This document shows positions 1 through 64,000 of a DNA stretch of 64,000 nucleotides, piece after piece (position 1 is the stretch's first letter; each line of letters opens with the position of its first letter). Origin of the DNA: Phaeobacter sp. A36a-5a (GTDB taxonomy: Bacteria; Pseudomonadota; Alphaproteobacteria; Rhodobacterales; Rhodobacteraceae); NCBI RefSeq assembly GCF_037911135.1, contig NZ_JBBLYU010000001.1:1984001-2048000 (forward strand), read 5' to 3'. The translations under genes were made by a program, and so were the position numbers. The notes under the pieces are model-generated. The model saw nothing but the letters and a program-made list of their open reading frames with translations. It was not told where the DNA came from and did not search any database.

Positions 1-508
1 CCGCGACGATAAAGCTGGCCAGGATCGGGATCACCGCGCCGTTCATCGTCATCGAGACCGAGACCTGATCCAGCGGGATGCCATCAAACAGGATTTTCAT
101 ATCCTCAACGCTGTCGATGGCCACACCGGCCTTGCCGACATCGCCCATCACGCGGGGGTGGTCGCTGTCATAGCCGCGGTGGGTGGCAAGGTCGAAGGCC
201 ACCGAAACGCCCTGCTGCCCGGCCGCGAGGTTGCGGCGGTAGAAAGCGTTGGATTCCTCAGCCGTGGAGAAGCCCGCATATTGGCGGATGGTCCAGGGGC
301 GGCCTGCGTACATCGTGGCCTTCACGCCCCGGGTAAAGGGTCCAAAGCCGGGCAGCGTGCCCATATGAGGCAGATCCTTGCTGTCGGCCTCAGTATAAAG
401 CGGTTTTACATCAATGCCTTCCAGCGTATTCCAGGTCAGCGCGTCCAGCGTGCGTCCGCGCAGCTCTTTTTCAGCCAGAGCCCGCCAATCGTCGGTTTTG
501 GTCGTCAT
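1..508 (-). CDS. scpA: Methylmalonyl-CoA mutase, large subunit (N-terminal part, runs off the window)
   Basis: This gene begins at an ATG at 508 and continues past position 1, so only about 169 N-terminal residues are visible. The translation ([18 protein letters not shown], then [20 protein letters not shown], then [13 protein letters not shown] and [16 protein letters not shown]) is the substrate-binding start of the TIM barrel of adenosylcobalamin-dependent methylmalonyl-CoA mutase. The enzyme turns (R)-methylmalonyl-CoA into succinyl-CoA, the last step of propionyl-CoA assimilation, in the cytoplasm. It follows a sulfotransferase-like gene with a 38-base overlap and lies downstream of pccB and pccA on the same strand, so pathway context agrees. 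The cobalamin domain is outside the window, so I cannot exclude an isobutyryl- or ethylmalonyl-type mutase, but the context favours methylmalonyl-CoA. Confidence 0.93.
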
Positions 509-1406
509 CGGAAGTTCCTCTTGTCAGGTCGTATGAGGGCGGGTTCGAGCCCACCGCATGTTTGTCAGGGTCACGCATCAGCTCTGCCAGACCGTCCGCG
601 CCGCCTTGCAGCCACATCAGATCATCGGCGTAGCGCTCGCGCAGCGCTGCGGATTGAATGTCGGAAAACGGGGTCCAGCGGCCCTCGCCGCGCGGCAGGT
701 CGCGGGCGACGGCTGCCGACAGGCGATGCCGCAGGGTCGGCAGCCCGTCTGAGCGGTTGAGCCGATCCGAACAGGTGAACCGCGCCAGCCGCGTCCCGGT
801 CAGGAGCGCCATCTGCACCTCTGGCCGGTCGCCATAGGTTTCATAGGGCAGCACCCGGATGCGGGTATTGGGCATGGCGCAGGCAATATCGGTGATCACA
901 TCGCGCCAGCTGCGCGGATGGGTGGCGATCCGCCCCAGCAGCGCGGCCGAGGGCAACGGGTGGCCATTGGTCACCATCCGGGTCAGCAGCGAGGTCCAGA
1001 ACCGCTCCGGGCTGCGCAGGTTCAGCATCACATCGCGCACCTGCCCGTCAAAGGCGGCATCGAACCGCGCCATACGCACGCCGATGCTGCCATATAGCTG
1101 GCTCTGTTGCAGCAGGTCATTGGGACTGCCCATCATATTGGCGTCGCTGATCAGCAGCCGCGTGCTGCCGCTGGCGGCCTCGGTCGCGAGGCGCAGGCGC
1201 AGACGACCACGGGCGCGGGTTGCCAGGTCACGGCCTGTTACCGGGGCCGGGCCGGGATGGATGCCGTGGAACAGCCCGTCGCGGGTCTGGGCCGGTCCCC
1301 AGACCGCCAGCCCGTCACGGCGCAGCGCCGTTTCATGATGGGCAAGAAAGCCCTGAAAATATCCCGTAGCGCAGCGATGTGCGCCGATGTGCAGCATGAT
1401 ATCCAT
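471..1406 (-). CDS. Hypothetical protein, sulfotransferase-like N-terminus
   Basis: A 311-residue reading frame starts at 1406 ([20 protein letters not shown]); an alternative ATG lies three codons in. The opening beta strand plus loop ([14 protein letters not shown]) resembles the P-loop-like start of sulfotransferases and of roseobacter proteins that begin LHIGAHKTGTT, but the usual KTGTT is replaced by RCATG. No catalytic signature can be assigned further on. The open frame runs much farther upstream, but that part is antisense to the DUF4174 gene and reads as low-complexity, so this internal start is preferred. Its last 38 bases overlap the start of the mutase gene, which implies translational coupling and cotranscription. 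Function unknown. Confidence 0.7.
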
Positions 1407-1608
1407 AGCCGGTCCCGTCCCGTTGGTGGCGCCGCGCGAGGCGGACAGCCCGGTTTGCAGAGGCCGGGAGGATGACATGGGCAGGCTGACAATAGGGTTA
1501 ACGGCGGCTTTGGCCCCGAAGTGCGGGGTGGATTTTTTTGCCCGGCAAGCCGGATTGCCCATCGCAATTGGCGGGGCGGAGCATATATTCATCGCTACAG
1601 GAGAGCCG

Positions 1609-2211
1609 ATGAAACAGTTGTTTGTCTTTGGAAAAACCCGATTTTGGCCCGCAGTCCCAGCTGCGGGCGCCGCGTTGGCGCTGCTGCTGGCGCTGCCCGG
1701 CCCGGCCATGGCGCAGGAGCCTGCAACAACCGAGGCCGCAGATGGCGCGCGCGGTGAGACCGCAACGATGATGGTCGAAGGCACCGACCCCGCCAGCGCC
1801 GCGCAGGAGCTGCCGCAGACCGCAGAAAACCTGGCGCAGGATCCGATCACCCAGCTGATCCGCGCCGGTGACAGCGTCGATCTGGACAGTCTCCTGTGGG
1901 TATACCGCCCCATCGTGGTCTTTGCCGACAGCCCTGCCGATCCGCGGTTCCACGAGCAGATGGAGCGGCTGACCGACGGCGCCGAGGCGCTGCTGGATCG
2001 CGATGTCATCGTGCTGACCGATACCGATCCAAGCGTGACGTCTGCGCTGCGCAAGACGCTGCGGCCGCGCGGGTTCATGCTGGTTCTGATCGGCAAGGAC
2101 GGCGGCGTCAAACTGCGCAAGCCGCAGCCCTGGACCGTGCGCGAGCTGAGCCGGACGATCGACAAATTCCCCGACCGGCTGCGCGAGGTGAAGGAACGGC
2201 GCGGCAGCTGA
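1609..2211 (+). CDS. Secreted DUF4174 domain protein
   Basis: A 200-residue protein starts at an ATG at 1609 behind ACAGGAGAG, a good ribosome binding site. Residues 1-36 form a signal peptide (basic start, leucine/alanine-rich core, AMA-QE cleavage site), followed by an acidic alanine-rich linker. The last 110 residues (LDSLLWVYRPIVVFADSP, then DRDVIVLTDTD, then LRPRGFMLVLIGKDGGVKLR) match DUF4174, a thioredoxin-fold-like domain found in secreted proteobacterial proteins but lacking an obvious CxxC. It is therefore likely periplasmic. It is transcribed toward the propionate genes and ends about 100 bases from the convergent lipoprotein gene. Biochemical role unknown. Confidence 0.82.
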   Translation: MKQLFVFGKTRFWPAVPAAGAALALLLALPGPAMAQEPATTEAADGARGETATMMVEGTDPASAAQELPQTAENLAQDPITQLIRAGDSVDLDSLLWVYRPIVVFADSPADPRFHEQMERLTDGAEALLDRDVIVLTDTDPSVTSALRKTLRPRGFMLVLIGKDGGVKLRKPQPWTVRELSRTIDKFPDRLREVKERRGS

Positions 2212-2308
2212 GCCGCCGCCGATGCACCGTGCCCCGCACCCGCGCGATGAAACGCGCCGTGATCCGGGGCCGCGTCCCGCAGCGGCTGGATGGCAGATCG
2301 CAGGCCCA

Positions 2309-2836
2309 TCACACCGCCCCGCCCTGCGCGTAGAACAGACGCCTGTTGGTGCGGTCCACCACCGCCATGAACCGGGCGCGTGGCTCATAGATCAACACCG
2401 ATGTCGGATCGAGCAGCGCGATCAGATAGGCGCGGCTCACCTCCTCCAACATGCAGTCCTTGCCGACGATCCCGGCGGCAAAGATGCCATTGCCGCGCCC
2501 CTGATCCATCGTCATCACCTGAACCGAAACCATATTGGGCGACAGTCCGGGCACCTCAAAGGCGACGGGTTTGTCGTCATCGAGATGACGCAGCCCCGCC
2601 CGGACCGACCGTGCCTTGGTCAGCAGCGATGAAATCCGGGTGGCCTTGATTTCGAACACGCCTGCGGCGCAGTTGCGGCGGGAGAAGTAATACTGTGTCT
2701 CCCCCAGCTGCACCCAGTCGCCGACGGCGGCACGGGCCGCCGCCTCATCTTGCATGGCACAGCCCGCCAGCCCCGAAAGGACCAGCGCCAGACAGGCGAC
2801 ACGCGCCAGTTTGCGATATGGCTGCACCAACATCAT
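2309..2836 (-). CDS. Hypothetical lipoprotein downstream of pccA
   Basis: This 175-residue protein has a lipoprotein signal (basic start, hydrophobic core, lipobox LAGC with the lipidated Cys at about residue 26). The mature part contains two further cysteines (RRNCAAGVFEIKATR and GKDCMLEEVSRAYL) that could form a disulfide, and no recognised catalytic motif. It starts 6 bases after the pccA stop codon, so it is almost certainly in the pccA transcript. The start may be the second ATG, at 2833. Propionyl-CoA metabolism is cytoplasmic, so an envelope lipoprotein is an odd passenger here; I have no function to offer. Confidence 0.8.
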   Translation of the reverse strand: MMLVQPYRKLARVACLALVLSGLAGCAMQDEAAARAAVGDWVQLGETQYYFSRRNCAAGVFEIKATRISSLLTKARSVRAGLRHLDDDKPVAFEVPGLSPNMVSVQVMTMDQGRGNGIFAAGIVGKDCMLEEVSRAYLIALLDPTSVLIYEPRARFMAVVDRTNRRLFYAQGGAV

Positions 2837-2842
2837 CTGGTG

Positions 2843-4888
2843 TTATTCGAATTCCATGATCACTTCGTCAACGGCGAGGCTGTCACCGGCGGCGGCGTTG
2901 ATCATGCTGACGACGCCTTTCCGCTCGGCGCGCAGGATGTTCTCCATCTTCATCGCCTCGATGGTGCAGAGCGCCTGACCTTCTTGAACCTCGTCGCCGA
3001 CTTCGACCTCCAGTTTCACCACCAGACCCGGCATCGGGCAGAGCAGCAGTTTGGAGGTGTCGGGGGCGACTTTCTCGGGCATCAGCTTGGCCAGTTCCGC
3101 CTGTCGTGGCGTGCGCACATGAACCTTCAGATCGGCCCCGCGCGAGCGGATGCGGAACCCGCCGGAGATCTTGCCGACCTTCACCACCAGAGCATCACCG
3201 CCAACCGTCAGCCGGGCGAGCTGATCGCCGGGGGTCCAGTCCGAGGTGACGCGCAGGGTGCTGCCATCGTCAAACCGCACGGTGGAGCCGTCGCGGTCAG
3301 CGTCGATGATGACGTTGAAATCCATACCCTGAAGCGAGACCACCCAGTCGCTGCCGACCTTGCGTTCGTGGTTGTCCATCCGGCCCGACACGCGGGTGCG
3401 GCGGATTTCGGCAACCCGGTGCATGGCGGCAGAGGCGGCGGCAATCTTGCGCAGATCCTGCTCCGGCAGCTCTACCCCGACGAACCCTTCGGGATATTGC
3501 TCCTCGATAAAGGCGGTGGTCATGGTGCCCGCGATAAAGATCGGGTGATCCATCACCGCGCTGAGGAACGGCAGGTTGTGACCGATGCCTTCAACCTCGA
3601 AGCCGTCAAGCGCATCGCGCATGGCGGCAATCGCCGCCTCGCGTGTCGGCCCCCAGGTGCAGAGCTTGGCGATCATCGGGTCATAATACATCGAGATCTC
3701 GCCACCCTCGAAGACGCCGGTGTCATTGCGCACGGCGAGTTCGCCCGCAGGGGCGTCGCCCTGCCATTTGCCGCTGTCATGCAGCGGGCCTGCGGCGACT
3801 TCGGCGGGCGGACGATAGCGGGTCAGGCGGCCGATGGAGGGCAGGAAACCCCGATAGGGATCTTCGGCATAGAGGCGGTTTTCGATGGCCCAGCCATTCA
3901 GTTTGACGTCGTTCTGGGTGATCGACAGCGGCTCGCCGCCGGCAATGCGGATCATCTGTTCGACCAGATCAACACCGGTGATCAGTTCGGTGACCGGGTG
4001 TTCGACCTGAAGGCGGGTGTTCATTTCCAGGAAGTAGAAATTCTTGTCGCCATCGACGATGAATTCCACCGTGCCAGCAGAGGCGTAGCCCACCGCCTTG
4101 GCCAGGGCGACGGCCTGTTCGCCCATGGCGCGGCGGGTATCCTCATCGAGGAAGGGCGACGGCGCCTCTTCGACGACTTTCTGGTTGCGACGCTGGATCG
4201 AGCATTCGCGCTCGCCCAGATAAATGCCATTGCCATGGCCGTCGCAGAGCACCTGAATTTCGATATGGCGCGGCTGGGTGACGAATTTCTCGATGAAGAT
4301 CCGGTCGTCGCCAAAGGAGTTTGCCGCCTCGTTCTTGGAGGATTGGAACCCTTCGCGGGCCTCCTCATCGGACCAGGCGATCCGCATCCCCTTGCCACCA
4401 CCACCGGCAGAGGCCTTGATCATCACCGGATAGCCGATCTCGTTGGAGATTTTCACCGCCTCGTCAGCGTCGGCAATCAGGCCCATGTAGCCGGGCACGG
4501 TGGAGACGCCAGCCTCCTGCGCGATCTTCTTCGAGGTGATCTTGTCACCCATGCTTTCGATGGCGCCCACCGGCGGGCCGACAAAGGCGACGCCTTCGGC
4601 GGCCAGCGCCTCGGCGAATTTGGCGTTTTCCGACAGGAAGCCATAGCCCGGATGCACCGCCTGCGCACCGGTTGCACGGATCGCCTCCATCACCTTGTCG
4701 ATGACGATATAGGACTGGTTGGCGGGCGGCGGGCCGATGTGGACAGCTTCATCAGCCATTTCGACATGCAGGGCCTGCTTGTCGGCGTCCGAGTAGATGG
4801 CAACGGTCTTGATGCCCATCTTGCGGGCGGTCTTGATGACCCGGCAGGCGATTTCGCCCCGGTTGGCAATCAGGATCTTTTCAAACAT
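2843..4888 (-). CDS. pccA: Propionyl-CoA carboxylase alpha subunit (biotin carboxylase and biotin carrier)
   Basis: The 681-residue protein starts MFEKILIANRGEIACRVIKT, the biotin-carboxylase N-terminus. Domains in order: biotin carboxylase N-domain (about 1-110), ATP-grasp (about 115-320, with KASAGGGGKGMRI and FLEMNTRLQVEHPVTE), biotin carboxylase C-domain (about 335-445), a linker domain typical of PccA, and a C-terminal biotinyl domain with EAMKMEN, placing the biotinylated lysine near residue 647. With PccB it makes (S)-methylmalonyl-CoA from propionyl-CoA, ATP and bicarbonate. Length matches known PccA and is longer than the 450-residue AccC. Unusually for a two-subunit enzyme, pccB lies about 2.6 kb upstream with several small genes between. 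Confidence 0.97.
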   Translation of the reverse strand: MFEKILIANRGEIACRVIKTARKMGIKTVAIYSDADKQALHVEMADEAVHIGPPPANQSYIVIDKVMEAIRATGAQAVHPGYGFLSENAKFAEALAAEGVAFVGPPVGAIESMGDKITSKKIAQEAGVSTVPGYMGLIADADEAVKISNEIGYPVMIKASAGGGGKGMRIAWSDEEAREGFQSSKNEAANSFGDDRIFIEKFVTQPRHIEIQVLCDGHGNGIYLGERECSIQRRNQKVVEEAPSPFLDEDTRRAMGEQAVALAKAVGYASAGTVEFIVDGDKNFYFLEMNTRLQVEHPVTELITGVDLVEQMIRIAGGEPLSITQNDVKLNGWAIENRLYAEDPYRGFLPSIGRLTRYRPPAEVAAGPLHDSGKWQGDAPAGELAVRNDTGVFEGGEISMYYDPMIAKLCTWGPTREAAIAAMRDALDGFEVEGIGHNLPFLSAVMDHPIFIAGTMTTAFIEEQYPEGFVGVELPEQDLRKIAAASAAMHRVAEIRRTRVSGRMDNHERKVGSDWVVSLQGMDFNVIIDADRDGSTVRFDDGSTLRVTSDWTPGDQLARLTVGGDALVVKVGKISGGFRIRSRGADLKVHVRTPRQAELAKLMPEKVAPDTSKLLLCPMPGLVVKLEVEVGDEVQEGQALCTIEAMKMENILRAERKGVVSMINAAAGDSLAVDEVIMEFE

Positions 4889-4953
4889 TGGCTGTCCCTT
4901 GTCTTCGGTGGGTGACGGAGCCCTGCCCCGTCACGGTCTTGGCTTCGTCAGAA

Positions 4954-5000
4954 CACAAAAAAGGCCGCGCCGGAGGGGTCTCCGGGTGCGGCCTTTGTGC
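4954..5000 (-). terminator. Rho-independent terminator upstream of pccA
   Basis: A long hairpin has arms AAAGGCCGCGCCGGAG (4960-4975) and CTCCGGGTGCGGCCTTT (4980-4996), with one bulge. Read on the minus strand the stem is followed by a run of six T. It should end transcripts coming from the small lipoprotein gene at 5116-5319. It lies only 65 bases before the pccA start, so pccA must either be read through from pccB or use a promoter in the remaining short gap. Confidence 0.8.
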
Positions 5001-5115
5001 GGTGATATATATGTGGCGCGCGGCCACCGCCCCTGCGACGAGGCGGTCAGACGGCGTTGCTGTCAGGGCATGGCTGCGGCGATACAGGCGCGTGCCTGCG
5101 GCGCCACCGGCAGGC

Positions 5116-5319
5116 CTAGCACTTGCGCGGATTTTCCTTGCAGTAGATGACGTTGGCCGCAGCACCAACAGCGGCACCTGTGACCAGGTTGCCGTTGAGC
5201 AGCGCCGAGCCGACGGCACCGGCACCGGCCCCGTAAACAACCTGTTCGCCGGTGGTGTCGCCACAGGCCGCAAGCGCGGTGCAGAGGCCAAAAGCCGCAA
5301 GAATGAGTTTTGCCTGCAT
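5116..5319 (-). CDS. Small glycine-zipper lipoprotein, 67 residues
   Basis: The start at 5319 gives MQAKLILAAFGLCTALAACG, a lipoprotein signal with lipobox LAAC. An in-frame ATG 13 codons upstream would add a tail not typical of signal peptides, so the inner start is chosen. The mature part (GAGAGAVGSALLNG, then GAAVGAAANVIYC) is glycine/alanine-rich like a short glycine-zipper membrane segment, and it ends with Cys pairs near CKENPRKC. It sits between the pccB and pccA sides of the locus on the same strand, with its own terminator. It resembles small outer-membrane-associated lipoproteins; no function is known. Confidence 0.72.
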   Translation of the reverse strand: MQAKLILAAFGLCTALAACGDTTGEQVVYGAGAGAVGSALLNGNLVTGAAVGAAANVIYCKENPRKC

Positions 5320-5871
5320 TGGAATGATCCTTCGTTTTGTGATCCAAGCTCTGCGCAACTGTTCGCAGCACGGTCCAGAGCAAACAAGGATTTCTGTTGC
5401 GGATCAGGGGAATGCGCAGAAGCCTGCCAAACACTGGGGGGCAATTGGCAAGCTTCCGCCTTTGCATCCAAGGAAAAAATGGGCAGGCCGCGATTGGGGG
5501 GGCAAACCTGCCCTTCCAGGCGAAGGGGCTGGATCAGATGCACGACAGGCTGACCTGTCACGACCAGAGTGCACAGCCCGCGCCACAGAAACATCCCCTG
5601 AGTTGCAAAACACGCCAATTTGGCGAGAAGTTGCGCAAACCGGGATCTGCCCTGCAGGATTACGCCGAAATCGGCCCGGAATGCCCGGCTCGCGCCGCAT
5701 ATAGTGTCACCGCCCCGCGATCTGACCCTCCCTGCGGCCGGGTTTGCCGCGGGGCTCGCCACATCGCGCAGGGGCAAGAGATTCGCCGGGGCCCGATCAC
5801 AGCCACTGCGCGGCGGTCGCGCGAGGCGACGACAGCTCTGCACAGGGATATGGTCAGGCCCGGCAAACATC
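5320..5871. other. Gene-poor gap
   Basis: About 550 bases without a convincing reading frame: all frames give arginine/alanine-rich shadow-type translations. Two short inverted repeats are visible, GGGCAGG with CCTGCCC (about 5484-5513) and GACAGG-CTGA-CCTGTC (about 5542-5557). No conserved RNA family was recognised. Promoters for the lipoprotein at 5116-5319 should lie in the part nearest 5320. Confidence 0.5.
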
Positions 5872-6228
5872 TCAGCGCGCGCTCCCGTCGAAGACTTCGG
5901 GAAAGGACAGCTGGGCAACATCGACACTGATGACCAGCAGCGCCTCATAGCTTTCGGGATCAAACGGGTCTTCGGCCGGGATCACCTCGCGGCCGAACAG
6001 CCAGCTCAGACGACCTGCATCCAGATTACCACGTTCAAAGGGCTGATCGCCAAAGCAGTCCCACAGCGCCTGCATGAAGCCCGCATCGGCGCGCCGGTCT
6101 GCCGGGCGACGGTCGCGGAACCGTTCGCGACGGGTGATCGGCGTAACCCCCTTGGGGTTGGGACGGCGGATGACGAATTGAAAATCGGTGCCCGGCAGAC
6201 GGCCGGGGAAACCGCGGTGTTTTAGCAT
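5872..6228 (-). CDS. Conserved-looking hypothetical protein, 118 residues
   Basis: The frame begins MLKHRGFPGRLPGTDFQFVIRR at 6228 and ends FPEVFDGSAR. The N-terminal half is rich in Arg and Pro; the C-terminal half is acidic and looks like a folded soluble domain (LWDCFGDQPFERG, DPFDPESYEALLVISVDVAQLSF). No signal peptide or membrane segment is present. It lies between two small lipoprotein genes on the same strand. Opposite-strand frames here are weaker in composition. I do not recognise the family. Confidence 0.5.
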   Translation of the reverse strand: MLKHRGFPGRLPGTDFQFVIRRPNPKGVTPITRRERFRDRRPADRRADAGFMQALWDCFGDQPFERGNLDAGRLSWLFGREVIPAEDPFDPESYEALLVISVDVAQLSFPEVFDGSAR

Positions 6229-6266
6229 GATGGTGCCTCCGATCCGGCACCCCGCGGGACGGTAGA

Positions 6267-6286
6267 GTCCGGCCGCAGGGCCGGAC
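6267..6286. terminator. Perfect short hairpin after the small lipoprotein gene
   Basis: GTCCGGCC-GCAG-GGCCGGAC is a perfect 8-base-pair stem with a 4-base loop, located between the 46-residue lipoprotein gene and the 118-residue gene. There is no T tract, so it is more likely a 3' stabilising hairpin or weak terminator than a full Rho-independent terminator. Confidence 0.45.
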
Positions 6287-6297
6287 CCCTGTCGTGA

Positions 6298-6438
6298 TTA
6301 CTTGTATTTGCCGGTGTAAACGGGCTCAGCCGAAATCGGCTCGGGCTCGACAACAACGTATTCTTCTTCCTGCTGTGCGCAGGCTGCGGCGGCTGCAAGC
6401 AGGCCCGCCAGGGCAACGAGTTTGATGCTCTTGGACAT
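6298..6438 (-). CDS. Tiny lipoprotein, 46 residues
   Basis: The ATG at 6438 opens MSKSIKLVALAGLLAAAAAC, a textbook lipoprotein signal with the lipidated Cys at residue 20, followed by a short acidic stretch (AQQEEEYVVVEPEPISAEPV) and the end YTGKYK. The ribosome binding site GGAGACAG precedes the start. The mature peptide is only about 27 residues, so it is an envelope-anchored peptide of unknown role. Small acidic lipoproteins of this kind are common in Rhodobacteraceae. It is too short for usual length cut-offs and easily missed. Confidence 0.8.
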   Translation of the reverse strand: MSKSIKLVALAGLLAAAAACAQQEEEYVVVEPEPISAEPVYTGKYK

Positions 6439-6721
6439 TTCTGTCTCCCAATTGTGTCTTTGAAACCTGCGCGGGCCACGGCCGGCGCCTGCCTCATCCT
6501 CAAATAACAGATCACGCTCATGTGATCTGACGAGAGAGTAGCGGAGATGCGCGGGGTTTCACATCCCAAAGCCGGATCCGACGACACTTCGGCGGGCAAA
6601 GCTGCAAAAAAGCGCCAGTTTTCAGCCTGCATCGGCGTCTTTGTGACACCGGGGGACACCAGAACCGGCGGCAGCTGCCGGGCTGTAGCGGCCCGCAGCC
6701 CGCGGGGCAGACAACAGATCA

Positions 6722-7240
6722 TCAGAATGCCTCCCAGATGCAGCTGTCACCCTCGGGGCGGTAGCTTTCAAAGAACTGTGTCGCCGCCGCATCCGCCGCC
6801 CCAAAGGGCACTTCGCGGTCCGACAGCGAGATCACCACCCGGACCGGCTCCAGCCCATGCTGGTGCAGATAGGCCAGAACCAGGGTCTGGCACAGGTGAT
6901 CCATATCCGGGGCGGCCTGTTCATAGCTGATCAGCGCCGCGTCGCGGGCAATCTGCGGCGCAAGAAAGCGAAAGCGCACCCAAAGCTCGCCGGTGCTGTC
7001 GTCCAGAAGAACCTCATGCAGATCGACCTCCTGCCCCGATGGCAGATCAATCGGCAGCGATCCGGCCTGCGCAGCCGCGCCAAGGGCAAGCAGAACCGAG
7101 ACCCCGGAGGCCGTCACGGCAGATTTGATGGCAGGCCCAATACCGCAGCCCCGACCCCAAAAACGATGGGCTCCTCCTGTCGGGGCTGCAGGCGCTGCAC
7201 ACGCGGTGCGCGCTGTCCGATATGAGCTGGCGCGGATCAT
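6722..7240 (-). CDS. Secreted DUF6497-like protein (start uncertain)
   Basis: The C-terminal 120 residues (PSGQEVDLHEVLLDD, then RFRFLAPQIARDAALI, then HLCQTLVLAYL, then VVISLSDREVPFGA, ending SCIWEAF) look like the small secreted DUF6497 family of roseobacters. A signal-peptide core (VSVLLALGAAAQA-GS) sits at about residues 48-60 of the longest frame. The sequence before it does not look like protein. The true start is probably near 7117-7129, where a GTG (7117) and a non-standard ATC (7129, giving a classic M-K-S signal start if used) are the only options. It lies between pccB and pccA on the same strand. Function unknown. Confidence 0.7.
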   Translation of the reverse strand: MIRASSYRTARTACAAPAAPTGGAHRFWGRGCGIGPAIKSAVTASGVSVLLALGAAAQAGSLPIDLPSGQEVDLHEVLLDDSTGELWVRFRFLAPQIARDAALISYEQAAPDMDHLCQTLVLAYLHQHGLEPVRVVISLSDREVPFGAADAAATQFFESYRPEGDSCIWEAF

Positions 7241-7521
7241 GTGTCAGATTCGGTTCCGGTGTCAAACAAAGATACAAATGTGGGCGCAAACATCTGAGAT
7301 TGTTCAAATTGATCGCATTTTGCGAACAATCCACCCGATATGCCGGCGATTGGTTCCAGCCCGCTGATTTCCAACAGGCTTTTGCCATCGGGGTGGCGGC
7401 AGATCGCGGCATAGGCAGGCGCTGACATCTGAGTTGTATCCTCATCGCCCCTCGCAACCAAGGCGATATTTACCTTTGGCCGCAAGGGTCTGGGTCAGGA
7501 AATCCGGAACGGGTCCGGGTG

Positions 7522-9060
7522 TTACAGCGGGATATTGTCGTGTTTCTTCCACGGGTTTTTGAGCTGCTTGCCCCGCAGCGACGCAAAGGCACGGCTGACG
7601 CGTTTGCGGGTGGATTGCGGCATGATCACCTCGTCGATGAAGCCGCGTTCCGCCGCCACAAAGGGATTGGCAAAGCGTTCTTCGTAATCCTTCGTGTGCT
7701 CGGCAATCTTGTCGGCATTCGCCAGATCAGCGCGGTGGATGATTTCGGTCGCGCCCTTGGCCCCCATCACGGCGATCTCCGCCGTCGGCCAGGCGTAGTT
7801 GAAATCGCCACGCAGATGTTTGGAGGCCATCACGTCATAGGCGCCGCCATAGGCCTTGCGGGTGATCACGGTAACCTTCGGCACCGTCGCCTCGCCATAG
7901 GCAAACAGCAGCTTTGCCCCATGTTTGATGACGCCGCCATATTCCTGGCTGGTCCCAGGCAGGAAGCCCGGCACATCAACCAGCGTCAGGATCGGGATCT
8001 CGAAACAGTCGCAGAAGCGCACGAACCGCGCCGCCTTGCGGCTGGAATCGATATCGAGACAGCCCGCCAGAACCATCGGCTGGTTGGCAACAACACCCAC
8101 GGTCTGCCCTTCAAGGCGGATAAAGCCGGTGATGATGTTCTTGGCGAAATCTTCCTGAATTTCGTAGAAATCCCCCTCGTCCGCGACTTTGTGAATCAGC
8201 TCCTTCATGTCGTAGGGCGTGTTGGGATTCTCTGGAATCAGCGTATCGAGCGAGGCTTCGACGCGGCCCGGCTCATCAAAGAAGGGGCGAACCGGCGGTT
8301 TTTCGCGATTGTTCAGTGGCAGGAAGTCGACCAGCCGGCGGACCTCCGCCAAGGCTTCGACGTCGTTTTCAAAGGCGCCATCAGCCACCGAGGACTTCTT
8401 TGTGTGGGTCGAGGCGCCGCCCAGCTCCTCGGCGGTGACGACCTCGTTGGTGACGGTCTTCACCACGTCGGGGCCGGTCACGAACATGTAGGATGTGTCC
8501 TTCACCATGAAGATGAAATCGGTCATCGCGGGCGAGTAGACCGCGCCGCCGGCACAGGGGCCCATGATGACGGAAATCTGCGGCACCACGCCCGAAGCCA
8601 TAATGTTGCGCTGGAACACCTCGGCGTAGCCCGCAAGCGAGGCGACACCTTCCTGAATACGGGCGCCACCGGAATCGTTGATGCCAATGACCGGCGCGCC
8701 ATTCTGCACCGCCATATCCATGATCTTGCAGATCTTTTGCGCGTGGGTTTCCGACAGAGAGCCGCCGAACACCGTGAAATCCTGGCTGAAGACATAGACC
8801 ATCCGGCCATTGATGGTGCCCCAGCCGGTAACCACGCCATCGCCCGCCGGGCGCTGTTTTTCCATGCCGAAATCGGTGCAGCGATGCGCCACGAACATGT
8901 CGAATTCTTCGAAACTGCCCTCGTCCAACAGCAGCTCGATCCGCTCGCGCGCGGTCAGTTTACCGCGCCCATGCTGAGCGTCGATCCGCTTTTGTCCGCC
9001 CCCCAGTCGCGCTGCGTTGCGACGGTCTTCCAGCTCGGAAAGGATATCTTTCATGGCCAT
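7522..9060 (-). CDS. pccB: Propionyl-CoA carboxylase beta subunit (carboxyltransferase)
   Basis: The 512-residue protein is a complete acyl-CoA carboxyltransferase. Its N-terminal half has the acyl-CoA-binding oxyanion motifs [17 protein letters not shown] and [16 protein letters not shown]; its C-terminal half carries the carboxybiotin site, [12 protein letters not shown] and [11 protein letters not shown]. The ending KKHDNIPL is characteristic of PccB. It transfers CO2 from biotin on PccA to propionyl-CoA. A second ATG two codons in (9054) is an equally good start. PccR-type boxes lie 60-106 bases upstream, which fits induction by propionate or acetate. The serralysin gene diverges from it. 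Confidence 0.97.
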
Positions 9061-9120
9061 GCCCCCTGTTGAATTTCAGGCGACCATAGACGCTGCACAG
9101 GAGAAGCCAAAGTCAATAAT

Positions 9121-9166
9121 GGCAAATTTGCAAAGCATTTGCGTAACAGATGCGCTAATTTGCAAA
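9121..9166. promoter_or_regulatory. Candidate PccR operator cluster upstream of pccB
   Basis: Two perfect TTTGCAAA palindromes lie at 9127-9134 and 9159-9166, with a half-type copy TTTGCG at 9138-9143 and GCAAA at 9122-9126. The motif required for PccR control of pccB in Rhodobacter sphaeroides is TTTGCAAA-N4-TTTGCAAA. Here the closest tandem pair is TTTGCAAA-N3-TTTGCGTA, so spacing and second copy deviate. Location just upstream of pccB and the presence of pccR nearby support the call. Confidence 0.7.
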
Positions 9167-9271
9167 CAGGCACAGAACCGCGCAGAAACCGCCGAAGCGG
9201 CGGGTGTTCTTGATGTGCTGACCGATGTGCTCGTATCACCGGGGCCGAGCAACGGAGACGGAACACCCCCC

Positions 9272-10501
9272 ATGTTACACCCTTCCCAGATCATACAGGC
9301 CATGCAGTTCGACGGGTTCTACACCCGCAATCCGATCAACACGGATAACGCCCCCCGGCTGACCATCACCTATCAATTCGCGGGCAGCTCCGCGCCCGGC
9401 GATCTGCCGACCGGCAGCACATATTCCGGCTGGCAGAGTTTCAGCGCCGCGGAACGGGCTGCCTTTGCCGAGGCGTTCGACCATATCGAAACCTTCCTGA
9501 ACGTCGATTTTGTCGAGGTGCGGGGCGCGGCTGATCCCGACCTGAACCTCGGCTCCGTCACCATCCCCGGCAGCACGGTCGGGATCGGCGGCTACAGCAT
9601 GAGCTTTCGCGGCAGTGATATCAGCAGCTGGGACGGCTATGCGGTTTTTGACAACACCCTGGATATGTCACAGGACAACCGTGAAAGCCTGATCCTGCAT
9701 GAACTGGGACATGCTCTTGGTCTTCAGCACACCCATGATTCAAGCCTGCCCGAAGGCTATGACAGCAACCTCTATTCGGTGATGTCCTACCGCGAGAACC
9801 CGCTGAACGGTCAGGACAGCGATGCGATGATGCTGTTCGACGTGCTGGCGCTGCAGGACATCTGGGGTGCCGTCGATTACAACACCGACAACTCTACCTA
9901 TCGCGGATCGCGCACCGACACCGTGGATGTGATCTGGGACACCGGTGGCCGCGACACCTTCAACGCCAGCGACCGCAGCACGGCGGTGACACTGGATCTG
10001 CGCGAGATGCATTTCTCAAGCTTTGACACCGAAAGCGATGTGACAATAGCCCATGGCGTCACCATCGAGAACGCCATCGGCGGGCGAGGCCGGGATTTGA
10101 TCATCGGTAATGACGCCAACAACCGGCTGGTCGGCGGCGGCGGACGGGACACCCTGCGCGGCGATGGCGGCAATGATGCCTTGAACGGCAACAGCGGGAT
10201 TGACCTGCTCATCGGTGGCGGCGGCAATGACCGCCTGAACGGCGCCGGCGGCAATGATCGTCTGGTGGGCAACAGCGGCGCCGATATCTTCATCTTTGCC
10301 CGCAATGGCGGCAATGACACCATCCGCGACTTTCAGGACGACATCGACACGCTGCGCATCGTCGGCCACGGCAGCAGAGCCGAGGTGCTCGCCCGCGCCA
10401 GCGAGGTGGGCGACGATCTATACTTCGACCTTGATGGCAACAACAGCGTCACGCTGCGCAATATGACCCTGGATCAGATCAGCGACGATCTGCTGGTCTG
10501 A
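9272..10501 (+). CDS. Serralysin-like RTX metalloprotease
   Basis: From the ATG at 9272 the protein is 409 residues. It carries the zinc-binding motif HELGHALGLQH (about residues 143-153), the metzincin Met-turn SVMSY, and then five to six calcium-binding GGxGxD repeats (about 275-345) ending in the serralysin-type C-terminal beta region GADIFIF to NMTLDQISDDLLV. There is no N-terminal signal, as expected for type I secretion through an ABC exporter; no exporter genes are nearby. The open frame continues upstream to 9017, but those codons would cross the PccR boxes and pccB start, so the inner start is preferred. Catalytic residues are intact. Confidence 0.88.
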   Translation: MLHPSQIIQAMQFDGFYTRNPINTDNAPRLTITYQFAGSSAPGDLPTGSTYSGWQSFSAAERAAFAEAFDHIETFLNVDFVEVRGAADPDLNLGSVTIPGSTVGIGGYSMSFRGSDISSWDGYAVFDNTLDMSQDNRESLILHELGHALGLQHTHDSSLPEGYDSNLYSVMSYRENPLNGQDSDAMMLFDVLALQDIWGAVDYNTDNSTYRGSRTDTVDVIWDTGGRDTFNASDRSTAVTLDLREMHFSSFDTESDVTIAHGVTIENAIGGRGRDLIIGNDANNRLVGGGGRDTLRGDGGNDALNGNSGIDLLIGGGGNDRLNGAGGNDRLVGNSGADIFIFARNGGNDTIRDFQDDIDTLRIVGHGSRAEVLARASEVGDDLYFDLDGNNSVTLRNMTLDQISDDLLV

Positions 10502-10548
10502 GGCTGCGCATTATGGACAATCGCCGCGGTGTGACCTAATTCGTTCAC

Positions 10549-11760
10549 ATGCGAACCATTCCGCGGCGATTTCTGGACCGTCGGTCCAACCCCAATATCG
10601 GCACGCTGATCCTGCTCTCTGGGCTGTCGGCGCTGGCGATGAATATCTTTCTGCCCTCCCTTCCCGGGATGGCCCGATATTTTGATGCCGATTACAGCCT
10701 GATGCAGCTGTCGGTCGCGCTGTACCTTGCCGTCAGCGCGGCGGTGCAGATTTTTGTCGGGCCGATTTCCGACAAGCTGGGGCGCCGCCCGGTCATCCTG
10801 TGGGGTGTGGCGCTGTTCTTGCTGGCGACGCTGGGCTGTCTTTATGCGCCGACGGCGGAGATCTTTCTGCTGTTTCGGATGTGTCAGGCGATTGTCGCCT
10901 CTGCCATGGTGCTGAGCCGTGCCGCCGTGCGCGACATCTACGACAATGATGCCGCCGCCAGCATGATCGGCTATGTCACCATGGGCATGGCGGTGGTGCC
11001 GATGATCGGCCCGGTGATCGGTGGCGCGCTGGAAGAGACCCTCGGCTGGAAAGCCAATTTCTGGCTGCTGATGGTGCTGGGGGCGGCAACATTCGCGATT
11101 GCCTATCTCGACCTTGGCGAAACCGCCCGCAAGAGCGGCAAGACCCTGATGGCGCAGTTCCGCGAATATCCCGAGCTGCTGCGGTCGCCGCGGTTCTGGG
11201 GCTATTCGCTGGCCTCGGGCCTGTCGTCGGGCGCGTTTTTTGCCTATCTGGGCGGCGCGCCTTTTGTCGGCACACAGGTCTATGGTCTGTCTGCTGCCGA
11301 GCTTGGGGTCTATTTTGCCTCGCCGGCCGTGGGGTATTTCATCGGCAATTTCCTGTCCGGGCGCTATTCGACCCGGATCGGGCTCAATCGGATGGTGCTC
11401 TGGGGCTGTCTGATCAACGGCATCGGCGTGGCGCTGTCGCTCACACTGGCGCTGGCGGGTGCCGACAGCGTCTATTCCTTCTTTGGCTTCATGACCTTTG
11501 TCGGGCTGGGCAACGGCATGGCGATCCCCAATGCCACCGCCGGTGCGATTTCGGTGCGGCCCCATCTTGCGGGCACCGCCTCAGGGCTTGCCGGTGCGAT
11601 CATGATTGGCGTTGGCGCCGGGCTTAGCGCCTATGCGGGCTACCTGCTGGTTCCGGGATCGACGCCAGTGCCGCTGCTGACCATCATGCTGGCCACCGCC
11701 GTTCTGGGCTTTGTGTCGATCCAGGTGGTGATCCGCCGCGAGAAAAACCTCGGGATCTGA
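10549..11760 (+). CDS. MFS exporter of the Bcr/CflA type
   Basis: This 403-residue protein has about 12 predicted membrane segments and the motif-A loop GPISDKLGRRPVILWG between helices 2 and 3 that marks the major facilitator superfamily drug:H+ antiporter group. SRAAVRDIYDND and MIGPVIGGALEE fit motifs of the Bcr/CflA subgroup. It probably exports a small toxic compound across the inner membrane; the substrate cannot be read from sequence. It follows the protease gene by 47 bases on the same strand and precedes pccR. Its relation to propionate metabolism, if any, is unknown. Confidence 0.87.
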   Translation: MRTIPRRFLDRRSNPNIGTLILLSGLSALAMNIFLPSLPGMARYFDADYSLMQLSVALYLAVSAAVQIFVGPISDKLGRRPVILWGVALFLLATLGCLYAPTAEIFLLFRMCQAIVASAMVLSRAAVRDIYDNDAAASMIGYVTMGMAVVPMIGPVIGGALEETLGWKANFWLLMVLGAATFAIAYLDLGETARKSGKTLMAQFREYPELLRSPRFWGYSLASGLSSGAFFAYLGGAPFVGTQVYGLSAAELGVYFASPAVGYFIGNFLSGRYSTRIGLNRMVLWGCLINGIGVALSLTLALAGADSVYSFFGFMTFVGLGNGMAIPNATAGAISVRPHLAGTASGLAGAIMIGVGAGLSAYAGYLLVPGSTPVPLLTIMLATAVLGFVSIQVVIRREKNLGI

Positions 11761-11874
11761 GCGGCAGCAGCGCCGCCCTGCCCGGTTCGGGTGTTCGCAT
11801 AACGCCCTCCCATCATCACCTTGCACTTTCCCCGCCAGCGCGTCCGATGGGCGTGCCGCTCTTGCACCGCATGA

Positions 11875-11912
11875 TTTGCAATTCTACAGTTGCAATATCC
11901 AATATTTGCAAA
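11875..11912 (+). promoter_or_regulatory. Candidate PccR autoregulatory boxes
   Basis: Three TTGCAA cores occur upstream of the pccR start: TTTGCAAT at 11875-11882, GTTGCAAT at 11889-11896 and TTTGCAAA at 11905-11912. The last overlaps the ribosome binding site AAGGGGAC, so binding there could block both transcription and translation start. The cores are 14 and 16 bases apart, and the group lies 11-48 bases before the ATG. Autoregulation is inferred from this placement. Confidence 0.65.
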
Positions 11913-11922
11913 GGGGACACCC

Positions 11923-13311
11923 ATGGCGCAACAGAAACTCTATGCCGGAGCCAAGCTGCGGGAAATGCGGCTGCGCCTGTCGCTGACGCAAAAGGAGTTC
12001 GCCGCCAAGCTGGGGGTCTCCCTGCCCTATCTCAACCAGATGGAAAACAACAACCGCCCGGTTTCCACGACCGTGGTTCTGGCGCTGGCGCAGGAATTCG
12101 GGCTGGATGTCACCGAGCTGTCCACCGGTGACAGCGAACGACTGGTCAGCGACATGCGTGAGGTGATGGCCGACCCGGTTTTTGCCGATGCGGCAGTACC
12201 AATGGCGGATCTGCGGCTGACGGCTTCCAACGCGCCGGCGCTGGCGCGCGCGCTGCTGACGCTGCATCGCGCCTACCGTCAGACCCATGAGCGACTGGCC
12301 TCGCTGGATGAGGCGCTGGGGCGCGAGGATGCGCGCATTCAGGCTTCGCCCTGGGAAGAGGTGCGCGATTTCTTCCATTATTGTGACAACTACATTGATG
12401 CGGTGGATCGCGCGGCAGAGAATTTCAGTGGCAGGCTAGACGCCCGCAGCGCCGCCATCGCCGCATTGGATCAGGCCGGGATCAGCGTGGTTTTCGGCGA
12501 TATCGACGGGCTGCGAAAGTTTGATCCGGCAGGCAAGGTGCTGCGGTTGTCCAACCGTGCCTCACCGCAGACGCAGCTGTTCCAGCTGCTGTTGCAGGTG
12601 GCGCTGCTGCATCAGAACGACCTGCTGGAGGCCACGCTGGACTTTGCCAAGTTTCACAGCGAGGCGGCCCGCTCCATCGCCAAGATCGGCCTCGCCAACT
12701 ATTTCGCCGGGGCCGCGATGATGCCCTACCGGCAGTTTCTGGATGCCGCCGTGGACTGCCGCCACGATCTGGAGCTGCTCGCCACCCGCTTTGGCGCCTC
12801 GATCGAACAGGTGGCGCATCGCCTGTCCACATTGCAGCGCCCCGGCGCCAAGGGGGTGCCGTTCTTCTTTGTCCGGGTTGATCAGGCGGGCACCATCACC
12901 AAGCGGCACTCGGCCACGCGGCTGCAATTTGCACGGTTTGGCGGCGCCTGCCCGCTGTGGAATGTGCACCGCGCCTTTGAGACGCCGGGCCGGTTCCTGC
13001 GGCAGCTGGCGGAGACGCCGGACGGGGTGCGCTATATCTCATTGGCGCGGGATGTGTCGAAACCGGGCGGTTCCTTTGGCTCTCCTGTCCGGCGCTACGC
13101 GATTGCCCTGGGCTGCGAGGTGCGCCATGCCGACGCTCTGGTCTATGCCGATACGCTGGATGTGAGTCAGGACAGCGCCTATGAGCCGATTGGCATCTCC
13201 TGCCGGATCTGCGAACGACGCGATTGCCATCAGCGATCGGTGCCACCGCTGGAACGGCGGCTGAGCATCAACACCGACCAGCGCGGCGTGCTGCCTTATG
13301 AGGTGAGCTGA
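11923..13311 (+). CDS. pccR: Short-chain fatty acyl-CoA regulator, PccR/ScfR family
   Basis: The 462-residue protein begins with an XRE helix-turn-helix (residues 8-62: LREMRLRLSLTQKEFAAKLG, VSLPYLNQMENNNRP), has a central region in the position of an ImmA/IrrE-like domain but without an HExxH motif (FHSEAARSIAKIGLANYFAG), and ends with the cysteine-containing C-terminal domain of ScfR regulators (GISCRICERRDCHQRSVPP). PccR of Rhodobacter sphaeroides activates pccB on propionate or acetate, presumably by sensing an acyl-CoA. The start at 11923 is fixed by AAGGGGAC. TTTGCAAA-like boxes stand before both pccB and this gene. Confidence 0.9.
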   Translation: MAQQKLYAGAKLREMRLRLSLTQKEFAAKLGVSLPYLNQMENNNRPVSTTVVLALAQEFGLDVTELSTGDSERLVSDMREVMADPVFADAAVPMADLRLTASNAPALARALLTLHRAYRQTHERLASLDEALGREDARIQASPWEEVRDFFHYCDNYIDAVDRAAENFSGRLDARSAAIAALDQAGISVVFGDIDGLRKFDPAGKVLRLSNRASPQTQLFQLLLQVALLHQNDLLEATLDFAKFHSEAARSIAKIGLANYFAGAAMMPYRQFLDAAVDCRHDLELLATRFGASIEQVAHRLSTLQRPGAKGVPFFFVRVDQAGTITKRHSATRLQFARFGGACPLWNVHRAFETPGRFLRQLAETPDGVRYISLARDVSKPGGSFGSPVRRYAIALGCEVRHADALVYADTLDVSQDSAYEPIGISCRICERRDCHQRSVPPLERRLSINTDQRGVLPYEVS

Positions 13312-13446
13312 AAGGATGCGGAACACCCAGCCACGGTGCCCAGCAGGACCTGAGCGCCCCGCCAGAAAAGTTTCTTGCAGAAACAGGGGCAAGCCTCCAA
13401 GCTCGGCAGCCAGATACGAGTGTCCCCCGGAAAAGAGAGTAACCAC

Positions 13447-13944
13447 ATGAAAATCCCAGCTATTGCCGCCAGTTTCTTGTTGATCGGTGCGGTCCATACC
13501 AACGCGGTCGGTGCCCAGACACTGGAGCAATGGGGGGCCTCTGATTACTGGGATGTTCTGATTGATCCCTCACTGGGCGACGGCTGCCTGATCCAGTCGG
13601 AATTCACCGATGGATCCGTTGTCCGCATCGGTTTTGACCGCACCGAAGGCACGGGCTATGTCACTGCCTTCAACATGGGCTGGGGCGACATCGAGGAAGG
13701 GGCCTCCTATCCGGTTCTCTTCTCGCTTGACGGTCAGGATTATGATGCCGATGCGACGGGCATCTATCTTGAGGATGTGCCCGGGGCGGATATCGCCTTT
13801 GACAACCCCGATTTCCTGTTCGACCTCGCGATCAAACAGACGATGACGCTCTACACGACCGAGGGCGAAGTCATGTCGATAGACCTCACCGGGAGCTACA
13901 AGGCGCTTGAAGCGGCAATCGAATGTCAGGAAGAAATGGGCTGA
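13447..13944 (+). CDS. Hypothetical secreted protein, 165 residues
   Basis: An ATG at 13447, preceded by AGAGAG, opens a signal peptide (MKIPAIAASFLLIGAVHTNA, cleavage near VGA-QT). The mature protein is acidic, has two cysteines (GDGCLIQSEF near the start, IECQEEMG at the end) likely to form a disulfide, and contains phrases seen in roseobacter secreted proteins of unknown function (VVRIGFDRTEGTGYVTAFNMGW). It follows pccR by about 130 bases on the same strand and is closed by the bidirectional terminator at 14006-14034. No enzymatic signature found. Confidence 0.78.
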   Translation: MKIPAIAASFLLIGAVHTNAVGAQTLEQWGASDYWDVLIDPSLGDGCLIQSEFTDGSVVRIGFDRTEGTGYVTAFNMGWGDIEEGASYPVLFSLDGQDYDADATGIYLEDVPGADIAFDNPDFLFDLAIKQTMTLYTTEGEVMSIDLTGSYKALEAAIECQEEMG

Positions 13945-14005
13945 GCGATATCTCGGCCCCGGTCTTCGGCATGATATCGCAGGAATAATCGCGCGGGTGA
14001 CAGGA

Positions 14006-14034
14006 AAAGAGGGGCACCGGCGGCGCCCCTCTTT
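14006..14034. terminator. Bidirectional Rho-independent terminator
   Basis: AAAGAGGGGC and GCCCCTCTTT form a perfect 10-base-pair stem with a 9-base loop, ending in T or A runs on both strands. It separates the converging 165-residue secreted protein gene and the DUF465 gene. Confidence 0.85.
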
Positions 14035-14054
14035 GCTGTTGTTGGCTGGGTTTC

Positions 14055-14294
14055 TTACGCCTTTGACAACATGCCCCAGATCTCATCCTTGAGGGCGGCG
14101 CGCTGTTTGCGCAGGTCGGCTTCGGCAGTTTCGGACATCGGCTCGACATTGGTTTCGGCGCGATGCACCGCGCGGTTCACCGCGTGATAGCTGTCCGCAA
14201 GCTTGGCAAAATGGGCGTCCGATTGCTTCAGCGCATGGATCTGCGACTGCTTGTCGGGAAATTCTTCGGCCAGTTCGTGGGGGGTATTGGACAT
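14055..14294 (-). CDS. DUF465 (YdcH-like) small helical protein
   Basis: The 79-residue protein (MSNTPHELAEEFPDKQSQIHALKQSD, FAKLADSYHAVNRAVHRAETNV, LRKQRAALKDEIWGML) is the DUF465 family, a short two-helix coiled-coil found across alphaproteobacteria. Nothing in the sequence suggests secretion or membrane insertion. It is monocistronic, between two terminators, with a GGAGCGAG ribosome binding site. Function of the family is not established. Confidence 0.9.
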   Translation of the reverse strand: MSNTPHELAEEFPDKQSQIHALKQSDAHFAKLADSYHAVNRAVHRAETNVEPMSETAEADLRKQRAALKDEIWGMLSKA

Positions 14295-14387
14295 CTGCTC
14301 GCTCCTTGATTTTTCAGCGTCAGACGGACCTTAGCCAGCCCTGCCCCTGCCCACTTTGACGCGGATCAAACCGGCAGCTTCGGCCGA

Positions 14388-14425
14388 CTAAAAAACGCCC
14401 GCGCAACGGGGTGCAGCGGGCGTTT
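14388..14425 (-). terminator. Rho-independent terminator of the bet operon
   Basis: AAACGCCCGC (14393-14402) pairs perfectly with GCGGGCGTTT (14416-14425) around a 13-base loop. On the minus strand the stem runs into TTTTTTAG. It lies 21 bases beyond the betA stop codon. Confidence 0.88.
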
Positions 14426-14445
14426 CAGGGCTATCCCCCGGCTGT

Positions 14446-16101
14446 TCAGCGCTGGGAGGTTTGCCAATTCGGGTTGAACCAGGCCTGCGCGTTTGACGAC
14501 GGCAGGCGGCGGCCGAGGATGTGGTCGGAGGCTTTCTCGCCGGTCATGATCGAGGGACCGTTGAGATTGCCATTGGTGATGCGCGGGAAGATCGAACTGT
14601 CGGCGACGCGCAGCCCCTCGACGCCGATGACGCGGCATTCGGGATCAACCACCGCCATCGGATCCTCCACCGCGCCCATCTTGCAGGTGCCGCAGGGGTG
14701 ATAGGCGCTTTCGACATGTTCGCGGATAAAGCCGTTCAGCTCGTCATCCGATTGCAGCCCATCGCCGGGCTGGATCTCATATTTCACGAACGGCTTCATC
14801 GCATCCTGTGCAAATACCTCGCGGGTCAGGCGGATACATTTGCGGAAATCCTCCCAGTCCTTCTCGGTCGACATGTAGTTGAACAGGATGTTCGGCGCAT
14901 CCTTGGGATTGCTGGAAGCCAGCGTGACCTCACCGCGCGAGTCCGAGCGCATCGGGCCGACATGGGCCTGAAAACCGTGGCCCTCGGCTGCGGCCTGACC
15001 ATCATAGCGCACCGCGATGGGCAGGAAGTGGTACTGGATATCCGGGTAATCGACGCCCTTGTCCGAGCGGATGAAGGCGGCGCTTTCGAACTGGTTGGAA
15101 GCGCCAAGACCGGTTTTGGTGAACAGCCACTGCGCCCCCACCATCGCCTTGCCAAGCAGGTTCCAGTATTTGAACAGGGTAATCGGCTGTTTGGAGGCGA
15201 ACTGGAAATAGAATTCCAGATGGTCCTGCAGGTTCTGGCCCACGCCGGGACGGTCGACGACAACGTCGATGCCATGCTCGGCCAGATGTTTGGCCGGACC
15301 GATGCCGGAGAGCATCAGCAGTTTGGGCGAGTTCAGCGAGGAAGCCGCAAGAATGACCTCGGCGTTGGCGCGGATCACCTCGATCTTGCCGCCCCGCTCG
15401 ACCTCGACGCCGACGGCGCGCCCTTCTTCAATGACCACCTTGCGCGCAAAAGCGCGGATCAGATCGCAATTGTCACGCTTCAGCGCGGGCTTCAGATAGG
15501 CATTGGCGGCGGACCAGCGCTGACCCTTGTAGACGGTCATTTCCATCGGGCCGAAGCCTTCCTGCTGCTCGCCGTTGTAATCCTCGGTCACCGGATAGCC
15601 GGCCTGTTCGCCCGCCTTTACAAAAGCCGCGTGCAGCGGGTTGTCGCGGGGGCCGCGGGTCACATGCAGCGGGCCGTCGGTGCCGCGCCAGTCCGCATCG
15701 CCGCCATGGCCGCGATCGTCCCAGGTTTCCATACGTTTGAAATAGGGCAGCACGTCGGCATAGGACCAGCCTGTCGCCCCGGTCTCGGCCCAGTGGTTGT
15801 AATCGCCTGCGTGGCCGCGCACATAGACCATGCCGTTGATCGAGGAGGAACCGCCGATCACCTTGCCGCGCGGGCAGACCAGTTCGCGACCGCCCAGATG
15901 CGGTTCCGGCTGCGATTTGTAGCCCCAGTCGTACATCGACATATTCATCGGGTAGCTCAGCGCCCCCGGCATCTGGATGAACGGTCCGGCATCACTGCCG
16001 CCATGTTCGATCACCAAAACCGATTTTCCTGCCTCGGACAGGCGGTAAGCCATGGCACAGCCGGCAGAGCCGGCACCGACAATCACATAATCCGCGTTCA
16101 T
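14446..16101 (-). CDS. betA: Choline dehydrogenase
   Basis: The 551-residue flavoprotein has the GMC-oxidoreductase fold: the FAD-binding N-terminus [22 protein letters not shown] signature 1 around [20 protein letters not shown], signature 2 around [17 protein letters not shown], and the C-terminal catalytic histidine region HPCGTCKMG followed by [19 protein letters not shown]. Length equals known BetA. It oxidises choline to betaine aldehyde, and can also act on the aldehyde, at the inner membrane, passing electrons to the respiratory chain. It is the last gene of the minus-strand bet set, 211 bases after betB, with an inverted repeat in that gap and a terminator behind it. Confidence 0.97.
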
Positions 16102-16261
16102 TGCGTCTCTCCATTGCGGATGCGGGTTGGGTCAAGGATGCCTGTGGCACCGCGCCATGGCGCGGCCTGTCCTTGAGGCACCCCGAATCTGCCTCATCAT
16201 TGTTGTGGTCCGCCGAGGACGCGAAGCGCCCTCAGCAGGCCTCTCAGCATCCCCTTCCCTC

Positions 16262-16312
16262 TTGCCCTTTTGGGCAACGGGGCGGGTGGGTGGGCGTTGC
16301 CCAAAAGGGCAA
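16262..16312 (-). repeat. Perfect 18-base inverted repeat in the betB-betA gap
   Basis: TTGCCCTTTTGGGCAACG (16262-16279) and its exact reverse complement (16295-16312) are separated by a 15-base G-rich loop. Each arm is itself a near-palindrome (GCCCTTTTGGGC). The repeat begins directly after the betB stop codon. It has no following T tract, so it may protect the betB 3' end or attenuate transcription into betA rather than fully terminate. Confidence 0.8.
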
Positions 16313-17770
16313 TCAGAACGCCGCTTCGACGTCGCCCATGCGGACGTAGACCGATTTCACCTGGCTGAAGTGCTTGATCGCCTCTTTCGAGTTCTCTCGC
16401 CCCACGCCGGAGGCTTTCACCCCGCCAAACGGCGCCTCGACCGGCGCGTCGTTGTAGGAGTTGATGAAGCAGCTGCCCGCCTCCAGCTGGCCGATCACCC
16501 GGTGAGCGCGGCTGAAGTCATTGGTGAAGACGCCCGCCGACAGGCCGAATTCGGTGTCATTGGCGCGCGCGATCACCTCTTCCTCGGTGTCGAAGTCGAG
16601 GACCGACATCACCGGGCCAAAGATCTCCTCGCGCGCGATGGTCATGTCGTCGGTCACATCGGCAAAGACGGTCGGTTCGACAAAGAAACCATCCATGTCT
16701 GCGCGCTTGCCGCCGCAGATCAGGCGGGCGCCCTCTTCTTTGCCCTTTTCGATGTAGCCAAGTACGATGTTCATCTGGTTTTCGGTGACCATAGGGCCAA
16801 AGCTGGTGGCCTCATCCATCGGGTCGCCGAGGATTGCGTTGCCGGTGCGTTCAGCGAGACGGGCGAGGAATTTCTCCTTGATGCCCTTCTGCACGAACAC
16901 GCGGGTGCCGTTGGAGCAGACCTGACCGGAGGAATAGAAGTTGCCATTGATGGCGCCGCCGACGGCGTTTTCCACATCGGCGTCGTCAAAGATGATCAGC
17001 GGCGACTTGCCGCCCAGTTCCATGGTGACGTGCTTCATGCCAGCAGCGGCGGCGGCATAGACCTTCTTGCCGGTCGGCACCGAGCCGGTCAGCGAGACCT
17101 TGTCGACGCGCGGGTCGGTGACCAGCGCAGCCCCGACCTCGCCCATGCCCTGAATGACATTGTAGATACCGGCAGGAGCGCCCGCCTCATGCAGGATCTC
17201 GGCCACCTTGAGGGCGCAGAGCGGCGTGGTCTCGGAGGGTTTGAACACCATCGAGTTGCCGCAGGCCAGCGCAGGCGCGCCTTTCCAGCAGGCGATCTGG
17301 GTCGGGTAGTTCCACGCGCCGATGCCCACACACAGGCCCAGTGCCTCGCGCATGGTATAGACCCAGTCTTCGCCCATCGGGATGTGCTCGCCGGTGAGGG
17401 AGCCTGCGAGGCCGCCGAAATACTCCAGCGCGTCGGCGCCGGAGGTGGCGTCGGCCACCAGCGTCTCCTGTAGCGGCTTGCCGGTGTCGTAGGTTTCCAG
17501 CACGCTGAGCTCGTGGTTGCGTTCGCGCATGATGTCGGCGGCGCGGCGCAGGATGCGGCCGCGCTCGGTGCCGGTCATCTTGGCCCATTCTTTCTGGGCG
17601 GCCTTTGCAGTGGAGAGCGCCTGTTCGACAATTGCGGGCGTGGCCGCGTAGACCGTGGCGATCTGCTCGCCGGTGGCGGCATAGATCACCGGGATCGGGG
17701 TGCCGCTGGTGTCTTCGACATATGCGCCATTGATGAAATGGCTGGCTTTGGGCTGTGCGGGGTGTGTCAT
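16313..17770 (-). CDS. betB: Betaine aldehyde dehydrogenase
   Basis: This 485-residue NAD(P)-dependent aldehyde dehydrogenase contains the general-base glutamate motif [13 protein letters not shown], the catalytic cysteine motif [15 protein letters not shown], and the BetB-typical N-terminus [17 protein letters not shown]. The closing residues ([21 protein letters not shown]) fit too. It converts betaine aldehyde to the compatible solute glycine betaine in the cytoplasm. It follows betC by 66 bases, a gap that contains a copy of the dispersed GGGGATATTT element, and precedes betA. Length matches BetB of other alphaproteobacteria. Confidence 0.97.
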
Positions 17771-17777
17771 GATTTTC

Positions 17778-17810
17778 TGCCTCCGGCGGGGATATTTAGG
17801 GCCAGAAGAA
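17778..17810 (-). repeat. Dispersed GGATATTT element, copy 1
   Basis: TGCCTCCGGCGGGGATATTT followed by AGGGCCAGAAGAA fills half of the betC-betB gap. The same string, with small changes, recurs at 37912-37943 and as an inverted pair at 47136-47214. All copies are intergenic. Confidence 0.75.
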
Positions 17811-17836
17811 CTGGCGTAGGAGTATGTGTGAGTGGT

Positions 17837-19345
17837 CTATTCGCCGCGAGGAAAGCGGTTGCCGTCCTCAACGTCGTTCAGATCCATATGGTTGCGCATG
17901 TAGCGTTCGGATGCTTTTTGCAGCGGCTGGTAGTCCCAGGGGAAATAGCCGCCCTGGCGCAGGGCTTCGTAGACGACCCAGCGGCGGGCCTGACTGGCGC
18001 GCACCTCTGCGTCGAAGGTCTCAAGGTTCCAGCGGGCCTCGGATTTGGCACGCAGGGAGTTCAGCGTGCCGGCATGGGCCGGGTCCGCTGCCAGATTGGT
18101 CAGCTCGTGCGGGTCGGCCTCCAGATCAAACAGCTGGTCGGGATCGAGCGCGCAGCGGGTGTATTTCCATTTGCCATAGCGCAGGCAGACCAGCGGCGCA
18201 TAAGAGGCCTCGGCTGCGTATTCCAGGGCGACGGGTGCGCTGCGCTCCTCCCCAAGGGCCAAAGGCAGCAGGTTCTGCCCATCCGTCCAGGGTTCGATCT
18301 CTGCCATATCCACACCGGCCAGCGCGCCCAGCGTTGGCGTCACATCGAGGGTGGAGACCGGGGTGTCGATCCGGCCCGCGGGCAGGTCCGGCGCGGAGAT
18401 CATCAGCGGCACCCGCGCGGAGCCTTCGTAGAAGGTCATCTTGAACCACAATCCACGCTCGCCCAGCATGTCGCCATGATCGGAGACAAAGAGGATGATC
18501 GCCTCTTGCCGAGTGGTTTCCAGCACCTCAAGGATCTCGCCGATCTTGTCATCAAGATAGGAGATATTGGCGAAATAAGCACGGCGGGAACGTTTGATGT
18601 CCTCTTGCGAGATATCAAAGCTGCGCCAGTCGTTAGCGTCGAAAATCCGTTTGGCGTGGTTGTCGTGGTCGGCGTAGGCCATTGCCGGGATTTCGGGCAG
18701 CAGGTGCTCGCAGTCCTCGTAAAGGTCCCAGTACTTGCGGCGCGCCACATAGGGGTCATGAGGATGGGTAAAGCTGACGGTCAGCGCCCAGGGGCGATCG
18801 TCCTTGCCACGGGCCAGATCGTAGAGCTTGGCCTTGGCGTGATGGGCGACCTCATCGTCATATTCCATCTGGTTGGAAATCTCGGCGATGCCTGCGCCGG
18901 TGACCGATCCCATATTGTGATACCACCAGTCGATCCGCTCTCCCGGTTTGCGGTAATCCGGCGTCCAGCCGAAATCGGCCGGGTAGATGTCGGTGGTCAG
19001 CCGGTCCTCGAACCCGTGCAGCTGGTCGGGGCCGACAAAGTGCATCTTGCCGGAAAGGCAGGTGTAATAGCCCGCACGGCGCAGATGATGGGCGTAGGTG
19101 GGGATGTCGCTGCGAAATTCGGCCGCGTTGTCATAGACGCCGGTGCGCGAGGGCAGCTGGCCGGACATGAAAGACGCCCGTCCCGGCGCGCAGAGGGGCG
19201 AGGCGGTATAGGCATTGGCAAAACGGGTGGAGCGGGCGGCCAGTTTTTTCAGGTTCGGCGCATGCAGGAACTCGGCGGGACCATCGGGGAACAGCGTGCC
19301 GTTCAACTGGTCAACCATCACGATCAGGATGTTCGGGGCAGTCAT
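17837..19345 (-). CDS. betC: Choline-sulfatase
   Basis: The 502-residue sulfatase opens APNILIVMVDQLNGTLFP, giving the metal-binding aspartate, and carries the type I sulfatase motif CAPGR (Cys52, to be converted to formylglycine) in SPLCAPGRASFMSGQLPSRT. FVSDHGDMLGERGLWFKMTF supplies further metal ligands. The C-terminal region with RYGKWKYTRCALDPDQLFDL is usual for choline-sulfatases. It hydrolyses choline-O-sulfate to choline and sulfate in the cytoplasm, feeding BetA and BetB. The second catalytic position is Ala and the fourth is Gly, which is within family variation. It lies first in the betC-betB-betA series. Confidence 0.95.
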   Translation of the reverse strand: MTAPNILIVMVDQLNGTLFPDGPAEFLHAPNLKKLAARSTRFANAYTASPLCAPGRASFMSGQLPSRTGVYDNAAEFRSDIPTYAHHLRRAGYYTCLSGKMHFVGPDQLHGFEDRLTTDIYPADFGWTPDYRKPGERIDWWYHNMGSVTGAGIAEISNQMEYDDEVAHHAKAKLYDLARGKDDRPWALTVSFTHPHDPYVARRKYWDLYEDCEHLLPEIPAMAYADHDNHAKRIFDANDWRSFDISQEDIKRSRRAYFANISYLDDKIGEILEVLETTRQEAIILFVSDHGDMLGERGLWFKMTFYEGSARVPLMISAPDLPAGRIDTPVSTLDVTPTLGALAGVDMAEIEPWTDGQNLLPLALGEERSAPVALEYAAEASYAPLVCLRYGKWKYTRCALDPDQLFDLEADPHELTNLAADPAHAGTLNSLRAKSEARWNLETFDAEVRASQARRWVVYEALRQGGYFPWDYQPLQKASERYMRNHMDLNDVEDGNRFPRGE

Positions 19346-19487
19346 ATGTCGAAGCGCTCCTTATGGTCTGCGATGCGGCCTGTGGCCGGGTGATCTGGGG
19401 CGACAGATTGGAGAGAGCCAAGGCGCGAGGCCCATGGCGCAAAAGACCAAACCTGTCGGATGTCTCGGTGCGGCGATGCCGCGAAAG

Positions 19488-19518
19488 GCCCCGGCCCTGC
19501 CATCTGGCGGGCCGGGGC
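19488..19518 (-). terminator. Hairpin after the BCCT carrier gene
   Basis: GCCCCGGCCC (19488-19497) and GGGCCGGGGC (19509-19518) form a perfect 10-base-pair stem with an 11-base loop, followed on the minus strand by CTTTCGC. It lies 10 bases past the carrier stop codon and may make betC-betB-betA expression partly independent of the carrier. Confidence 0.65.
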
Positions 19519-19527
19519 GCCCGGTTT

Positions 19528-20736
19528 TTAGTGGGCTGTCTTGATACGATCGAAATCGAGGGTGTTTTCCTCAGGCGAGGCAGTGATGGCCGCAACTTCG
19601 CTGCGCTTCTTCACGAAGATGTAGATCAGGCAGGCGATGTAGATGCCGATCACCACGGTGCCGACCCACTGGATCTGCAGCCACTGGCTCTGGAAGGCCA
19701 GGGTCAGGGCAAAGAGCGCCACGGCGTTGCCAAGCACGTAAGGCAGCTTGCCCAGACGTTCGGCGCTGAGGTTCATGTTGTCGGTGTAAAGGCGGATCAG
19801 CGAGTCAAACGAGTTGATCACGAAGAGGATGCCAACAACCGTCATGGACCAGTTGATCAGACCAGCGGTGGGAATGGTGTTGAGGTGGTAGAAATACAGC
19901 ACCGAGAACCAGACCGCGAGCGGGATCGACGGGAACACCAGCAGTGAGGCCAGCAGCTGCCATGTGGTCAGGCCACCGACAAAGCGCGAGGTGAACTGGC
20001 CGATCATGATCGACCATGCAAACCACCAGAACAGGTAGAATTCATGGTATTCGGTCAGCGGCAGGATGAATTTGTGGATATTGCCGAAGTAGCCGCCGAT
20101 ATTGCCGGCCGTGGTGACAAACTCACCCAGCCCCATACCTGCATAGGCCCACATGCCGAGGATCAGCGCGAAGAACAGGAAGGTGGAGGCCACCGACAGG
20201 ATACGGACGTATTTGATATCGGTCGAGGAATAGGCCGCCGCCAGGATTACCAGGAAGCAGATCACATAGAAGGCCGGGATGACCGTCTCGCCGTCGCCGA
20301 CTTCGGCGATGTAATATGGCATGTAGATCAGGAACAGCGCGCCGGTGAAGGCGCAGGTGGTGATGATCACCAGATTGTTCAGCAGCTTCACGATGCCGAT
20401 TTCAAAGAACTTCACCCGCGGCTCGATGGCGCAGAAATAGAAGGCGGTCAGGAAGTAGAACGCCCAGATCAGGAAGCCCCAGAAGCCAAATTCGAGCGCC
20501 AGCGGATTGGTGAAGGCATAGGCGGGCTCTGTCGCCGTATCCGCGTAAAGCGGGAAGTCGAAGGCGAGTGGGAACATGATCAGCCCCACATCCAGACCCG
20601 AGGTGAAAAGAATAGCGATGAAGGTGAACAGCGGCACCGGGGTGACCCCGACGATGCGCATGTTCCACCATTTGATCACGCAGAAAATCACCAGCGCAAA
20701 GGCCAGCAAGATCCCGGCTGAGATGATTGTTGTCAT
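19528..20736 (-). CDS. betT: BCCT-family carrier, probable choline or choline-sulfate uptake
   Basis: From the ATG at 20736, preceded by AAGGGAGGGACGT, the protein has 402 residues and about 10 membrane segments. The segment EFYLFWWFAWSIMIGQFTSRFVGG corresponds to the tryptophan-rich signature helix and following loop of betaine/choline/carnitine transporters, and VPLFTFIAILFTSGLDVGLIMF to an early helix. It is shorter than typical BCCT carriers of about 500 residues and lacks the long cytoplasmic tails used for osmosensing. It is next to betI and upstream of betC, so choline or choline-O-sulfate is the likely substrate; glycine betaine cannot be excluded. The open frame extends 18 codons upstream but those would cover the promoter. 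Confidence 0.85.
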   Translation of the reverse strand: MTTIISAGILLAFALVIFCVIKWWNMRIVGVTPVPLFTFIAILFTSGLDVGLIMFPLAFDFPLYADTATEPAYAFTNPLALEFGFWGFLIWAFYFLTAFYFCAIEPRVKFFEIGIVKLLNNLVIITTCAFTGALFLIYMPYYIAEVGDGETVIPAFYVICFLVILAAAYSSTDIKYVRILSVASTFLFFALILGMWAYAGMGLGEFVTTAGNIGGYFGNIHKFILPLTEYHEFYLFWWFAWSIMIGQFTSRFVGGLTTWQLLASLLVFPSIPLAVWFSVLYFYHLNTIPTAGLINWSMTVVGILFVINSFDSLIRLYTDNMNLSAERLGKLPYVLGNAVALFALTLAFQSQWLQIQWVGTVVIGIYIACLIYIFVKKRSEVAAITASPEENTLDFDRIKTAH

Positions 20737-20825
20737 ACGTCCCTCCCTTGGATGGGCGTTGGTCGCCCTTTTGACGTGTGCGACAGACATAGCAGAAAAC
20801 GGGAGGTCCCCAAATAGTTTTTAAA

Positions 20826-20851
20826 TGACCATTCAAGATCCGGAATAGTCA
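20826..20851. promoter_or_regulatory. Candidate BetI operator
   Basis: TGACCATTC (20826-20834) and GAATAGTCA (20843-20851) form an inverted repeat matching at 8 of 9 positions around an 8-base spacer. It lies between the diverging carrier and betI starts, 45 bases before the betI ATG, where a TetR-family repressor would be expected to bind and control both directions. The assignment is by position and symmetry. Confidence 0.6.
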
Positions 20852-20895
20852 TAACAGGAGTTGAAACGCAGACCGAGCTGGCGCAAGACTTCTAT

Positions 20896-21471
20896 ATGGC
20901 TAGAAAAAGAATTCGCGACATCCGGAACGAAGAGCTGATCGAAGCAACCATCGTTGCGGTCCACCGCCGCGGCTATGGTGTTGTTACCATGGCGGAAATC
21001 GCGAAGGAAGCGGGGGCCTCGGCAGCCTCGATCAACTATTATTTCGGCTCCAAGGAAGGGCTGATGGAGGCCACGATGCGCCATCTGCTGAACAAGCTGC
21101 GCCTGGCGATGATTCGTGGATATGCCACGGCGCAGACGCCAAAAGAGCGGCTTTATGCGGTGATGGACGCCAATTTTGACGATGATTTGTTTCGTGTCGC
21201 GCCCTGTAGCCTGTGGATGCAGTTCTGGGCCAGCGCGCCTTATTCGAGTCGTCTGTCGCGGCTGCACAGAATCAACCGCAGCCGCGTGCGCAGCCATTTC
21301 CGGGCCGAGCTGAAATGCCTGTTGCCGCAGGACCGGGTCGAAACCGCCCGTCAGGCGCTGCAATGTTATATGGATGGTGTCTGGCTTCAGGCGGCCCAGT
21401 CCGAAACGCCGCTGGATCCCGAACAGGCGCGCCGGGCCGCACATCGGGTTGTGGATCTGGCGATCGGCTGA
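20896..21471 (+). CDS. betI: TetR-family repressor BetI
   Basis: The 191-residue protein has an N-terminal TetR helix-turn-helix (about residues 8-55: IRNEELIEATIVAVHRRGYG, then TMAEIAKEAGASAASINYYF, then GSKEGLMEATMR) and a C-terminal ligand domain with the BetI-typical LWMQFWASAPYSSRLSRLHRIN. BetI represses choline-to-betaine genes and releases DNA when choline is present. It is divergent from the BCCT gene with 159 bases between, containing the inverted repeat at 20826-20851. Length and order agree with other BetI proteins. Confidence 0.95.
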   Translation: MARKRIRDIRNEELIEATIVAVHRRGYGVVTMAEIAKEAGASAASINYYFGSKEGLMEATMRHLLNKLRLAMIRGYATAQTPKERLYAVMDANFDDDLFRVAPCSLWMQFWASAPYSSRLSRLHRINRSRVRSHFRAELKCLLPQDRVETARQALQCYMDGVWLQAAQSETPLDPEQARRAAHRVVDLAIG

Positions 21472-21526
21472 CAGCCACTGAGCCGGGCCGTTGCCCGACG
21501 ATCTGGCCCGTCGACCGGATGGCAGT

Positions 21527-22606
21527 TCAGTTCAGCGGCAGGTCCTGACGGCGATAGTGCAATCGGCTGTCACGCGGCATGTATCCCAGCACCAGATCGG
21601 TCTCCGTCAGGGAGAGGATGCGGTAACAATGGGTCGGGCCGCCATCCTCGGCCTGGGCGACGAGGAACGGGCCCGCACCCTCAGCATCAGCGCAGGCGGT
21701 CTGCACCGAGAGCAGTTCGGTCATGGTTTCGACCGAGCCGTAGAAATTGCGCCGCGCCGCCCCTTCGACCACAAAAAGATCGTAGGCATCCGACTGTGAG
21801 ACCCACCTGCCCGCCAGCTGAGTAAGCAGGGTGTCATATCGGGTTTCGTCCCGCTCTGTCAGCGCGCTGATGCTGGCCTGGATGACGCGATCCCCGATCG
21901 CCAGACGATTGCCGGCCACCCGCACCGGAGCGCCTGCATCCAGCGTCAGCAGACGCTCGATGATGGCAGGCTCTGTCGCGCCGTCATTGATGACGCAGAT
22001 CTGCCCCTCCTCCATCACCAGCTTGCAGATCACCCGCCCGTCGCTCTGCCGGACTTCGCAGCCCTGAAAGGTGACATCCCGATCAAACCCGCTGTCCGGC
22101 GGCGCGGTGGCACCTGACGCCGCGCTTTCAGGCGGGGCGTGACGCGGGCGGGAATGTTCGCTGAGCTGCGCCACATAGGCGATTTTGGCGCCGGGGGCAT
22201 CGGTGGTGGTGGCGGGCGCCTGGGTGTCGATCTTGGCAAAAAATGCGCTGTCATAGCCACGTATGGCGCAATCATGGTCGCCATAGATGGTGAACTCATC
22301 CGGCGCGGTGCAGAAGGAAATCCGCTCATCCAGAAACTGCCAGTCCTGTGCCTCGCTTCGGAAGTAGTAGAAGCGGTTGCGCAGCGGGGCGTCGATCACC
22401 CGCTCGCAGGTGGCGGGTGGCAACTGCCACCAGCCACGGGAGATCCAGCGCCCGTCATCGCGGAACGCCAGGCTGAGCGACTGCGGCACTGCGGTGTCAT
22501 TGCAGATCTCCAGCCCGACATGACCGGTGTCGGCCCGAGCCGATTGCACCAGCGCCGCCGGTGCAATCAGAAGAGCCAAGATCCATCGGACGCGCATGTC
22601 GTTCAC
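21527..22606 (-). CDS. Secreted DUF1036 protein
   Basis: The 359-residue protein starts with a signal peptide (MRVRWILALLIAPAALVQSARA, start at 22606 or at the Met three codons later). Residues 30-125 are a DUF1036 domain: GLEICNDTAVPQSLSLAFRDDGRWISRGWW, then PPATCERVIDAPL and YGDHDCAIRGYDSAFF, including conserved cysteines. After a proline/alanine linker (about 130-165) comes a second domain with paired cysteines (GCEVRQSDGRVICKL, ICVINDG) and no known family. Probably periplasmic or cell-surface. It is convergent with betI and follows no obvious operon. Function not established. Confidence 0.85.
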   Translation of the reverse strand: MNDMRVRWILALLIAPAALVQSARADTGHVGLEICNDTAVPQSLSLAFRDDGRWISRGWWQLPPATCERVIDAPLRNRFYYFRSEAQDWQFLDERISFCTAPDEFTIYGDHDCAIRGYDSAFFAKIDTQAPATTTDAPGAKIAYVAQLSEHSRPRHAPPESAASGATAPPDSGFDRDVTFQGCEVRQSDGRVICKLVMEEGQICVINDGATEPAIIERLLTLDAGAPVRVAGNRLAIGDRVIQASISALTERDETRYDTLLTQLAGRWVSQSDAYDLFVVEGAARRNFYGSVETMTELLSVQTACADAEGAGPFLVAQAEDGGPTHCYRILSLTETDLVLGYMPRDSRLHYRRQDLPLN

Positions 22607-22663
22607 CTCTATTCTCGAATTATTCCGGTGTCCCTATCAGTGCTCTGTGACGGTTTTGCGAAA

Positions 22664-23632
22664 TCAGACCTTTGTGGCGAGGCTGGCAGGTGTCAGCGCC
22701 CGGCGTTTCAGCACCGCCTCCCGCCAGGTGATGAAGCTGACAGCGGCCAGGATCAGGCAGCCACCGGCGACAACCCAGATATCCACCGCCTCTTCGAAGA
22801 CGAGGGCGCCGAGCAGTGTCGCCCAAAGCAATTGTAGAAAGGTTACCGGCTGGGTCACCGTCACCGGCGCTGACGCAAAGGCAAGCGTCATGGTGAAATG
22901 CCCCGCTGTCGCAAAACAGGCGACCGCAAAGAGGACAGCCAGCTCCCAGATGTTCGGGGTCACCCAGACCGCGGCGGCAAAGGGAGCCAGAAACACCGTG
23001 ACCCAGATCGACAGCATCGCCACGACAACCACCGGGTTGGTGCCATCAACCGTTGTCTTGGCCAGAAGGTAGGACGCGCCAAAGGCCAGCGCGGTAAAGA
23101 GCATGGCAAGATGGCCTGCCTCTACCTCGCGAAATCCGGGGCGCAGGATGATCAGCGCGCCCAGCAGCGCCACAAGAATGGCGCCCACACGCCGCAGGGC
23201 CATCCGTTCGCCCAGAAAGAGGGCGGCACCGATGGAGACATAGATCGGCGACAGGTAGTTCATCGCCGTGACCTCGGCCAATGGGATCTGCGTCATGGCA
23301 AAGAACCACAGGATCACCCCCAGCGTATGCACAAAGCCGCGCATGGCAAACAGCCCCCAGAGCCGGGCGGTGAGCCGCGACCGGCGCAGCGTCGCGACCA
23401 TCGGCACCAGAAACACCAGCCCCATCAGGTAGCGCAGAAAGGCCGATTCCGCAGGCGGGATGCGATTGCCGAGGTATTTGACAAGGGCGGTCACCGCGAC
23501 AAAACACAGCCCCGTCACCAGCATCCAGAACACCCCTTTTACCGGGTTGCCGACGGCGGGCGCCGGCGGCCTTGCGGCGGCGGCGATGGCGGCGCGGTCG
23601 GATGCGGGGTGGTCGTCGGATGGAGCAGTCAT
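22664..23632 (-). CDS. EamA/DMT-family transporter
   Basis: Starting at the ATG at 23632 (MTAPSDDHPASD; one codon triplet later than MCA) the protein has 322 residues. After an alanine/proline cytoplasmic N-terminus there are ten hydrophobic helices arranged as two EamA repeats (repeat 1 from GVFWMLVTGLCFVAVTALVKYL, repeat 2 from GHLAMLFTALAFGASYLLAK). The helix-4 phrase MNYLSPIYVSIGAALFLGERM is characteristic. Members export metabolites such as amino acids or purines; the substrate is not predictable. It is followed by a 57-base gap to the DUF1036 gene on the same strand. Confidence 0.88.
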   Translation of the reverse strand: MTAPSDDHPASDRAAIAAAARPPAPAVGNPVKGVFWMLVTGLCFVAVTALVKYLGNRIPPAESAFLRYLMGLVFLVPMVATLRRSRLTARLWGLFAMRGFVHTLGVILWFFAMTQIPLAEVTAMNYLSPIYVSIGAALFLGERMALRRVGAILVALLGALIILRPGFREVEAGHLAMLFTALAFGASYLLAKTTVDGTNPVVVVAMLSIWVTVFLAPFAAAVWVTPNIWELAVLFAVACFATAGHFTMTLAFASAPVTVTQPVTFLQLLWATLLGALVFEEAVDIWVVAGGCLILAAVSFITWREAVLKRRALTPASLATKV

Positions 23633-23768
23633 AGCGCACATGAGAGCACCGGGGCGGTCGCAGAACAACCCTTCACATATGAAATATGTTCTTGTCCCGG
23701 GCGGCACGACCGGGTTTGTGCGTGACGCGCACAGAGGCGCATCAGAACCTGTATGACACCCCGCACTG

Positions 23769-24374
23769 TCACATCATCAGCAGCTTGATGGCGATGGCCC
23801 ACATGGTCAGCCCCACCAGCACGTCCAGCAGCTGCCAGGCTCGGGGTCGGGCAAAGACCGGTGCCAGCAGGCTGGCCCCGTAGCCAAGCGTAAAGAAGAA
23901 GGCAAAGCTCGACAGCGCCGCACCAAGGCCAAAGACCAGCGGCTGCGGATATTGCGCCGAGATCGAGCCAAGCAGCACCACGGTATCGAGATACACATGC
24001 GGGTTGAGCCAGGTCAGCGCCAGCACCGTGGCCAGCATCGGCCAGAGTGTCACCGGCGTGCCCTGCCCGTCTGCGCTGTCCAGATGCGCGCCGCCGCGCC
24101 ATGCCGACCTGAGGCTGCGCGCGCCATACCACAGCAGAAAGGCCGCGCCGCCAAGCCGCATCGCCAGCTCGAACCACGGCAGTGCCAGCGCCAGCGAGCC
24201 GAAGCCCAGCACACCTGCGGTAATCAGCAGCGCATCGGAGCTGGCGCAGGTGAGGCAGATCCAGAACACATGCTGGCGTCTGAGCCCCTGCCGCAGCACA
24301 AAGGCATTCTGCGCGCCAATGGCCATGATCAGGCTCAGGCCGAGAAAGAAACCGGCAATCAGGCTGGAAGGCAT
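23769..24374 (-). CDS. LysE/ArgO-family amino acid exporter
   Basis: The 201-residue protein has six hydrophobic helices and the LysE hallmark start FLGLSLIMAIGAQNAFVLRQGLRR, followed by CLTCASSDALLITAGVLG and the mid-protein TWLNPHVYLDTVVLLGSIS, which match ArgO (arginine exporter) closely. It exports basic amino acids such as arginine or lysine across the inner membrane. The gene is divergent from an ArgP-type LysR regulator (start 24513), which is the arrangement of lysE-lysG and argO-argP, so regulation by intracellular basic amino acids is likely. Confidence 0.93.
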   Translation of the reverse strand: MPSSLIAGFFLGLSLIMAIGAQNAFVLRQGLRRQHVFWICLTCASSDALLITAGVLGFGSLALALPWFELAMRLGGAAFLLWYGARSLRSAWRGGAHLDSADGQGTPVTLWPMLATVLALTWLNPHVYLDTVVLLGSISAQYPQPLVFGLGAALSSFAFFFTLGYGASLLAPVFARPRAWQLLDVLVGLTMWAIAIKLLMM

Positions 24375-24512
24375 GGGATCTGTCCTTTGTTATCTTGGTG
24401 CAGGCGGCCTGGTCCAACAGCTGACCTGGTGGTGGTCGTGGCCTGTGCTTTGACTAAGGTGCTGAGCGGGTGTAAGCAAATTAATCTGACTTACCCAAAT
24501 TAAGATCTGCTA

Positions 24513-25397
24513 ATGCAATTCGATCCCAATCACCTCGCCGCGCTATCGGCTGTCTTGCGGCTCGGCTCGTTTGAGGCGGCCGCGCAGGCCTTGCGGGTGA
24601 CGCCGTCGGCGATCTCGCAGCGGATCCGGGCGCTGGAGGATCGCATTGGCAGCAGCCTCGTGCAGCGCGGCAGCCCCTGTCTGGGCACCGAGGCCGGTCT
24701 GCGGATCGCCAAACATGCCGAGGATGTCGCCCTGCTGGAGGCGGCAGTGTCCGATGATCTGCGGCTGGAGCGCGCGCCCGGTGCCTCGCGGCTGCGGGTG
24801 GCGATCAATGCCGACAGTCTGGCGACCTGGTTCGTTCCGGTGATGGCGGCCTGCGAGGGGCTGCTGTTTGATCTGGTGATCGACGATCAGGACCACAGCG
24901 CCGACTGGCTGCGCCGGGGCGAGGTTTCGGCAGCGGTGACGGCCCGCGCCAAGCCGGTGACCGGCTGCGATGCCCACCCGCTGGGGGCGCTGCGCTATAT
25001 CGCGACCACCTCGCCTGCGTTCCGCGACCGCTGGTTTGCCAGCGGCGTGACCCCGGAGACGGCGCGTCGTGCGCCCTGTCTGATCTTCAACGCCAAGGAT
25101 CAGCTTCAGGCGCGCTGGCTTGGCGCACATGTGGGGCCGGGGATTGCGCCACCTGCGCATTTCCTGCCGTCGAGCCAGGGATTCGTCGATGCGGCGCTGG
25201 CGGGCGTCGGCTGGGGGATGAACCCCGAGCAGCTGGCTGCGCCCTATCTGACGGCCGAGCAGCTGTGCCCGCTGATCCCAGACACCCCGCTGGATGTACC
25301 GCTGACCTGGCAGGTGAGCCGGGTTCTGGCCCCGGCCCTTGCCGATGTGACCCGTGCCGTGCTCAAATCAGCCCGTCGGCATCTGACGCCGATCTAA
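24513..25397 (+). CDS. argP: LysR-type regulator, ArgP/LysG family
   Basis: The 294-residue protein begins with a LysR helix-turn-helix (residues 3-62: HLAALSAVLRLGSFEAAAQA, VTPSAISQRIRALEDRIG) and a co-inducer domain from about residue 92. RIRALEDRIGSSLVQRG and WGMNPEQL with the C-terminal LTWQVSRV are typical of ArgP (IciA). It should sense lysine or arginine and activate the divergent exporter. The 138-base gap between the two genes would hold the operator. Annotated as ArgP-like because family members are called ArgP or LysG depending on species. Confidence 0.9.
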   Translation: MQFDPNHLAALSAVLRLGSFEAAAQALRVTPSAISQRIRALEDRIGSSLVQRGSPCLGTEAGLRIAKHAEDVALLEAAVSDDLRLERAPGASRLRVAINADSLATWFVPVMAACEGLLFDLVIDDQDHSADWLRRGEVSAAVTARAKPVTGCDAHPLGALRYIATTSPAFRDRWFASGVTPETARRAPCLIFNAKDQLQARWLGAHVGPGIAPPAHFLPSSQGFVDAALAGVGWGMNPEQLAAPYLTAEQLCPLIPDTPLDVPLTWQVSRVLAPALADVTRAVLKSARRHLTPI

Positions 25398-25507
25398 CCA
25401 CCGGGGGCACGAATACAGTGCCAGAGGACCACAAAGGCAACAGAACGGACGGCAGGTTATCCAGCCTGAAGACAGATCCCGCCCGCAGCTCGCCGGAGCG
25501 GCTGCAT

Positions 25508-26338
25508 ATGCTGACGCTGGGCCGCAGTTTCCTGTGGCAGCTGGTGTTGCCACGGCTGCTGGTGCTGCTGACATGGGCGCTGCTGAACACGGTTGTCGTG
25601 CTGCCGCTTCGGCTGCTTTATACGCTGGTGCTGATTGATGGACTGTTGCTGCTGTGGCAGGCGCGCAGTTTCCTGCGCAGCGCCGATGCCCATATTCGCG
25701 ACACCGGTCATCTGGCGCCGGTCTGGGGCGGCTATCTGGCCATTCTCTTCGCCGGTTTTGCCACGGTGACCCTGTGGTGGGACGCAGTGCTGATCGCCAC
25801 CACCCCGAAGGAGCCGGATTATGCCGAAACCGAACGGCTGGCGCGCGAGGCGCTATATGATCTGTCGATCACCCCGGATGGGCGTCGGCTGGTCTTTGCC
25901 GGGGAAATCCCGCATGGGCTGACGCGCCGGGTGGCGGCGATGATGGCCGAGGCCCCGGCCCTGCGCGAGGTGGCGCTGAGCGGTCCGGGCGGGCTGATCT
26001 ATGAGGCGCGAGGTGTGGCCCGGCTGATCCGGGAGCGCGCATTGGACACGGTGGCCGAGGGTGCCTGCGCCTCGGCCTGCACCTTGGTCTTTGCCGCCGG
26101 AGAGGAGCGCAGGCTCGCCAAGGGAGGCAGCCTTGGGTTCCATTCTTATGCGCTGGCCTTTCCCGGTGGGTTGCCGCAGGTCGATCTGAACCGCGAACAG
26201 GCCCGCGACCGCGATTTTCTGATTGCACAGGGGGTCAGCGCCGATTTTGCCGAGCGGCTGTTTGCCACCGACCATCGCCAGCTCTGGACACCGGATGCGG
26301 ACGAGCTGCGGCGCGCAGGTGTGCTGACCCGGCCCTAA
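25508..26338 (+). CDS. Membrane protein with ClpP/SppA-like (COG3904) domain
   Basis: From the ATG at 25508 the protein has 276 residues. It begins with three hydrophobic segments (about 5-25, 29-48 and 74-95), then a soluble domain that fits the COG3904 family of predicted periplasmic proteins distantly related to ClpP and SppA: EVALSGPGGLIYEARGVARLI, then VAEGACASACTLVFAAGEERRLA, then LGFHSYALA. The SACTLVFAAG and FHSY segments sit where the crotonase-like serine protease residues would be. A GTG at about 25420 could add 29 residues. It follows argP by 110 bases. Substrate and function unknown. Confidence 0.75.
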   Translation: MLTLGRSFLWQLVLPRLLVLLTWALLNTVVVLPLRLLYTLVLIDGLLLLWQARSFLRSADAHIRDTGHLAPVWGGYLAILFAGFATVTLWWDAVLIATTPKEPDYAETERLAREALYDLSITPDGRRLVFAGEIPHGLTRRVAAMMAEAPALREVALSGPGGLIYEARGVARLIRERALDTVAEGACASACTLVFAAGEERRLAKGGSLGFHSYALAFPGGLPQVDLNREQARDRDFLIAQGVSADFAERLFATDHRQLWTPDADELRRAGVLTRP

Positions 26339-26347
26339 GGCGCCGGT

Positions 26348-26818
26348 TTATTGCAGCGATTTGGTCATTCGGTAGTTGTGCAGCATCACGCCGCGCCGTT
26401 CGAAATCGCGCCGCCCCTCATCGCTGAAGCCCTGCCGGGTGAAGAAGCGCTTTGCGGCCTCGCTGGCCTCGACATAGAGGATCTTCAGCCCCAGATCGCG
26501 CGCCCGGATCTCCAGCTGACGATAGAGCGCCAAGCCGACGCCTGTGCCCGCCACATCCGGGTGGCAGTAGAAGCAATCAATATGGCCGTCCTGCTCCAGC
26601 TCGATAAAGCCCTGCGGCTGATCGCGGCCGTCAGCCGCAACGAAGATGACCCGCCCGTCCAGAGCCCGGCTTTGCCAGACCGTGCCGGGGGCGGCTTCCG
26701 GGCTCCATGCGGCGCATTGAGCGGCGGTGTAGTCCTGCCGCGCAACACCATGCACGGCGGCATGAAAGATCTGCGCCACTGCGGCGGCATCTTCGGCGCG
26801 GAACTCTCTGATCTGCAT
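26348..26818 (-). CDS. GNAT-family N-acetyltransferase
   Basis: The 156-residue protein (MQIREFRAEDAAAVAQIFHA) shows the GNAT fold: beta strands with GFIELEQDGHIDCFYCHPDVAGTGVGLALYRQLE carrying the acetyl-CoA pyrophosphate loop (V-A-G-T-G-V-G, a slightly changed Q/RxxGxG/A), and the final AKRFFTRQGFSDEGRRDFERRG. It resembles the YafP/YhfP-like putative acetyltransferases. It converges with the COG3904 gene (10 bases between stops) and is followed upstream by yebC's terminator. Substrate unknown. Confidence 0.88.
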   Translation of the reverse strand: MQIREFRAEDAAAVAQIFHAAVHGVARQDYTAAQCAAWSPEAAPGTVWQSRALDGRVIFVAADGRDQPQGFIELEQDGHIDCFYCHPDVAGTGVGLALYRQLEIRARDLGLKILYVEASEAAKRFFTRQGFSDEGRRDFERRGVMLHNYRMTKSLQ

Positions 26819-26858
26819 CGGGCGGCCTTTCTACAGCATTCCCAAGGGGTTCAAAGAA

Positions 26859-26885
26859 AAAGGCCCGCCGGGCTGGCGGGCCTTT
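26859..26885 (-). terminator. Rho-independent terminator of the yebC gene
   Basis: AAAGGCCCGCC (26859-26869) and GGCGGGCCTTT (26875-26885) form a perfect 11-base-pair stem around a 5-base loop; on the minus strand it is followed by TTTCTTTG. It lies 22 bases past the yebC stop. Confidence 0.9.
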
Positions 26886-26906
26886 AAAATCGCATCGGAC
26901 GCTGGC

Positions 26907-27647
26907 TCAGAGCTGCGCCATCACCTCGTCGGAGGCTTCAAAATTGGTGGTGACCCGCTGCACGTCGTCGTCATCTTCCAGCGCATCCACCAGCTTCATC
27001 AGCTTCTGCATGCCTTCGAGATCCAGCTCGGTTGTGGTGGTGGGTTTCCAGACCAGCTTGGTCGATTCCGACTCGCCCAGTTCAGCCTCAAGCGCAGTGG
27101 AGACCTCGTTGAGGTCGGTGTCGGCGCAGTAGATCAGATGCCCGTCCTCGGCGCTTTCGACATCCTCGGCACCGGCTTCGATGGCGGCCATCATGACGGT
27201 ATCGGCATCGCCGACAGCGGCGGGATATGTCACCTCGCCCTTGCGTTCGAACATGAAACCCACGGAACCGGTTTCGCCGAGGTTGCCACCGTTCTTGGAG
27301 AAGGTGGAGCGCACGTTGGAAGCGGTGCGGTTCTTGTTGTCGGTCATGGTTTCGACGATCACGGCGACACCGTTGGGGCCATAGCCCTCATAGCGGATTT
27401 CGTCGTAGTTCTCGGCGTCGCCGCCGGTGGCTTTCTTGATCGCGCGGTCAATCACATCCTTGGGGACGGACTGGCTCTTGGCTTCCTTGACGGCCAGACG
27501 CAGACGCGGGTTCTTGTCCGGGTCGGGGTCGCCCATCTTTGCGGCGACGGTGATTTCCTTGGAGAGTTTCGAGAACAGTTTCGACCGCGCGGCGTCCTGA
27601 CGGCCCTTGCGGTGCTGGATGTTCGCCCATTTGGAATGGCCTGCCAT
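26907..27647 (-). CDS. yebC: YebC/PmpR-family protein
   Basis: The 246-residue protein starts [21 protein letters not shown], invariant for the YebC family, and retains [24 protein letters not shown] and the acidic C-terminal third. In bacteria such proteins act as DNA-binding regulators (PmpR, YebC) or, as TACO1/YebC2-type proteins, in translation of proline tracts. In many alphaproteobacteria it is next to ruvC; here it is monocistronic with its own terminator. Cytoplasmic. Length is normal for the family. Confidence 0.96.
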
Positions 27648-27827
27648 GGTGCATCCTTGCTAATTCAATTTCGGATCTGGCGCCCATATAGCCCCGACAC
27701 CGGGGGGCTTTCAAGCGCCCCATATCCGGCCCGGCGCACCATGCGGACGGTGACAGCCGTGAGCCGCACTGCATCCGGCGTGCAGGGAGGCGCTTGTCCC
27801 GCAGCGCGCAACCGCTAGAGTGGCGCC

Positions 27828-29603
27828 ATGACATTTGACCAGATTGTATTGTTCGCCCTCTTCGCTGCTGTCTTTGGCCTGCTGCTGTGGGGCAAGTATC
27901 GCTATGATATCGTGGCTTTTTCCGCATTGATGGTGGCGGTCCTGCTGGGGGTGGTGCCTGCCAATGACGCCTTTGCCGGATTTGGCCATCCGGCAACATT
28001 GGTGGTGGCACTGGTGCTGGTGGTTTCGGCCGGGCTGGTGCGCTCGGGTGCGGTGTTTCTGATCACCCGCACGCTGGTCGACAGCAGCCGCAATCTGGGC
28101 GCACATATCGCGCTGATGGGCGGTATTGGCGCGGTGCTGTCGGCCTTTATGAACAATGTGGCGGCGCTGGCGCTGCTGATGCCGGTGGACATCCAGACCG
28201 CGCGCAAGGCCGGGCGGGCGCCGGGGTTGAGCCTGATGCCGCTGTCCTTTGCCACCATTCTGGGCGGTATGGTGACGCTGATCGGCACGCCGCCCAATAT
28301 CATTATCGCGTCGATCCGGGCCGAAACTCTGGGCGAACCCTTCGGAATGTTCGACTTTGCCCCGGTCGGCGGCATCGCGGCGCTGGCGGGGCTGCTGTTT
28401 GTGGCGCTGATCGGCTGGCGGCTGATCCCGCTGCGCCAGAATGCGGCCGGCGACTCGGAGGCACAGCTGTCGCAGTATATCGCCGAGCTGACGGTGCCCG
28501 AAGGATCAGGCCTGATCGGTCAGCGTCTGGGCGAGCTGGACGCGGAAGCCGACAAGGCCGATGTGGCGATCCTCGGGTTGATCCGCGACGGCAAGCGGCT
28601 CTATGGGCGCGCGGCGGGTCAGCTGCTGCGGGCCGGTGATGCGCTGGTGCTGGAGGCCACGCCCGAAGCGCTGGATGAATTCCGCACCGCCGCCTCGCTC
28701 GATTTTGCCGATGCCGCCCGGCAGGAGAAGCTGGGCGCCGCCGGTGATGGGCTGGAGCTGGTTGAGGTGGTGGTGCCGGAAACCGCCCGTATCAAGGGGC
28801 GCAGCGCGCAGGCGCTGGGTCTGGCCTGGCGGCAGAACACCGTGCTGATGGGGTTGGCGCGGCAGGGCCGCCGCCTGACCCGGCATATCCGGCAGGAACA
28901 GATCGAGGCGGGGGATATCCTGCTGCTGCTCTGCCCGCCTGATCGCGGCACGGATGTCACCGAATGGCTGGGCTGCCTGCCGCTGGCGGAACGCGGCCTG
29001 TCGGTCACTGCCAATGACAAGACCTGGCTTGCCATCGCGCTGTTTGCAGGCGCGGTGCTGTCGGCCTCGCTGGGTATCATCTACCTGCCGATTGCGCTGG
29101 GGCTGGTGGTGGTGGCCTATGTTCTGACCAAGATCCTGCCGCTGGCGGAATTATACGACCATATCGAATGGCCGGTGGTGGTTCTGCTCGGCTCGATGAT
29201 CCCCTTGGGGGCGGCGCTGGACAGTGCCGGCGGCACTGCGCTGATCGCCGAGAGCCTGCTGACGCTGACCGCGGGCATGCCCGCCTGGGCCATTCTGACC
29301 GTGCTGATGGTGGTCACCATGACGCTGTCGGATGTGTTGAACAACACCGCCACGGCCATTGTCGCGGCCCCGGTCGGGATCCAGATGGCCAATGGTCTGG
29401 GCGTGTCGCCGGATCCGTTCCTGATGGCGGTGGCGGTGGCGGCCTCGGCGGCGTTCCTGACCCCCATCGGGCATAAGAACAACACGCTGGTGCTGGGTCC
29501 GGGCGGCTACCACTTTGGCGATTACTGGCGCATTGGCCTGCCGCTGGAGGTGCTGATCATCGCCGTCTCCATCCCCGCAATCCTGCTGTTCTGGCCGCTG
29601 TGA
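27828..29603 (+). CDS. SLC13-type carrier with two RCK/TrkA-C domains (first copy)
   Basis: This 591-residue membrane protein has hydrophobic halves flanking a soluble insert. The N-terminal half contains FMNNVAALALLMPVDIQ and GGMVTLIGTPPNIIIASIRA; the C-terminal half contains SDVLNNTATAIVAAPVGIQ and TPIGHKNNTLVLGPGGYHFGD, the paired substrate- and sodium-binding loops of the divalent anion:Na+ symporter (SLC13) superfamily. Residues about 215-400 carry two TrkA-C (RCK-type) repeats (GSGLIGQRLGELD, ARIKGRSAQALGLAWRQNTV). Similar proteins include sulfate and citrate-like carriers; the substrate is not readable. A related carrier of the same design lies at 31437-33254. Confidence 0.9.
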   Translation: MTFDQIVLFALFAAVFGLLLWGKYRYDIVAFSALMVAVLLGVVPANDAFAGFGHPATLVVALVLVVSAGLVRSGAVFLITRTLVDSSRNLGAHIALMGGIGAVLSAFMNNVAALALLMPVDIQTARKAGRAPGLSLMPLSFATILGGMVTLIGTPPNIIIASIRAETLGEPFGMFDFAPVGGIAALAGLLFVALIGWRLIPLRQNAAGDSEAQLSQYIAELTVPEGSGLIGQRLGELDAEADKADVAILGLIRDGKRLYGRAAGQLLRAGDALVLEATPEALDEFRTAASLDFADAARQEKLGAAGDGLELVEVVVPETARIKGRSAQALGLAWRQNTVLMGLARQGRRLTRHIRQEQIEAGDILLLLCPPDRGTDVTEWLGCLPLAERGLSVTANDKTWLAIALFAGAVLSASLGIIYLPIALGLVVVAYVLTKILPLAELYDHIEWPVVVLLGSMIPLGAALDSAGGTALIAESLLTLTAGMPAWAILTVLMVVTMTLSDVLNNTATAIVAAPVGIQMANGLGVSPDPFLMAVAVAASAAFLTPIGHKNNTLVLGPGGYHFGDYWRIGLPLEVLIIAVSIPAILLFWPL

Positions 29604-29714
29604 TCGGCGCTGTGGCGCTGCTGTGACCCAACGGCAGGGACCGCAGGGTTTGCGCCGCGCCCCTCTGCACGCTTAGGCTGATCCCACAACCGGGACCAAC
29701 AGCAGAGGCACGCC

Positions 29715-31385
29715 ATGGGACAGCCGACGGACAACAGCGCAGATGTGATCATCGTCGGGGCCGGGCTGGCCGGGCTGGTGGCGGCAGCCGAACTGGGCGA
29801 CCGGGGCAAGCGGGTGATCCTGCTGGATCAGGAGCCTGCACATTTCCTGGGCGGTCAGGCGCATTGGAGCCTGGGCGGGCTGTTCATGATCGACACGCCC
29901 GAGCAGCGCCGCATGGGCATTCGCGACTGTCCCGATCTGGCGCGGCGCGACTGGTTCGGCAGCGCCCAGTTTGACCGCCCCGAAGACCATTGGCCGCAAC
30001 ACTGGGCGCGCGCTTATCTGGACTTTGCCAGCGGCGAGATGCGGGCCTGGCTGCATGGTCTGGGAATGCGCTGGTTTCCGGTGGTCGGCTGGGCTGAACG
30101 GGGCGGTGGCGACGCCGAGGGGCATGGCAATTCGGTGCCGCGTTTTCACCTGACCTGGGGCACCGGACCGGGGGTGGTCGCCCCCTTTGCCGCGCGGGTC
30201 GAAGCCCATATCGAGGCTGGTCTGATCCAGCCGCGCTTTCGCCATCAGGTGAGCCATATCATCACTCAGGGCGGCACTGTCAAAGGTGTCTCCGGCGAGG
30301 TCTTGGCGGCAGATGACGCGCCGCAGGGGGCCCGCACCAACCGTCAGGAAATCGGCGAATTCGAGGTCTATGCGCCCTCGGTGCTGGTCGCCTCGGGCGG
30401 GATTGGCGGCAATCTGGATGCGGTGCGCCAGAACTGGCCGGTGGAGCGGCTGGGACCTGCACCGCGCCGCATGGTGGCGGGCGTGCCCTTTCACGTCGAT
30501 GGGCGGATGATCCCGATTGCGCAGGCGGCGGGCGGCCATGTCATCAATGCCGACCGGATGTGGCATTACACCGAAGGGCTGCGCAACTGGGATCCGATCT
30601 GGCCCAACCACGGCATCCGCATTCTGCCCGGGCCATCGTCGATGTGGTTTGACGCCAGAGGCGACCGGCTGCCTGCGCCTTATCTGCCGGGGTTCGACAC
30701 GCTGGGCACGCTGCGCGAGATCCTGAAGACGGGCCATGATTACAGCTGGTTCATCCTGAGCCAGAAGATCATCCAGAAGGAATTCGCCCTGTCGGGGTCC
30801 GAACAGAACCCCGATCTCACCTCCGGCAAATGGGGCGAGGTGCTGCGCGCCCGGCTGTTGTCGCGGGGCAAGGCCCCTGCCCCGGTTGAGGCCTTCAAGA
30901 AACATGGTGCGGATTTTGTGGTGGCCGACACGCTGAGCGAGCTGGTGGCGGGCATGAATGAGATCGGCGATGTCGCACTGGAGGAAACCCACCTGCGGCG
31001 TCAGATCGAAGCGCGCGATGCCCAGGCCGACAATCCCTTTGCCAAGGATGCGCAGATCATCGCCATCAATGCCGCGCGCAACTACCGGGGCGACCGGCTG
31101 ATCCGCACCGCCAAGCCGCATCGGATTCTGGACCGCGCCAATGGGCCGCTGATCGCGGTGCGGCTGAATATCCTGACCCGCAAGTCACTGGGCGGTTTGC
31201 AGACCGATCTTGACGGGCAGCTGATTGGCGCCGATGGCACGCCGGTGCAGGGACTGTTTGCCGCCGGAGAGGTCGCAGGCTTTGGCGGTGGCGGCTATCA
31301 CGGCTACAACGCGCTGGAGGGCAGCTTTCTGGGCGGCTGCCTGTTTACCGGTCGTCAGGCAGGCCGGTCCCGCGCCATCGCATGA
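29715..31385 (+). CDS. FAD-binding oxidoreductase (COG3573, KsdD-like)
   Basis: The 556-residue protein has a dinucleotide-binding N-terminus (ADVIIVGAGLAGLVAAAELGDRGKRVILLDQE) and, at the end, the FAD_binding_2 closing motif GLFAAGEVAGFGGGGYHGYNALEGSFLGGCLFTGRQAGR. The middle contains FHLTWGTGPGVVAPFAARVEAH. The family is annotated as 3-ketosteroid dehydrogenase-like or predicted oxidoreductase; no member is well characterised in bacteria of this group. No signal peptide. It is between two SLC13-type carriers, one upstream on the same strand and one downstream and convergent. Substrate unknown. Confidence 0.9.
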   Translation: MGQPTDNSADVIIVGAGLAGLVAAAELGDRGKRVILLDQEPAHFLGGQAHWSLGGLFMIDTPEQRRMGIRDCPDLARRDWFGSAQFDRPEDHWPQHWARAYLDFASGEMRAWLHGLGMRWFPVVGWAERGGGDAEGHGNSVPRFHLTWGTGPGVVAPFAARVEAHIEAGLIQPRFRHQVSHIITQGGTVKGVSGEVLAADDAPQGARTNRQEIGEFEVYAPSVLVASGGIGGNLDAVRQNWPVERLGPAPRRMVAGVPFHVDGRMIPIAQAAGGHVINADRMWHYTEGLRNWDPIWPNHGIRILPGPSSMWFDARGDRLPAPYLPGFDTLGTLREILKTGHDYSWFILSQKIIQKEFALSGSEQNPDLTSGKWGEVLRARLLSRGKAPAPVEAFKKHGADFVVADTLSELVAGMNEIGDVALEETHLRRQIEARDAQADNPFAKDAQIIAINAARNYRGDRLIRTAKPHRILDRANGPLIAVRLNILTRKSLGGLQTDLDGQLIGADGTPVQGLFAAGEVAGFGGGGYHGYNALEGSFLGGCLFTGRQAGRSRAIA

Positions 31386-31436
31386 GCGGCCAAAACCTGC
31401 GGTAACTCATGGTTAACAAATCCTTACCGGCCGTTG

Positions 31437-33254
31437 TTAAAGCGGCCAGAAGAAGGGGATGAGGATGGAGGCCAGAAGGCCGACGCTGAAGTTCAGCGGA
31501 ATGCCAACGCGCAGGAAGTCGGTGAATTTGTAACCGCCCGGACCGTAGACCAGCATATTGGTCTGATAGCCGATTGGCGTCGCAAAAGAGGCCGAGGCCG
31601 CAACCATGACCGCAACCACCAGCGGGCGCGGATCAATGCCCATGGCCTGTGCCAGCCCGACCGCAATCGGCGTGACCACCACCGCCACGGCATTGTTGGA
31701 GACCAGCTCGGTCAGGATCGAGGTCAACAGATAGACCGCCCAGACCAGTAGGAACGGCGGCAGCAGCGACAGCGAGGGGGCCACGGCATCCACGATCAGA
31801 CGCACCGCACCCGAGCTTTCCAGGGCGGCCCCGATCGCGAGCATGGCAAAGATCAGCGTCAGTAGGCGCCCATCGACAAATGAGAAAGCCTCATCCGCGT
31901 CGATGCAGCGGGTGATCAGCACGGTGGAGACGGCCAGCACCGACAGCAGCAGGATTGGCGCCACATTGAGCGCGGCGAGCAGCACGATCCCGATCAGCGC
32001 GGCAATGGCGATGGGGGCGTGGCGCCGGCGATAGGCGCGCACCGAGGGTTGCGAGACGGCCGCCATATCCATATCGGCGGCCAGTCGCTGGATATCCTCG
32101 ACATTGCCTTCCAGCAGCAGGGTATCGCCCACGCGCACCACCAGATCCTCAAGCTGCACACCGATGTTCTGATTGCGCCGATGCACCGCCAGCACATAAA
32201 CGCCATAGCGCCGCCGCAGGCGCATCGCGCCGAGCGACCGTCCCACCATGCGGCATCCGGGGGTGATCAGCACCTCCACGGTTGTGGTTTCCACGGTGGA
32301 GACCTGATCGACGCGCTTCAGCTCCTTGTTGCGTTGCAGGCTGAGGAGTTCGGTCATCTGGGTGCGCAGCACCACGCGGTCGCCGACCTGAAGCTCAACC
32401 CCTTTCAGCGCGTTGCGCAGCGAGATATCGCCGCGAATGACATCGACCAGACGGACGCCGGGCCGTTTGAACAGCTGCACGCCGGTGACTTCGCGGCCGA
32501 TCAGGTTGCTGTCCGGGGGGATCACCGCCTCGGTGAAGAATTTCATGCGGGACCGGTCGCTGAGCAGGCTGGCCATGCTGCTGCGATCCGGCAGCAGGCG
32601 CGGCGCGATGAAGCGCAGGTAGATCATGCCCCAGATCACCAGAATGATGCCAAGCGGTGTCACTTCGAAGATGGTGAAAGGCGTCAGCCCCTGCGCCCGC
32701 GCGACACCGTCAACCAGCAGGTTGGTAGAGGTGCCGATCAGCGTCAGCGTGCCGCCCAGGATGGCCGCATAGCTGAGCGGGATCAGCATCTTGGAGGCGG
32801 AAACGTTCATTGTGCGGGCGATCTGGATGAACACCGGGATCATCACCACCACTACCGGCGTATTCGACACCACCGCCGAGGCGGCAACGACAAAGACCAT
32901 CAAGAGCGCAATGGCCAGTTTCGGATTGACCTCGGCCTGTTTGCGGGCCTGCGCGGTAAAGGCATCCAGCGCGCCGGTGCGCACCAGCGCGCCCATGATG
33001 ATGAACATGGCCGCAATGGTCCAGGGCGCCGGGTTCGACAGCACGGGCAATGCCGCCTGATAGGGCAGAACGCCGGTTGCCAGCATCGCCGAGACACCGG
33101 CCAGCGCCACCACCTCGGTCGGGAAGGTTTCCCGCAGGAAAGCGGCAAACATGGCCACCACGATCAGCAACGTCAGAACCGCGCCACCGGTTTCGCCAAG
33201 GGGAATGAACTGCATCAGGGGTAAAGACATCCAAGAGGTTGAGAGATCAATCAT
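31437..33254 (-). CDS. SLC13-type carrier with RCK/TrkA-C domains (second copy)
   Basis: Starting at the ATG at 33254 (MIDLSTSWMSLPLMQFI) the protein has 605 residues and the same design as the carrier at 27828-29603: membrane half with NTPVVVVMIPVFIQIARTMN and GGTLTLIGTSTNLLVDGVAR, two RCK-type repeats in the middle (DSNLIGREVTGVQLFKRP; GCRMVGRSLGAMRLRRRYGV), membrane half with ELVSNNAVAVVVTPIAVGLA and TPIGYQTNMLVYGPGGYKFTDF. The gene's stop is about 50 bases from the convergent oxidoreductase gene. The substrate is not predictable; SLC13 relatives take up sulfate, dicarboxylates or taurine-derived anions. Confidence 0.9.
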   Translation of the reverse strand: MIDLSTSWMSLPLMQFIPLGETGGAVLTLLIVVAMFAAFLRETFPTEVVALAGVSAMLATGVLPYQAALPVLSNPAPWTIAAMFIIMGALVRTGALDAFTAQARKQAEVNPKLAIALLMVFVVAASAVVSNTPVVVVMIPVFIQIARTMNVSASKMLIPLSYAAILGGTLTLIGTSTNLLVDGVARAQGLTPFTIFEVTPLGIILVIWGMIYLRFIAPRLLPDRSSMASLLSDRSRMKFFTEAVIPPDSNLIGREVTGVQLFKRPGVRLVDVIRGDISLRNALKGVELQVGDRVVLRTQMTELLSLQRNKELKRVDQVSTVETTTVEVLITPGCRMVGRSLGAMRLRRRYGVYVLAVHRRNQNIGVQLEDLVVRVGDTLLLEGNVEDIQRLAADMDMAAVSQPSVRAYRRRHAPIAIAALIGIVLLAALNVAPILLLSVLAVSTVLITRCIDADEAFSFVDGRLLTLIFAMLAIGAALESSGAVRLIVDAVAPSLSLLPPFLLVWAVYLLTSILTELVSNNAVAVVVTPIAVGLAQAMGIDPRPLVVAVMVAASASFATPIGYQTNMLVYGPGGYKFTDFLRVGIPLNFSVGLLASILIPFFWPL

Positions 33255-33512
33255 CGGCGACCTGAAAGAACTGCGCGAACCGCCTCGCATATCGCGCGGC
33301 CCAAGGGAGTGAACCTGATCCGGTCACCGGAGGCAAGTGTTTCGCAACACGATGGGAGCATCTGGTCCCTATTTAGCGGTCCTTTGCGAATAAGCTTCGG
33401 AATTTGAGGGGTTTGGCAGGCGAATATCCCGCCCCGCCTGCCCAGGTTTCGCGCATGGAACGGGCGGGGTTGCCGTGGCCTGCACTAGGGGGCCTGGATC
33501 GGGTGGCCAGCG

Positions 33513-34325
33513 TCAGGGAGTTGCCTGCTCGAGAAGGCCGCCGACCCGGATCATGCGGATCGATTTGGCCGCCCCGGTGCGATCATCGGTTTCGACAAAA
33601 ACACCCGACAGGGTTGCCGGGCCTTCGGCCGGGGTAAAGCGGTTCTTGGGCATGCCGGTGAGAAAACGGCGCATCGGTTCGGCTTTCTCCATGCCGATCA
33701 CCGAGTTGTAATCGCCGCACATGCCAGCATCGGTCAGATAGCCGGTGCCCTCCGACAGGATCTGCGCATCGCCCGTCGGCACATGGGTATGGGTGCCCAC
33801 CACCAGCGACGCGCGGCCATTGCAGAAATGGCCCATCGCCATCTTCTCGGAGGTGGCCTCGCAGTGCATGTCCACGATCACCGCCTGCGCCAGCCCACCG
33901 CGTGGGTGCGATTTCAGCACCGCCTCAACGGCGCCGAAGGGATCGTCATAGGCCCGTTTCATGAACACCTGCCCCAGTGCCTGCACCACCAGCACCTTGC
34001 GCCCGCCCGGAGCATTGAACAGCCGGTAGCCGCGCCCCGGCGCGTTTTTGGCAAAATTCAGCGGCCGGATGATGCGCGGCTCTTTCTCAATGGCCTGCAA
34101 CATGTCCTTCTGGTCAAAGGCATGATCGCCAAGCGTCAGGCAATCGGCCCCGGCATCCAGCAGCAGCTTGGCGTGTTCGCCATTGAGCCCCATACCGTTT
34201 GAGGCATTCTCGCCATTGACCACGACAAAATCGAGCCGCCAGTCCTTGCGCATCTGCGGGAGGTGTTCGGAAATGGCCTTGCGTCCCGCACGGCCCATGA
34301 CATCGCCAAGAAATAATAGTCGCAT
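33513..34325 (-). CDS. TIGR00282 metallophosphoesterase (YmdB family)
   Basis: The ATG at 34325 opens MRLLFLGDVMGRAGRKAISE, carrying the first metal aspartate, followed by NGENASNGMGLNGEHA, TLGDHAFDQKD and GTHTHVPTGDAQILSEGTGYLTDAGM, all metal ligands of this calcineurin-like family. YmdB of Bacillus subtilis is a 2',3'- and 3',5'-cyclic nucleotide phosphodiesterase. The open frame extends 26 codons upstream, but those overlap the hairpins at 34377-34424. It follows the 5-FTHF cyclo-ligase gene on the same strand, an arrangement common in alphaproteobacteria. Confidence 0.93.
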   Translation of the reverse strand: MRLLFLGDVMGRAGRKAISEHLPQMRKDWRLDFVVVNGENASNGMGLNGEHAKLLLDAGADCLTLGDHAFDQKDMLQAIEKEPRIIRPLNFAKNAPGRGYRLFNAPGGRKVLVVQALGQVFMKRAYDDPFGAVEAVLKSHPRGGLAQAVIVDMHCEATSEKMAMGHFCNGRASLVVGTHTHVPTGDAQILSEGTGYLTDAGMCGDYNSVIGMEKAEPMRRFLTGMPKNRFTPAEGPATLSGVFVETDDRTGAAKSIRMIRVGGLLEQATP

Positions 34326-34376
34326 TGCCGCGTGGTACGCCGTTGCAAGGCTCAGGACAAGAGCCGCGTTGCGGGT

Positions 34377-34424
34377 GCAAAACTTTTTGAAAAGTTTTGC
34401 CAAGGTTTTTTGACAAACCCTTGG
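34377..34424 (-). terminator. Two adjacent hairpins between fthC and the phosphoesterase gene
   Basis: GCAAAACTTTT (34377-34387) pairs with AAAAGTTTTGC (34390-34400) around two bases, and CCAAGG (34400-34405) pairs with CCTTGG (34419-34424) around TTTTTTGACAAACC. Read on the minus strand the second hairpin comes first and the A/T-rich first hairpin second. They could terminate the fthC transcript or act as a structured leader for the phosphoesterase gene, whose start is 52 bases further. Confidence 0.6.
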
Positions 34425-34440
34425 CCCGTCGCAGCGGGTG

Positions 34441-35001
34441 TCAGCTGAACTGCAACACCCGGCTTTCGGTGATCAGCATGTCCAGCGGCTGGTCGGTGGG
34501 CTCCAGCGGCAGGCTTTCGGCCTCCTGCGCGTCAAAGGCAAAACCGATGGCGAGGGTTGGACGTTTGGCCCGCAGCAGCTCCAGAGTGCGGTCATAAAAG
34601 CCGCCGCCATAGCCCAGCCGCCCGCCGCGCGCATCAAAGGCGACCAGCGGCACGATCAGAATTTCCGGTTCGAAATAGTCATCGACCTCCGGCACCTTTG
34701 CCCCAAAGGGACCGTCACGCAGCGCGCCATCAGGCTGCCAGCGGCTGAAGTTCAGCGGTGTATCCTTGGCCTGAATCACCGGCACACCAACAGGGCCATG
34801 GGCGGCGGCTTCCGCCATCGCAGGAAGCGGGTCGATCTCGGTGCGGATCGGCATATAGCCCGACAGCGGCACGCCGCGATAGCCTGCCAGCACCTCCGAG
34901 AGATGCCCCGCCACACCGGGTTTATTCATGTCAAAGGCGGCCTTGCGGCGCTGAAAGGCCGCCTTGCGGGCGTCGGCCTTGATCCGGGTGAGGTCATCCA
35001 T
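34441..35001 (-). CDS. fthC: 5-formyltetrahydrofolate cyclo-ligase
   Basis: The ATG at 35001 opens MDDLTRIKADARKAAFQRRK; the protein has 186 residues. It contains the family's substrate and ATP loops: SGYMPIRTEIDP, and near the end LVAFDARGGRLGYGGGFYDRTLE. The enzyme uses ATP to convert 5-formyl-THF to 5,10-methenyl-THF. In many proteobacteria this gene lies beside 6S RNA; here mgtE is immediately upstream (60 bases) and I see no 6S RNA. It precedes the TIGR00282 phosphoesterase, separated by two hairpins. Confidence 0.93.
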   Translation of the reverse strand: MDDLTRIKADARKAAFQRRKAAFDMNKPGVAGHLSEVLAGYRGVPLSGYMPIRTEIDPLPAMAEAAAHGPVGVPVIQAKDTPLNFSRWQPDGALRDGPFGAKVPEVDDYFEPEILIVPLVAFDARGGRLGYGGGFYDRTLELLRAKRPTLAIGFAFDAQEAESLPLEPTDQPLDMLITESRVLQFS

Positions 35002-35061
35002 GGTGCGGCTCCTGTCAAAGCAAGTGAACACCACCCGGACGGGCGGCAACAGCGGGCAGGA

Positions 35062-36450
35062 TCAGAGCAGCAACACCCCGGCCAGCCCGAGAAAGGCAAA
35101 GAAACCAACGATATCCGTGACCGTTGTCACAAAGGCGCCGGAGGCCAGCGCCGGGTCGACGCCGATTTTCTCCAGAATAATCGGCACCGCTGTCCCCGCC
35201 AGCCCTGCGACGACCAGATTGATCACCATAGCGACGGCGATCACGACGCCCAGCATAGGTGAGCCGAACCACAGGATGCCGACAACGGCCATGATCAGCG
35301 CAAAGGCGAGGCCGTTCACCAACCCCACCAGGACCTCCCGCCGGATCACCCGCCAGACGTTGGAGCCGGTGAGGTCGCGGGTGGCCAGTGCGCGCACCGC
35401 CACGGTCAGCGACTGGGTGCCGGCATTGCCACCCATCGAGGCCACAATGGGCATCAGCACCGCCAGCGCCACAAATTCCGCAATCGTCGCCTCGAACTGG
35501 GCAATCACCAGCGAGGCCAGAATCGCCGTTGCCAGATTCACCGCCAGCCAGGGAAAGCGTTGCTTCGTTGTGGCCATGACCCGGTCGGCCAGGCTGCCCT
35601 CACCGACACCGGCCAGACGCAGGATGTCTTCTTCATGTTCCTCATCCAGCACGATCATGGCGTCATCCATGGTGATGACACCGACCAGCCGCCCCTCGTC
35701 ATCGACAACCGGGGCCGAAATCAGGTGATACTGGTTGAAGGCATAGGCGACGTCTTCTTCGTCCTGATCAGCGGGAATGATCTGAAAGGTGTCTTCGACG
35801 ATCTCGCTCAGCCGCACCTCCCGTTTCGAGGACATGATACGGCCAAGCGTGACATTGCCCACCGGGTGCAGCCGCGGGTCGACCAGAACCACATGGTAGA
35901 ACTGATCCGGCAGGTGTTCGGATTCACGCATGAAATCAATCGCCTGCCCCACCGTCCAGTGGTCGGGGGCCATCACCACCTCGCGCTGCATCAGACGGCC
36001 GGCGGAATTCTCCGGGTAGCTCAGCGATTGCTCCACCGCGACCCGGTCGGCATCTTCGAGCGTATTGAGGATGGCCGCCTGCTGAGGCTCTTCCAGATCC
36101 TCCAGAAGGTCGACCACATCATCGCTTTCAAGGTCGCGCACCGCCTCGGCCAGAACCTGCGGCGCCAGCAGCGAAATCACCTCTTCGCGGATCGATTCAT
36201 CCAGTTCCGACAGGATCTCGCCGTCGAATTCGCGGTCGTAAAGGCGGATCAGGCGGCCACGTTCGTAGGCGCTGATCTGTTCCAGAAGGTCGGCGATGTC
36301 AGCGGCGTGCAGCGGCTCCATCAGCTCGGTCAGCTGAGGCTGGTCATCGACCTCCACCGCCTCCAGAATCTGGGCAACCCGTTTGCGGTCCAGCTCGTAG
36401 GCATCCTCGAATGTGGCATCGACTGGCTCTTTTTGGTCATCTGCGATCAT
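35062..36450 (-). CDS. mgtE: Magnesium transporter MgtE
   Basis: The ATG at 36450 (MIADDQKEPVDATFEDAYEL) gives a 462-residue protein. Domains in order: MgtE N-terminal superhelix (about 25-135, with PLHAADIADLLEQ and LESDDVVDLLEDLEEPQQA), two CBS domains (about 140-265, LMQREVVMAPDHWTV and NQYHLISAPVVDDEGRLVGVITMDD) that sense Mg2+, and five membrane helices with the pore motif PIVASMGGNAGTQSLTVAVRALA. It imports Mg2+ across the inner membrane and closes when internal Mg2+ is high. It is divergent from guaD across a 136-base gap in which no Mg2+ riboswitch was seen. Confidence 0.96.
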   Translation of the reverse strand: MIADDQKEPVDATFEDAYELDRKRVAQILEAVEVDDQPQLTELMEPLHAADIADLLEQISAYERGRLIRLYDREFDGEILSELDESIREEVISLLAPQVLAEAVRDLESDDVVDLLEDLEEPQQAAILNTLEDADRVAVEQSLSYPENSAGRLMQREVVMAPDHWTVGQAIDFMRESEHLPDQFYHVVLVDPRLHPVGNVTLGRIMSSKREVRLSEIVEDTFQIIPADQDEEDVAYAFNQYHLISAPVVDDEGRLVGVITMDDAMIVLDEEHEEDILRLAGVGEGSLADRVMATTKQRFPWLAVNLATAILASLVIAQFEATIAEFVALAVLMPIVASMGGNAGTQSLTVAVRALATRDLTGSNVWRVIRREVLVGLVNGLAFALIMAVVGILWFGSPMLGVVIAVAMVINLVVAGLAGTAVPIILEKIGVDPALASGAFVTTVTDIVGFFAFLGLAGVLLL

Positions 36451-36586
36451 TCCGAGGCCCCTTTTGGTGATTGCTTCTGGAATAAAAGAAGCTGTTACCG
36501 AAAAACAATGACAATGACGTAATTTACCGTCGATGTCGCTGCGCGTATCCTGCGCATCGCAGTTTGGCAAGAAAGGACCGCGTTGG

Positions 36587-37873
36587 ATGCAGGCAGAATT
36601 TATCTTACGGGGGCAGGTCCTGTCATTTGCGGGAGACCCGTTTGAGGGCGACCACCCCGAGGCTGCGGCGACGCTGCATGAAGCGGTGGCGATTGGTGGC
36701 GGCAAGGTGCTGGAACTGGGCGCGGCTGATGCGCTGCGCAAGGCCCACCCCTCCGCCAGCCTGGTGGATCACGGCGATCACCTGATCCTCGCCGGCTTTG
36801 TCGATGCCCATGTGCATTTCCCGCAGACCGCGATCATTGCCAGCTGGGGCAAGCGGCTGATCGACTGGCTGAACAGCTATACTTTCCCCGAGGAGATGCG
36901 TTTTGGCGACCGTGGCTATGCCGATGAAATCGCAGGCCGCTATCTGGATCTGACACGGGCCAATGGCACCACCACGATGTGCAGCTACTGCACCATCCAC
37001 CCCGAAAGCGTGGAGGCGTTTTTCAGCGCTGCGCAGGCGCGCGGGCAGCGCGTGGTTGCGGGCAAGACCTGCATGGACCGCAACGCCCCCGAAGGCCTGC
37101 GCGACACCGCGCAATCGGCCTATGACGACAGCGCTGCATTGATTGGCCGCTGGCATGGCGTGGACCGGCTGTCCTATGCGATCACGCCACGGTTCTCGCC
37201 CACCTCGACCCCCGAACAGCTGGAGGCGATGGGCGCGCTTTGGGCCGAGCACCCCGACTGCCTGATGCAGACCCATCTGAGCGAGCAGACCGACGAGATT
37301 GCCTGGGTGAAATCGCTGTTTCCCGAGGCCCGGGACTATCTGGACACCTATGAGCAATTTGGCCTGCTGGGCGAAGGTGGCCTCTACGGTCATGCGATCC
37401 ATCTGGAAGACCGCGAGCGCGCCCGTCTGCGCGAGGTTGGCGCGGCGCTGGTGCATTGTCCAACCTCCAATACCTTCATCGGGTCTGGGCTGTTCGACAT
37501 GGCCGGGCTGATGGCTGAGGGGCAACGCATTGGTCTGGCGACGGATACCGGTGGTGGCTCCAGTTTCTCGATGCTGCGCACCATGGCGGCCGCCTATGAA
37601 ATCGGCCAGCTGCGCGGCACGCCGCTGCATGCTGCACAATTGCTGTGGCTGGCCACCCAAGGCTCGGCCCGCGCGCTGCGCATGGAGGCCCAGATCGGCA
37701 ATCTCGCCCCCGGCATGGAGGCCGATCTGGTGGTCCTGGATCTGGCCTCAACCCCGGCGATTGCGCAGCGCTGCGCGGGCGCGCGCGATCTCTGGGAGGC
37801 GGTTTTTGCCACCATCATGATGGGCGATGACCGGGCGGTGACCGAGGTCTGGATCAACGGCGCGCGCAGCTGA
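36587..37873 (+). CDS. guaD: Guanine deaminase
   Basis: The ATG at 36587, behind GAAAGGACC, gives a 428-residue amidohydrolase. Zinc ligands and catalytic residues are visible: DAHVHFPQTAIIAS, QTHLSEQTDEIAW, GHAIHLED, and ATDTGGGSSFSMLRTM. PGFVD-like LAGFVDAHVHFPQ and CPTSNTFIGSGLF are typical of GuaD. It converts guanine to xanthine and ammonia in purine catabolism. A longer frame from 36533 lacks a ribosome binding site. It faces the 8-oxoguanine-type deaminase gene across a short gap containing the dispersed element. Confidence 0.93.
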   Translation: MQAEFILRGQVLSFAGDPFEGDHPEAAATLHEAVAIGGGKVLELGAADALRKAHPSASLVDHGDHLILAGFVDAHVHFPQTAIIASWGKRLIDWLNSYTFPEEMRFGDRGYADEIAGRYLDLTRANGTTTMCSYCTIHPESVEAFFSAAQARGQRVVAGKTCMDRNAPEGLRDTAQSAYDDSAALIGRWHGVDRLSYAITPRFSPTSTPEQLEAMGALWAEHPDCLMQTHLSEQTDEIAWVKSLFPEARDYLDTYEQFGLLGEGGLYGHAIHLEDRERARLREVGAALVHCPTSNTFIGSGLFDMAGLMAEGQRIGLATDTGGGSSFSMLRTMAAAYEIGQLRGTPLHAAQLLWLATQGSARALRMEAQIGNLAPGMEADLVVLDLASTPAIAQRCAGARDLWEAVFATIMMGDDRAVTEVWINGARS

Positions 37874-37893
37874 GCCGGGCACCGAGGGGGAAA

Positions 37894-37943
37894 GAGGCGC
37901 TGATGCGCCTCTGCCTCCGGCGGGGATATTTCGGGCCAGAAGA
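37894..37943. repeat. Dispersed GGATATTT element, copy 2, with hairpin
   Basis: GAGGCGC-TGAT-GCGCCTC (37894-37911) is a perfect 7-base-pair hairpin that runs straight into CTGCCTCCGGCGGGGATATT with TCGGGCCAGAAGATGAG (37911-37945). It sits in the gap between the two converging purine deaminase genes and could serve as a bidirectional terminator as well as being part of the repeat. Confidence 0.75.
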
Positions 37944-37980
37944 TGAGCGCAGCGCGCTGTCGCCGATCTGGTCAGCTGCG

Positions 37981-39321
37981 TCAGGCCAGCTGCATCAGCC
38001 GTGTGGTGGCTTTTTGGTGCCGTTCAAGAAGGTCTGGCAGATCCACTGTCGCCAGCGTGGTATCGCGGATGATCTGGCGCCCTTCGACAAAGAGATGTTT
38101 CACCTGCGCCGGCCCCGCCAGCAGCAGCGCCGCCGGATCCCAGCTGCCGCTGGAGGCGATGCCGGTCACGTCCCAGATCGCGATATCGGCACGTTTGCCC
38201 ACCGCCAGCTGGCCGACATCGCGCCGCCCCAGCACCTCCGCGCCGCCACGGGTGGCAATCTCCAGCGCCTCATAGGCGCTCATGGCATCAGCCCCCTGTG
38301 CGACCCGCTGCAAGAGCATCGCCTGACGGGCTTCGCTGATCAGGCTGGCCATATCATTGCTGGCCGATCCATCCACGCCGAGACCAACCGGCACCTGCGC
38401 ATCGCGCATGGCGCGCAGCGGCGCGATGCCGCTGCCAAGGCGGCAGTTGGAACAGGGGCAATGGGCAACGCCGGTTCCGGTCCGGGCAAAGAGGTCGATT
38501 TCCCCGGCATCCAGTTTCACGCAATGGGCATGCCAGACGTCGGGGCCGGTCCAGCCCAGATCTTCGGCATATTGGCCGGGACGGCAGCCGAACTGCGCCA
38601 GCGAATAGGCGATATCCTCATCGTTTTCGGCCAGATGGGTGTGCAGCATCACCCCCTTGTCGCGGGCCAGAAGCGCAGTGTCGCGCATCAGTTCGCGGCT
38701 GACGGAAAACGGTGAACAGGGCGCCAGCGCCACCCGGCACATGGAGCCTTCGGCGGGGTCATGGAACCGGTCCACGACGCGGATCATATCGTCGAGAATG
38801 GCGTGTTCCTCCTCGACCAGACTGTCCGGCGGCAGGCCCCCTGCACTTTCGCCGATGCTCATGGCGCCGCGCGTCGGCTGGAAGCGCAGACCAATATCAC
38901 CCGCCGCCTCGATGCTGTCCTCCAGCCGGGTGCCATTGGGATAGAGGTAGAGGTGATCGGAGGTGAGCGTGCAGCCGGAGAAGGCCAGTTCGGCCAGCCC
39001 CAGCTGGGCGGAGACATGGATGTCATCGGGGGTGAAGGCCGACCAGATCGGATAGAGCCGTTTGAGCCAGCCAAACAGCAGCGCGTCCTGCGCGCCGGGC
39101 ACCGCGCGGGTGAGGTTCTGATAGAGATGATGATGGGTGTTCACAAGGCCCGGGGTCACCACGCAGCCCCGGCCGCTGATCCGCTCGCCCTCCGTGGTGA
39201 GATCGCTGCCGATCTCGGCGATCACCCCGTCGCGGATCCGCAGATCGGCATGGGTCAGCTGGCGGCGCTGATCATCCATTGTCAGCGCGATATCAATATC
39301 TTCGATCAGAATTTCAGGCAC
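37981..39321 (-). CDS. 8-oxoguanine deaminase-like amidohydrolase
   Basis: The 446-residue protein contains the subtype III amidohydrolase metal motifs NTHHHLYQNLTRAVPG, HTHLAENDEDIAY, HAHCVKLDAGEID, HCPCSNCRLGSGIAPLR and GVDGSASNDMASLISE. The NTHHHLYQNLTRA start and CPCSNCRLGSG are characteristic of 8-oxoguanine deaminases such as those of Pseudomonas and of AtzB-like hydrolases. It should deaminate 8-oxoguanine or a related purine or triazine. It converges with guaD and is followed upstream by hisN. Substrate specificity is inferred from motifs only. Confidence 0.88.
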   Translation of the reverse strand: MPEILIEDIDIALTMDDQRRQLTHADLRIRDGVIAEIGSDLTTEGERISGRGCVVTPGLVNTHHHLYQNLTRAVPGAQDALLFGWLKRLYPIWSAFTPDDIHVSAQLGLAELAFSGCTLTSDHLYLYPNGTRLEDSIEAAGDIGLRFQPTRGAMSIGESAGGLPPDSLVEEEHAILDDMIRVVDRFHDPAEGSMCRVALAPCSPFSVSRELMRDTALLARDKGVMLHTHLAENDEDIAYSLAQFGCRPGQYAEDLGWTGPDVWHAHCVKLDAGEIDLFARTGTGVAHCPCSNCRLGSGIAPLRAMRDAQVPVGLGVDGSASNDMASLISEARQAMLLQRVAQGADAMSAYEALEIATRGGAEVLGRRDVGQLAVGKRADIAIWDVTGIASSGSWDPAALLLAGPAQVKHLFVEGRQIIRDTTLATVDLPDLLERHQKATTRLMQLA

Positions 39322-39436
39322 AGGTCACACTCCGTCAGGCCGCCCATTTCGGTTCAGAAGTGTGATGGCGCGCCGACAGAATATGGGCAAAGGACTCGGC
39401 GCGTGGCCGAACCCTAATGGATTGCCCGAGGTCGTT

Positions 39437-40231
39437 TCAAGTGGTTTTGCGGATCAGGGCAAGCGCTGCGGCATGAAGCTCGGCGGTGGCTGCGGCCAGG
39501 ACCTGACCGCCCTCATGCGCAGGCTCCCCCTGCCAGTTGGTCACCACGCCACCGGCGGCCTCGATGACCGCGATCGGCGCCTGGATGTCGTAGGCGTTGA
39601 GCCCGGCCTCGATCACCAGGTCACATTGCCCGGCGGCCAGCAGCGCATAGGCGTAGCAATCCATCCCGTAGCGGGTCAGCTGCACTTCGCTGGCGACCCG
39701 CTGGAAGGCGGCGCGTTCCGCTGCGCTGCCGACTTCGGGAAAGGTGGTGAACAGCGTAGCCGCCGACAGATCCGATGTCTTGCGGGTGCTGAGTGCGACC
39801 TCCCCCAGCGGGCCGGTCAGACTGGCCCCCTCGGGCGTACCAATGAACCGCTCACCGATATAGGGTTGATCAATGATGCCGAGGAAAGGGCCATCCGCAT
39901 CGCCAAGGGCAATCAGCACCCCCCAGGTCGGGGTGCCACTGATAAAGCCACGGGTGCCGTCGATCGGGTCCAGCACCCATATGCGCCCGGACTGGCCACG
40001 GGTCTCGCCGTATTCCTCGCCGAGGATGCCGTCCTCGGGCCTGAGTTGCGAAAGCACCGCGCGCATCGCCTGTTCGGCGGCCCGGTCGGCGATGGTGACG
40101 GGATCGAAACCTTCGTCCAGCTTGTTGTCGGATTGCAGCCCGGCTGAGCGGAAATAGGGCAGGATCGCCTGACGTGCGGCATCGGCCATCCGATGGGCAA
40201 CGTCCAGATCTGAAAACGCGGCTGAAGTCAT
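39437..40231 (-). CDS. hisN: Histidinol-phosphatase (inositol monophosphatase family)
   Basis: From the ATG at 40231 the protein has 264 residues. It retains the Li+-sensitive phosphatase motifs GILGEEYGETRG, WVLDPIDGTRGFISGTPTWG (metal aspartates) and LNAYDIQAPIAVIEAAGGVVTNW. The TRGF instead of the usual GTTNF points to the histidinol-phosphatase (HisN) branch, which carries out the penultimate dephosphorylation of histidine synthesis in alphaproteobacteria. It is on its own, downstream of an XRE regulator gene. The upstream 17-codon extension of the frame is unlikely to be translated. Confidence 0.9.
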   Translation of the reverse strand: MTSAAFSDLDVAHRMADAARQAILPYFRSAGLQSDNKLDEGFDPVTIADRAAEQAMRAVLSQLRPEDGILGEEYGETRGQSGRIWVLDPIDGTRGFISGTPTWGVLIALGDADGPFLGIIDQPYIGERFIGTPEGASLTGPLGEVALSTRKTSDLSAATLFTTFPEVGSAAERAAFQRVASEVQLTRYGMDCYAYALLAAGQCDLVIEAGLNAYDIQAPIAVIEAAGGVVTNWQGEPAHEGGQVLAAATAELHAAALALIRKTT

Positions 40232-40296
40232 ACCCGAAGGGGTGACATTCAACCGCGCATATTTCAAGCCCCAAGCCCCCACTTGAGGCGGGAAAA

Positions 40297-40668
40297 TCAG
40301 GCTGCGTCGCTGAGCACGCGCGCCAGTTCGAACAGACGACGGCGCTGGTTTTCAGGAATCGCATAGTAGGAGCGCACCAAATCCAATGCCTCCTTGTCGC
40401 CCATCAGATCGTCAGGCACGCGTGCCTTGTCCGATGCCGGGGCATCATCATCTTGCAGACCTTCAAAAAAGAAGCTGACCGGCACGCTGAGCGCGTCGGA
40501 AATATCCCAGAGCCGGGAGGCGCTGACCCGGTTTGCACCGGTTTCATATTTCTGGATCTGTTGAAATTTAATACCAACCAGCTCTGCGAGCTGCTGTTGC
40601 GTCATGCCGATGAGCCACCGGCGATGCCGGATACGTTTCCCCACGTGCACGTCCACTGGATGAGCCAT
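40297..40668 (-). CDS. XRE-family transcriptional regulator
   Basis: The 123-residue protein has an N-terminal helix-turn-helix of the Xre type (residues 8-67: VGKRIRHRRWLIGMTQQQLAE, IKFQQIQKYETGANRVSASR, IADALSVPVSFFF with phase ISDALSVPV). The second half is acidic and ends RSYYAIPENQRRRLFELARVLSD, a short helical tail seen in the roseobacter and rhizobial group of these regulators. It lies just upstream of hisN on the same strand. Target genes unknown. Ribosome binding site AGGAGAAAC precedes the start. Confidence 0.93.
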   Translation of the reverse strand: MAHPVDVHVGKRIRHRRWLIGMTQQQLAELVGIKFQQIQKYETGANRVSASRLWDISDALSVPVSFFFEGLQDDDAPASDKARVPDDLMGDKEALDLVRSYYAIPENQRRRLFELARVLSDAA

Positions 40669-40924
40669 GCGTTTCTCCTAAGATTTACAAAACTGGGTGC
40701 CACCCTAACCGCCTTTTTAAACCCCCGCCCACCCGGCAAATACCGCGTGGTGCCAATGTTGCCAAAAAACCCGACGGGTTTCTGGACAAACGACAAGGCG
40801 CTCCCATTGGAGTTGAGTGTACGACCTTAACGGTTGAATTCAAGCGTTCACTCTCGCCGGGGTCAGCACCTGTGCGGCAAACGCATGATTTCATGTACCA
40901 ATTTTATTTCACTTTTTTGCATGT
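40669..40924. other. Non-coding upstream region of the XRE and oxidoreductase genes
   Basis: Part of a 367-base gap between the divergent XRE gene and the quinone oxidoreductase gene. A short hairpin, AAACCC-GAC-GGGTTT (40767-40781), is visible, and the region becomes AT-rich toward 40900. No reading frame with good composition was found. The promoter and leader of the oxidoreductase gene follow from 40925. Confidence 0.5.
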
Positions 40925-40953
40925 TTTACACATGTTCTCCACCTCCCCATAAA
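40925..40953 (+). promoter_or_regulatory. Candidate sigma-70-type promoter of the oxidoreductase gene
   Basis: TTTACA (40925-40930) and CATAAA (40948-40953) are spaced by 17 bases, a good fit to a housekeeping promoter. The start site would fall near 40960, exactly where the first arm of the interleaved repeats begins. Confidence 0.5.
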
Positions 40954-40958
40954 TAGTG

Positions 40959-41022
40959 AGGTGATCTGAAGGCGAATCTGGCATGGTTTGGCCATTCAGA
41001 ATCACCTTACCCCATGCCAGAT
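40959..41022 (+). promoter_or_regulatory. Interleaved inverted repeats in the leader of the oxidoreductase gene
   Basis: Two inverted repeats overlap in the order A, B, A', B'. A is AGGTGATCTGAA (40959-40970) and A' is TTCAGAATCACCT (40995-41007), matching except for one bulged base. B is ATCTGGCATGG (40976-40986) and B' is its exact reverse complement CCATGCCAGAT (41012-41022). A-A' and B-B' cannot both form as simple nested stems, so the RNA could switch or form a pseudoknot. B' ends 13 bases before the start codon. Confidence 0.65.
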
Positions 41023-41035
41023 ATGGAAAAATGAT

Positions 41036-42004
41036 ATGCGCGCCTACAGTGTCAGCAGTTTTGACATTTCCCCGACTATCGCAGAAGTTGACGTGGGATC
41101 ACCGGGAAGCGGAGAAGTTGCAGTTGCAATACACGCCTGTGGGTTGAACTTTGCCGATCTTCTTCTGCTCCGTGGCAAATATCAGGATACGCCGGACCTG
41201 CCATTTATTCCCGGTTTGGAACTGGCGGGCGTCATTCAGGCGCTTGGCCCTGATGTGGAGGGGCTGGCGGTTGGCGATCGGGTGGCGGTGTTTTCCGGTC
41301 AGGGCGGGCTGGCGGAGGCCGGGGTGTTTGCGGCCGATCGCGTCACGCGGATCCCCGACGAGATGTCCTTTGCCGATGCGGCGGCGTTTCAGATCACCTA
41401 TGGCACCGGACTGGTTGCGCTGGATCACTGTGCGCGGTTGCAGCCGGGGGAAACCCTGCTGGTCACCGGCGCTGCCGGTGGTGTCGGGCTGACGGCTGTG
41501 GAAATCGGCAAACGTCTGGGCGCGCGGGTGATCGCCCATGCGCGTGGAGCCGAGAAGCTGGCCGTGGCCAAGGCGGCGGGCGCGGATCATCTGATCGACG
41601 CCGACGAGGATCTGCGGCAGGCGGTCAAGGATCTGGGCGGCGCCGATGTGGTCTATGAGGCGATTGGCGGCGATGTCTGGCAAGCGGCCTTTCGGTCTAC
41701 CAACCCGGGCGGGCGGCTGCTGCCCATCGGCTTTGCCGGCGGCGAGGTGCCGCAGATCCCGGCGAACCACCTGCTGGTGAAGAACCTCAGCGTTATCGGG
41801 TTTTACTTTGGCGGCTACCTGAAGAGCCACCCGGCGGTGGTCAGGGGCGCCATCGCGCGGCTGATCGACTGGTATCGTGACGGCTCGCTGCGCCCACACA
41901 TCAGCCACCGCCGGCCGCTGGAGGAGACTGACGCAGGGCTGGAGCTGCTGCGCAACCGCAAAGCCACCGGCAAGGTGGTGATCATGATCCGGCCAGAGGC
42001 CTAG
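41036..42004 (+). CDS. NADPH:quinone oxidoreductase family protein
   Basis: The ATG at 41036 gives a 322-residue zinc-independent medium-chain dehydrogenase. It has the GroES-like N-domain (residues 1-115, CGLNFADLLLLRGKYQ and PGLELAGVIQALGPDVEG) and a Rossmann domain with the NADPH loop LLVTGAAGGVGLTAVEIGKRLG. IGFAGGEVPQIPANHLLVKNLSVIGFYFG is typical of the quinone oxidoreductase/zeta-crystallin branch, which lacks the structural zinc cysteines. It reduces quinones or enones with NADPH; the true substrate is unknown. It has an unusual structured leader. Confidence 0.92.
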   Translation: MRAYSVSSFDISPTIAEVDVGSPGSGEVAVAIHACGLNFADLLLLRGKYQDTPDLPFIPGLELAGVIQALGPDVEGLAVGDRVAVFSGQGGLAEAGVFAADRVTRIPDEMSFADAAAFQITYGTGLVALDHCARLQPGETLLVTGAAGGVGLTAVEIGKRLGARVIAHARGAEKLAVAKAAGADHLIDADEDLRQAVKDLGGADVVYEAIGGDVWQAAFRSTNPGGRLLPIGFAGGEVPQIPANHLLVKNLSVIGFYFGGYLKSHPAVVRGAIARLIDWYRDGSLRPHISHRRPLEETDAGLELLRNRKATGKVVIMIRPEA

Positions 42005-42063
42005 GCGACGGCAACCGCCGCCACGCAGGGCAGCCGCAGGGTGCGATCGTTAGGGCGCAGGTG

Positions 42064-42960
42064 TCAGGCTGCGGTCCAATGGGACTGCGCCGCCGCCAGC
42101 GGGGTACTGATGTTGCGAAAGGCCTTCCGCACCAGAAAGGCAAGTTCAGTCACCATCGGAGAGCCAGAGGTCTCTGCCCCATAGAGGTTGATCAGCTGGA
42201 TCGGCAGATCCGGCAGGCTGCCACCGTGGTCGATCTGTAGCAGATGCGGCGGCTCGGTGCCCTCGATCATGGTGTGGATCGCCAGATCGGCGCTGACCGT
42301 CGCCTCGATGGTGCGGTCGCTATCGGTCTCCACCACCATTTCCCAGGCGATCCCGGCGGCGTCCAGCGCGCTCACCACCTTGGGCCGGAAGGTGCAATAG
42401 CGGCCAAAGGCCAGTTTCAGCGGGCGCTGCCGCCAGGCTGATCCATTGGGCGCACCAATCCAGCACAGCGGCCGCTTGGCCAGCGTTTCGCCGTTTTCCG
42501 AGGTGGCGGTTTCGGTGGTCAGGATCAGATCGCATTCACCGCGCGAAAACTGCTCCTTCAAAGAGCGGGTATAGCTGGAGATCAGCTGCACCTTCACCCG
42601 TGGGAACGACGCGTTGAAACGCTGTAGCACCTGCGGGATCGCCGGGTAGACAATGTCATGCGGCACCCCAAGAACGATTTCGCCTTCATAGGCCTGATCG
42701 GTGAGCCGCCCGATTACCTCGTCATTCAGTGCCACCATCCGCCGCGCATAGGCCAGCAGCTGCTCGCCCGATGCGGTCAGCGCAATGGTGCGGCCAGAAC
42801 GGTCCAGCAGTTGCAGGCCCAACAGCTCCTCCAGCCGCTTCAGCTGCATGGAGACCGCCGATTGGGTCAGATGCAGAAAACCGGCCGCGCGGGTCACCCC
42901 GCCATTGTCCGCAACCGCCACAAACGAGCGCAGCGTGGTGATATCGAGATTTCGCGTCAT
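42064..42960 (-). CDS. LysR-type transcriptional regulator
   Basis: Starting at 42960 (MTRNLDITTLRSFVAVADNGG; one codon later than the first ATG at 42963) the protein has 298 residues. The helix-turn-helix is at residues 6-64 (TRAAGFLHLTQSAVSMQLKR LEELLGLQLL), followed by the substrate-binding domain (GEIVLGVPHDIVYPAIPQVLQRF). It is near the small DUF1127 protein gene, which diverges from it. Regulators of this type next to DUF1127 proteins are frequent in alphaproteobacteria, and this one may control that gene. Effector unknown. Confidence 0.92.
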   Translation of the reverse strand: MTRNLDITTLRSFVAVADNGGVTRAAGFLHLTQSAVSMQLKRLEELLGLQLLDRSGRTIALTASGEQLLAYARRMVALNDEVIGRLTDQAYEGEIVLGVPHDIVYPAIPQVLQRFNASFPRVKVQLISSYTRSLKEQFSRGECDLILTTETATSENGETLAKRPLCWIGAPNGSAWRQRPLKLAFGRYCTFRPKVVSALDAAGIAWEMVVETDSDRTIEATVSADLAIHTMIEGTEPPHLLQIDHGGSLPDLPIQLINLYGAETSGSPMVTELAFLVRKAFRNISTPLAAAQSHWTAA

Positions 42961-43084
42961 CACAATTCCTGATGGTTTAAATCATAAACATTCGTTTTTC
43001 ATATCAATCACACTCCGCCATATACATCAATAGAATTGATCAGACACTGTAACCTCATCAGAATTCCAGAAAAGGACAAAAATC

Positions 43085-43300
43085 ATGACCTATATGGACA
43101 ACAGCCTGCGCAACTGCACCTGCGCGCCCCGCCGCTCGTTCCTCGCAACCGTTGCCCAACGCCTCGCCATCTGGCGCGAACGCCGGATGCTGGCCACGCT
43201 TGATCAAAGCGCGTTGGACGACATGGGCATCAGCAAGACCGAAGCCCAGGCAGAGGCCCGCCGCCCGATCTGGGACGCGCCGAGCAGCTGGACCCGCTAA
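43085..43300 (+). CDS. DUF1127 small arginine-rich protein
   Basis: The 71-residue protein has the DUF1127 core ATVAQRLAIWRERRMLATLDQSALDDMGISKTEAQAEARRPIWD in its C-terminal two thirds. The family is short, highly basic at the N-terminus of the domain and abundant in alphaproteobacteria; members have been linked to phosphate, carbon metabolism and RNA-related regulation. It has its own terminator (43347-43367) and a divergent LysR regulator upstream. Ribosome binding site AAAAGGAC precedes the start. Confidence 0.9.
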   Translation: MTYMDNSLRNCTCAPRRSFLATVAQRLAIWRERRMLATLDQSALDDMGISKTEAQAEARRPIWDAPSSWTR

Positions 43301-43346
43301 AGGCGACGCGCCGACAAGGCTCACACCAAGCCTAATACGAAAAGAT

Positions 43347-43367
43347 GTCCGCGCTGCGGGCCTTTTT
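43347..43367 (+). terminator. Rho-independent terminator of the DUF1127 gene
   Basis: GTCCGC-GCT-GCGGGC (43347-43361) is a short stem, including one G-T pair, followed by CTTTTT. It lies 46 bases after the DUF1127 stop codon. Confidence 0.7.
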
Positions 43368-43413
43368 GTTACGATACAGCCTGAGCTGAAGTTCGGTGTC
43401 AGCGTGTGTGCAT

Positions 43414-44322
43414 TTACACCTTGAGTGGATCAGGTTGTGTGTTGCGGCCAGCGAAAGTCACCAGCAGTGCCGCAAGGGTAATGGCAAAGACCCCCAGAAC
43501 CCCCAACGCTCCCGGTATCACCGAAAACAACACCAGATCAAAGCCAAGCGCCCAGACAAGACCGGTAAAGTCAAAAGGCGCGAGCCTACTGACCGGAGCC
43601 CGTGCCACCGCTTCATTGGCGACAATGTGACCGATGCCACCAATCAGCCCGGCCAGAGCAAGCCATCCGAACATTGCTGTGCTGAGGGACACCCAACCCA
43701 ATGGCAAAGAAGCAAGCCCGAGCCCGGCAGAGACAATCGCAAAGTAGAAGGCAATGGTGGATGAACCCTCGGTTGCCGTCATAGTTTTTGTGTGCACCCG
43801 AACGAACGCCATAGTGAATGCATACGCGAGACCAGCAACCACGCCAATCAAGGCTCCATCGCCGGGCAATTCAATAGCCTCCCACAACAGCAATACAACC
43901 CCCGAAAATCCAACGGAAATTGCGATTATTATTGTGGCGGTCAACCGTTCCCCGAGCATCATCGCCGCGATTGGCAAGACCAGAACCGGTGCAAGGTAGG
44001 CCAGGGCTTGTGCATTGGCGACAGGCAGATAAGCGAGGGATATAAAAGACATTGCCATGGAAAACGCACCAAAAGCACTCCGTGTCACATGCAGTCGAGG
44101 ATATCGTGTCTTCAACGCGGCAGGGAACTCACTGCGCCAAGCCATGTAAAGAACGATGGGCACCAACGCCAGAGCAGATCGCCAGAACATGATTTGACCA
44201 ATAGGCACACTCTGTGCCGCACCATGGATTGCGGCTGACATGGCGGTCATCAGGAATGCGGCCAACAGACGTAACCCGATCCCTTGAAGATGTGTGTTTT
44301 GTGATCTCATGATGGAAGACAT
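43414..44322 (-). CDS. EamA/DMT-family transporter, lower-GC gene
   Basis: Starting at the ATG at 44322 (MSSIMRSQNTHLQGIGLRLL; alternative Met at 44310) the protein has 302 residues and ten membrane helices in two EamA repeats. Helix 4 region YLPVANAQALAYLAPVLVLPIAAMMLGERLTA is typical. Codon use is clearly lower in GC than neighbouring genes, with many A- or T-ending codons, suggesting later acquisition. The open frame extends far upstream but is antisense to the BI-1 gene and unlike a real protein there. Substrate unknown. It converges with the DUF1127 gene. Confidence 0.85.
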   Translation of the reverse strand: MSSIMRSQNTHLQGIGLRLLAAFLMTAMSAAIHGAAQSVPIGQIMFWRSALALVPIVLYMAWRSEFPAALKTRYPRLHVTRSAFGAFSMAMSFISLAYLPVANAQALAYLAPVLVLPIAAMMLGERLTATIIIAISVGFSGVVLLLWEAIELPGDGALIGVVAGLAYAFTMAFVRVHTKTMTATEGSSTIAFYFAIVSAGLGLASLPLGWVSLSTAMFGWLALAGLIGGIGHIVANEAVARAPVSRLAPFDFTGLVWALGFDLVLFSVIPGALGVLGVFAITLAALLVTFAGRNTQPDPLKV

Positions 44323-44592
44323 GTCAAAATTGCGCGACCACCACAATAGAAATGCACTCAAAGATTGAGCGTGACTATCACCTGTCAGCAATATTCCCCC
44401 TAGATGGCCAATAGAGACTTGATCCCTCCCCCGCGACCGAGCTTCCACCGCTTTTTGTCGATAATTCCACCGAAACTTCGGTCTACGACCTTGAACCGCG
44501 CCCCGCTTCACCCGATATTTGCGAGGAACGCCAGCTCTCTGCACGCAGTAGGGAAACTGCGCGAGGGAGTTTAGAGACGGAGACCATGATAC

Positions 44593-45369
44593 ATGGCACA
44601 GTTTGACACCATCCGATCCACAGCGGGCGCACGCTCTGCGGAGATCGATGCGGGCCTGCGCGCCCATATGAACAAGGTCTACGGCACCATGGCCGTGGGC
44701 ACATTCATTACATTCCTGGCTGCCTGGGCCATCTCCGGCCTGGCGGTGACCTCCGATCCGGCCAATGCCGCAGCCCAGCTGAGTGCCGATAAATACCTGA
44801 CCAGCATCGGCTATGCGCTTTACGCCTCGCCGCTGAAGTGGGTGATCATGTTTGCCCCGCTGGCCTTTGTGTTTGGCATCGGCGCCGCCGCGAACCGCAT
44901 GTCGGCCGCGGGCGTCCAGCTGCTGTTCTACGTCTTCGCCACCGTGATGGGCTTGTCGATCAGCTCGATCTTCCTGGTGTTCACCGGCGAAAGCATCGTG
45001 CAGGTGTTCCTGATCACCTCCATCGCCTTTGCGGGCCTGTCGCTGGTGGGTTACACCACCAAGAAAGACCTCTCCGGCATGGGCGCCTTCCTGATCATGG
45101 GCCTGATCGGCCTGATCGTGGCGTCTATCGTCAACATTTTCCTGGCGTCGTCGGCAATGGCCTTTGCGATCTCGGTGATCGGCGTGCTGATCTTTGCGGG
45201 CCTCACCGCCTATGACACCCAGCGGATCAAGAACGACTATCTCCAGCACGCCCATATGGGCGACCAGGAATGGCTGGCGAAATCCGCGATCATGGGCGCA
45301 CTGAGCCTCTATCTGGACTTCATCAATATGTTCATGATGCTGCTCCAGCTGCTTGGAAACCGCGAATAA
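44593..45369 (+). CDS. Bax inhibitor-1 (BI-1)/YccA family membrane protein
   Basis: The 258-residue protein starts MAQFDTIRSTAGARSAEID and has seven hydrophobic helices. The alphaproteobacterial BI-1 pattern is clear: KVYGTMAVGTFITFLAAWAISG, FAPLAFVFGIGAAANRMSA, SSIFLVFTGESIVQVFLITSIAFAG, and the C-terminal AYDTQRIKNDYLQ with the conserved acidic-lined pore region. BI-1 family proteins conduct protons or calcium and interact with membrane proteases such as FtsH. Its own terminator follows at 45400. Cellular role in this organism is unknown. Confidence 0.94.
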   Translation: MAQFDTIRSTAGARSAEIDAGLRAHMNKVYGTMAVGTFITFLAAWAISGLAVTSDPANAAAQLSADKYLTSIGYALYASPLKWVIMFAPLAFVFGIGAAANRMSAAGVQLLFYVFATVMGLSISSIFLVFTGESIVQVFLITSIAFAGLSLVGYTTKKDLSGMGAFLIMGLIGLIVASIVNIFLASSAMAFAISVIGVLIFAGLTAYDTQRIKNDYLQHAHMGDQEWLAKSAIMGALSLYLDFINMFMMLLQLLGNRE

Positions 45370-45399
45370 CGCGATACCTTCCAGAGCCAACCAAGACCG

Positions 45400-45427
45400 G
45401 GGCGGATCATCACGATCCGCCCTTTTT
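45400..45427 (+). terminator. Rho-independent terminator of the BI-1 gene
   Basis: GGGCGGATC (45400-45408) and GATCCGCCC (45414-45422) form a perfect 9-base-pair stem with a 5-base loop, followed by TTTTT on the plus strand. Confidence 0.92.
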
Positions 45428-45484
45428 CTTTGCCCGCGCTGCGGTTGCGGCCGGGACATGTCACGCAACGAATTTGAGACCCCG

Positions 45485-45958
45485 ATGAGATTGATTGATA
45501 TCGCCCCAAAAGAGGCGCACCGCATTGTCCCGCTGCTGCAAGAGTTGCACGCGCTGCATGTCACCCACCAGCCTGACCGCTACCCGGCCGATCCTGATGG
45601 TGCAGCGCTGGCCCGCTGGCTTGAGACATGGCTGAGCGAGCCAAGCCTGACCGCCCGCGCCGCCGTCAGCCCGCAGGGGCGGATCATGGGCTATGTCATC
45701 TATGGCATCGAGGAGCGCCCTGCCCTCCCCGTCCGCAGGGCCGAGACCCGCGCCATGCTGCACCATGTCGCCGTCGCCAAGAGCTGGCAGCGCATGGGTG
45801 TCGCAACCGCGCTGATCACCGATATGAAGCGCTCTGTGGCGGCCAAGGGCGTTCCGGTGATCGCCACCACATACGCCCCCTTCAACACCGCCTCTGCGGC
45901 GCTGATGCAGCGTATGGGCCTGCTGCCTGTGATGGTCATGGCCGAGTGGCGCGGCTGA
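45485..45958 (+). CDS. GNAT-family N-acetyltransferase
   Basis: The 157-residue protein (MRLIDIAPKEAHRIVPLLQE) has the GNAT acetyl-CoA-binding segment MLHHVAVAKSWQRMGVATALITDMKRSV with the V-A-x-x-x-Q-R-M-G-V-A loop and the final strand VIATTYAPFNTASAALMQRMGL. The start at 45485 is chosen because the upstream possibilities (45458) add a short polar tail and neither has a strong ribosome binding site. It is about 60 bases past the BI-1 terminator. A hairpin follows it at 45978-46007. Substrate unknown. Confidence 0.85.
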   Translation: MRLIDIAPKEAHRIVPLLQELHALHVTHQPDRYPADPDGAALARWLETWLSEPSLTARAAVSPQGRIMGYVIYGIEERPALPVRRAETRAMLHHVAVAKSWQRMGVATALITDMKRSVAAKGVPVIATTYAPFNTASAALMQRMGLLPVMVMAEWRG

Positions 45959-45977
45959 TCTGCGGCCACAACGAAAA

Positions 45978-46007
45978 ACAGGAGGCGACCCCACCGTCGC
46001 CTCCTGT
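45978..46007. terminator. Hairpin downstream of the GNAT gene
   Basis: ACAGGAGGCGAC (45978-45989) and GTCGCCTCCTGT (45996-46007) form a perfect 12-base-pair stem with a 6-base loop. The T tract is on the minus-strand side, so it would stop transcription from the rpmG direction at least as well as from the GNAT gene. Confidence 0.75.
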
Positions 46008-46267
46008 CATGGTCGCTCCCCCGAGCCGACCTGTGGTGCTGTGAACTTCCGAAACCGCGCGCTTCTGGCGCTGCATCCCGGACCCACTCTCTCACCCACA
46101 TCCCAGGACATATGTGACGGCCAAATGTGGCATTTTCGGGCCGATCCGGCGCGCTGTCGGTGTTTTCATTTACCGAATTTTCATAAAATGCGCGCGACCG
46201 GCAGCCCGGTCAGTGGCGCCCCGTCAGTGGCGCCCGGTCAGTCAGGCAACAGCGCGGCCACAAGAAA
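46008..46267. other. Non-coding gap between the GNAT gene and rpmG
   Basis: No reading frame was supported. The stretch holds a near-exact tandem duplication of about 15 bases, GTCAGTGGCGCC repeated at 46209-46236 (GTCAGTGGCGCC CC GTCAGTGGCGCC CG GTCAG), just before the rpmG terminator. The function of the duplication is unclear. Confidence 0.6.
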
Positions 46268-46293
46268 AAGGGCCGCACCCTGGTGCGACCCTT
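46268..46293 (-). terminator. Rho-independent terminator of rpmG
   Basis: AAGGGCCGCACC (46268-46279) pairs with GGTGCGACCCTT (46282-46293), with one mismatch in the stem; on the minus strand it is followed by TTTTTCTT. It lies 65 bases beyond the rpmG stop. Confidence 0.8.
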
Positions 46294-46357
46294 CTGATCT
46301 ACTGTCCCGAATATCGGGGGCGGTGTCGCGGCCGGAGGCAGCGCAACACCAAGAGGC

Positions 46358-46525
46358 TTATTTGATTTTGCCTTCTTTGTATTCAACGTGCTTGCGCACG
46401 ACCGGGTCGTACTTCCGCACAACCATTTTCTCGGTCATGGTGCGTGCGTTTTTCTTGGTCACGTAGAAGTGGCCCGTGCCCGCGGTCGAGTTCAGGCGGA
46501 TCTTGATTGTGGTCGGCTTCGCCAT
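46358..46525 (-). CDS. rpmG: 50S ribosomal protein L33
   Basis: The 55-residue protein reads [20 protein letters not shown], then [20 protein letters not shown] and [15 protein letters not shown]. This is L33 of the large ribosomal subunit, binding 23S rRNA near the E site. Alphaproteobacterial L33 lacks the zinc-binding CxxC pairs of the other type, as here, so it is the zinc-free form. The start at 46525 follows AGGAGAATACC. It is divergent from nothing else nearby: rnpB lies upstream on the same strand with 107 bases between. Too short for common length cut-offs. Confidence 0.97.
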
Positions 46526-46632
46526 GGTATTCTCCTGCGTCCGAAAAGGCAGGGGCCTCTCGGTAAATTCCTATATGAGCGTGCGCTTTTACCTGCACCA
46601 CCCCGCGAGTCAATAGGATTCGAGGGGATATT

Positions 46633-47058
46633 TTGCGCAGAGGGCCTGTAAGCCGGATTTTGTTCCAGGGCCAGGGCCCCTTCGACGACCATTCATCTAG
46701 GATGCACATTGCTGCGCACCTCCAGCTGCCAACCCGACCCCTCTTGGCCAAAACATGCCTAGCGGCGGTATCGGCTGACGCCGACCGGCCCGCGCGGGGG
46801 TCCTATTTGGCATTGCTCCCGGTGGGGCTTGCCGTGCCGCCCCTGTTGCCAGCGGCGCGGTGGGCTCTTACCCCACCGTTTCACCCTTACCCACATGGAA
46901 TCACCTGACAGGCAGGCGCATATGGGCGGTCTGTTTTCTGTGGCGCTCTCCGTCAGATCGCTCTGCCCGGGCATTACCCGGCACCGTTGTTTTGTAGAGT
47001 CCGGACTTTCCTCGCGACGCCTTGCGGCCCCCCGCGGCCGTCCGGCCCTCTGCGCAGG
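46633..47058 (-). ncRNA. rnpB: RNase P RNA (class A, alphaproteobacterial)
   Basis: Read on the minus strand the 5' region GAGGAAAGTCCGGA (47000-47013 on plus) and the 3' CCGGCTTACAGGCCC (46642-46656) are the two most conserved RNase P RNA segments, forming helix P4. The ends GCGCAGAGGGCC (46635-46646) and GGCCCTCTGCGC (47044-47055) pair as P1/P2. Internal ACAGAAA, GGTAAGGGTGAAACGGTG and ATGAATGGTCGTC segments also fit. The RNA is the catalytic part of RNase P, which matures tRNA 5' ends. Exact 5' and 3' ends are estimated to within about 10 bases. Confidence 0.96.
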
Positions 47059-47135
47059 GGTTGGGGTAGAAACTACTGCGCCCAAGGTCAAGCGGATAGT
47101 GCACCGGGGGGGGCGTTGCCCCCTCGCGCCTGCGG

Positions 47136-47224
47136 CGCTCACCCCCAGGATATTTGCGACCAGAAGATGCCGGGACGCTCTCTATCTTCTGGCGTCAAAT
47201 ATCCCGGAGCGCGAGGCAGAGCCT
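47136..47224. repeat. Inverted pair of dispersed GGATATTT elements
   Basis: Copy 3 (47136-47169, containing CCAGGATATTTGCGACCAGAAGAT) is followed after 14 bases by an inverted copy 4 (47183-47224, containing ATCTTCTGGCGTCAAATATCC, then GCGAGGCAGAGCC). Together they can form a long imperfect stem of about 21 pairs with three mismatches. It sits 3-90 bases past the amidase stop and before rnpB, so it may terminate or stabilise the amidase transcript. Confidence 0.75.
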
Positions 47225-47227
47225 CGC

Positions 47228-47938
47228 TCAGGCCTCTGCCCGGGACGCATCGGTCAGCAGCGGCAGGACGTCCCTGTCGGTCAAGGGACCGGTCTGCCAT
47301 GGCCGGAATCTGAGGCGCACCGCCTGCAGCAGGGTGGCGTCATCCACATCCGCCGTAAAGCCACGCCGCCGCGCCAGAGCGCGAAAGCGGTCCATCCCGA
47401 CGTCGGTCTCTGGCCGCGCCGCAGCACCCGGCGCGGCGCTTGCCAGCCCCTGTCTGGCCAGCCGCGCCCAGTCAAAGCGGGCGCCCGGGTCACATTTGCG
47501 CCCCGGCGCCATGCAGGAATGCCCGATCACACCGGAGGCCGGAATCCGCCAGCGCAACAGCACGGCCCGCAGCAGCTCCTCCAGCCGGTTCATCTGGGCT
47601 GCGGAAAACGGATGATCGCCCCGGTTGTCCAATTCGATCCCGATCGAGCGGGAGTTGATATCCTCCTGCCCGCACCATTCCCCGGCGCCGGCATGCCAGG
47701 CGCGGTCGGCCTCCCTGACCATCTGCCACAGCCGTCCGTCAGCGGCGATCAGGTAATGGGCCGACACCTCGTACCGCGGGTCGCAGAGCCGCTCCAATGC
47801 GGCCTCGGCACTGTCCATCGCGGTGTAATGCAGCACAACCAGATGCGGCGTCAGATCATGGCGGCGCGCATTGAAATTGGGACTGGGGTGCCAGATGGCA
47901 TCCGTCCCGGTGTCAGCAGAGGTCGGCGGAGGTGTCAT
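47228..47938 (-). CDS. N-acetylmuramoyl-L-alanine amidase, AmpD/AmiD type
   Basis: The 236-residue protein belongs to amidase_2: LVVLHYTAMDS gives the first zinc histidine, YEVSAHYLIAADGRLWQMV and RAWHAGAGEWCGQEDINSRSIGIELDN the second group, and VIGHSCMAPGRKCDPGARFDW the final zinc histidine and catalytic lysine/aspartate. There is no clear signal peptide, which is closer to AmpD (cytosolic cleavage of anhydro-muropeptides in cell-wall recycling) than to AmiD lipoproteins. About 70 extra C-terminal residues may form a peptidoglycan-binding-like helix bundle. It starts 15 bases after the Excalibur-like lipoprotein gene. Confidence 0.92.
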   Translation of the reverse strand: MTPPPTSADTGTDAIWHPSPNFNARRHDLTPHLVVLHYTAMDSAEAALERLCDPRYEVSAHYLIAADGRLWQMVREADRAWHAGAGEWCGQEDINSRSIGIELDNRGDHPFSAAQMNRLEELLRAVLLRWRIPASGVIGHSCMAPGRKCDPGARFDWARLARQGLASAAPGAAARPETDVGMDRFRALARRRGFTADVDDATLLQAVRLRFRPWQTGPLTDRDVLPLLTDASRAEA

Positions 47939-47953
47939 GAGGCGCCAGCCGCC

Positions 47954-48727
47954 TCAGTTCTGCACCGCAAGTCGATAGGGCGCCGGATCCCAGCCGCAGG
48001 CGTAGCCGTCCCCATCGGGATCAAGCGCCTGGCGGTCACGTTTCGGGCCGCCCGCTTCGAGAAAGGCAATCTGGGCCAGTTCCGGCGAGGCAAATCCGGC
48101 GCAGTTGCGCGAGGAGCGGGCCGCCAGGTTGAAGCCGGAGCGTGAATAGATCCGCTGCCCACGCGGGTTGGAGGTGCTGAGCGCATAGCGCACGATATTG
48201 GGATCGCGGTCGCCGCTGCGTTCGGGCACTGCGGTGGGGCTGACCACCTGATACTGGGCGCGCTGACGGGCCAGACGCTCGGCATCGCTTTCGATGCTTT
48301 GGCGCGAGGCGACCGCATCGAAATCATTCTCGTCGGAGATCCGCGGATTGCCCGCAAGGGCCGGTGCCGGGTTTGACGGGCTGGCCTCGATCGGTGCGGT
48401 GCCCGAGTTGCCGCGTGCAGCCGCGAGGGCCGCGGCGGTTTCGCGGGCAATATCGTCGCTGCTGCCGGTCGCGGGTGCGAGGGATCCGGCGCTGCTGCCT
48501 GCGGCTGCGACGCGGGGGGCGGGCTGCGCGCTGCCCGGCAAGCTCTCGGTTGCGACGCGGACCGGCGGCACCAGCGGATCGCCATTAATCGTGGTGCCTG
48601 TCGCCGGTGCCCGGTCAAAGGGGCTGGAACCAAATCCGGCCTCTGGGCCACTTTCAGGCACCGGAGGCTGGCACGCAGCCAGCAGCACAAGACTGCTGGT
48701 CGCCAAGATGGACCGGAATAGACGCAT
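47954..48727 (-). CDS. Lipoprotein with Excalibur-like C-terminal domain
   Basis: The ATG at 48727 opens MRLFRSILATSSLVLLAACQ, a lipoprotein signal with Cys at about residue 19. A long proline/serine/alanine linker follows (residues 20-110), then a folded end with FNLAARSSRNCAGFASPELA and the calcium-loop motif DPDGDGYAC at the C-terminus. The pair of cysteines and DxDxDGxxC loop are those of Excalibur-type extracellular calcium-binding domains. It is the upstream partner of the amidase gene (15 bases between), suggesting a cell-wall role. Function otherwise unknown. Confidence 0.85.
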   Translation of the reverse strand: MRLFRSILATSSLVLLAACQPPVPESGPEAGFGSSPFDRAPATGTTINGDPLVPPVRVATESLPGSAQPAPRVAAAGSSAGSLAPATGSSDDIARETAAALAAARGNSGTAPIEASPSNPAPALAGNPRISDENDFDAVASRQSIESDAERLARQRAQYQVVSPTAVPERSGDRDPNIVRYALSTSNPRGQRIYSRSGFNLAARSSRNCAGFASPELAQIAFLEAGGPKRDRQALDPDGDGYACGWDPAPYRLAVQN

Positions 48728-48766
48728 GATCACCACCTGTTGGTTCTGCTCAGATCAGGACAGGGT

Positions 48767-50254
48767 TTACCACCATTGGGCCGGCTTGGCCACAAAACCG
48801 GCGGCCCCTTCCAGCGCATAGGCCGTATTCAGCAGATCGCCCTCTTCCCAGGGGCGGCCAATCAGCTGAAGCCCCAGCGGCAGGCCCTGCGCATCAACAC
48901 CGGCCGGAACCGAAATGCCGGGCAGACCGGCGAGGTTCACGGTGACGGTAAAGACGTCATTGAGATACATCTGCACCGGATCCGCGTCGATCATTTCGCC
49001 GAGGCCAAAGGCGGCCGAAGGTGTCGCCGGGGTCAGGATCGCGTCAATGCCCTGGGCAAAGACGTCTTCGAAGTCTTTCTTGATCAGGGTGCGGACCTTG
49101 CGGGCGCGGTTGTAATAGGCGTCGTAGAAACCGGCCGAGAGAACATAGGTCCCCACCATCACGCGGCGCTGCACCTCATGGCCGAAGCCTGCGGCGCGGG
49201 TTTTTTCGTACATTTCGGTAATGCCATCGCCCGCCTCCAGCGCCGCGCGCTGGCCATAGCGCACACCGTCATAGCGCGCGAGGTTGGAGGAGGCCTCGGC
49301 CGGGGCGATCACGTAATAGGCAGGCAGGGCGTATTTGGTGTGCGGCAAGGAGATATCGACGATCTCGGCCCCGGCGGCACGCAGCATCTCGGCGCCTTCG
49401 GACCAGAGTTTCTCGATTTCGCCGGGCATTCCATCCATGCGGTATTCACGCGGGATACCGATCTTCTTGCCCTTGATATCGCCGGTCAGCATCGCCTCGA
49501 AGTTCGGCACCGCCAGATCGGCGCTGGTGCTGTCCTTGGGGTCGTGGCCACACATCGCCTCAAGCATCATTGCCGCATCGCGCACCGATTTGGTCATCGG
49601 GCCCGCCTGATCCAGGGAGGAGGCAAAGGCCACCACCCCCCAGCGCGAGCAGCGCCCATAGGTGGGCTTGATGCCAGTGATCCCGGTAAAGGCGGCCGGC
49701 TGGCGAATCGAGCCGCCAGTGTCGGTGCCGGTAGCCGCTAGGCACAGATCCGCAGCCACGGCCGCTGCGGAGCCGCCGGAGGAGCCGCCCGGTGTCAGCT
49801 CGGCAGTATCATTGCCGCGCCGCCAGGGACTGACCGCGTTACCATAGACGGAGGTTTCATTGGACGAGCCCATGGCGAATTCGTCCATGTTCAGCTTGCC
49901 CAGCATGACAGCGCCTGCATCCTGCAGCTGCTGCGATACGGTGGATTCATATTCGGGTTTGAAACCTTCCAGAATGCCGGAGGCGGCCTGGCTGGCGACA
50001 CCTTTGGTGCAGAACAGATCCTTGATGCCGATCGGCAGGCCGCACATGGCGGGCGCATCGCCTGCCTTGATCCGTGCGTCTGCTGCCTTGGCGCGCTCCA
50101 GCGCGATTTCGGGTGTCTTGTGCACAAACGCGTTCAGCGCATCTGCAGCCTCGATGGCCTTGAGGCAGGCCTCGGTCAGCTCGACAGAGGTGGTCTCGCC
50201 CTTGCGCAATGCGTCACGGGCTTCGGACAGGGTGAGTTTGTTGAGTTCGGTCAT
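48767..50254 (-). CDS. gatA: Glutamyl-tRNA(Gln) amidotransferase subunit A
   Basis: The 495-residue protein is an amidase-signature enzyme. The catalytic Ser-cisSer-Lys triad is in [15 protein letters not shown] (Lys), [18 protein letters not shown] (two serines) and [16 protein letters not shown]. GatA delivers ammonia from glutamine for converting Glu-tRNA(Gln) to Gln-tRNA(Gln) and Asp-tRNA(Asn) to Asn-tRNA(Asn). It follows gatC by 3 bases, as a normal gatCA pair; gatB is elsewhere, as is common in this group. Length is normal. Confidence 0.96.
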
Positions 50255-50257
50255 GTC

Positions 50258-50545
50258 TTATTCAACCACCTTGGGCACTGCAAAAAACCCTTCGCGGGCA
50301 TCGGGGGCATTGGCCAGGATCTTGTCCTGCTGATTGCCATCGGTCACCTCGTCGACGCGGCGTTTCAGGCGCTGCGGCGTCACCGACGTCATCGGTTCGA
50401 CGCCCTCAACATCCACCTCGTTCAGCTGCTCGATAAAGCCGAGGATGGTGTTGAACTCATCCGCCAGTGCTGGCAGCGCGTCCTCTTCGACCTTGATACG
50501 GGCCAGTTTGGCCACTTTTGCGGCGGTGCTTTGGTCAATCGACAT
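50258..50545 (-). CDS. gatC: Glutamyl-tRNA(Gln) amidotransferase subunit C
   Basis: The ATG at 50545 gives a 95-residue protein: MSIDQSTAAKVAKLARIKVE, FNTILGFIEQLNEVDVEGVE with conserved acidic centre, and DKILANAPDAREGFFAVPKV at the end. GatC is the small scaffold of the GatCAB tRNA-dependent amidotransferase and holds GatA on GatB. The four-codon extension of the frame upstream is not used in related genes. It diverges from the metallo-beta-lactamase-fold gene, 193 bases between starts. Confidence 0.96.
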   Translation of the reverse strand: MSIDQSTAAKVAKLARIKVEEDALPALADEFNTILGFIEQLNEVDVEGVEPMTSVTPQRLKRRVDEVTDGNQQDKILANAPDAREGFFAVPKVVE

Positions 50546-50738
50546 GGAAACCCTCATCTCGTGTTAGGACGCATTTACCGCCGCACCGCCGCCGCCGCAA
50601 GCCTGTGGCGGCGCGAAACCCCGGTGAAATCGGCGTGACGGAGCGCGGGCGAGTGGATTTTTGCACCAAGCGCGATAGGCTTAGGCCAAGACGATGCGCC
50701 AGCGGGGCCGATCGTAACAGTATTGAGGGAGACAGAAC

Positions 50739-51431
50739 ATGAAGATCATCTGGTTGGGCCATGGCAGTTTTCGCATCGAGACCGCAGGGCAGGTTCTGCT
50801 GGTCGATCCCTGGCTCACCGGCAATCCCATGCTCGCCGAGGACCAGCATGACGCCGCGATCACCGGCGCCACCCATATCATTCTGACCCATGCGCATTTC
50901 GACCATGTGATCGACGTGCTGGCGCTGGCGCGACGCCTGGATGTGCCGATTGTGGGGCAATATGACCTGATGGGCATCTGGGGCGAGACCGAGGAGGTCA
51001 CCACCATCGGCTTCAACAAAGGCGGAACCGTCAATCTGGACGGGCCGCAACTGGCGATGGTGCCTGCCTCGCACAGCTCGACCTTTGCCACCCAGGACGG
51101 GCTGCGCACCGGGGGCAGCGAAGTCGGCTACATGCTGATGAGTGAAAACAAGACGCTCTATATCTCGGGCGATACCGGGTTGATGGCCGATATGGACTGG
51201 ATGGGGGATTACTACAAACCCGACATCGGCATCCTGAGCGCGGGCGGGCATTTCACCATGGATATGGCGCAGGCGGCCTATGCGGCGACACGGTATTTCA
51301 ACTTCAAGACCGTGATCCCCTGCCACTACCGCACGTTCCCGATCCTTGAGCAGAGCGCCGAGAAACTGGCCGAGGCGCTGCCGGATGTGACGGTGATCGA
51401 GCCGCAGGTTCTGGACGTAATCGACGTCTAG
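50739..51431 (+). CDS. Metal-dependent hydrolase, UPF0173 family (metallo-beta-lactamase fold)
   Basis: The 230-residue protein starts MKIIWLGHGSFRIETAGQVLL. Metal ligands HAHFDHVID (HxHxDH motif), PASHSSTF, and the later ISGDTGLMADM and IPCHYRTFPI are intact. The family acts on unknown small substrates; the LGHGSF start and the short length are hallmarks of UPF0173. It follows a GGAGACAG ribosome binding site and stands alone between the divergent gatC and the convergent tag gene. Confidence 0.93.
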   Translation: MKIIWLGHGSFRIETAGQVLLVDPWLTGNPMLAEDQHDAAITGATHIILTHAHFDHVIDVLALARRLDVPIVGQYDLMGIWGETEEVTTIGFNKGGTVNLDGPQLAMVPASHSSTFATQDGLRTGGSEVGYMLMSENKTLYISGDTGLMADMDWMGDYYKPDIGILSAGGHFTMDMAQAAYAATRYFNFKTVIPCHYRTFPILEQSAEKLAEALPDVTVIEPQVLDVIDV

Positions 51432-51578
51432 CCGACAGGCTCCCGCCCGGACCCCGGTCTGCGGTGCAGATCCGGTCCCGTTGGGCATGGCGCCGCCCCG
51501 GCCGGGGCGGCGCGGGCACGCACGAAAGCCTGGTAGCGCGCTGACCTCAAAAGCGCGAAGATCACGCGTGCGGCCTGA

Positions 51579-52202
51579 TCACTCGCCGCCGGATAAGGCC
51601 GGGGATTGAAAGCTGGCGCGCGCCCTGGCCACCTGCGCGCGGCAGATGCAATGCTCCGCGTGATCATTGACCAGCCCCATCGCCTGCATGAAGGCAAAAC
51701 AGGTGGTGGGGCCGACAAATTTCCAGCCCCGTTTCTTCAGCTCTTTTGACAGCGCGATGGACTGCGGCGTGATAGAGGCCGTCTGCGGCGGCACCTGCGC
51801 ATCGGGACCGGGTTCAAACCGCCAGAAAAACGCCGCCAGCGAGCCCTCCTGCCTGACCATCTCCTGCGCGCGCCGGGCATTGTTGATCACCGCCTCGACC
51901 TTGCCGCGATGGCGGACAATGCCTGCATCCTGCAACAGGCGCTCCACATCTGGCGGGCCAAATTCCGCCACGCTGTCCCAGTCAAAACCATGGAAGGCGG
52001 CGCGGAAGTTCTCGCGCTTGGCCAGAATGGTCCGCCAGCTCAGGCCGGATTGAAAGCTCTCCAGACAGATCTTTTCAAACAGGCGGCGATCATCTGCCAC
52101 CGGATAACCCCATTCCTGATCGTGATAGGCCAGAAACTCGGGCGCGGATCCAGCCCAGCCACAGCGCAGCTGCCCGTCATCTGCCAGATATTCCTTGCTC
52201 AT
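51579..52202 (-). CDS. tag: DNA-3-methyladenine glycosylase I
   Basis: From the ATG at 52202 the protein has 207 residues. LRCGWAGSAPEFLAYHDQEWGYPVADDRRLFEKI carries the zinc cysteine and base-specificity tryptophan/aspartate/glutamate motif, followed by FQSGLSWRTILAKRENFRAAF. The later FVGPTTCFAFMQAMGLVNDH gives the zinc histidine and cysteine. The enzyme removes 3-methyladenine from alkylated DNA as the first step of base-excision repair. It precedes tadA's gene only in genome order; the tadA gene lies 82 bases upstream on the same strand. Confidence 0.94.
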   Translation of the reverse strand: MSKEYLADDGQLRCGWAGSAPEFLAYHDQEWGYPVADDRRLFEKICLESFQSGLSWRTILAKRENFRAAFHGFDWDSVAEFGPPDVERLLQDAGIVRHRGKVEAVINNARRAQEMVRQEGSLAAFFWRFEPGPDAQVPPQTASITPQSIALSKELKKRGWKFVGPTTCFAFMQAMGLVNDHAEHCICRAQVARARASFQSPALSGGE

Positions 52203-52284
52203 CACTCGCCCCCTTTTCGGCAGTGCAGGCCGCTCATCTGCTGGCCCGCCGCGCCGCCACGCTACGGGCAGGAAATCAGCGCGG

Positions 52285-52746
52285 TCAACCGTCCCCGGCG
52301 CGACGCGCCGCAAAGAACTCCTTCAGCAGGGTTTCGGCCGGCTCTGCGCTAATGCCATCGTAAACCTCGGGCGCGTGATGAGCCTGCGGGTGCGAGAACA
52401 CGCAGGCACCATGGGCGACGCCACCGGATTTCGGATCGGACGCCCCGTAGTAAACACGCCCGATGCGGGCGGCAGCAATCGCCGCCGCGCACATCGCGCA
52501 GGGTTCCAGCGTCACGTAAAGGTCGTGACCGGTCAGCCGCTCGGACCCGGCGGCGGCGCAGGCCGCACGGATCACCAGCACCTCGGCATGGGCGGTGGGG
52601 TCGTTCAGTTCGCGGGTGCGATTGCCCGCCTGTGCCACGACACGGCCATCCGGCGCGATCAGCACGGCGCCCACCGGCACCTCGCCGCGCGCGGCGGCTG
52701 CGCGCGCCTCGGCAAGGGCAATATCCATATGAGAACGAAACGGCAT
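52285..52746 (-). CDS. tadA: tRNA-specific adenosine deaminase TadA
   Basis: The 153-residue protein has the cytidine/adenosine deaminase zinc site: HAEVLVIRAAC (H-A-E with the catalytic glutamate) and PCAMCAAAI (PCxxC). LVIRAACAAAG, RIGRVYYGASDPKSGG and the C-terminal LLKEFFAARR are TadA-like. It converts adenosine 34 of tRNA-Arg(ACG) to inosine. The start could also be the second ATG (MDIALAEARAAAA), six codons later. It diverges from rluB across about 50 bases. Confidence 0.95.
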   Translation of the reverse strand: MPFRSHMDIALAEARAAAARGEVPVGAVLIAPDGRVVAQAGNRTRELNDPTAHAEVLVIRAACAAAGSERLTGHDLYVTLEPCAMCAAAIAAARIGRVYYGASDPKSGGVAHGACVFSHPQAHHAPEVYDGISAEPAETLLKEFFAARRAGDG

Positions 52747-52796
52747 AGCTCTCCCTGCCCCAGAATGGGAGCTTTCGCAACCGCGCGGAATGATCT

Positions 52797-54125
<1,329 letters not shown>

Positions 54126-54237
54126 GCCACCGCCAAAGACGGTCCTGCGGCGAAGGCCTGAGACTTCCCCCTAGCAAGATGGCGCTGCATATCCTAAGTT
54201 TCCAATTGCTTGGAGCGCTCATCTCGGGGGAATAAAC

Positions 54238-54312
54238 GTGCAGAAACTCGCCTTTGTGGCCTTGCTGATCCTGATGATCGGTCTGGCAACCGGCTGGCTG
54301 GTCGGAGGCTGA
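54238..54312 (+). CDS. 24-residue hydrophobic membrane peptide
   Basis: A GTG at 54238, preceded by the ribosome binding site GGGGGAATAAAC, opens MQKLAFVALLILMIGLATGW-LVGG and a stop at 54312. One membrane helix fills almost the whole peptide, with a single Lys and Gln at the start. It ends 4 bases before the xpaC start, so translation is probably coupled. It resembles small membrane proteins that modulate larger partners, and sits at the head of the XpaC/TelA cluster. Because of its size it could be fortuitous; the strong ribosome binding site and position argue against that. Confidence 0.6.
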   Translation: MQKLAFVALLILMIGLATGWLVGG

Positions 54313-54316
54313 TGGC

Positions 54317-55234
54317 ATGGCGCGGCGTTTTGGCGGCAAATACAGTCCCGACGAACAAGAGCGGAAAGCCGCCGATGAACGGGCTTCGGGCGGCGCGGGC
54401 TCCAGTTCTGGCAGCTATCGCAATGCCCGCGTCGATCCGGTCGGAGCACGCGCCAATCTGATGGCGCTGCCTGCCGGTCTGGTGGCGCTGATGTCCGTTT
54501 TTTCGGGGGCTGCCGGTCTCGCCTTTGGGCTGCTTGCGGCCGCGACGTGGGCCGGATCGGCCTATCTGCTGCGCGACGGGCTGAGGGCCGAGGCCGCTTA
54601 TGACGATCGCAAGGTCGCCCGTCGCCCTGCCCTGCCCCGCAAGATCCTCGCCGCGCTGCTCTGCGGTGTCGGCGCGCTGTTTGCCGCCTGGCGGCAGGAC
54701 CCCGGCGCGCTGACGGCGCTGATCTATGCCGCAGCGGCGAGCGGCCTGCATCTGGCGGCCTTTGGGCTTGATCCCCTGCGCGACAAGGGCGCCGAGGGCA
54801 TCGACGGTTTCCAGCGCGACCGGGTCGCCCGTGTCGTCGAAGAGGCGGAAACCTATCTCTCGGCCATGAAGGATGCTGCTCTGCGCGCCCGTGACCGCGA
54901 GGTCGAACAGCGGGTTGAGGCCTTTCAGGAGGTGGCGCGCGATCTCTTCCGCACCGTTGAGGAAGACCCCCGCGACCTGACCGGCGCGCGGCGCTATCTC
55001 ACCGTCTATCTGATGGGCGCGCGCGACGCCACGATCAAGTTTGCCGATATCTATACGCGCAGTGGCGACCCCCGATCGCGCGAGGATTATCTGGCGCTGC
55101 TGCGCGACCTTGAGGAAAACTTTGCCGCCCGCACCCGCAAGATGCTGCTGGAGGACCGCACCGATCTGACCGTTGAAATCGACGTGCTGCGGGACCGTTT
55201 GCAGCGCGAGGGCGTTCACCTGGACCCCCGCTGA
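54317..55234 (+). CDS. xpaC: XpaC-like protein (5-bromo-4-chloroindolyl phosphate hydrolysis family)
   Basis: The 305-residue protein has a polar N-terminus, two hydrophobic hairpins (about 49-85 and 108-150), and a C-terminal helical domain matching the XpaC family (EEAETYLSAMKDAALRARDRE, ARRYLTVYLMGARDATIKFADI, SREDYLALLRDLEENFAARTR). In Bacillus, xpaC precedes the TelA homologue yaaN, and XpaC-TelA pairs occur in Ter-type stress loci. The name reflects an old screen; no hydrolase active site is seen. It is followed by telA after 22 bases. Confidence 0.88.
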   Translation: MARRFGGKYSPDEQERKAADERASGGAGSSSGSYRNARVDPVGARANLMALPAGLVALMSVFSGAAGLAFGLLAAATWAGSAYLLRDGLRAEAAYDDRKVARRPALPRKILAALLCGVGALFAAWRQDPGALTALIYAAAASGLHLAAFGLDPLRDKGAEGIDGFQRDRVARVVEEAETYLSAMKDAALRARDREVEQRVEAFQEVARDLFRTVEEDPRDLTGARRYLTVYLMGARDATIKFADIYTRSGDPRSREDYLALLRDLEENFAARTRKMLLEDRTDLTVEIDVLRDRLQREGVHLDPR

Positions 55235-55256
55235 CACAGCCATAAGGAACTTCGAC

Positions 55257-56453
55257 ATGTCCAAGACGACCCAGACGAAAGCCGCCCAGGAGGCTCAGCT
55301 GATCTCCGAAATCACCGCGATCGCACTGCCGGAACCGACGGCCGAAATCCAGTCGCTGGATCAGGCCGACGCCGCCACCAGTGCAGACATCCAGTCGCGC
55401 ATGGCGCAGATCGACATGTCCGACAGCAACTCGATCATCAACTTCGGCTCCGGTGCGCAGGCTGAATTGCAACAGATCAGCCAGGCCATGCTGACCGATG
55501 TGCGCAACAAGGATGTCGGCCCTGCCGGCGATTCGCTGCGCAATATCGTCACCACGATCCGCGGCTTTTCGGTGTCCGAACTGGATGTGCGCCGCAAGCG
55601 CAGTTTCTGGGAGCGGCTGCTGGGTCGCGCTGCGCCCTTTGCGAAGTTCACCGCGCGGTTTGAGGATGTGCAGGGCCAGATCGACCGCATCACCGACAAT
55701 CTGCTTGGCCATGAACATCAGCTGCTAAAGGACATCAAGTCGCTGGATCTGCTCTATGCCAAGACGCTGAGCTTCTATGACGAACTGGCGCTCTATATTG
55801 CAGCAGGTGAGGCCAAGCTGGCCGAACTGGACAGCAAGGAAATCCCGGCGCTGGAGGCGGCAGTGGCCGCCGCACCGGAGGCCGATCAGGTGATGCGCGC
55901 GCAGGAGCTGCGTGACATGCGCGCGGCCCGCGACGATCTGGAACGTCGGGTGCATGATCTGAAGCTCACGCGTCAGGTGACGATGCAGTCGCTGCCGTCG
56001 ATCCGGCTGGTGCAGGAGAATGACAAATCGCTGGTGACCAAGATCAATTCGACGCTGGTCAATACCGTGCCGCTCTGGGAGACCCAGCTGGCACAGGCTG
56101 TTACCATCCAGCGCTCCGCCGAGGCGGCGGCGGCGGTGCGCGATGCCAATGACCTCACCAATGAGCTGCTGACCTCCAACGCGGCCAATCTGCGCGAAAG
56201 CAACAAGATTATCCGACAGGAGATGGAGCGCGGTGTCTTTGATATCGAAGCGGTGAAACAGGCAAATGCGGATCTGATCGGCACCATTCAGGAAAGCCTT
56301 CAGATCGCCGATGAGGGCAAGGCCAAGCGCGCCGCCGCCGAGGCGGAGCTTAAGAAGATGGAAGCGGAGCTGCGTGACACGCTGGCCTCGGCAAAGGCGC
56401 GGCGCGACGGGGTCGGCGATACCGCCGCCACGGCGGTTCCCGGCACCGCATGA
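55257..56453 (+). CDS. telA: TelA-family toxic anion resistance protein
   Basis: Starting at the ATG at 55257 the protein has 398 residues, mostly long helices. NIVTTIRGFSVSELDVRRKRSFWERLLG with the KFTARFEDVQGQIDRITDNL segment, and VRLVQENDKSLVTKINSTLVNTVPLWETQLAQAV match the TelA family (tellurite resistance KlaA/TelA, Bacillus YaaN). It probably forms a coiled-coil oligomer in the cytoplasm or on the membrane. Its stop overlaps the DUF2927 gene start by 4 bases (ATGA). The pair with xpaC is conserved in many bacteria; molecular action is unknown. Confidence 0.9.
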   Translation: MSKTTQTKAAQEAQLISEITAIALPEPTAEIQSLDQADAATSADIQSRMAQIDMSDSNSIINFGSGAQAELQQISQAMLTDVRNKDVGPAGDSLRNIVTTIRGFSVSELDVRRKRSFWERLLGRAAPFAKFTARFEDVQGQIDRITDNLLGHEHQLLKDIKSLDLLYAKTLSFYDELALYIAAGEAKLAELDSKEIPALEAAVAAAPEADQVMRAQELRDMRAARDDLERRVHDLKLTRQVTMQSLPSIRLVQENDKSLVTKINSTLVNTVPLWETQLAQAVTIQRSAEAAAAVRDANDLTNELLTSNAANLRESNKIIRQEMERGVFDIEAVKQANADLIGTIQESLQIADEGKAKRAAAEAELKKMEAELRDTLASAKARRDGVGDTAATAVPGTA

Positions 56454-57424
56454 CCGCAGCCGCGCCGATATCGCAACGCGCCCGAAGGCGACGGCTGGTG
56501 CCGGTGCTTGTCGGCGCGCTGGCCGGGACTGCGTTCCTGATGGGATGCGATCCCCTCGCTCAGCGCACCTCGCTGGTGCCGCCGACACGCCCGGCCAATC
56601 TCGCCCCGCAGCCCAAGCCGCCCTCCGCCGAGAGCCAGCGGCTGGCCCGCTACTATGGCGCCCTCCAGCAGGACCTGCTGACACGCGGGCTGCTGCGGAC
56701 CGATGGGGGCGGGCCGGAGACGCCCTATGACGCCGATGATCTGCGCCGGAATTTTGAGCAGATCGCCTTTTACGACGAATATGGCAGCAGCAATCTGCGC
56801 ACCTCCGGCGCGCTTGGGCGCTGGGACGGGCCGGTGCGTCTGCGGGCCGATTTTGGCCCCTCGGTCAGCGCTGAACAGCAGCAGAAGGATCGCGCCACCC
56901 TTGATGCCTATGCCGCCCGGCTGGCCCGGATCACCGGCCATCCGATCAGCACCACCACCAGCCGCGCGCGCGCCAATTTCAACGTGATCTTTGCAGGCGC
57001 CGACGACAGCGCCTATGTCGCCGGCCGCGTGCGGGAGATCCTGCCGTCGATCAGCGACGCCGACCTAGAGGTTTTTGCCAACCCGCCGCAGAGCTACTAT
57101 TGTCTGGTGCGCGCCGGGGGGCTGCAGGCGGATCCATCGTCCTATATGCGCGGGGTCGCGCTTATCCGCGCCGAGCACCCGGATCTGGCGCGGCGCAGCT
57201 GTATCCACGAGGAAGTTGCCCAGGGCCTTGGCCTGCGCAACGACAGCCCGCAGGCGCGCCCCTCGATCTTCAACGATGACGACGAATTTGCGCTGCTGAC
57301 CAGCCAGGATGAGAAACTCCTGAAAATCCTGTACGATCCACGCCTGCGCACCGGCATGTCCGCCGATGAGGCGCGGCCCATCGTGCAAGCCATCGCATAT
57401 GATATCATGGGAGAGCCGCAGTAG
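56450..57424 (+). CDS. DUF2927 lipoprotein
   Basis: The 324-residue protein has a basic N-terminus and a lipobox around FLMGC (Cys33), so it is membrane-anchored and periplasmic, although the signal is somewhat long. The rest fits DUF2927: IAFYDEYGSSNLRTSGALGRW, VRLRADFGPSVSAEQQQKD, NVIFAGADDSAYV, SCIHEEVAQGLGLRNDS and AYDIMGEPQ. The last phrase CIHEEVAQGLGL recalls metallopeptidase-like motifs in the family but the function is unknown. Translationally coupled to telA by ATGA overlap. The position inside a XpaC/TelA/SPFH cluster is notable. Confidence 0.87.
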   Translation: MTAAAPISQRARRRRLVPVLVGALAGTAFLMGCDPLAQRTSLVPPTRPANLAPQPKPPSAESQRLARYYGALQQDLLTRGLLRTDGGGPETPYDADDLRRNFEQIAFYDEYGSSNLRTSGALGRWDGPVRLRADFGPSVSAEQQQKDRATLDAYAARLARITGHPISTTTSRARANFNVIFAGADDSAYVAGRVREILPSISDADLEVFANPPQSYYCLVRAGGLQADPSSYMRGVALIRAEHPDLARRSCIHEEVAQGLGLRNDSPQARPSIFNDDDEFALLTSQDEKLLKILYDPRLRTGMSADEARPIVQAIAYDIMGEPQ

Positions 57425-57480
57425 CGGCTCCGCATTTGCCGACCCCGATGCCCCGGCATCGCCGAAAGAGGATGAAGACA

Positions 57481-58668
57481 ATGGGTATTTTCGACTTTCT
57501 CAAGGGAGAGTTCATCGACGTCATCCACTGGACCGACGACACCAACGACACGCTGGTCTGGCGGTTCGAGCGCGAAGGCCACGCGATCAAATACGGCGCC
57601 AAGCTGACGGTGCGCGAAGGTCAGGCGGCGGTTTTTGTGCATGAAGGTCAGCTGGCCGATGTCTTCACCCCCGGTCTCTACATGCTGGAGACCAACAACA
57701 TGCCGATCATGACCACCCTGCAACATTGGGATCACGGCTTTCAGTCGCCGTTCAAATCCGAGATCTACTTTGTCGACACCACCCGGTTCAATGATCTGAA
57801 GTGGGGCACCAAGAACCCGATCATGGCGCGCGATCCGGAGTTCGGGCCGGTCCGTCTGCGCGCCTTTGGCACCTATAGCATCCGGGTGGTGGACCCGGCC
57901 CGGTTCCTGAGCGAGATCGTCGGCACCGATGGTGAGTTCACCATGGATGAAATCTCCTTCCAGATCCGCAATATCATCGTCCAGCAGGTGAGCCGGGTGC
58001 TGGCAGGCTCCGGCATTCCGGTTCTGGATATGGCTGCAAATACCGCCGATCTGGGCAAGCTGGTGGCGGCAGAGATTTCCGCCACGGTGGCCGAATACGG
58101 CATCGCGATCCCCGAGCTCTATATCGAGAATATCTCGCTGCCCGCCGCGGTCGAACAGGCGCTGGACAAGCGCACCCAGATGGGAATCGTCGGTGATCTT
58201 GGCCGTTACACGCAGTTCTCCGCCGCCGAGGCGATGACCGCCGCCGCCCAGGCGCCCAATAGTGGCATGGGGGCCGGAATGGGCATGGGGATGGGCATGG
58301 CAATGGCCCAGCAGATGGCGCAGATGGCGCAGCCGGGTGCCGCCGCTCATGCAGCGGGTCAGACCAGCGGTCCCTGGGGCGCGCGGCCCGCACCCGCTGC
58401 GCCGCAGGCCGCCGCGCCGGTGGCGCCGCCGCCTCCACCGGTGGAACATGTCTGGCACATCGCCGAGAACGGTCAGACCACCGGCCCCTATTCCAAGGCC
58501 CGACTGGGGCGAATGGCACAGGAGGGCGGATTGCGCCGGGACAGCCTGGTCTGGACACCCGGTCAGGACGGCTGGAAGGCGGCAGGCGATGTCATCGAAC
58601 TGGCGCAGCTGTTCACCATCATGCCACCGCCGCCTCCGCCACCGCCGCCCACACCGCCTGCTGGCTGA
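57481..58668 (+). CDS. SPFH-domain protein (YdjI/virion-core-like) with GYF-like domain
   Basis: The ATG at 57481 gives a 395-residue protein. Residues 1-240 match the SPFH-type virion-core-like proteins of the Bacillus YdjI kind: FIDVIHWTDDTNDTLVWRF, AAVFVHEGQLADVFTPGLYML, IYFVDTTRFNDLKWGTKNPI, VRAFGTYSIRVVDPARFLSE (phase VRLRAFGTYSIRVVD). A methionine/glycine/glutamine-rich stretch (about 262-290) follows, then proline tracts, a GYF-like domain at about 321-379 (VWHIAENGQTTGPYSKARLG) and a proline-rich C-terminus. YdjI recruits PspA to membranes in Bacillus. Here it sits with TelA/XpaC genes rather than pspA. Confidence 0.9.
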   Translation: MGIFDFLKGEFIDVIHWTDDTNDTLVWRFEREGHAIKYGAKLTVREGQAAVFVHEGQLADVFTPGLYMLETNNMPIMTTLQHWDHGFQSPFKSEIYFVDTTRFNDLKWGTKNPIMARDPEFGPVRLRAFGTYSIRVVDPARFLSEIVGTDGEFTMDEISFQIRNIIVQQVSRVLAGSGIPVLDMAANTADLGKLVAAEISATVAEYGIAIPELYIENISLPAAVEQALDKRTQMGIVGDLGRYTQFSAAEAMTAAAQAPNSGMGAGMGMGMGMAMAQQMAQMAQPGAAAHAAGQTSGPWGARPAPAAPQAAAPVAPPPPPVEHVWHIAENGQTTGPYSKARLGRMAQEGGLRRDSLVWTPGQDGWKAAGDVIELAQLFTIMPPPPPPPPPTPPAG

Positions 58669-58683
58669 CATCACACAATCCCG

Positions 58684-58708
58684 AGGGCGCTGCGATCATC
58701 GGCGCCCT
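58684..58708 (+). terminator. Weak hairpin after the SPFH gene
   Basis: AGGGCGC (58684-58690) and GCGCCCT (58702-58708) form a 7-base-pair stem with an 11-base loop followed by TTCTC. It may weaken rather than stop transcription into the cytochrome gene. Confidence 0.5.
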
Positions 58709-58755
58709 TTCTCAGGACAGACCGCAGCCCCTGTGCCACGAAGGACCTTCTGCAT

Positions 58756-59283
58756 ATGACCCGACGCAGCGCGCTCAAATGGCTCCACTGGCTGAGCCTT
58801 GGATTGATCCTCTATTTCTTTCTCGTGGAACCGGAGGAGAACCGCGCCGATCCGGGGCTGGCGCTGGCCACCCACGCGGGCGTTGGCCTGCTCCTTGCCG
58901 TGGTCGTGCTGATCTGGACGCTTGTCTATCTGCGCAAAGGGCTGGCCGGGCGCGCCGGTCCCAAGCTGCCGGGCTGGGCCAGACGATTCCACGGGTTGAA
59001 CCACCGTGTCTTGCAGATCGGCCTGCCGGTCATGGTCGCAACCGGGGCGCTGGCCGGGGTGCTGGCTCCCTTTGCGATCCGCGCTTTTGGGGTGTTGCCG
59101 ATCAATCCGGCCGCAGGCAGCCGCACCCTGCATGAGCTGGCTGAAGAGCTGCATGAACTTGCCTTTGATGCGCTGCTCATTGTCATCGTCCTGCATGGGC
59201 TGTTCCATCTGTGGCGCCATTTCCTGTTGAAGGACAACGCCCTGCGCATCATGGTGCCGAAACTGCTGCATAGATATCTTTGA
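58756..59283 (+). CDS. Cytochrome b561-like membrane protein
   Basis: The 175-residue protein has four membrane helices. Candidate haem-ligand histidines are in LKWLHWLSLGL (helix 1), LATHAGVGLL (helix 2), FHGLNHRVLQIG (helix 3) and LHGLFHLWRHFLL (helix 4), the arrangement of bacterial cytochrome b561 (prokaryotic type). It would move electrons between the quinone pool and a periplasmic or membrane partner. Its stop overlaps or nearly touches the next gene. Being inside an otherwise stress-related cluster is unusual and suggests redox sensing or repair. Partner unknown. Confidence 0.88.
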   Translation: MTRRSALKWLHWLSLGLILYFFLVEPEENRADPGLALATHAGVGLLLAVVVLIWTLVYLRKGLAGRAGPKLPGWARRFHGLNHRVLQIGLPVMVATGALAGVLAPFAIRAFGVLPINPAAGSRTLHELAEELHELAFDALLIVIVLHGLFHLWRHFLLKDNALRIMVPKLLHRYL

Positions 59284-59294
59284 GGCTTCCCCAC

Positions 59295-60449
59295 GTGACC
59301 CAGCCCCCACCGCCGCCGCCCTCCGGCCTGTCGCCTGCCGAGAGCTCCGCCAGCGCCGAGACGCAGGCACCGCTTGAGGAACATCGGTTCCCCTGCGAGC
59401 AATGCGGCGCGGATTATCGCTATGACCCGGAAAACGGCACGCTGACCTGCGATCATTGCGGCCACAGGGAAGCGATCCGATCCGGCCCGTGGCGGGGTGG
59501 CAGCCTGCGGGAGCTGGATTTCGAGACGGCGCTCTCCTCGGGTCTGGCCGAGGCCGACATGGAAGAAACCCGCGTGTTGCGCTGTCCGAACTGCGCCGCG
59601 CAGGTGGAATTTGACCAAAAGGACCATGCGGGGGAATGTCCGTTCTGCGCCACGCCGATGGTCACAAACACCGGGATCCACCGTCATATCAAGCCCAAGG
59701 GCGTGCTGCCCTTCGCCTTTGATGAGCGCAGCGCCCATCAGGCGATGTCGGGCTGGCTGGGCCAGCTGTGGTTTGCGCCGAGCGGCCTGCAACAATATGC
59801 CCGCAAAGGCCGACGCATGGACGGCATCTATGTCCCCTACTGGACCTTCGACGCCGACACCCGCTCGCAGTATCGCGGCCAGCGCGGCACCGTCTATTAT
59901 GTCACCGAAACCGTGATGGTCGACGGCAAGCACCAGTCGCGGCAGGTGCCGAAGATACGCTGGCGGCCGGTCTCGGGGCGGGTGCAGCGGTTCTTTGACG
60001 ATGTGCTGGTGCTCGCCTCCAAGAGCCTGCCGAAAAAGAACACCGATGCGCTGGAGCCCTGGGACCTGTCGGCGCTGGAGCCTTACCAGCCGCAGTATCT
60101 GGCCGGGTTCCGGGCCGAGGCCTATGCGGTGGAACTGGCCGATGGCTACGGCGAGGCGACTGCGCGGATGCGCCGGGTCATCGAACGCGACGTGCGTTTT
60201 GACATTGGCGGGGATCGGCAACGGATCGAACATATCGACAGCGATTTTTCCGATATCACCTTCAAACATGTGCTGCTGCCGGTCTGGCTGGCCGCTTATA
60301 AATATCGGGGCAAGACTTATCGTTTTGTGGTCAACGGGCAATCCGGTCGGGTACAGGGAGAACGCCCCTATTCGGTGTGGAAAATTGCCGCCGCCGTTGC
60401 TCTGGCACTGCTGATCGGCGCTGCCGTGGCCTATTTCGGATCACGCTGA
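59295..60449 (+). CDS. Zinc-ribbon membrane protein (YdjG/TFIIB-type zinc-ribbon)
   Basis: The start is best placed at the GTG at 59295 (VTQPPPPPPSGLSPAES); a TTG at 59280 overlapping the previous stop is possible. The 384-residue protein has a proline-rich N-terminus, two zinc ribbons (about 36-62: CEQCGADYRYDPENGTLTCDHC, and about 95-120: CPNCAAQVEFDQKDHAGECPFC), a large beta-rich middle with YWTFDADTRSQYRGQRGTVYY, and a single C-terminal membrane helix (IAAAVALALLIGAAVAYF). It matches YdjG-type DNA-replication-zinc-ribbon-like proteins that with YdjH and YdjI dock PspA in Bacillus. Here it ends the cluster. Confidence 0.88.
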   Translation: MTQPPPPPPSGLSPAESSASAETQAPLEEHRFPCEQCGADYRYDPENGTLTCDHCGHREAIRSGPWRGGSLRELDFETALSSGLAEADMEETRVLRCPNCAAQVEFDQKDHAGECPFCATPMVTNTGIHRHIKPKGVLPFAFDERSAHQAMSGWLGQLWFAPSGLQQYARKGRRMDGIYVPYWTFDADTRSQYRGQRGTVYYVTETVMVDGKHQSRQVPKIRWRPVSGRVQRFFDDVLVLASKSLPKKNTDALEPWDLSALEPYQPQYLAGFRAEAYAVELADGYGEATARMRRVIERDVRFDIGGDRQRIEHIDSDFSDITFKHVLLPVWLAAYKYRGKTYRFVVNGQSGRVQGERPYSVWKIAAAVALALLIGAAVAYFGSR

Positions 60450-60500
60450 CATTCCGCGCCGAGACCACGAGCCCCCCCGAAGCCGACATAAGGATCCGCC

Positions 60501-61172
60501 ATGACCACCCTTCCTGCGCTTGATGCGCTGTTCAGCCGCCGTCACAGCTGTCGCGGCTTTCGCCCCGATCCGGTACCCCGTGCGGTCATCGAGGATATCC
60601 TGCGTTGCGCCCAGAAAGTGCCCTCCTGGTGCAATGCCCAGCCCTGGCAGGTGACGCTGTTCAGCGGCGCGGCGACGGATGCGCTGCGGGTGGCCCTGGC
60701 GGAGGCGGTCGCAAAGGATCCTGTTGCCCCCGACCTCCCCTTTCCCGAGCGTTACAGTGGCGACTACAAGGCGCGGCGACAGGCCTGCGGCTGGGCGCTT
60801 TATGAGGCGGTTGGTGTTGAACGCGGCGATCGCGCCGCCTCTCACCGGCAGATGATGCGCAACTTTACGCTTTTTGACGCCCCCCATTGCGCGATTCTGA
60901 CCAGCCCCAAGGAGCTTGGCCCCTATGGTGCGCTGGATTGCGGTGGCTTTGTCACCGGGTTCACGCTGGCCGCAACCGCAGCGGGCGTTGCCAGCATCGC
61001 GCAGGCCGCTGTTGCCACCTATGCGCCGATGCTGCATCAGCTCTGCGACATACCGGAGGATCGAAATATCCTTTGTGCGCTGTCTTTCGGCTATGCCGAT
61101 CCCGACCACCCGGCCAACCAGTTCCGCACTGAACGCGCTGAACTGCACGACTTCACCACCTGGCGCGACTGA
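60501..61172 (+). CDS. Nitroreductase-family flavoprotein
   Basis: The 223-residue protein has the FMN-binding nitroreductase fold: SRRHSCRGFRPDPVPRAVIE, APSWCNAQPWQV-like QKVPSWCNAQPWQVTLF, and near the end ILCALSFGYADPDHPANQFRTER (the typical G-Y-x-D/E closing). It would reduce nitro compounds, quinones or flavins with NAD(P)H. It follows the zinc-ribbon gene by about 50 bases on the same strand and precedes dtd by 28 bases. It may belong to the same unit. Physiological substrate unknown. Confidence 0.9.
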   Translation: MTTLPALDALFSRRHSCRGFRPDPVPRAVIEDILRCAQKVPSWCNAQPWQVTLFSGAATDALRVALAEAVAKDPVAPDLPFPERYSGDYKARRQACGWALYEAVGVERGDRAASHRQMMRNFTLFDAPHCAILTSPKELGPYGALDCGGFVTGFTLAATAAGVASIAQAAVATYAPMLHQLCDIPEDRNILCALSFGYADPDHPANQFRTERAELHDFTTWRD

Positions 61173-61200
61173 CGCCGCATATCACTGAGTAGGATAATCC

Positions 61201-61647
61201 ATGCGTGCCCTGATCCAGCGAGTGTCCGAGGCGTCTGTCACCGTCGACGGCGATATCATCGGTGAAATCGGTGAAGGCCTGCTGATCCTGATCTGCGCGA
61301 TGGCGGGGGACAGCGCGGCCGAAGCGGATCAGATGGCGGCCAAGATCAGCAATCTGCGGATTTTCCGCGATGAGGCGGGCAAGATGAACCGCTCGGTAAA
61401 GGACATCGGCGGCGGCGCGCTGGTTGTCAGCCAGTTTACACTGGCCGCCGATACCCGCCGTGGCAACCGGCCCGGCTTCTCCAATGCCGCCGCGCCGGAT
61501 CTGGGCCGCGCGCTTTACACCCGGTTTGCCGATCAGCTGGCGGCGCTTGAGGTGCCTGTGGCGCGCGGGTCCTTTGGGGCCGATATGCAGGTTGCGCTGA
61601 TCAACTCCGGTCCGGTGACCATCTGGATGGACAGCGCGGACTGGTGA
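61201..61647 (+). CDS. dtd: D-aminoacyl-tRNA deacylase
   Basis: The 148-residue protein is a full [23 protein letters not shown], the [21 protein letters not shown] loop and the NSGPVTIW catalytic/chiral-proofreading motif with the invariant threonine. It removes D-amino acids from tRNA and also prevents Gly mischarging. Start fixed at 61201 by AGGATAATCC. It is the last of the forward run from rluB; a 476-base gap separates it from the ABC transporter genes. Confidence 0.96.
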
Positions 61648-62123
61648 ACTGCGCTTTTCTGCGGGCGGATTGCGGTTAGGTTGCGGATGTCGTTTTCCGT
61701 CATGTCCTGACGCGCCCATTGGTGCCAAAGCAAGCATCCGAAATCGCGCAAATGCGCCAGATCGGCCATCGCGCCCGCAGCTGCGGCCTGTCGCAAAACC
61801 GGCTCGGATCACCCGTTTTGGCCGAAAATCAGGCGGGGGCCACCATCCATTGGCGAAATACGGGGTGCGGCGGCGATAATAATTGGCATCGCGAGTGCAT
61901 TGGTTTTTTCCACATATTGTCCCACCAGCCATTCACTTCTTACCAAATACGACATACCAGTTCCAAAAGACGACGGGATCACCGTCTCTTTATGCCTTCG
62001 CCATCCCCGCCTGCGCCAGAAAGCACGCTAATAAGGGTTGCGAGGTCGCAGCAAATGCGCAAACCTTGAATGACAATTCAAGAAATGACGTGTTCAGCGT
62101 CTAGATACGACAGGGAGTCCGCA
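61648..62123. other. Non-coding gap before the peptide ABC transporter
   Basis: 476 bases with no supported reading frame. Positions 61883-61899 read TTGGCATCGCGAGTGCA, with GG and GC separated by 10 bases, the spacing of a sigma-54 promoter, though the bases around them fit only in part. The rest is AT-richer than the genes on each side and presumably holds the transporter operon promoter and leader. Confidence 0.45.
61883..61899 (+). promoter_or_regulatory. Possible sigma-54-type promoter
   Basis: TTGGCATCGCGAGTGCA has the GG (61885-61886) and GC (61897-61898) elements exactly 10 bases apart, as required for the -24/-12 class. The consensus between is TTGGCACG-N4-TTGCW, and two or three bases deviate here. 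It is about 225 bases before the transporter start. Weak support. Confidence 0.25.
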
Positions 62124-63710
62124 ATGAAAGACCAGATTGATTTCATGACGCAAAGCGTCACCTCCGGGAAAATGACCCGGCGTGAATTCATGGGCAAAAC
62201 CGCCGCACTCGGCATCAGCGCCGCAGTAGCAGGCAGCCTGTTTGCCCGCGCCGTCGAGGCCGCAGGCCCGGTCAAAGGGGGCACGCTGAAGCTCGGCTCC
62301 ATCGGCGGCGGCAGCACCGACTCGCTCGATCCCGCCGTGGCCGCAAGCCAGGTGCCCTACCACAACCTCAACCAGTTCGGTGAGACCCTGGTCAACGTCA
62401 CCGAGAACGGCACCATCGAAAACCGCTTGGCAGAAAGCGTCGAGGCAAGCGCCGACGCCAAAACCTGGACCTTCAAGATCCGCAAAGGTGTTGAGTTCCA
62501 CAACGGCAAGGCGCTGACGGCCGAGGACGTGATGCGCACCATGGAGCGCCACTCCAACGAGGACAGTAAATCGGGTGCGCTCGGCATCATGCGCGGTATC
62601 GAAGGCATGAAAGTCGATGGTGACAACTTCATCGTCGAGTTGGGCACCGCCAATGCCGATCTGCCCTATCTGATGGCCGACTATCACCTGATGATCCAGC
62701 CCAATGGTGGTTTCGACAACCCCGCAGAGGGCGTTGGCACCGGCGCCTATATGCTGGTCGCGGACGAACCGGGCGTGCGCCATGCCTACAAGAAGAACCC
62801 CAACTACTGGGATGACACCCGCGGCCATGTCGATGAAGTCGAAATCGTGGTGATTAACGACGCCACCGCCCGTATGGCGGCGCTGCAATCGGGTCAGGTG
62901 CATATCGCCAACCGTGTTGAGCCGAAGGTGGCAGGGCTCCTCGACCGTGCACCGAACCTCACAGTGCACTCAACCGCAGGTCCGGGCCACTATGTGTTCA
63001 TCATGCATTGCGACACCGCGCCGTTTGACAACAACGAGCTGCGTCTGGCGCTTAAATATGCCATCAACCGTCAAGAAATGGTCGATAAGGTTCTGCGCGG
63101 CTATGGCTCCGTCGGGAACGACATGCCGATCAACTCCGCCTATCCGCTGTTTGATGACAGCATCCCGCAGCGCCCGTTTGATCCGGCCAAAGCGGCAGAG
63201 CACTACAAGAAATCCGGCCATGACGGCAGCCCGATCATCCTGCGGGTGTCGGATGTGGCCTTCCCGGGTGCATTGGATGCAGCCCAGCTGTTCCAGCAGT
63301 CGGCCAATGCCGCCGGTATCCCGCTGGAACTGAAGCGCGAGCCCGGTGATGGTTACTGGTCCGAAGTCTGGAACGCCCAGCCGTTCTGTGCCTCCTACTG
63401 GGGGGGGCGTCCGGTGCAGGACCAGATGTATTCGACCGCTTATCTGTCGACCGCAGACTGGAACGACACCCGCTTCAAGCGCGAAGACTTTGACGCCCTG
63501 CTACTACAGGCCCGAGGTGAGCTGGATGAAGCCAAGCGCAAGGCGCTCTACAGCCAGATGGGCATGCTGGTCCGCGACAATGGTGGCTTGATCTGCCCGA
63601 TGTTCAACGACTTCATCGACGCCACAAGCAACAAGGTCCAGGGCTGGATCTCTGACCCAACCGGCGACGTGATGTCCGGCAAGTGGTCCCACAAGTGCTG
63701 GTTGGCCTGA
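62124..63710 (+). CDS. Extracellular substrate-binding protein of a dipeptide-type ABC transporter
   Basis: The ATG at 62124 follows AGGGAGTCC; the protein has 528 residues. After about 16 residues comes a twin-arginine-like signal (MTRREFMGKTAALGISAAVAG with later cleavage near VEA-AG), then a solute-binding protein family 5 domain: GSTDSLDPAVAASQVPYHNLNQFGETL, the WTFKIRKGVEFHNGKALTAEDVMRTMERHS region, and ALKYAINRQEMVDKVLRG with PFDPAKAAEHYKKSG. It captures peptides, or other solutes such as opines or nickel complexes, in the periplasm. The permease gene follows after 14 bases. Confidence 0.93.
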   Translation: MKDQIDFMTQSVTSGKMTRREFMGKTAALGISAAVAGSLFARAVEAAGPVKGGTLKLGSIGGGSTDSLDPAVAASQVPYHNLNQFGETLVNVTENGTIENRLAESVEASADAKTWTFKIRKGVEFHNGKALTAEDVMRTMERHSNEDSKSGALGIMRGIEGMKVDGDNFIVELGTANADLPYLMADYHLMIQPNGGFDNPAEGVGTGAYMLVADEPGVRHAYKKNPNYWDDTRGHVDEVEIVVINDATARMAALQSGQVHIANRVEPKVAGLLDRAPNLTVHSTAGPGHYVFIMHCDTAPFDNNELRLALKYAINRQEMVDKVLRGYGSVGNDMPINSAYPLFDDSIPQRPFDPAKAAEHYKKSGHDGSPIILRVSDVAFPGALDAAQLFQQSANAAGIPLELKREPGDGYWSEVWNAQPFCASYWGGRPVQDQMYSTAYLSTADWNDTRFKREDFDALLLQARGELDEAKRKALYSQMGMLVRDNGGLICPMFNDFIDATSNKVQGWISDPTGDVMSGKWSHKCWLA

Positions 63711-63724
63711 TAGAGGTCCATGCC

Positions 63725-64000
63725 ATGCACCCCGTTTTGAAACTTGTGTCCCAGCGCCTCGCGCTGGGACTGATTCTCTTGATCGCCGCATCCGTGCTCA
63801 TCTTCATGGGCACCTTGATCCTGCCCGGCGATGTGGCGCAGTCCATTCTGGGCCAGTCGGCCACGCCCGAGGCACTTGCCAACCTGCGCGAGGAACTGGG
63901 GCTGAATGAACCGGCTGTTCTGCGCTATTTCGACTGGCTGTTCGGCGCCCTGCAAGGTGATCTGGGCACCGCCCTGACCAATGGTCAGGACATCGCAACC
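63725..64000 (+). CDS. ABC transporter permease, DppB type (N-terminal part, runs off the window)
   Basis: The ATG at 63725 follows the substrate-binding gene by 14 bases. The visible 92 residues (MHPVLKLVSQRLALGLILLI, AASVLIFMGTLILPGDVAQS, ILGQSATPEALANLREELGL, then YFDWLFGALQGDLGTAL) are the first membrane helix and the periplasmic loop typical of DppB/OppB permeases. The remainder is outside the window. Together with the gene before it, it marks the start of a peptide-type uptake operon. Confidence 0.95.
   Translation, partial: MHPVLKLVSQRLALGLILLIAASVLIFMGTLILPGDVAQSILGQSATPEALANLREELGLNEPAVLRYFDWLFGALQGDLGTALTNGQDIAT

Follow-up and report, generated by a model that had tools for sequence, protein, structure and literature searches.

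A conserved Rhodobacterales gene cluster in which xpaC-telA adjoins an SPFH/zinc-ribbon pair and a small membrane protein

Sequence comparison indicates that, in Phaeobacter sp. A36a-5a, in nearly all other Rhodobacterales and in some further Alpha- and Gammaproteobacteria, two gene modules so far known separately, namely the xpaC-telA module (adjacent genes of families PF10112 and PF05816) and an SPFH/zinc-ribbon pair resembling YdjI and YdjG of Bacillus, stand together in what is probably a single operon, headed by the gene of a very small, conserved membrane protein. A paper describing this combined arrangement was not found in the open-access literature searched. By analogy with systems studied in Gram-positive bacteria, protection of the membrane or envelope under stress is its most likely role.

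Results

Organization of the locus

The cluster lies in the 4.05 Mb genome of Phaeobacter sp. A36a-5a at positions 54238-60449 of the window, that is, of the whole 64,000-nucleotide stretch of DNA that was analysed. The original prediction had placed seven plus-strand genes in this interval; all seven open reading frames are present at those coordinates, and Pfam confirms each of the family names assigned to them. The genes of the cluster and their immediate neighbours are as follows.

54238..54312, + strand: small single-pass membrane protein of 24 residues, MQKLAFVALLILMIGLATGWLVGG; hydrophobic short ORF with a coding signature
54317..55234, + strand: XpaC (PF10112, Pfam 6e-26); two to three N-terminal hydrophobic TM segments and a cytoplasmic domain
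55257..56453, + strand: TelA (PF05816, Pfam 5e-109); soluble, with a very long helical hairpin predicted by AlphaFold2
56450..57424, + strand: DUF2927 lipoprotein (PF11150, Pfam 7e-64); predicted matrixin-like fold with altered metal site
57481..58668, + strand: SPFH/Band_7_1 (PF13421, 6e-101) and GYF_2 (PF14237, 1e-19) protein; polyproline tail, no TM segment
58756..59283, + strand: cytochrome b561-like protein (PF01292, Pfam 1e-12); optional passenger
59295..60449, + strand: YdjG-like zinc-ribbon protein (PF11781, Pfam 4e-9); two ribbons, central domain, C-terminal TM segment
60501..61172, + strand: nitroreductase family protein; variable neighbour outside the core
52797..54125, + strand: RluB-type pseudouridine synthase; conserved upstream neighbour outside the system

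The locus probably constitutes a single functional unit and one operon. The peptide gene starts with GTG at 54238 and stops with TGA at 54310-54312, 4 nt before xpaC, telA and the DUF2927 gene overlap by ATGA at 56450, and the gap between the b561 and zinc-ribbon genes is 11 nt, while the remaining gaps measure 22-87 nt. A scan for sigma-70 promoters and terminators, uninformative for this bacterial group, yielded nothing convincing upstream of the peptide gene, and natural fusions among the cluster genes were not encountered in the scanned ORFs. Judged by the comparisons described below, the core consists of the peptide, xpaC, telA, spfh-gyf and zinc-ribbon genes, with DUF2927 and b561 as accessories. 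The closest named loci compared, which are Leisingera- and Roseobacter-like, share about 71-76% DNA identity with the cluster. The product of the upstream rluB-type gene carries a long, low-complexity C-terminal tail rich in Lys, Pro and Gly (window 53600-54125).

Conservation within Rhodobacterales

TelA was detected, nearly always in single copy, in 287 of 293 Rhodobacterales genomes at E values up to 0.001 (286 if a partial match in G085 is left aside), and the SPFH family PF13421 follows the same pattern. When only strong matches are considered, 282 genomes encode both proteins, six encode neither (G011, G085, G106, G215, G232, G283), four TelA only (G081, G185, G200, G247) and one SPFH only (G211), where the genomes are related and thus do not represent independent trials, and where the contig of G011 ends beside the locus. 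XpaC and the zinc-ribbon protein are likewise missing from all six double-negative genomes. These belong to six genera, in two of which sister genomes retain the system (G289, G099), so that at least two of the losses were recent and independent.

Of 40 loci sampled from 39 Rhodobacterales genera, 34 retain the complete order XpaC-TelA-DUF2927-SPFH-zinc ribbon, which far exceeds chance. The exceptions are L057, where the contig ends, L055, which lacks the DUF2927 gene, L052, with no zinc-ribbon gene nearby, and three cases (L062/L165, L071, L086) in which the two halves lie apart. The flanking genes, tadA/rluB and dtd, are mostly conserved around the cluster as well, so that gene neighbourhood by itself might be inertia. 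In eight loci, however, the cluster is kept together away from these flanks, and a Paracoccus megaplasmid (L151, 3881-9272) carries TelA, DUF2927, SPFH and zinc-ribbon genes together with no recognisable XpaC. As far as gene content and order tell, xpaC-telA and spfh-zinc ribbon are mostly inherited, moved and lost jointly. One locus (L164) has kept DUF2927, SPFH and zinc-ribbon genes and lost XpaC-TelA, as would be expected if XpaC-TelA and SPFH-zinc ribbon were two sub-units of one system; taken together with the four genomes encoding TelA without SPFH, it suggests that the two halves can function separately. A contig labelled Enemella evansiae, which is an actinobacterium, also bears a full cluster of the Rhodobacterales type, flanks (rluB/tadA/dtd) included (L201); this assembly is probably mislabelled or contaminated.

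Distribution outside Rhodobacterales

Among 187 sampled Alphaproteobacteria of other orders, only 14 have a TelA match above the family cut-off. In other Alphaproteobacteria (L094, L095, L096, L103, L173), the four large core genes recur in the same order, devoid of DUF2927 and b561, and this four-gene core is likewise present in Gammaproteobacteria, namely in Ca. Competibacteraceae (L174), in two gammaproteobacterial MAGs (L181, L194) and in Granulosicoccus (L200, L210, L217). A further Ca. Competibacteraceae cluster (L183) has no visible xpaC. Relatives were examined for an unconserved gene order that would speak against the cluster; instead, the order is kept both within and beyond Rhodobacterales. 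A search for phage-borne copies gave nothing beyond weak SPFH matches in metagenomic sequences. A pseudomonadotan of another class (L128/L169) has overlapping ORFs in another arrangement, namely a weak SPFH-like ORF, telA and xpaC; the SPFH-like match scores only 33 bits, and that genome has no PF13421 match.

A small membrane protein precedes xpaC

In 92 of 95 loci, xpaC is immediately preceded by a short hydrophobic ORF of typically 24-30 codons, which lies at about -78 to -95 relative to xpaC and whose stop codon is next to the xpaC start or overlaps it. Differences between the ORFs at codon positions 1/2/3 number 1874/872/3173, and identity amounts to 0.27 in frame versus 0.16 in the other frames. 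Gammaproteobacterial clusters possess a counterpart, for example MPKALQRVIGFFILLIAVGMVSCQALLN in Granulosicoccus. By its codon signature and recurrence, we classify the 24-residue peptide as a genuine conserved protein, and XpaC appears to be its likeliest partner.

TelA and XpaC

The AlphaFold2 model of TelA (pLDDT 71, pTM 0.53, that is, of modest confidence) features one very long helical hairpin (residues 127-205/208-324) and a further helix. Comparison with PDB folds using Foldseek returned only generic coiled-coil or alpha-helical matches, none of them confident, and a search for a solved structure related to TelA by sequence found none. A PspA/ESCRT-III fold was considered for TelA and set aside: an antiparallel hairpin is modelled, but Foldseek gave no confident match, so that a PspA- or ESCRT-like role of TelA is without structural support. 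In some genera (L087, L198, L201, L220, L228), a weaker XpaC homologue stands in tandem upstream of xpaC.

SPFH-GYF and zinc-ribbon proteins

Sequence prediction places no TM segment in the SPFH protein. GYF domains bind proline-rich peptides, and all 109 full-length SPFH copies (109/109) end in a PPP-containing tail just behind the GYF domain, with a second PPP run ahead of that domain in 108/109. Given this binding preference, it is plausible that contacts between GYF domains and PPP runs cross-link SPFH proteins with each other or mediate the binding of partners. The zinc-ribbon protein contains eight invariant cysteines forming two ribbons (C34/C37/C52/C55 and C97/C100/C115/C118), followed by a conserved central domain and a C-terminal TM anchor, and is tail-anchored. 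Its homologues adjoin SPFH genes in Enterococcus and others.

DUF2927 is a Rhodobacterales accessory with a predicted matrixin-like fold

DUF2927 genes are found in 87 of the 102 loci having TelA, SPFH and zinc-ribbon genes. They are absent from all non-Rhodobacterales clusters read, and in two loci (L160, L161) DUF2927 is still located between rluB and dtd although all four core genes are gone. Hence the original prediction, which had counted the lipoprotein as an integral part, does not hold in this respect, and gene content marks DUF2927 as a Rhodobacterales addition to the core. Nearly all orthologues carry a lipobox, and in 18 of 37 the +2 residue is Asp or Glu. When the DUF2927 model (pLDDT 90.6) was compared with the PDB, the top 26 matches were all MMP-type catalytic domains, mostly with a probability >0.9 and with target TM scores up to 0.67, the best E value being only 1.6e-3. 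Features shared with matrixin (MMP) metzincins are the predicted fold, the position of the catalytic Glu and a Met-turn-like SIF segment. In place of the zinc motif HExxHxxGxxH, however, the cluster copy has E254-E255-xx-Q258-xx-G261-xx-N264, where alignment to L253, a distant PF11150 member, assigns the invariant Glu, Gln and Asn (E254, Q258, N264) to the three zinc histidines, and where the catalytic Glu, E255, is invariant. An active zinc protease was rejected as an assignment, and since all three histidines are replaced, DUF2927 is probably not a zinc protease. Sequence and model rather suggest that it is a pseudo-protease or that its metal site is altered. PF11150 resembles a matrixin-like metzincin family, in that distant members (L253, L256) keep HExxHxxGxxH or a close form; L253 has HELAHGFGFAH, and its Pfam matrixin match is weak and below cut-off.

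Cytochrome b561 is an optional passenger

The b561-like protein of the cluster matches PF01292 and exhibits several TM helices and likely haem-ligand histidines. The b561 profile matches 20 of the 102 loci having TelA, SPFH and zinc-ribbon genes, and a few more divergent b561 genes are recognizable by eye. The slot between spfh and the zinc-ribbon gene may hold b561 of either of two subtypes, RidA-like, SnoaL-like, phosphatase-like or other genes, or nothing, where the names of the inserts (e.g., in L054, L063, L073, L083, L084) were read from the sequence and not obtained by domain search. The long form of b561 possesses H11, H40, H83, H147 and H151, the likely haem ligands, and the short form has lost H40. 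On account of its frequency and its replacement by unrelated genes, b561 was rejected as the integral core part that had been proposed; it is an optional passenger and would not be needed.

Discussion

Relation to known systems

In common with the pspA-ydjGHI operon of Bacillus subtilis (PMC8581546), the cluster encodes an SPFH protein that has no TM helix of its own beside a zinc-ribbon TM protein, which we liken to YdjG by its paired CxxC ribbons, its C-terminal TM segment and the adjacency of its homologues to SPFH genes. In contrast to pspA-ydjGHI, the cluster has XpaC, TelA and a small membrane peptide. It encodes neither PspA, the sole PF04012 match of the genome being about 1 Mb away, nor YdjH, as Pfam scanning assigned every cluster gene to other families. 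Furthermore, the SPFH protein of the cluster has a GYF domain and PPP tail, whereas for YdjI a zinc-finger motif close to the C-terminus has been described. The xpaC-telA (yaaN) pair of Firmicutes, represented by lmo1966-lmo1967 of Listeria (PMC12791056), has these two families side by side, in the order seen here, but forms an operon of two genes; in the cluster, the conserved peptide gene precedes xpaC-telA, and SPFH-GYF and zinc-ribbon genes are linked to it. The Ter stress-response systems of Anantharaman et al. 2012, as conveyed in PMC7824862, share TelA with the cluster, and Pfam detected no TerB, TerC, TerD, TerF or nucleotide-synthesis genes among the cluster proteins. The central claim of the original prediction, that xpaC-telA is joined to a YdjI/YdjG-like SPFH/zinc-ribbon pair, thus describes a true combination, with an order conserved inside and outside Rhodobacterales.

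A candidate membrane-protecting scaffold

In B. subtilis, YdjI depends on two membrane proteins, YdjG and YdjH; it recruits PspA to the membrane, and without YdjI membrane fluidity is lower (PMC8581546). In Listeria, xpaC-telA belongs to the LiaSR regulon and is induced by the membrane-active bacteriocin GarKS; mutation of telA raises sensitivity to nisin 4-fold and to tellurite 2-fold (PMC12791056). Aravind and colleagues place TelA among the components of sub-membrane structures (PMC7824862). Based on these three lines of evidence, membrane protection is our best guess, and we consider the chances about evenly balanced that the cluster encodes a scaffold at the cytoplasmic face of the inner membrane which protects membrane or envelope under stress.

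Within such a scaffold, the zinc-ribbon protein would bring the SPFH oligomer to the membrane in the way that YdjG, together with YdjH, does for YdjI in Bacillus. XpaC and the peptide would hold TelA at the same membrane patch, and the GYF domains may cross-link SPFH subunits, or bind partners, via the invariant PPP tails. The coiled coil of TelA would form a sub-membrane coat in the position of Bacillus PspA, an idea based on position within the system and not on fold, and DUF2927 would serve in Rhodobacterales as a periplasmic accessory with a matrixin-like fold devoid of the zinc triad. It is tempting, albeit rather unlikely to be correct throughout, to speculate that TelA, tethered by XpaC and the 24-30 aa protein, replaces PspA as the coat that a YdjI/YdjG-type SPFH receptor recruits, that SPFH rings are cross-linked by GYF-PPP contacts between neighbouring subunits, and that in Rhodobacterales the zinc-less matrixin-fold lipoprotein reads the periplasmic side. 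With a PspA homologue encoded about 1 Mb away, recruitment of PspA in trans is possible as well.

Alternatively, and possible though we doubt it, two independent modules may merely share the locus, one being a YdjI/YdjG-type receptor recruiting a PspA encoded elsewhere and the other an xpaC-telA pair conveying tolerance of toxic anions or bacteriocins, with adjacency reflecting co-regulation and not contact. The SPFH/zinc-ribbon pair does occur without TelA (in Vibrio, Comamonas, Tsukamurella and Enterococcus plasmids) and, in L164, without XpaC and TelA; many other Pseudomonadota have TelA without SPFH, both pairs are encoded apart from each other in three genomes (G439, G487, G654), and Phaeobacter sp. 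A36a-5a does encode a PspA. However, both pairs are missing from six genomes of six genera, as opposed to five genomes with only one of them, and the joint arrangement recurs in Gammaproteobacteria.

The original prediction also envisaged an integrated envelope and redox sensor spanning periplasm (DUF2927), membrane (b561) and cytoplasm. The recurrence of two b561 subtypes in the same slot, the likely haem histidines kept by the long form, and the prevalence of DUF2927 with its nearly universal lipobox and, in about half of the copies, Asp/Glu at +2 are in line with such a sensor, yet we consider it improbable: most clusters are devoid of b561, unrelated genes take its slot, the short form has lost a histidine, and DUF2927 is absent from non-Rhodobacterales clusters and outlasts loss of the core. 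As b561 and DUF2927 are not integral, redox sensing is unsupported, and what stands of the earlier interpretation is the combination of two halves in conserved order. More improbable still is a locus devoted strictly to tellurite or metal-oxyanion resistance, as the family name of TelA and the tellurite sensitivity of the Listeria mutant (PMC12791056) might suggest, since telA is a near-universal single-copy gene of an order and not a sporadic resistance trait, since Ter-domain genes are absent from the cluster, and since in Listeria the effect on nisin sensitivity exceeds that on tellurite sensitivity (PMC12791056).

TelA and XpaC are widespread proteins for which there is no agreed mechanism and for which the analysis found no related solved structure. 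Their tie to a receptor of the SPFH/zinc-ribbon type, encoded in an operon that nearly every member of a major marine order has in single copy, provides a concrete and testable setting in which to ask whether TelA acts at the membrane as PspA does in Bacillus. New handles are offered by the small membrane protein, which is conserved, and by the DUF2927 lipoprotein with its predicted matrixin-like fold and E/Q/N site, and the part-losses that occur naturally in relatives represent ready-made genetic comparisons. Finally, on a Vibrio coralliilyticus plasmid (L147, 980-7041), the SPFH/zinc-ribbon pair is divergent and adjoins genes with a TIR domain and a TRAFs-binding domain, possibly a defence neighbourhood.
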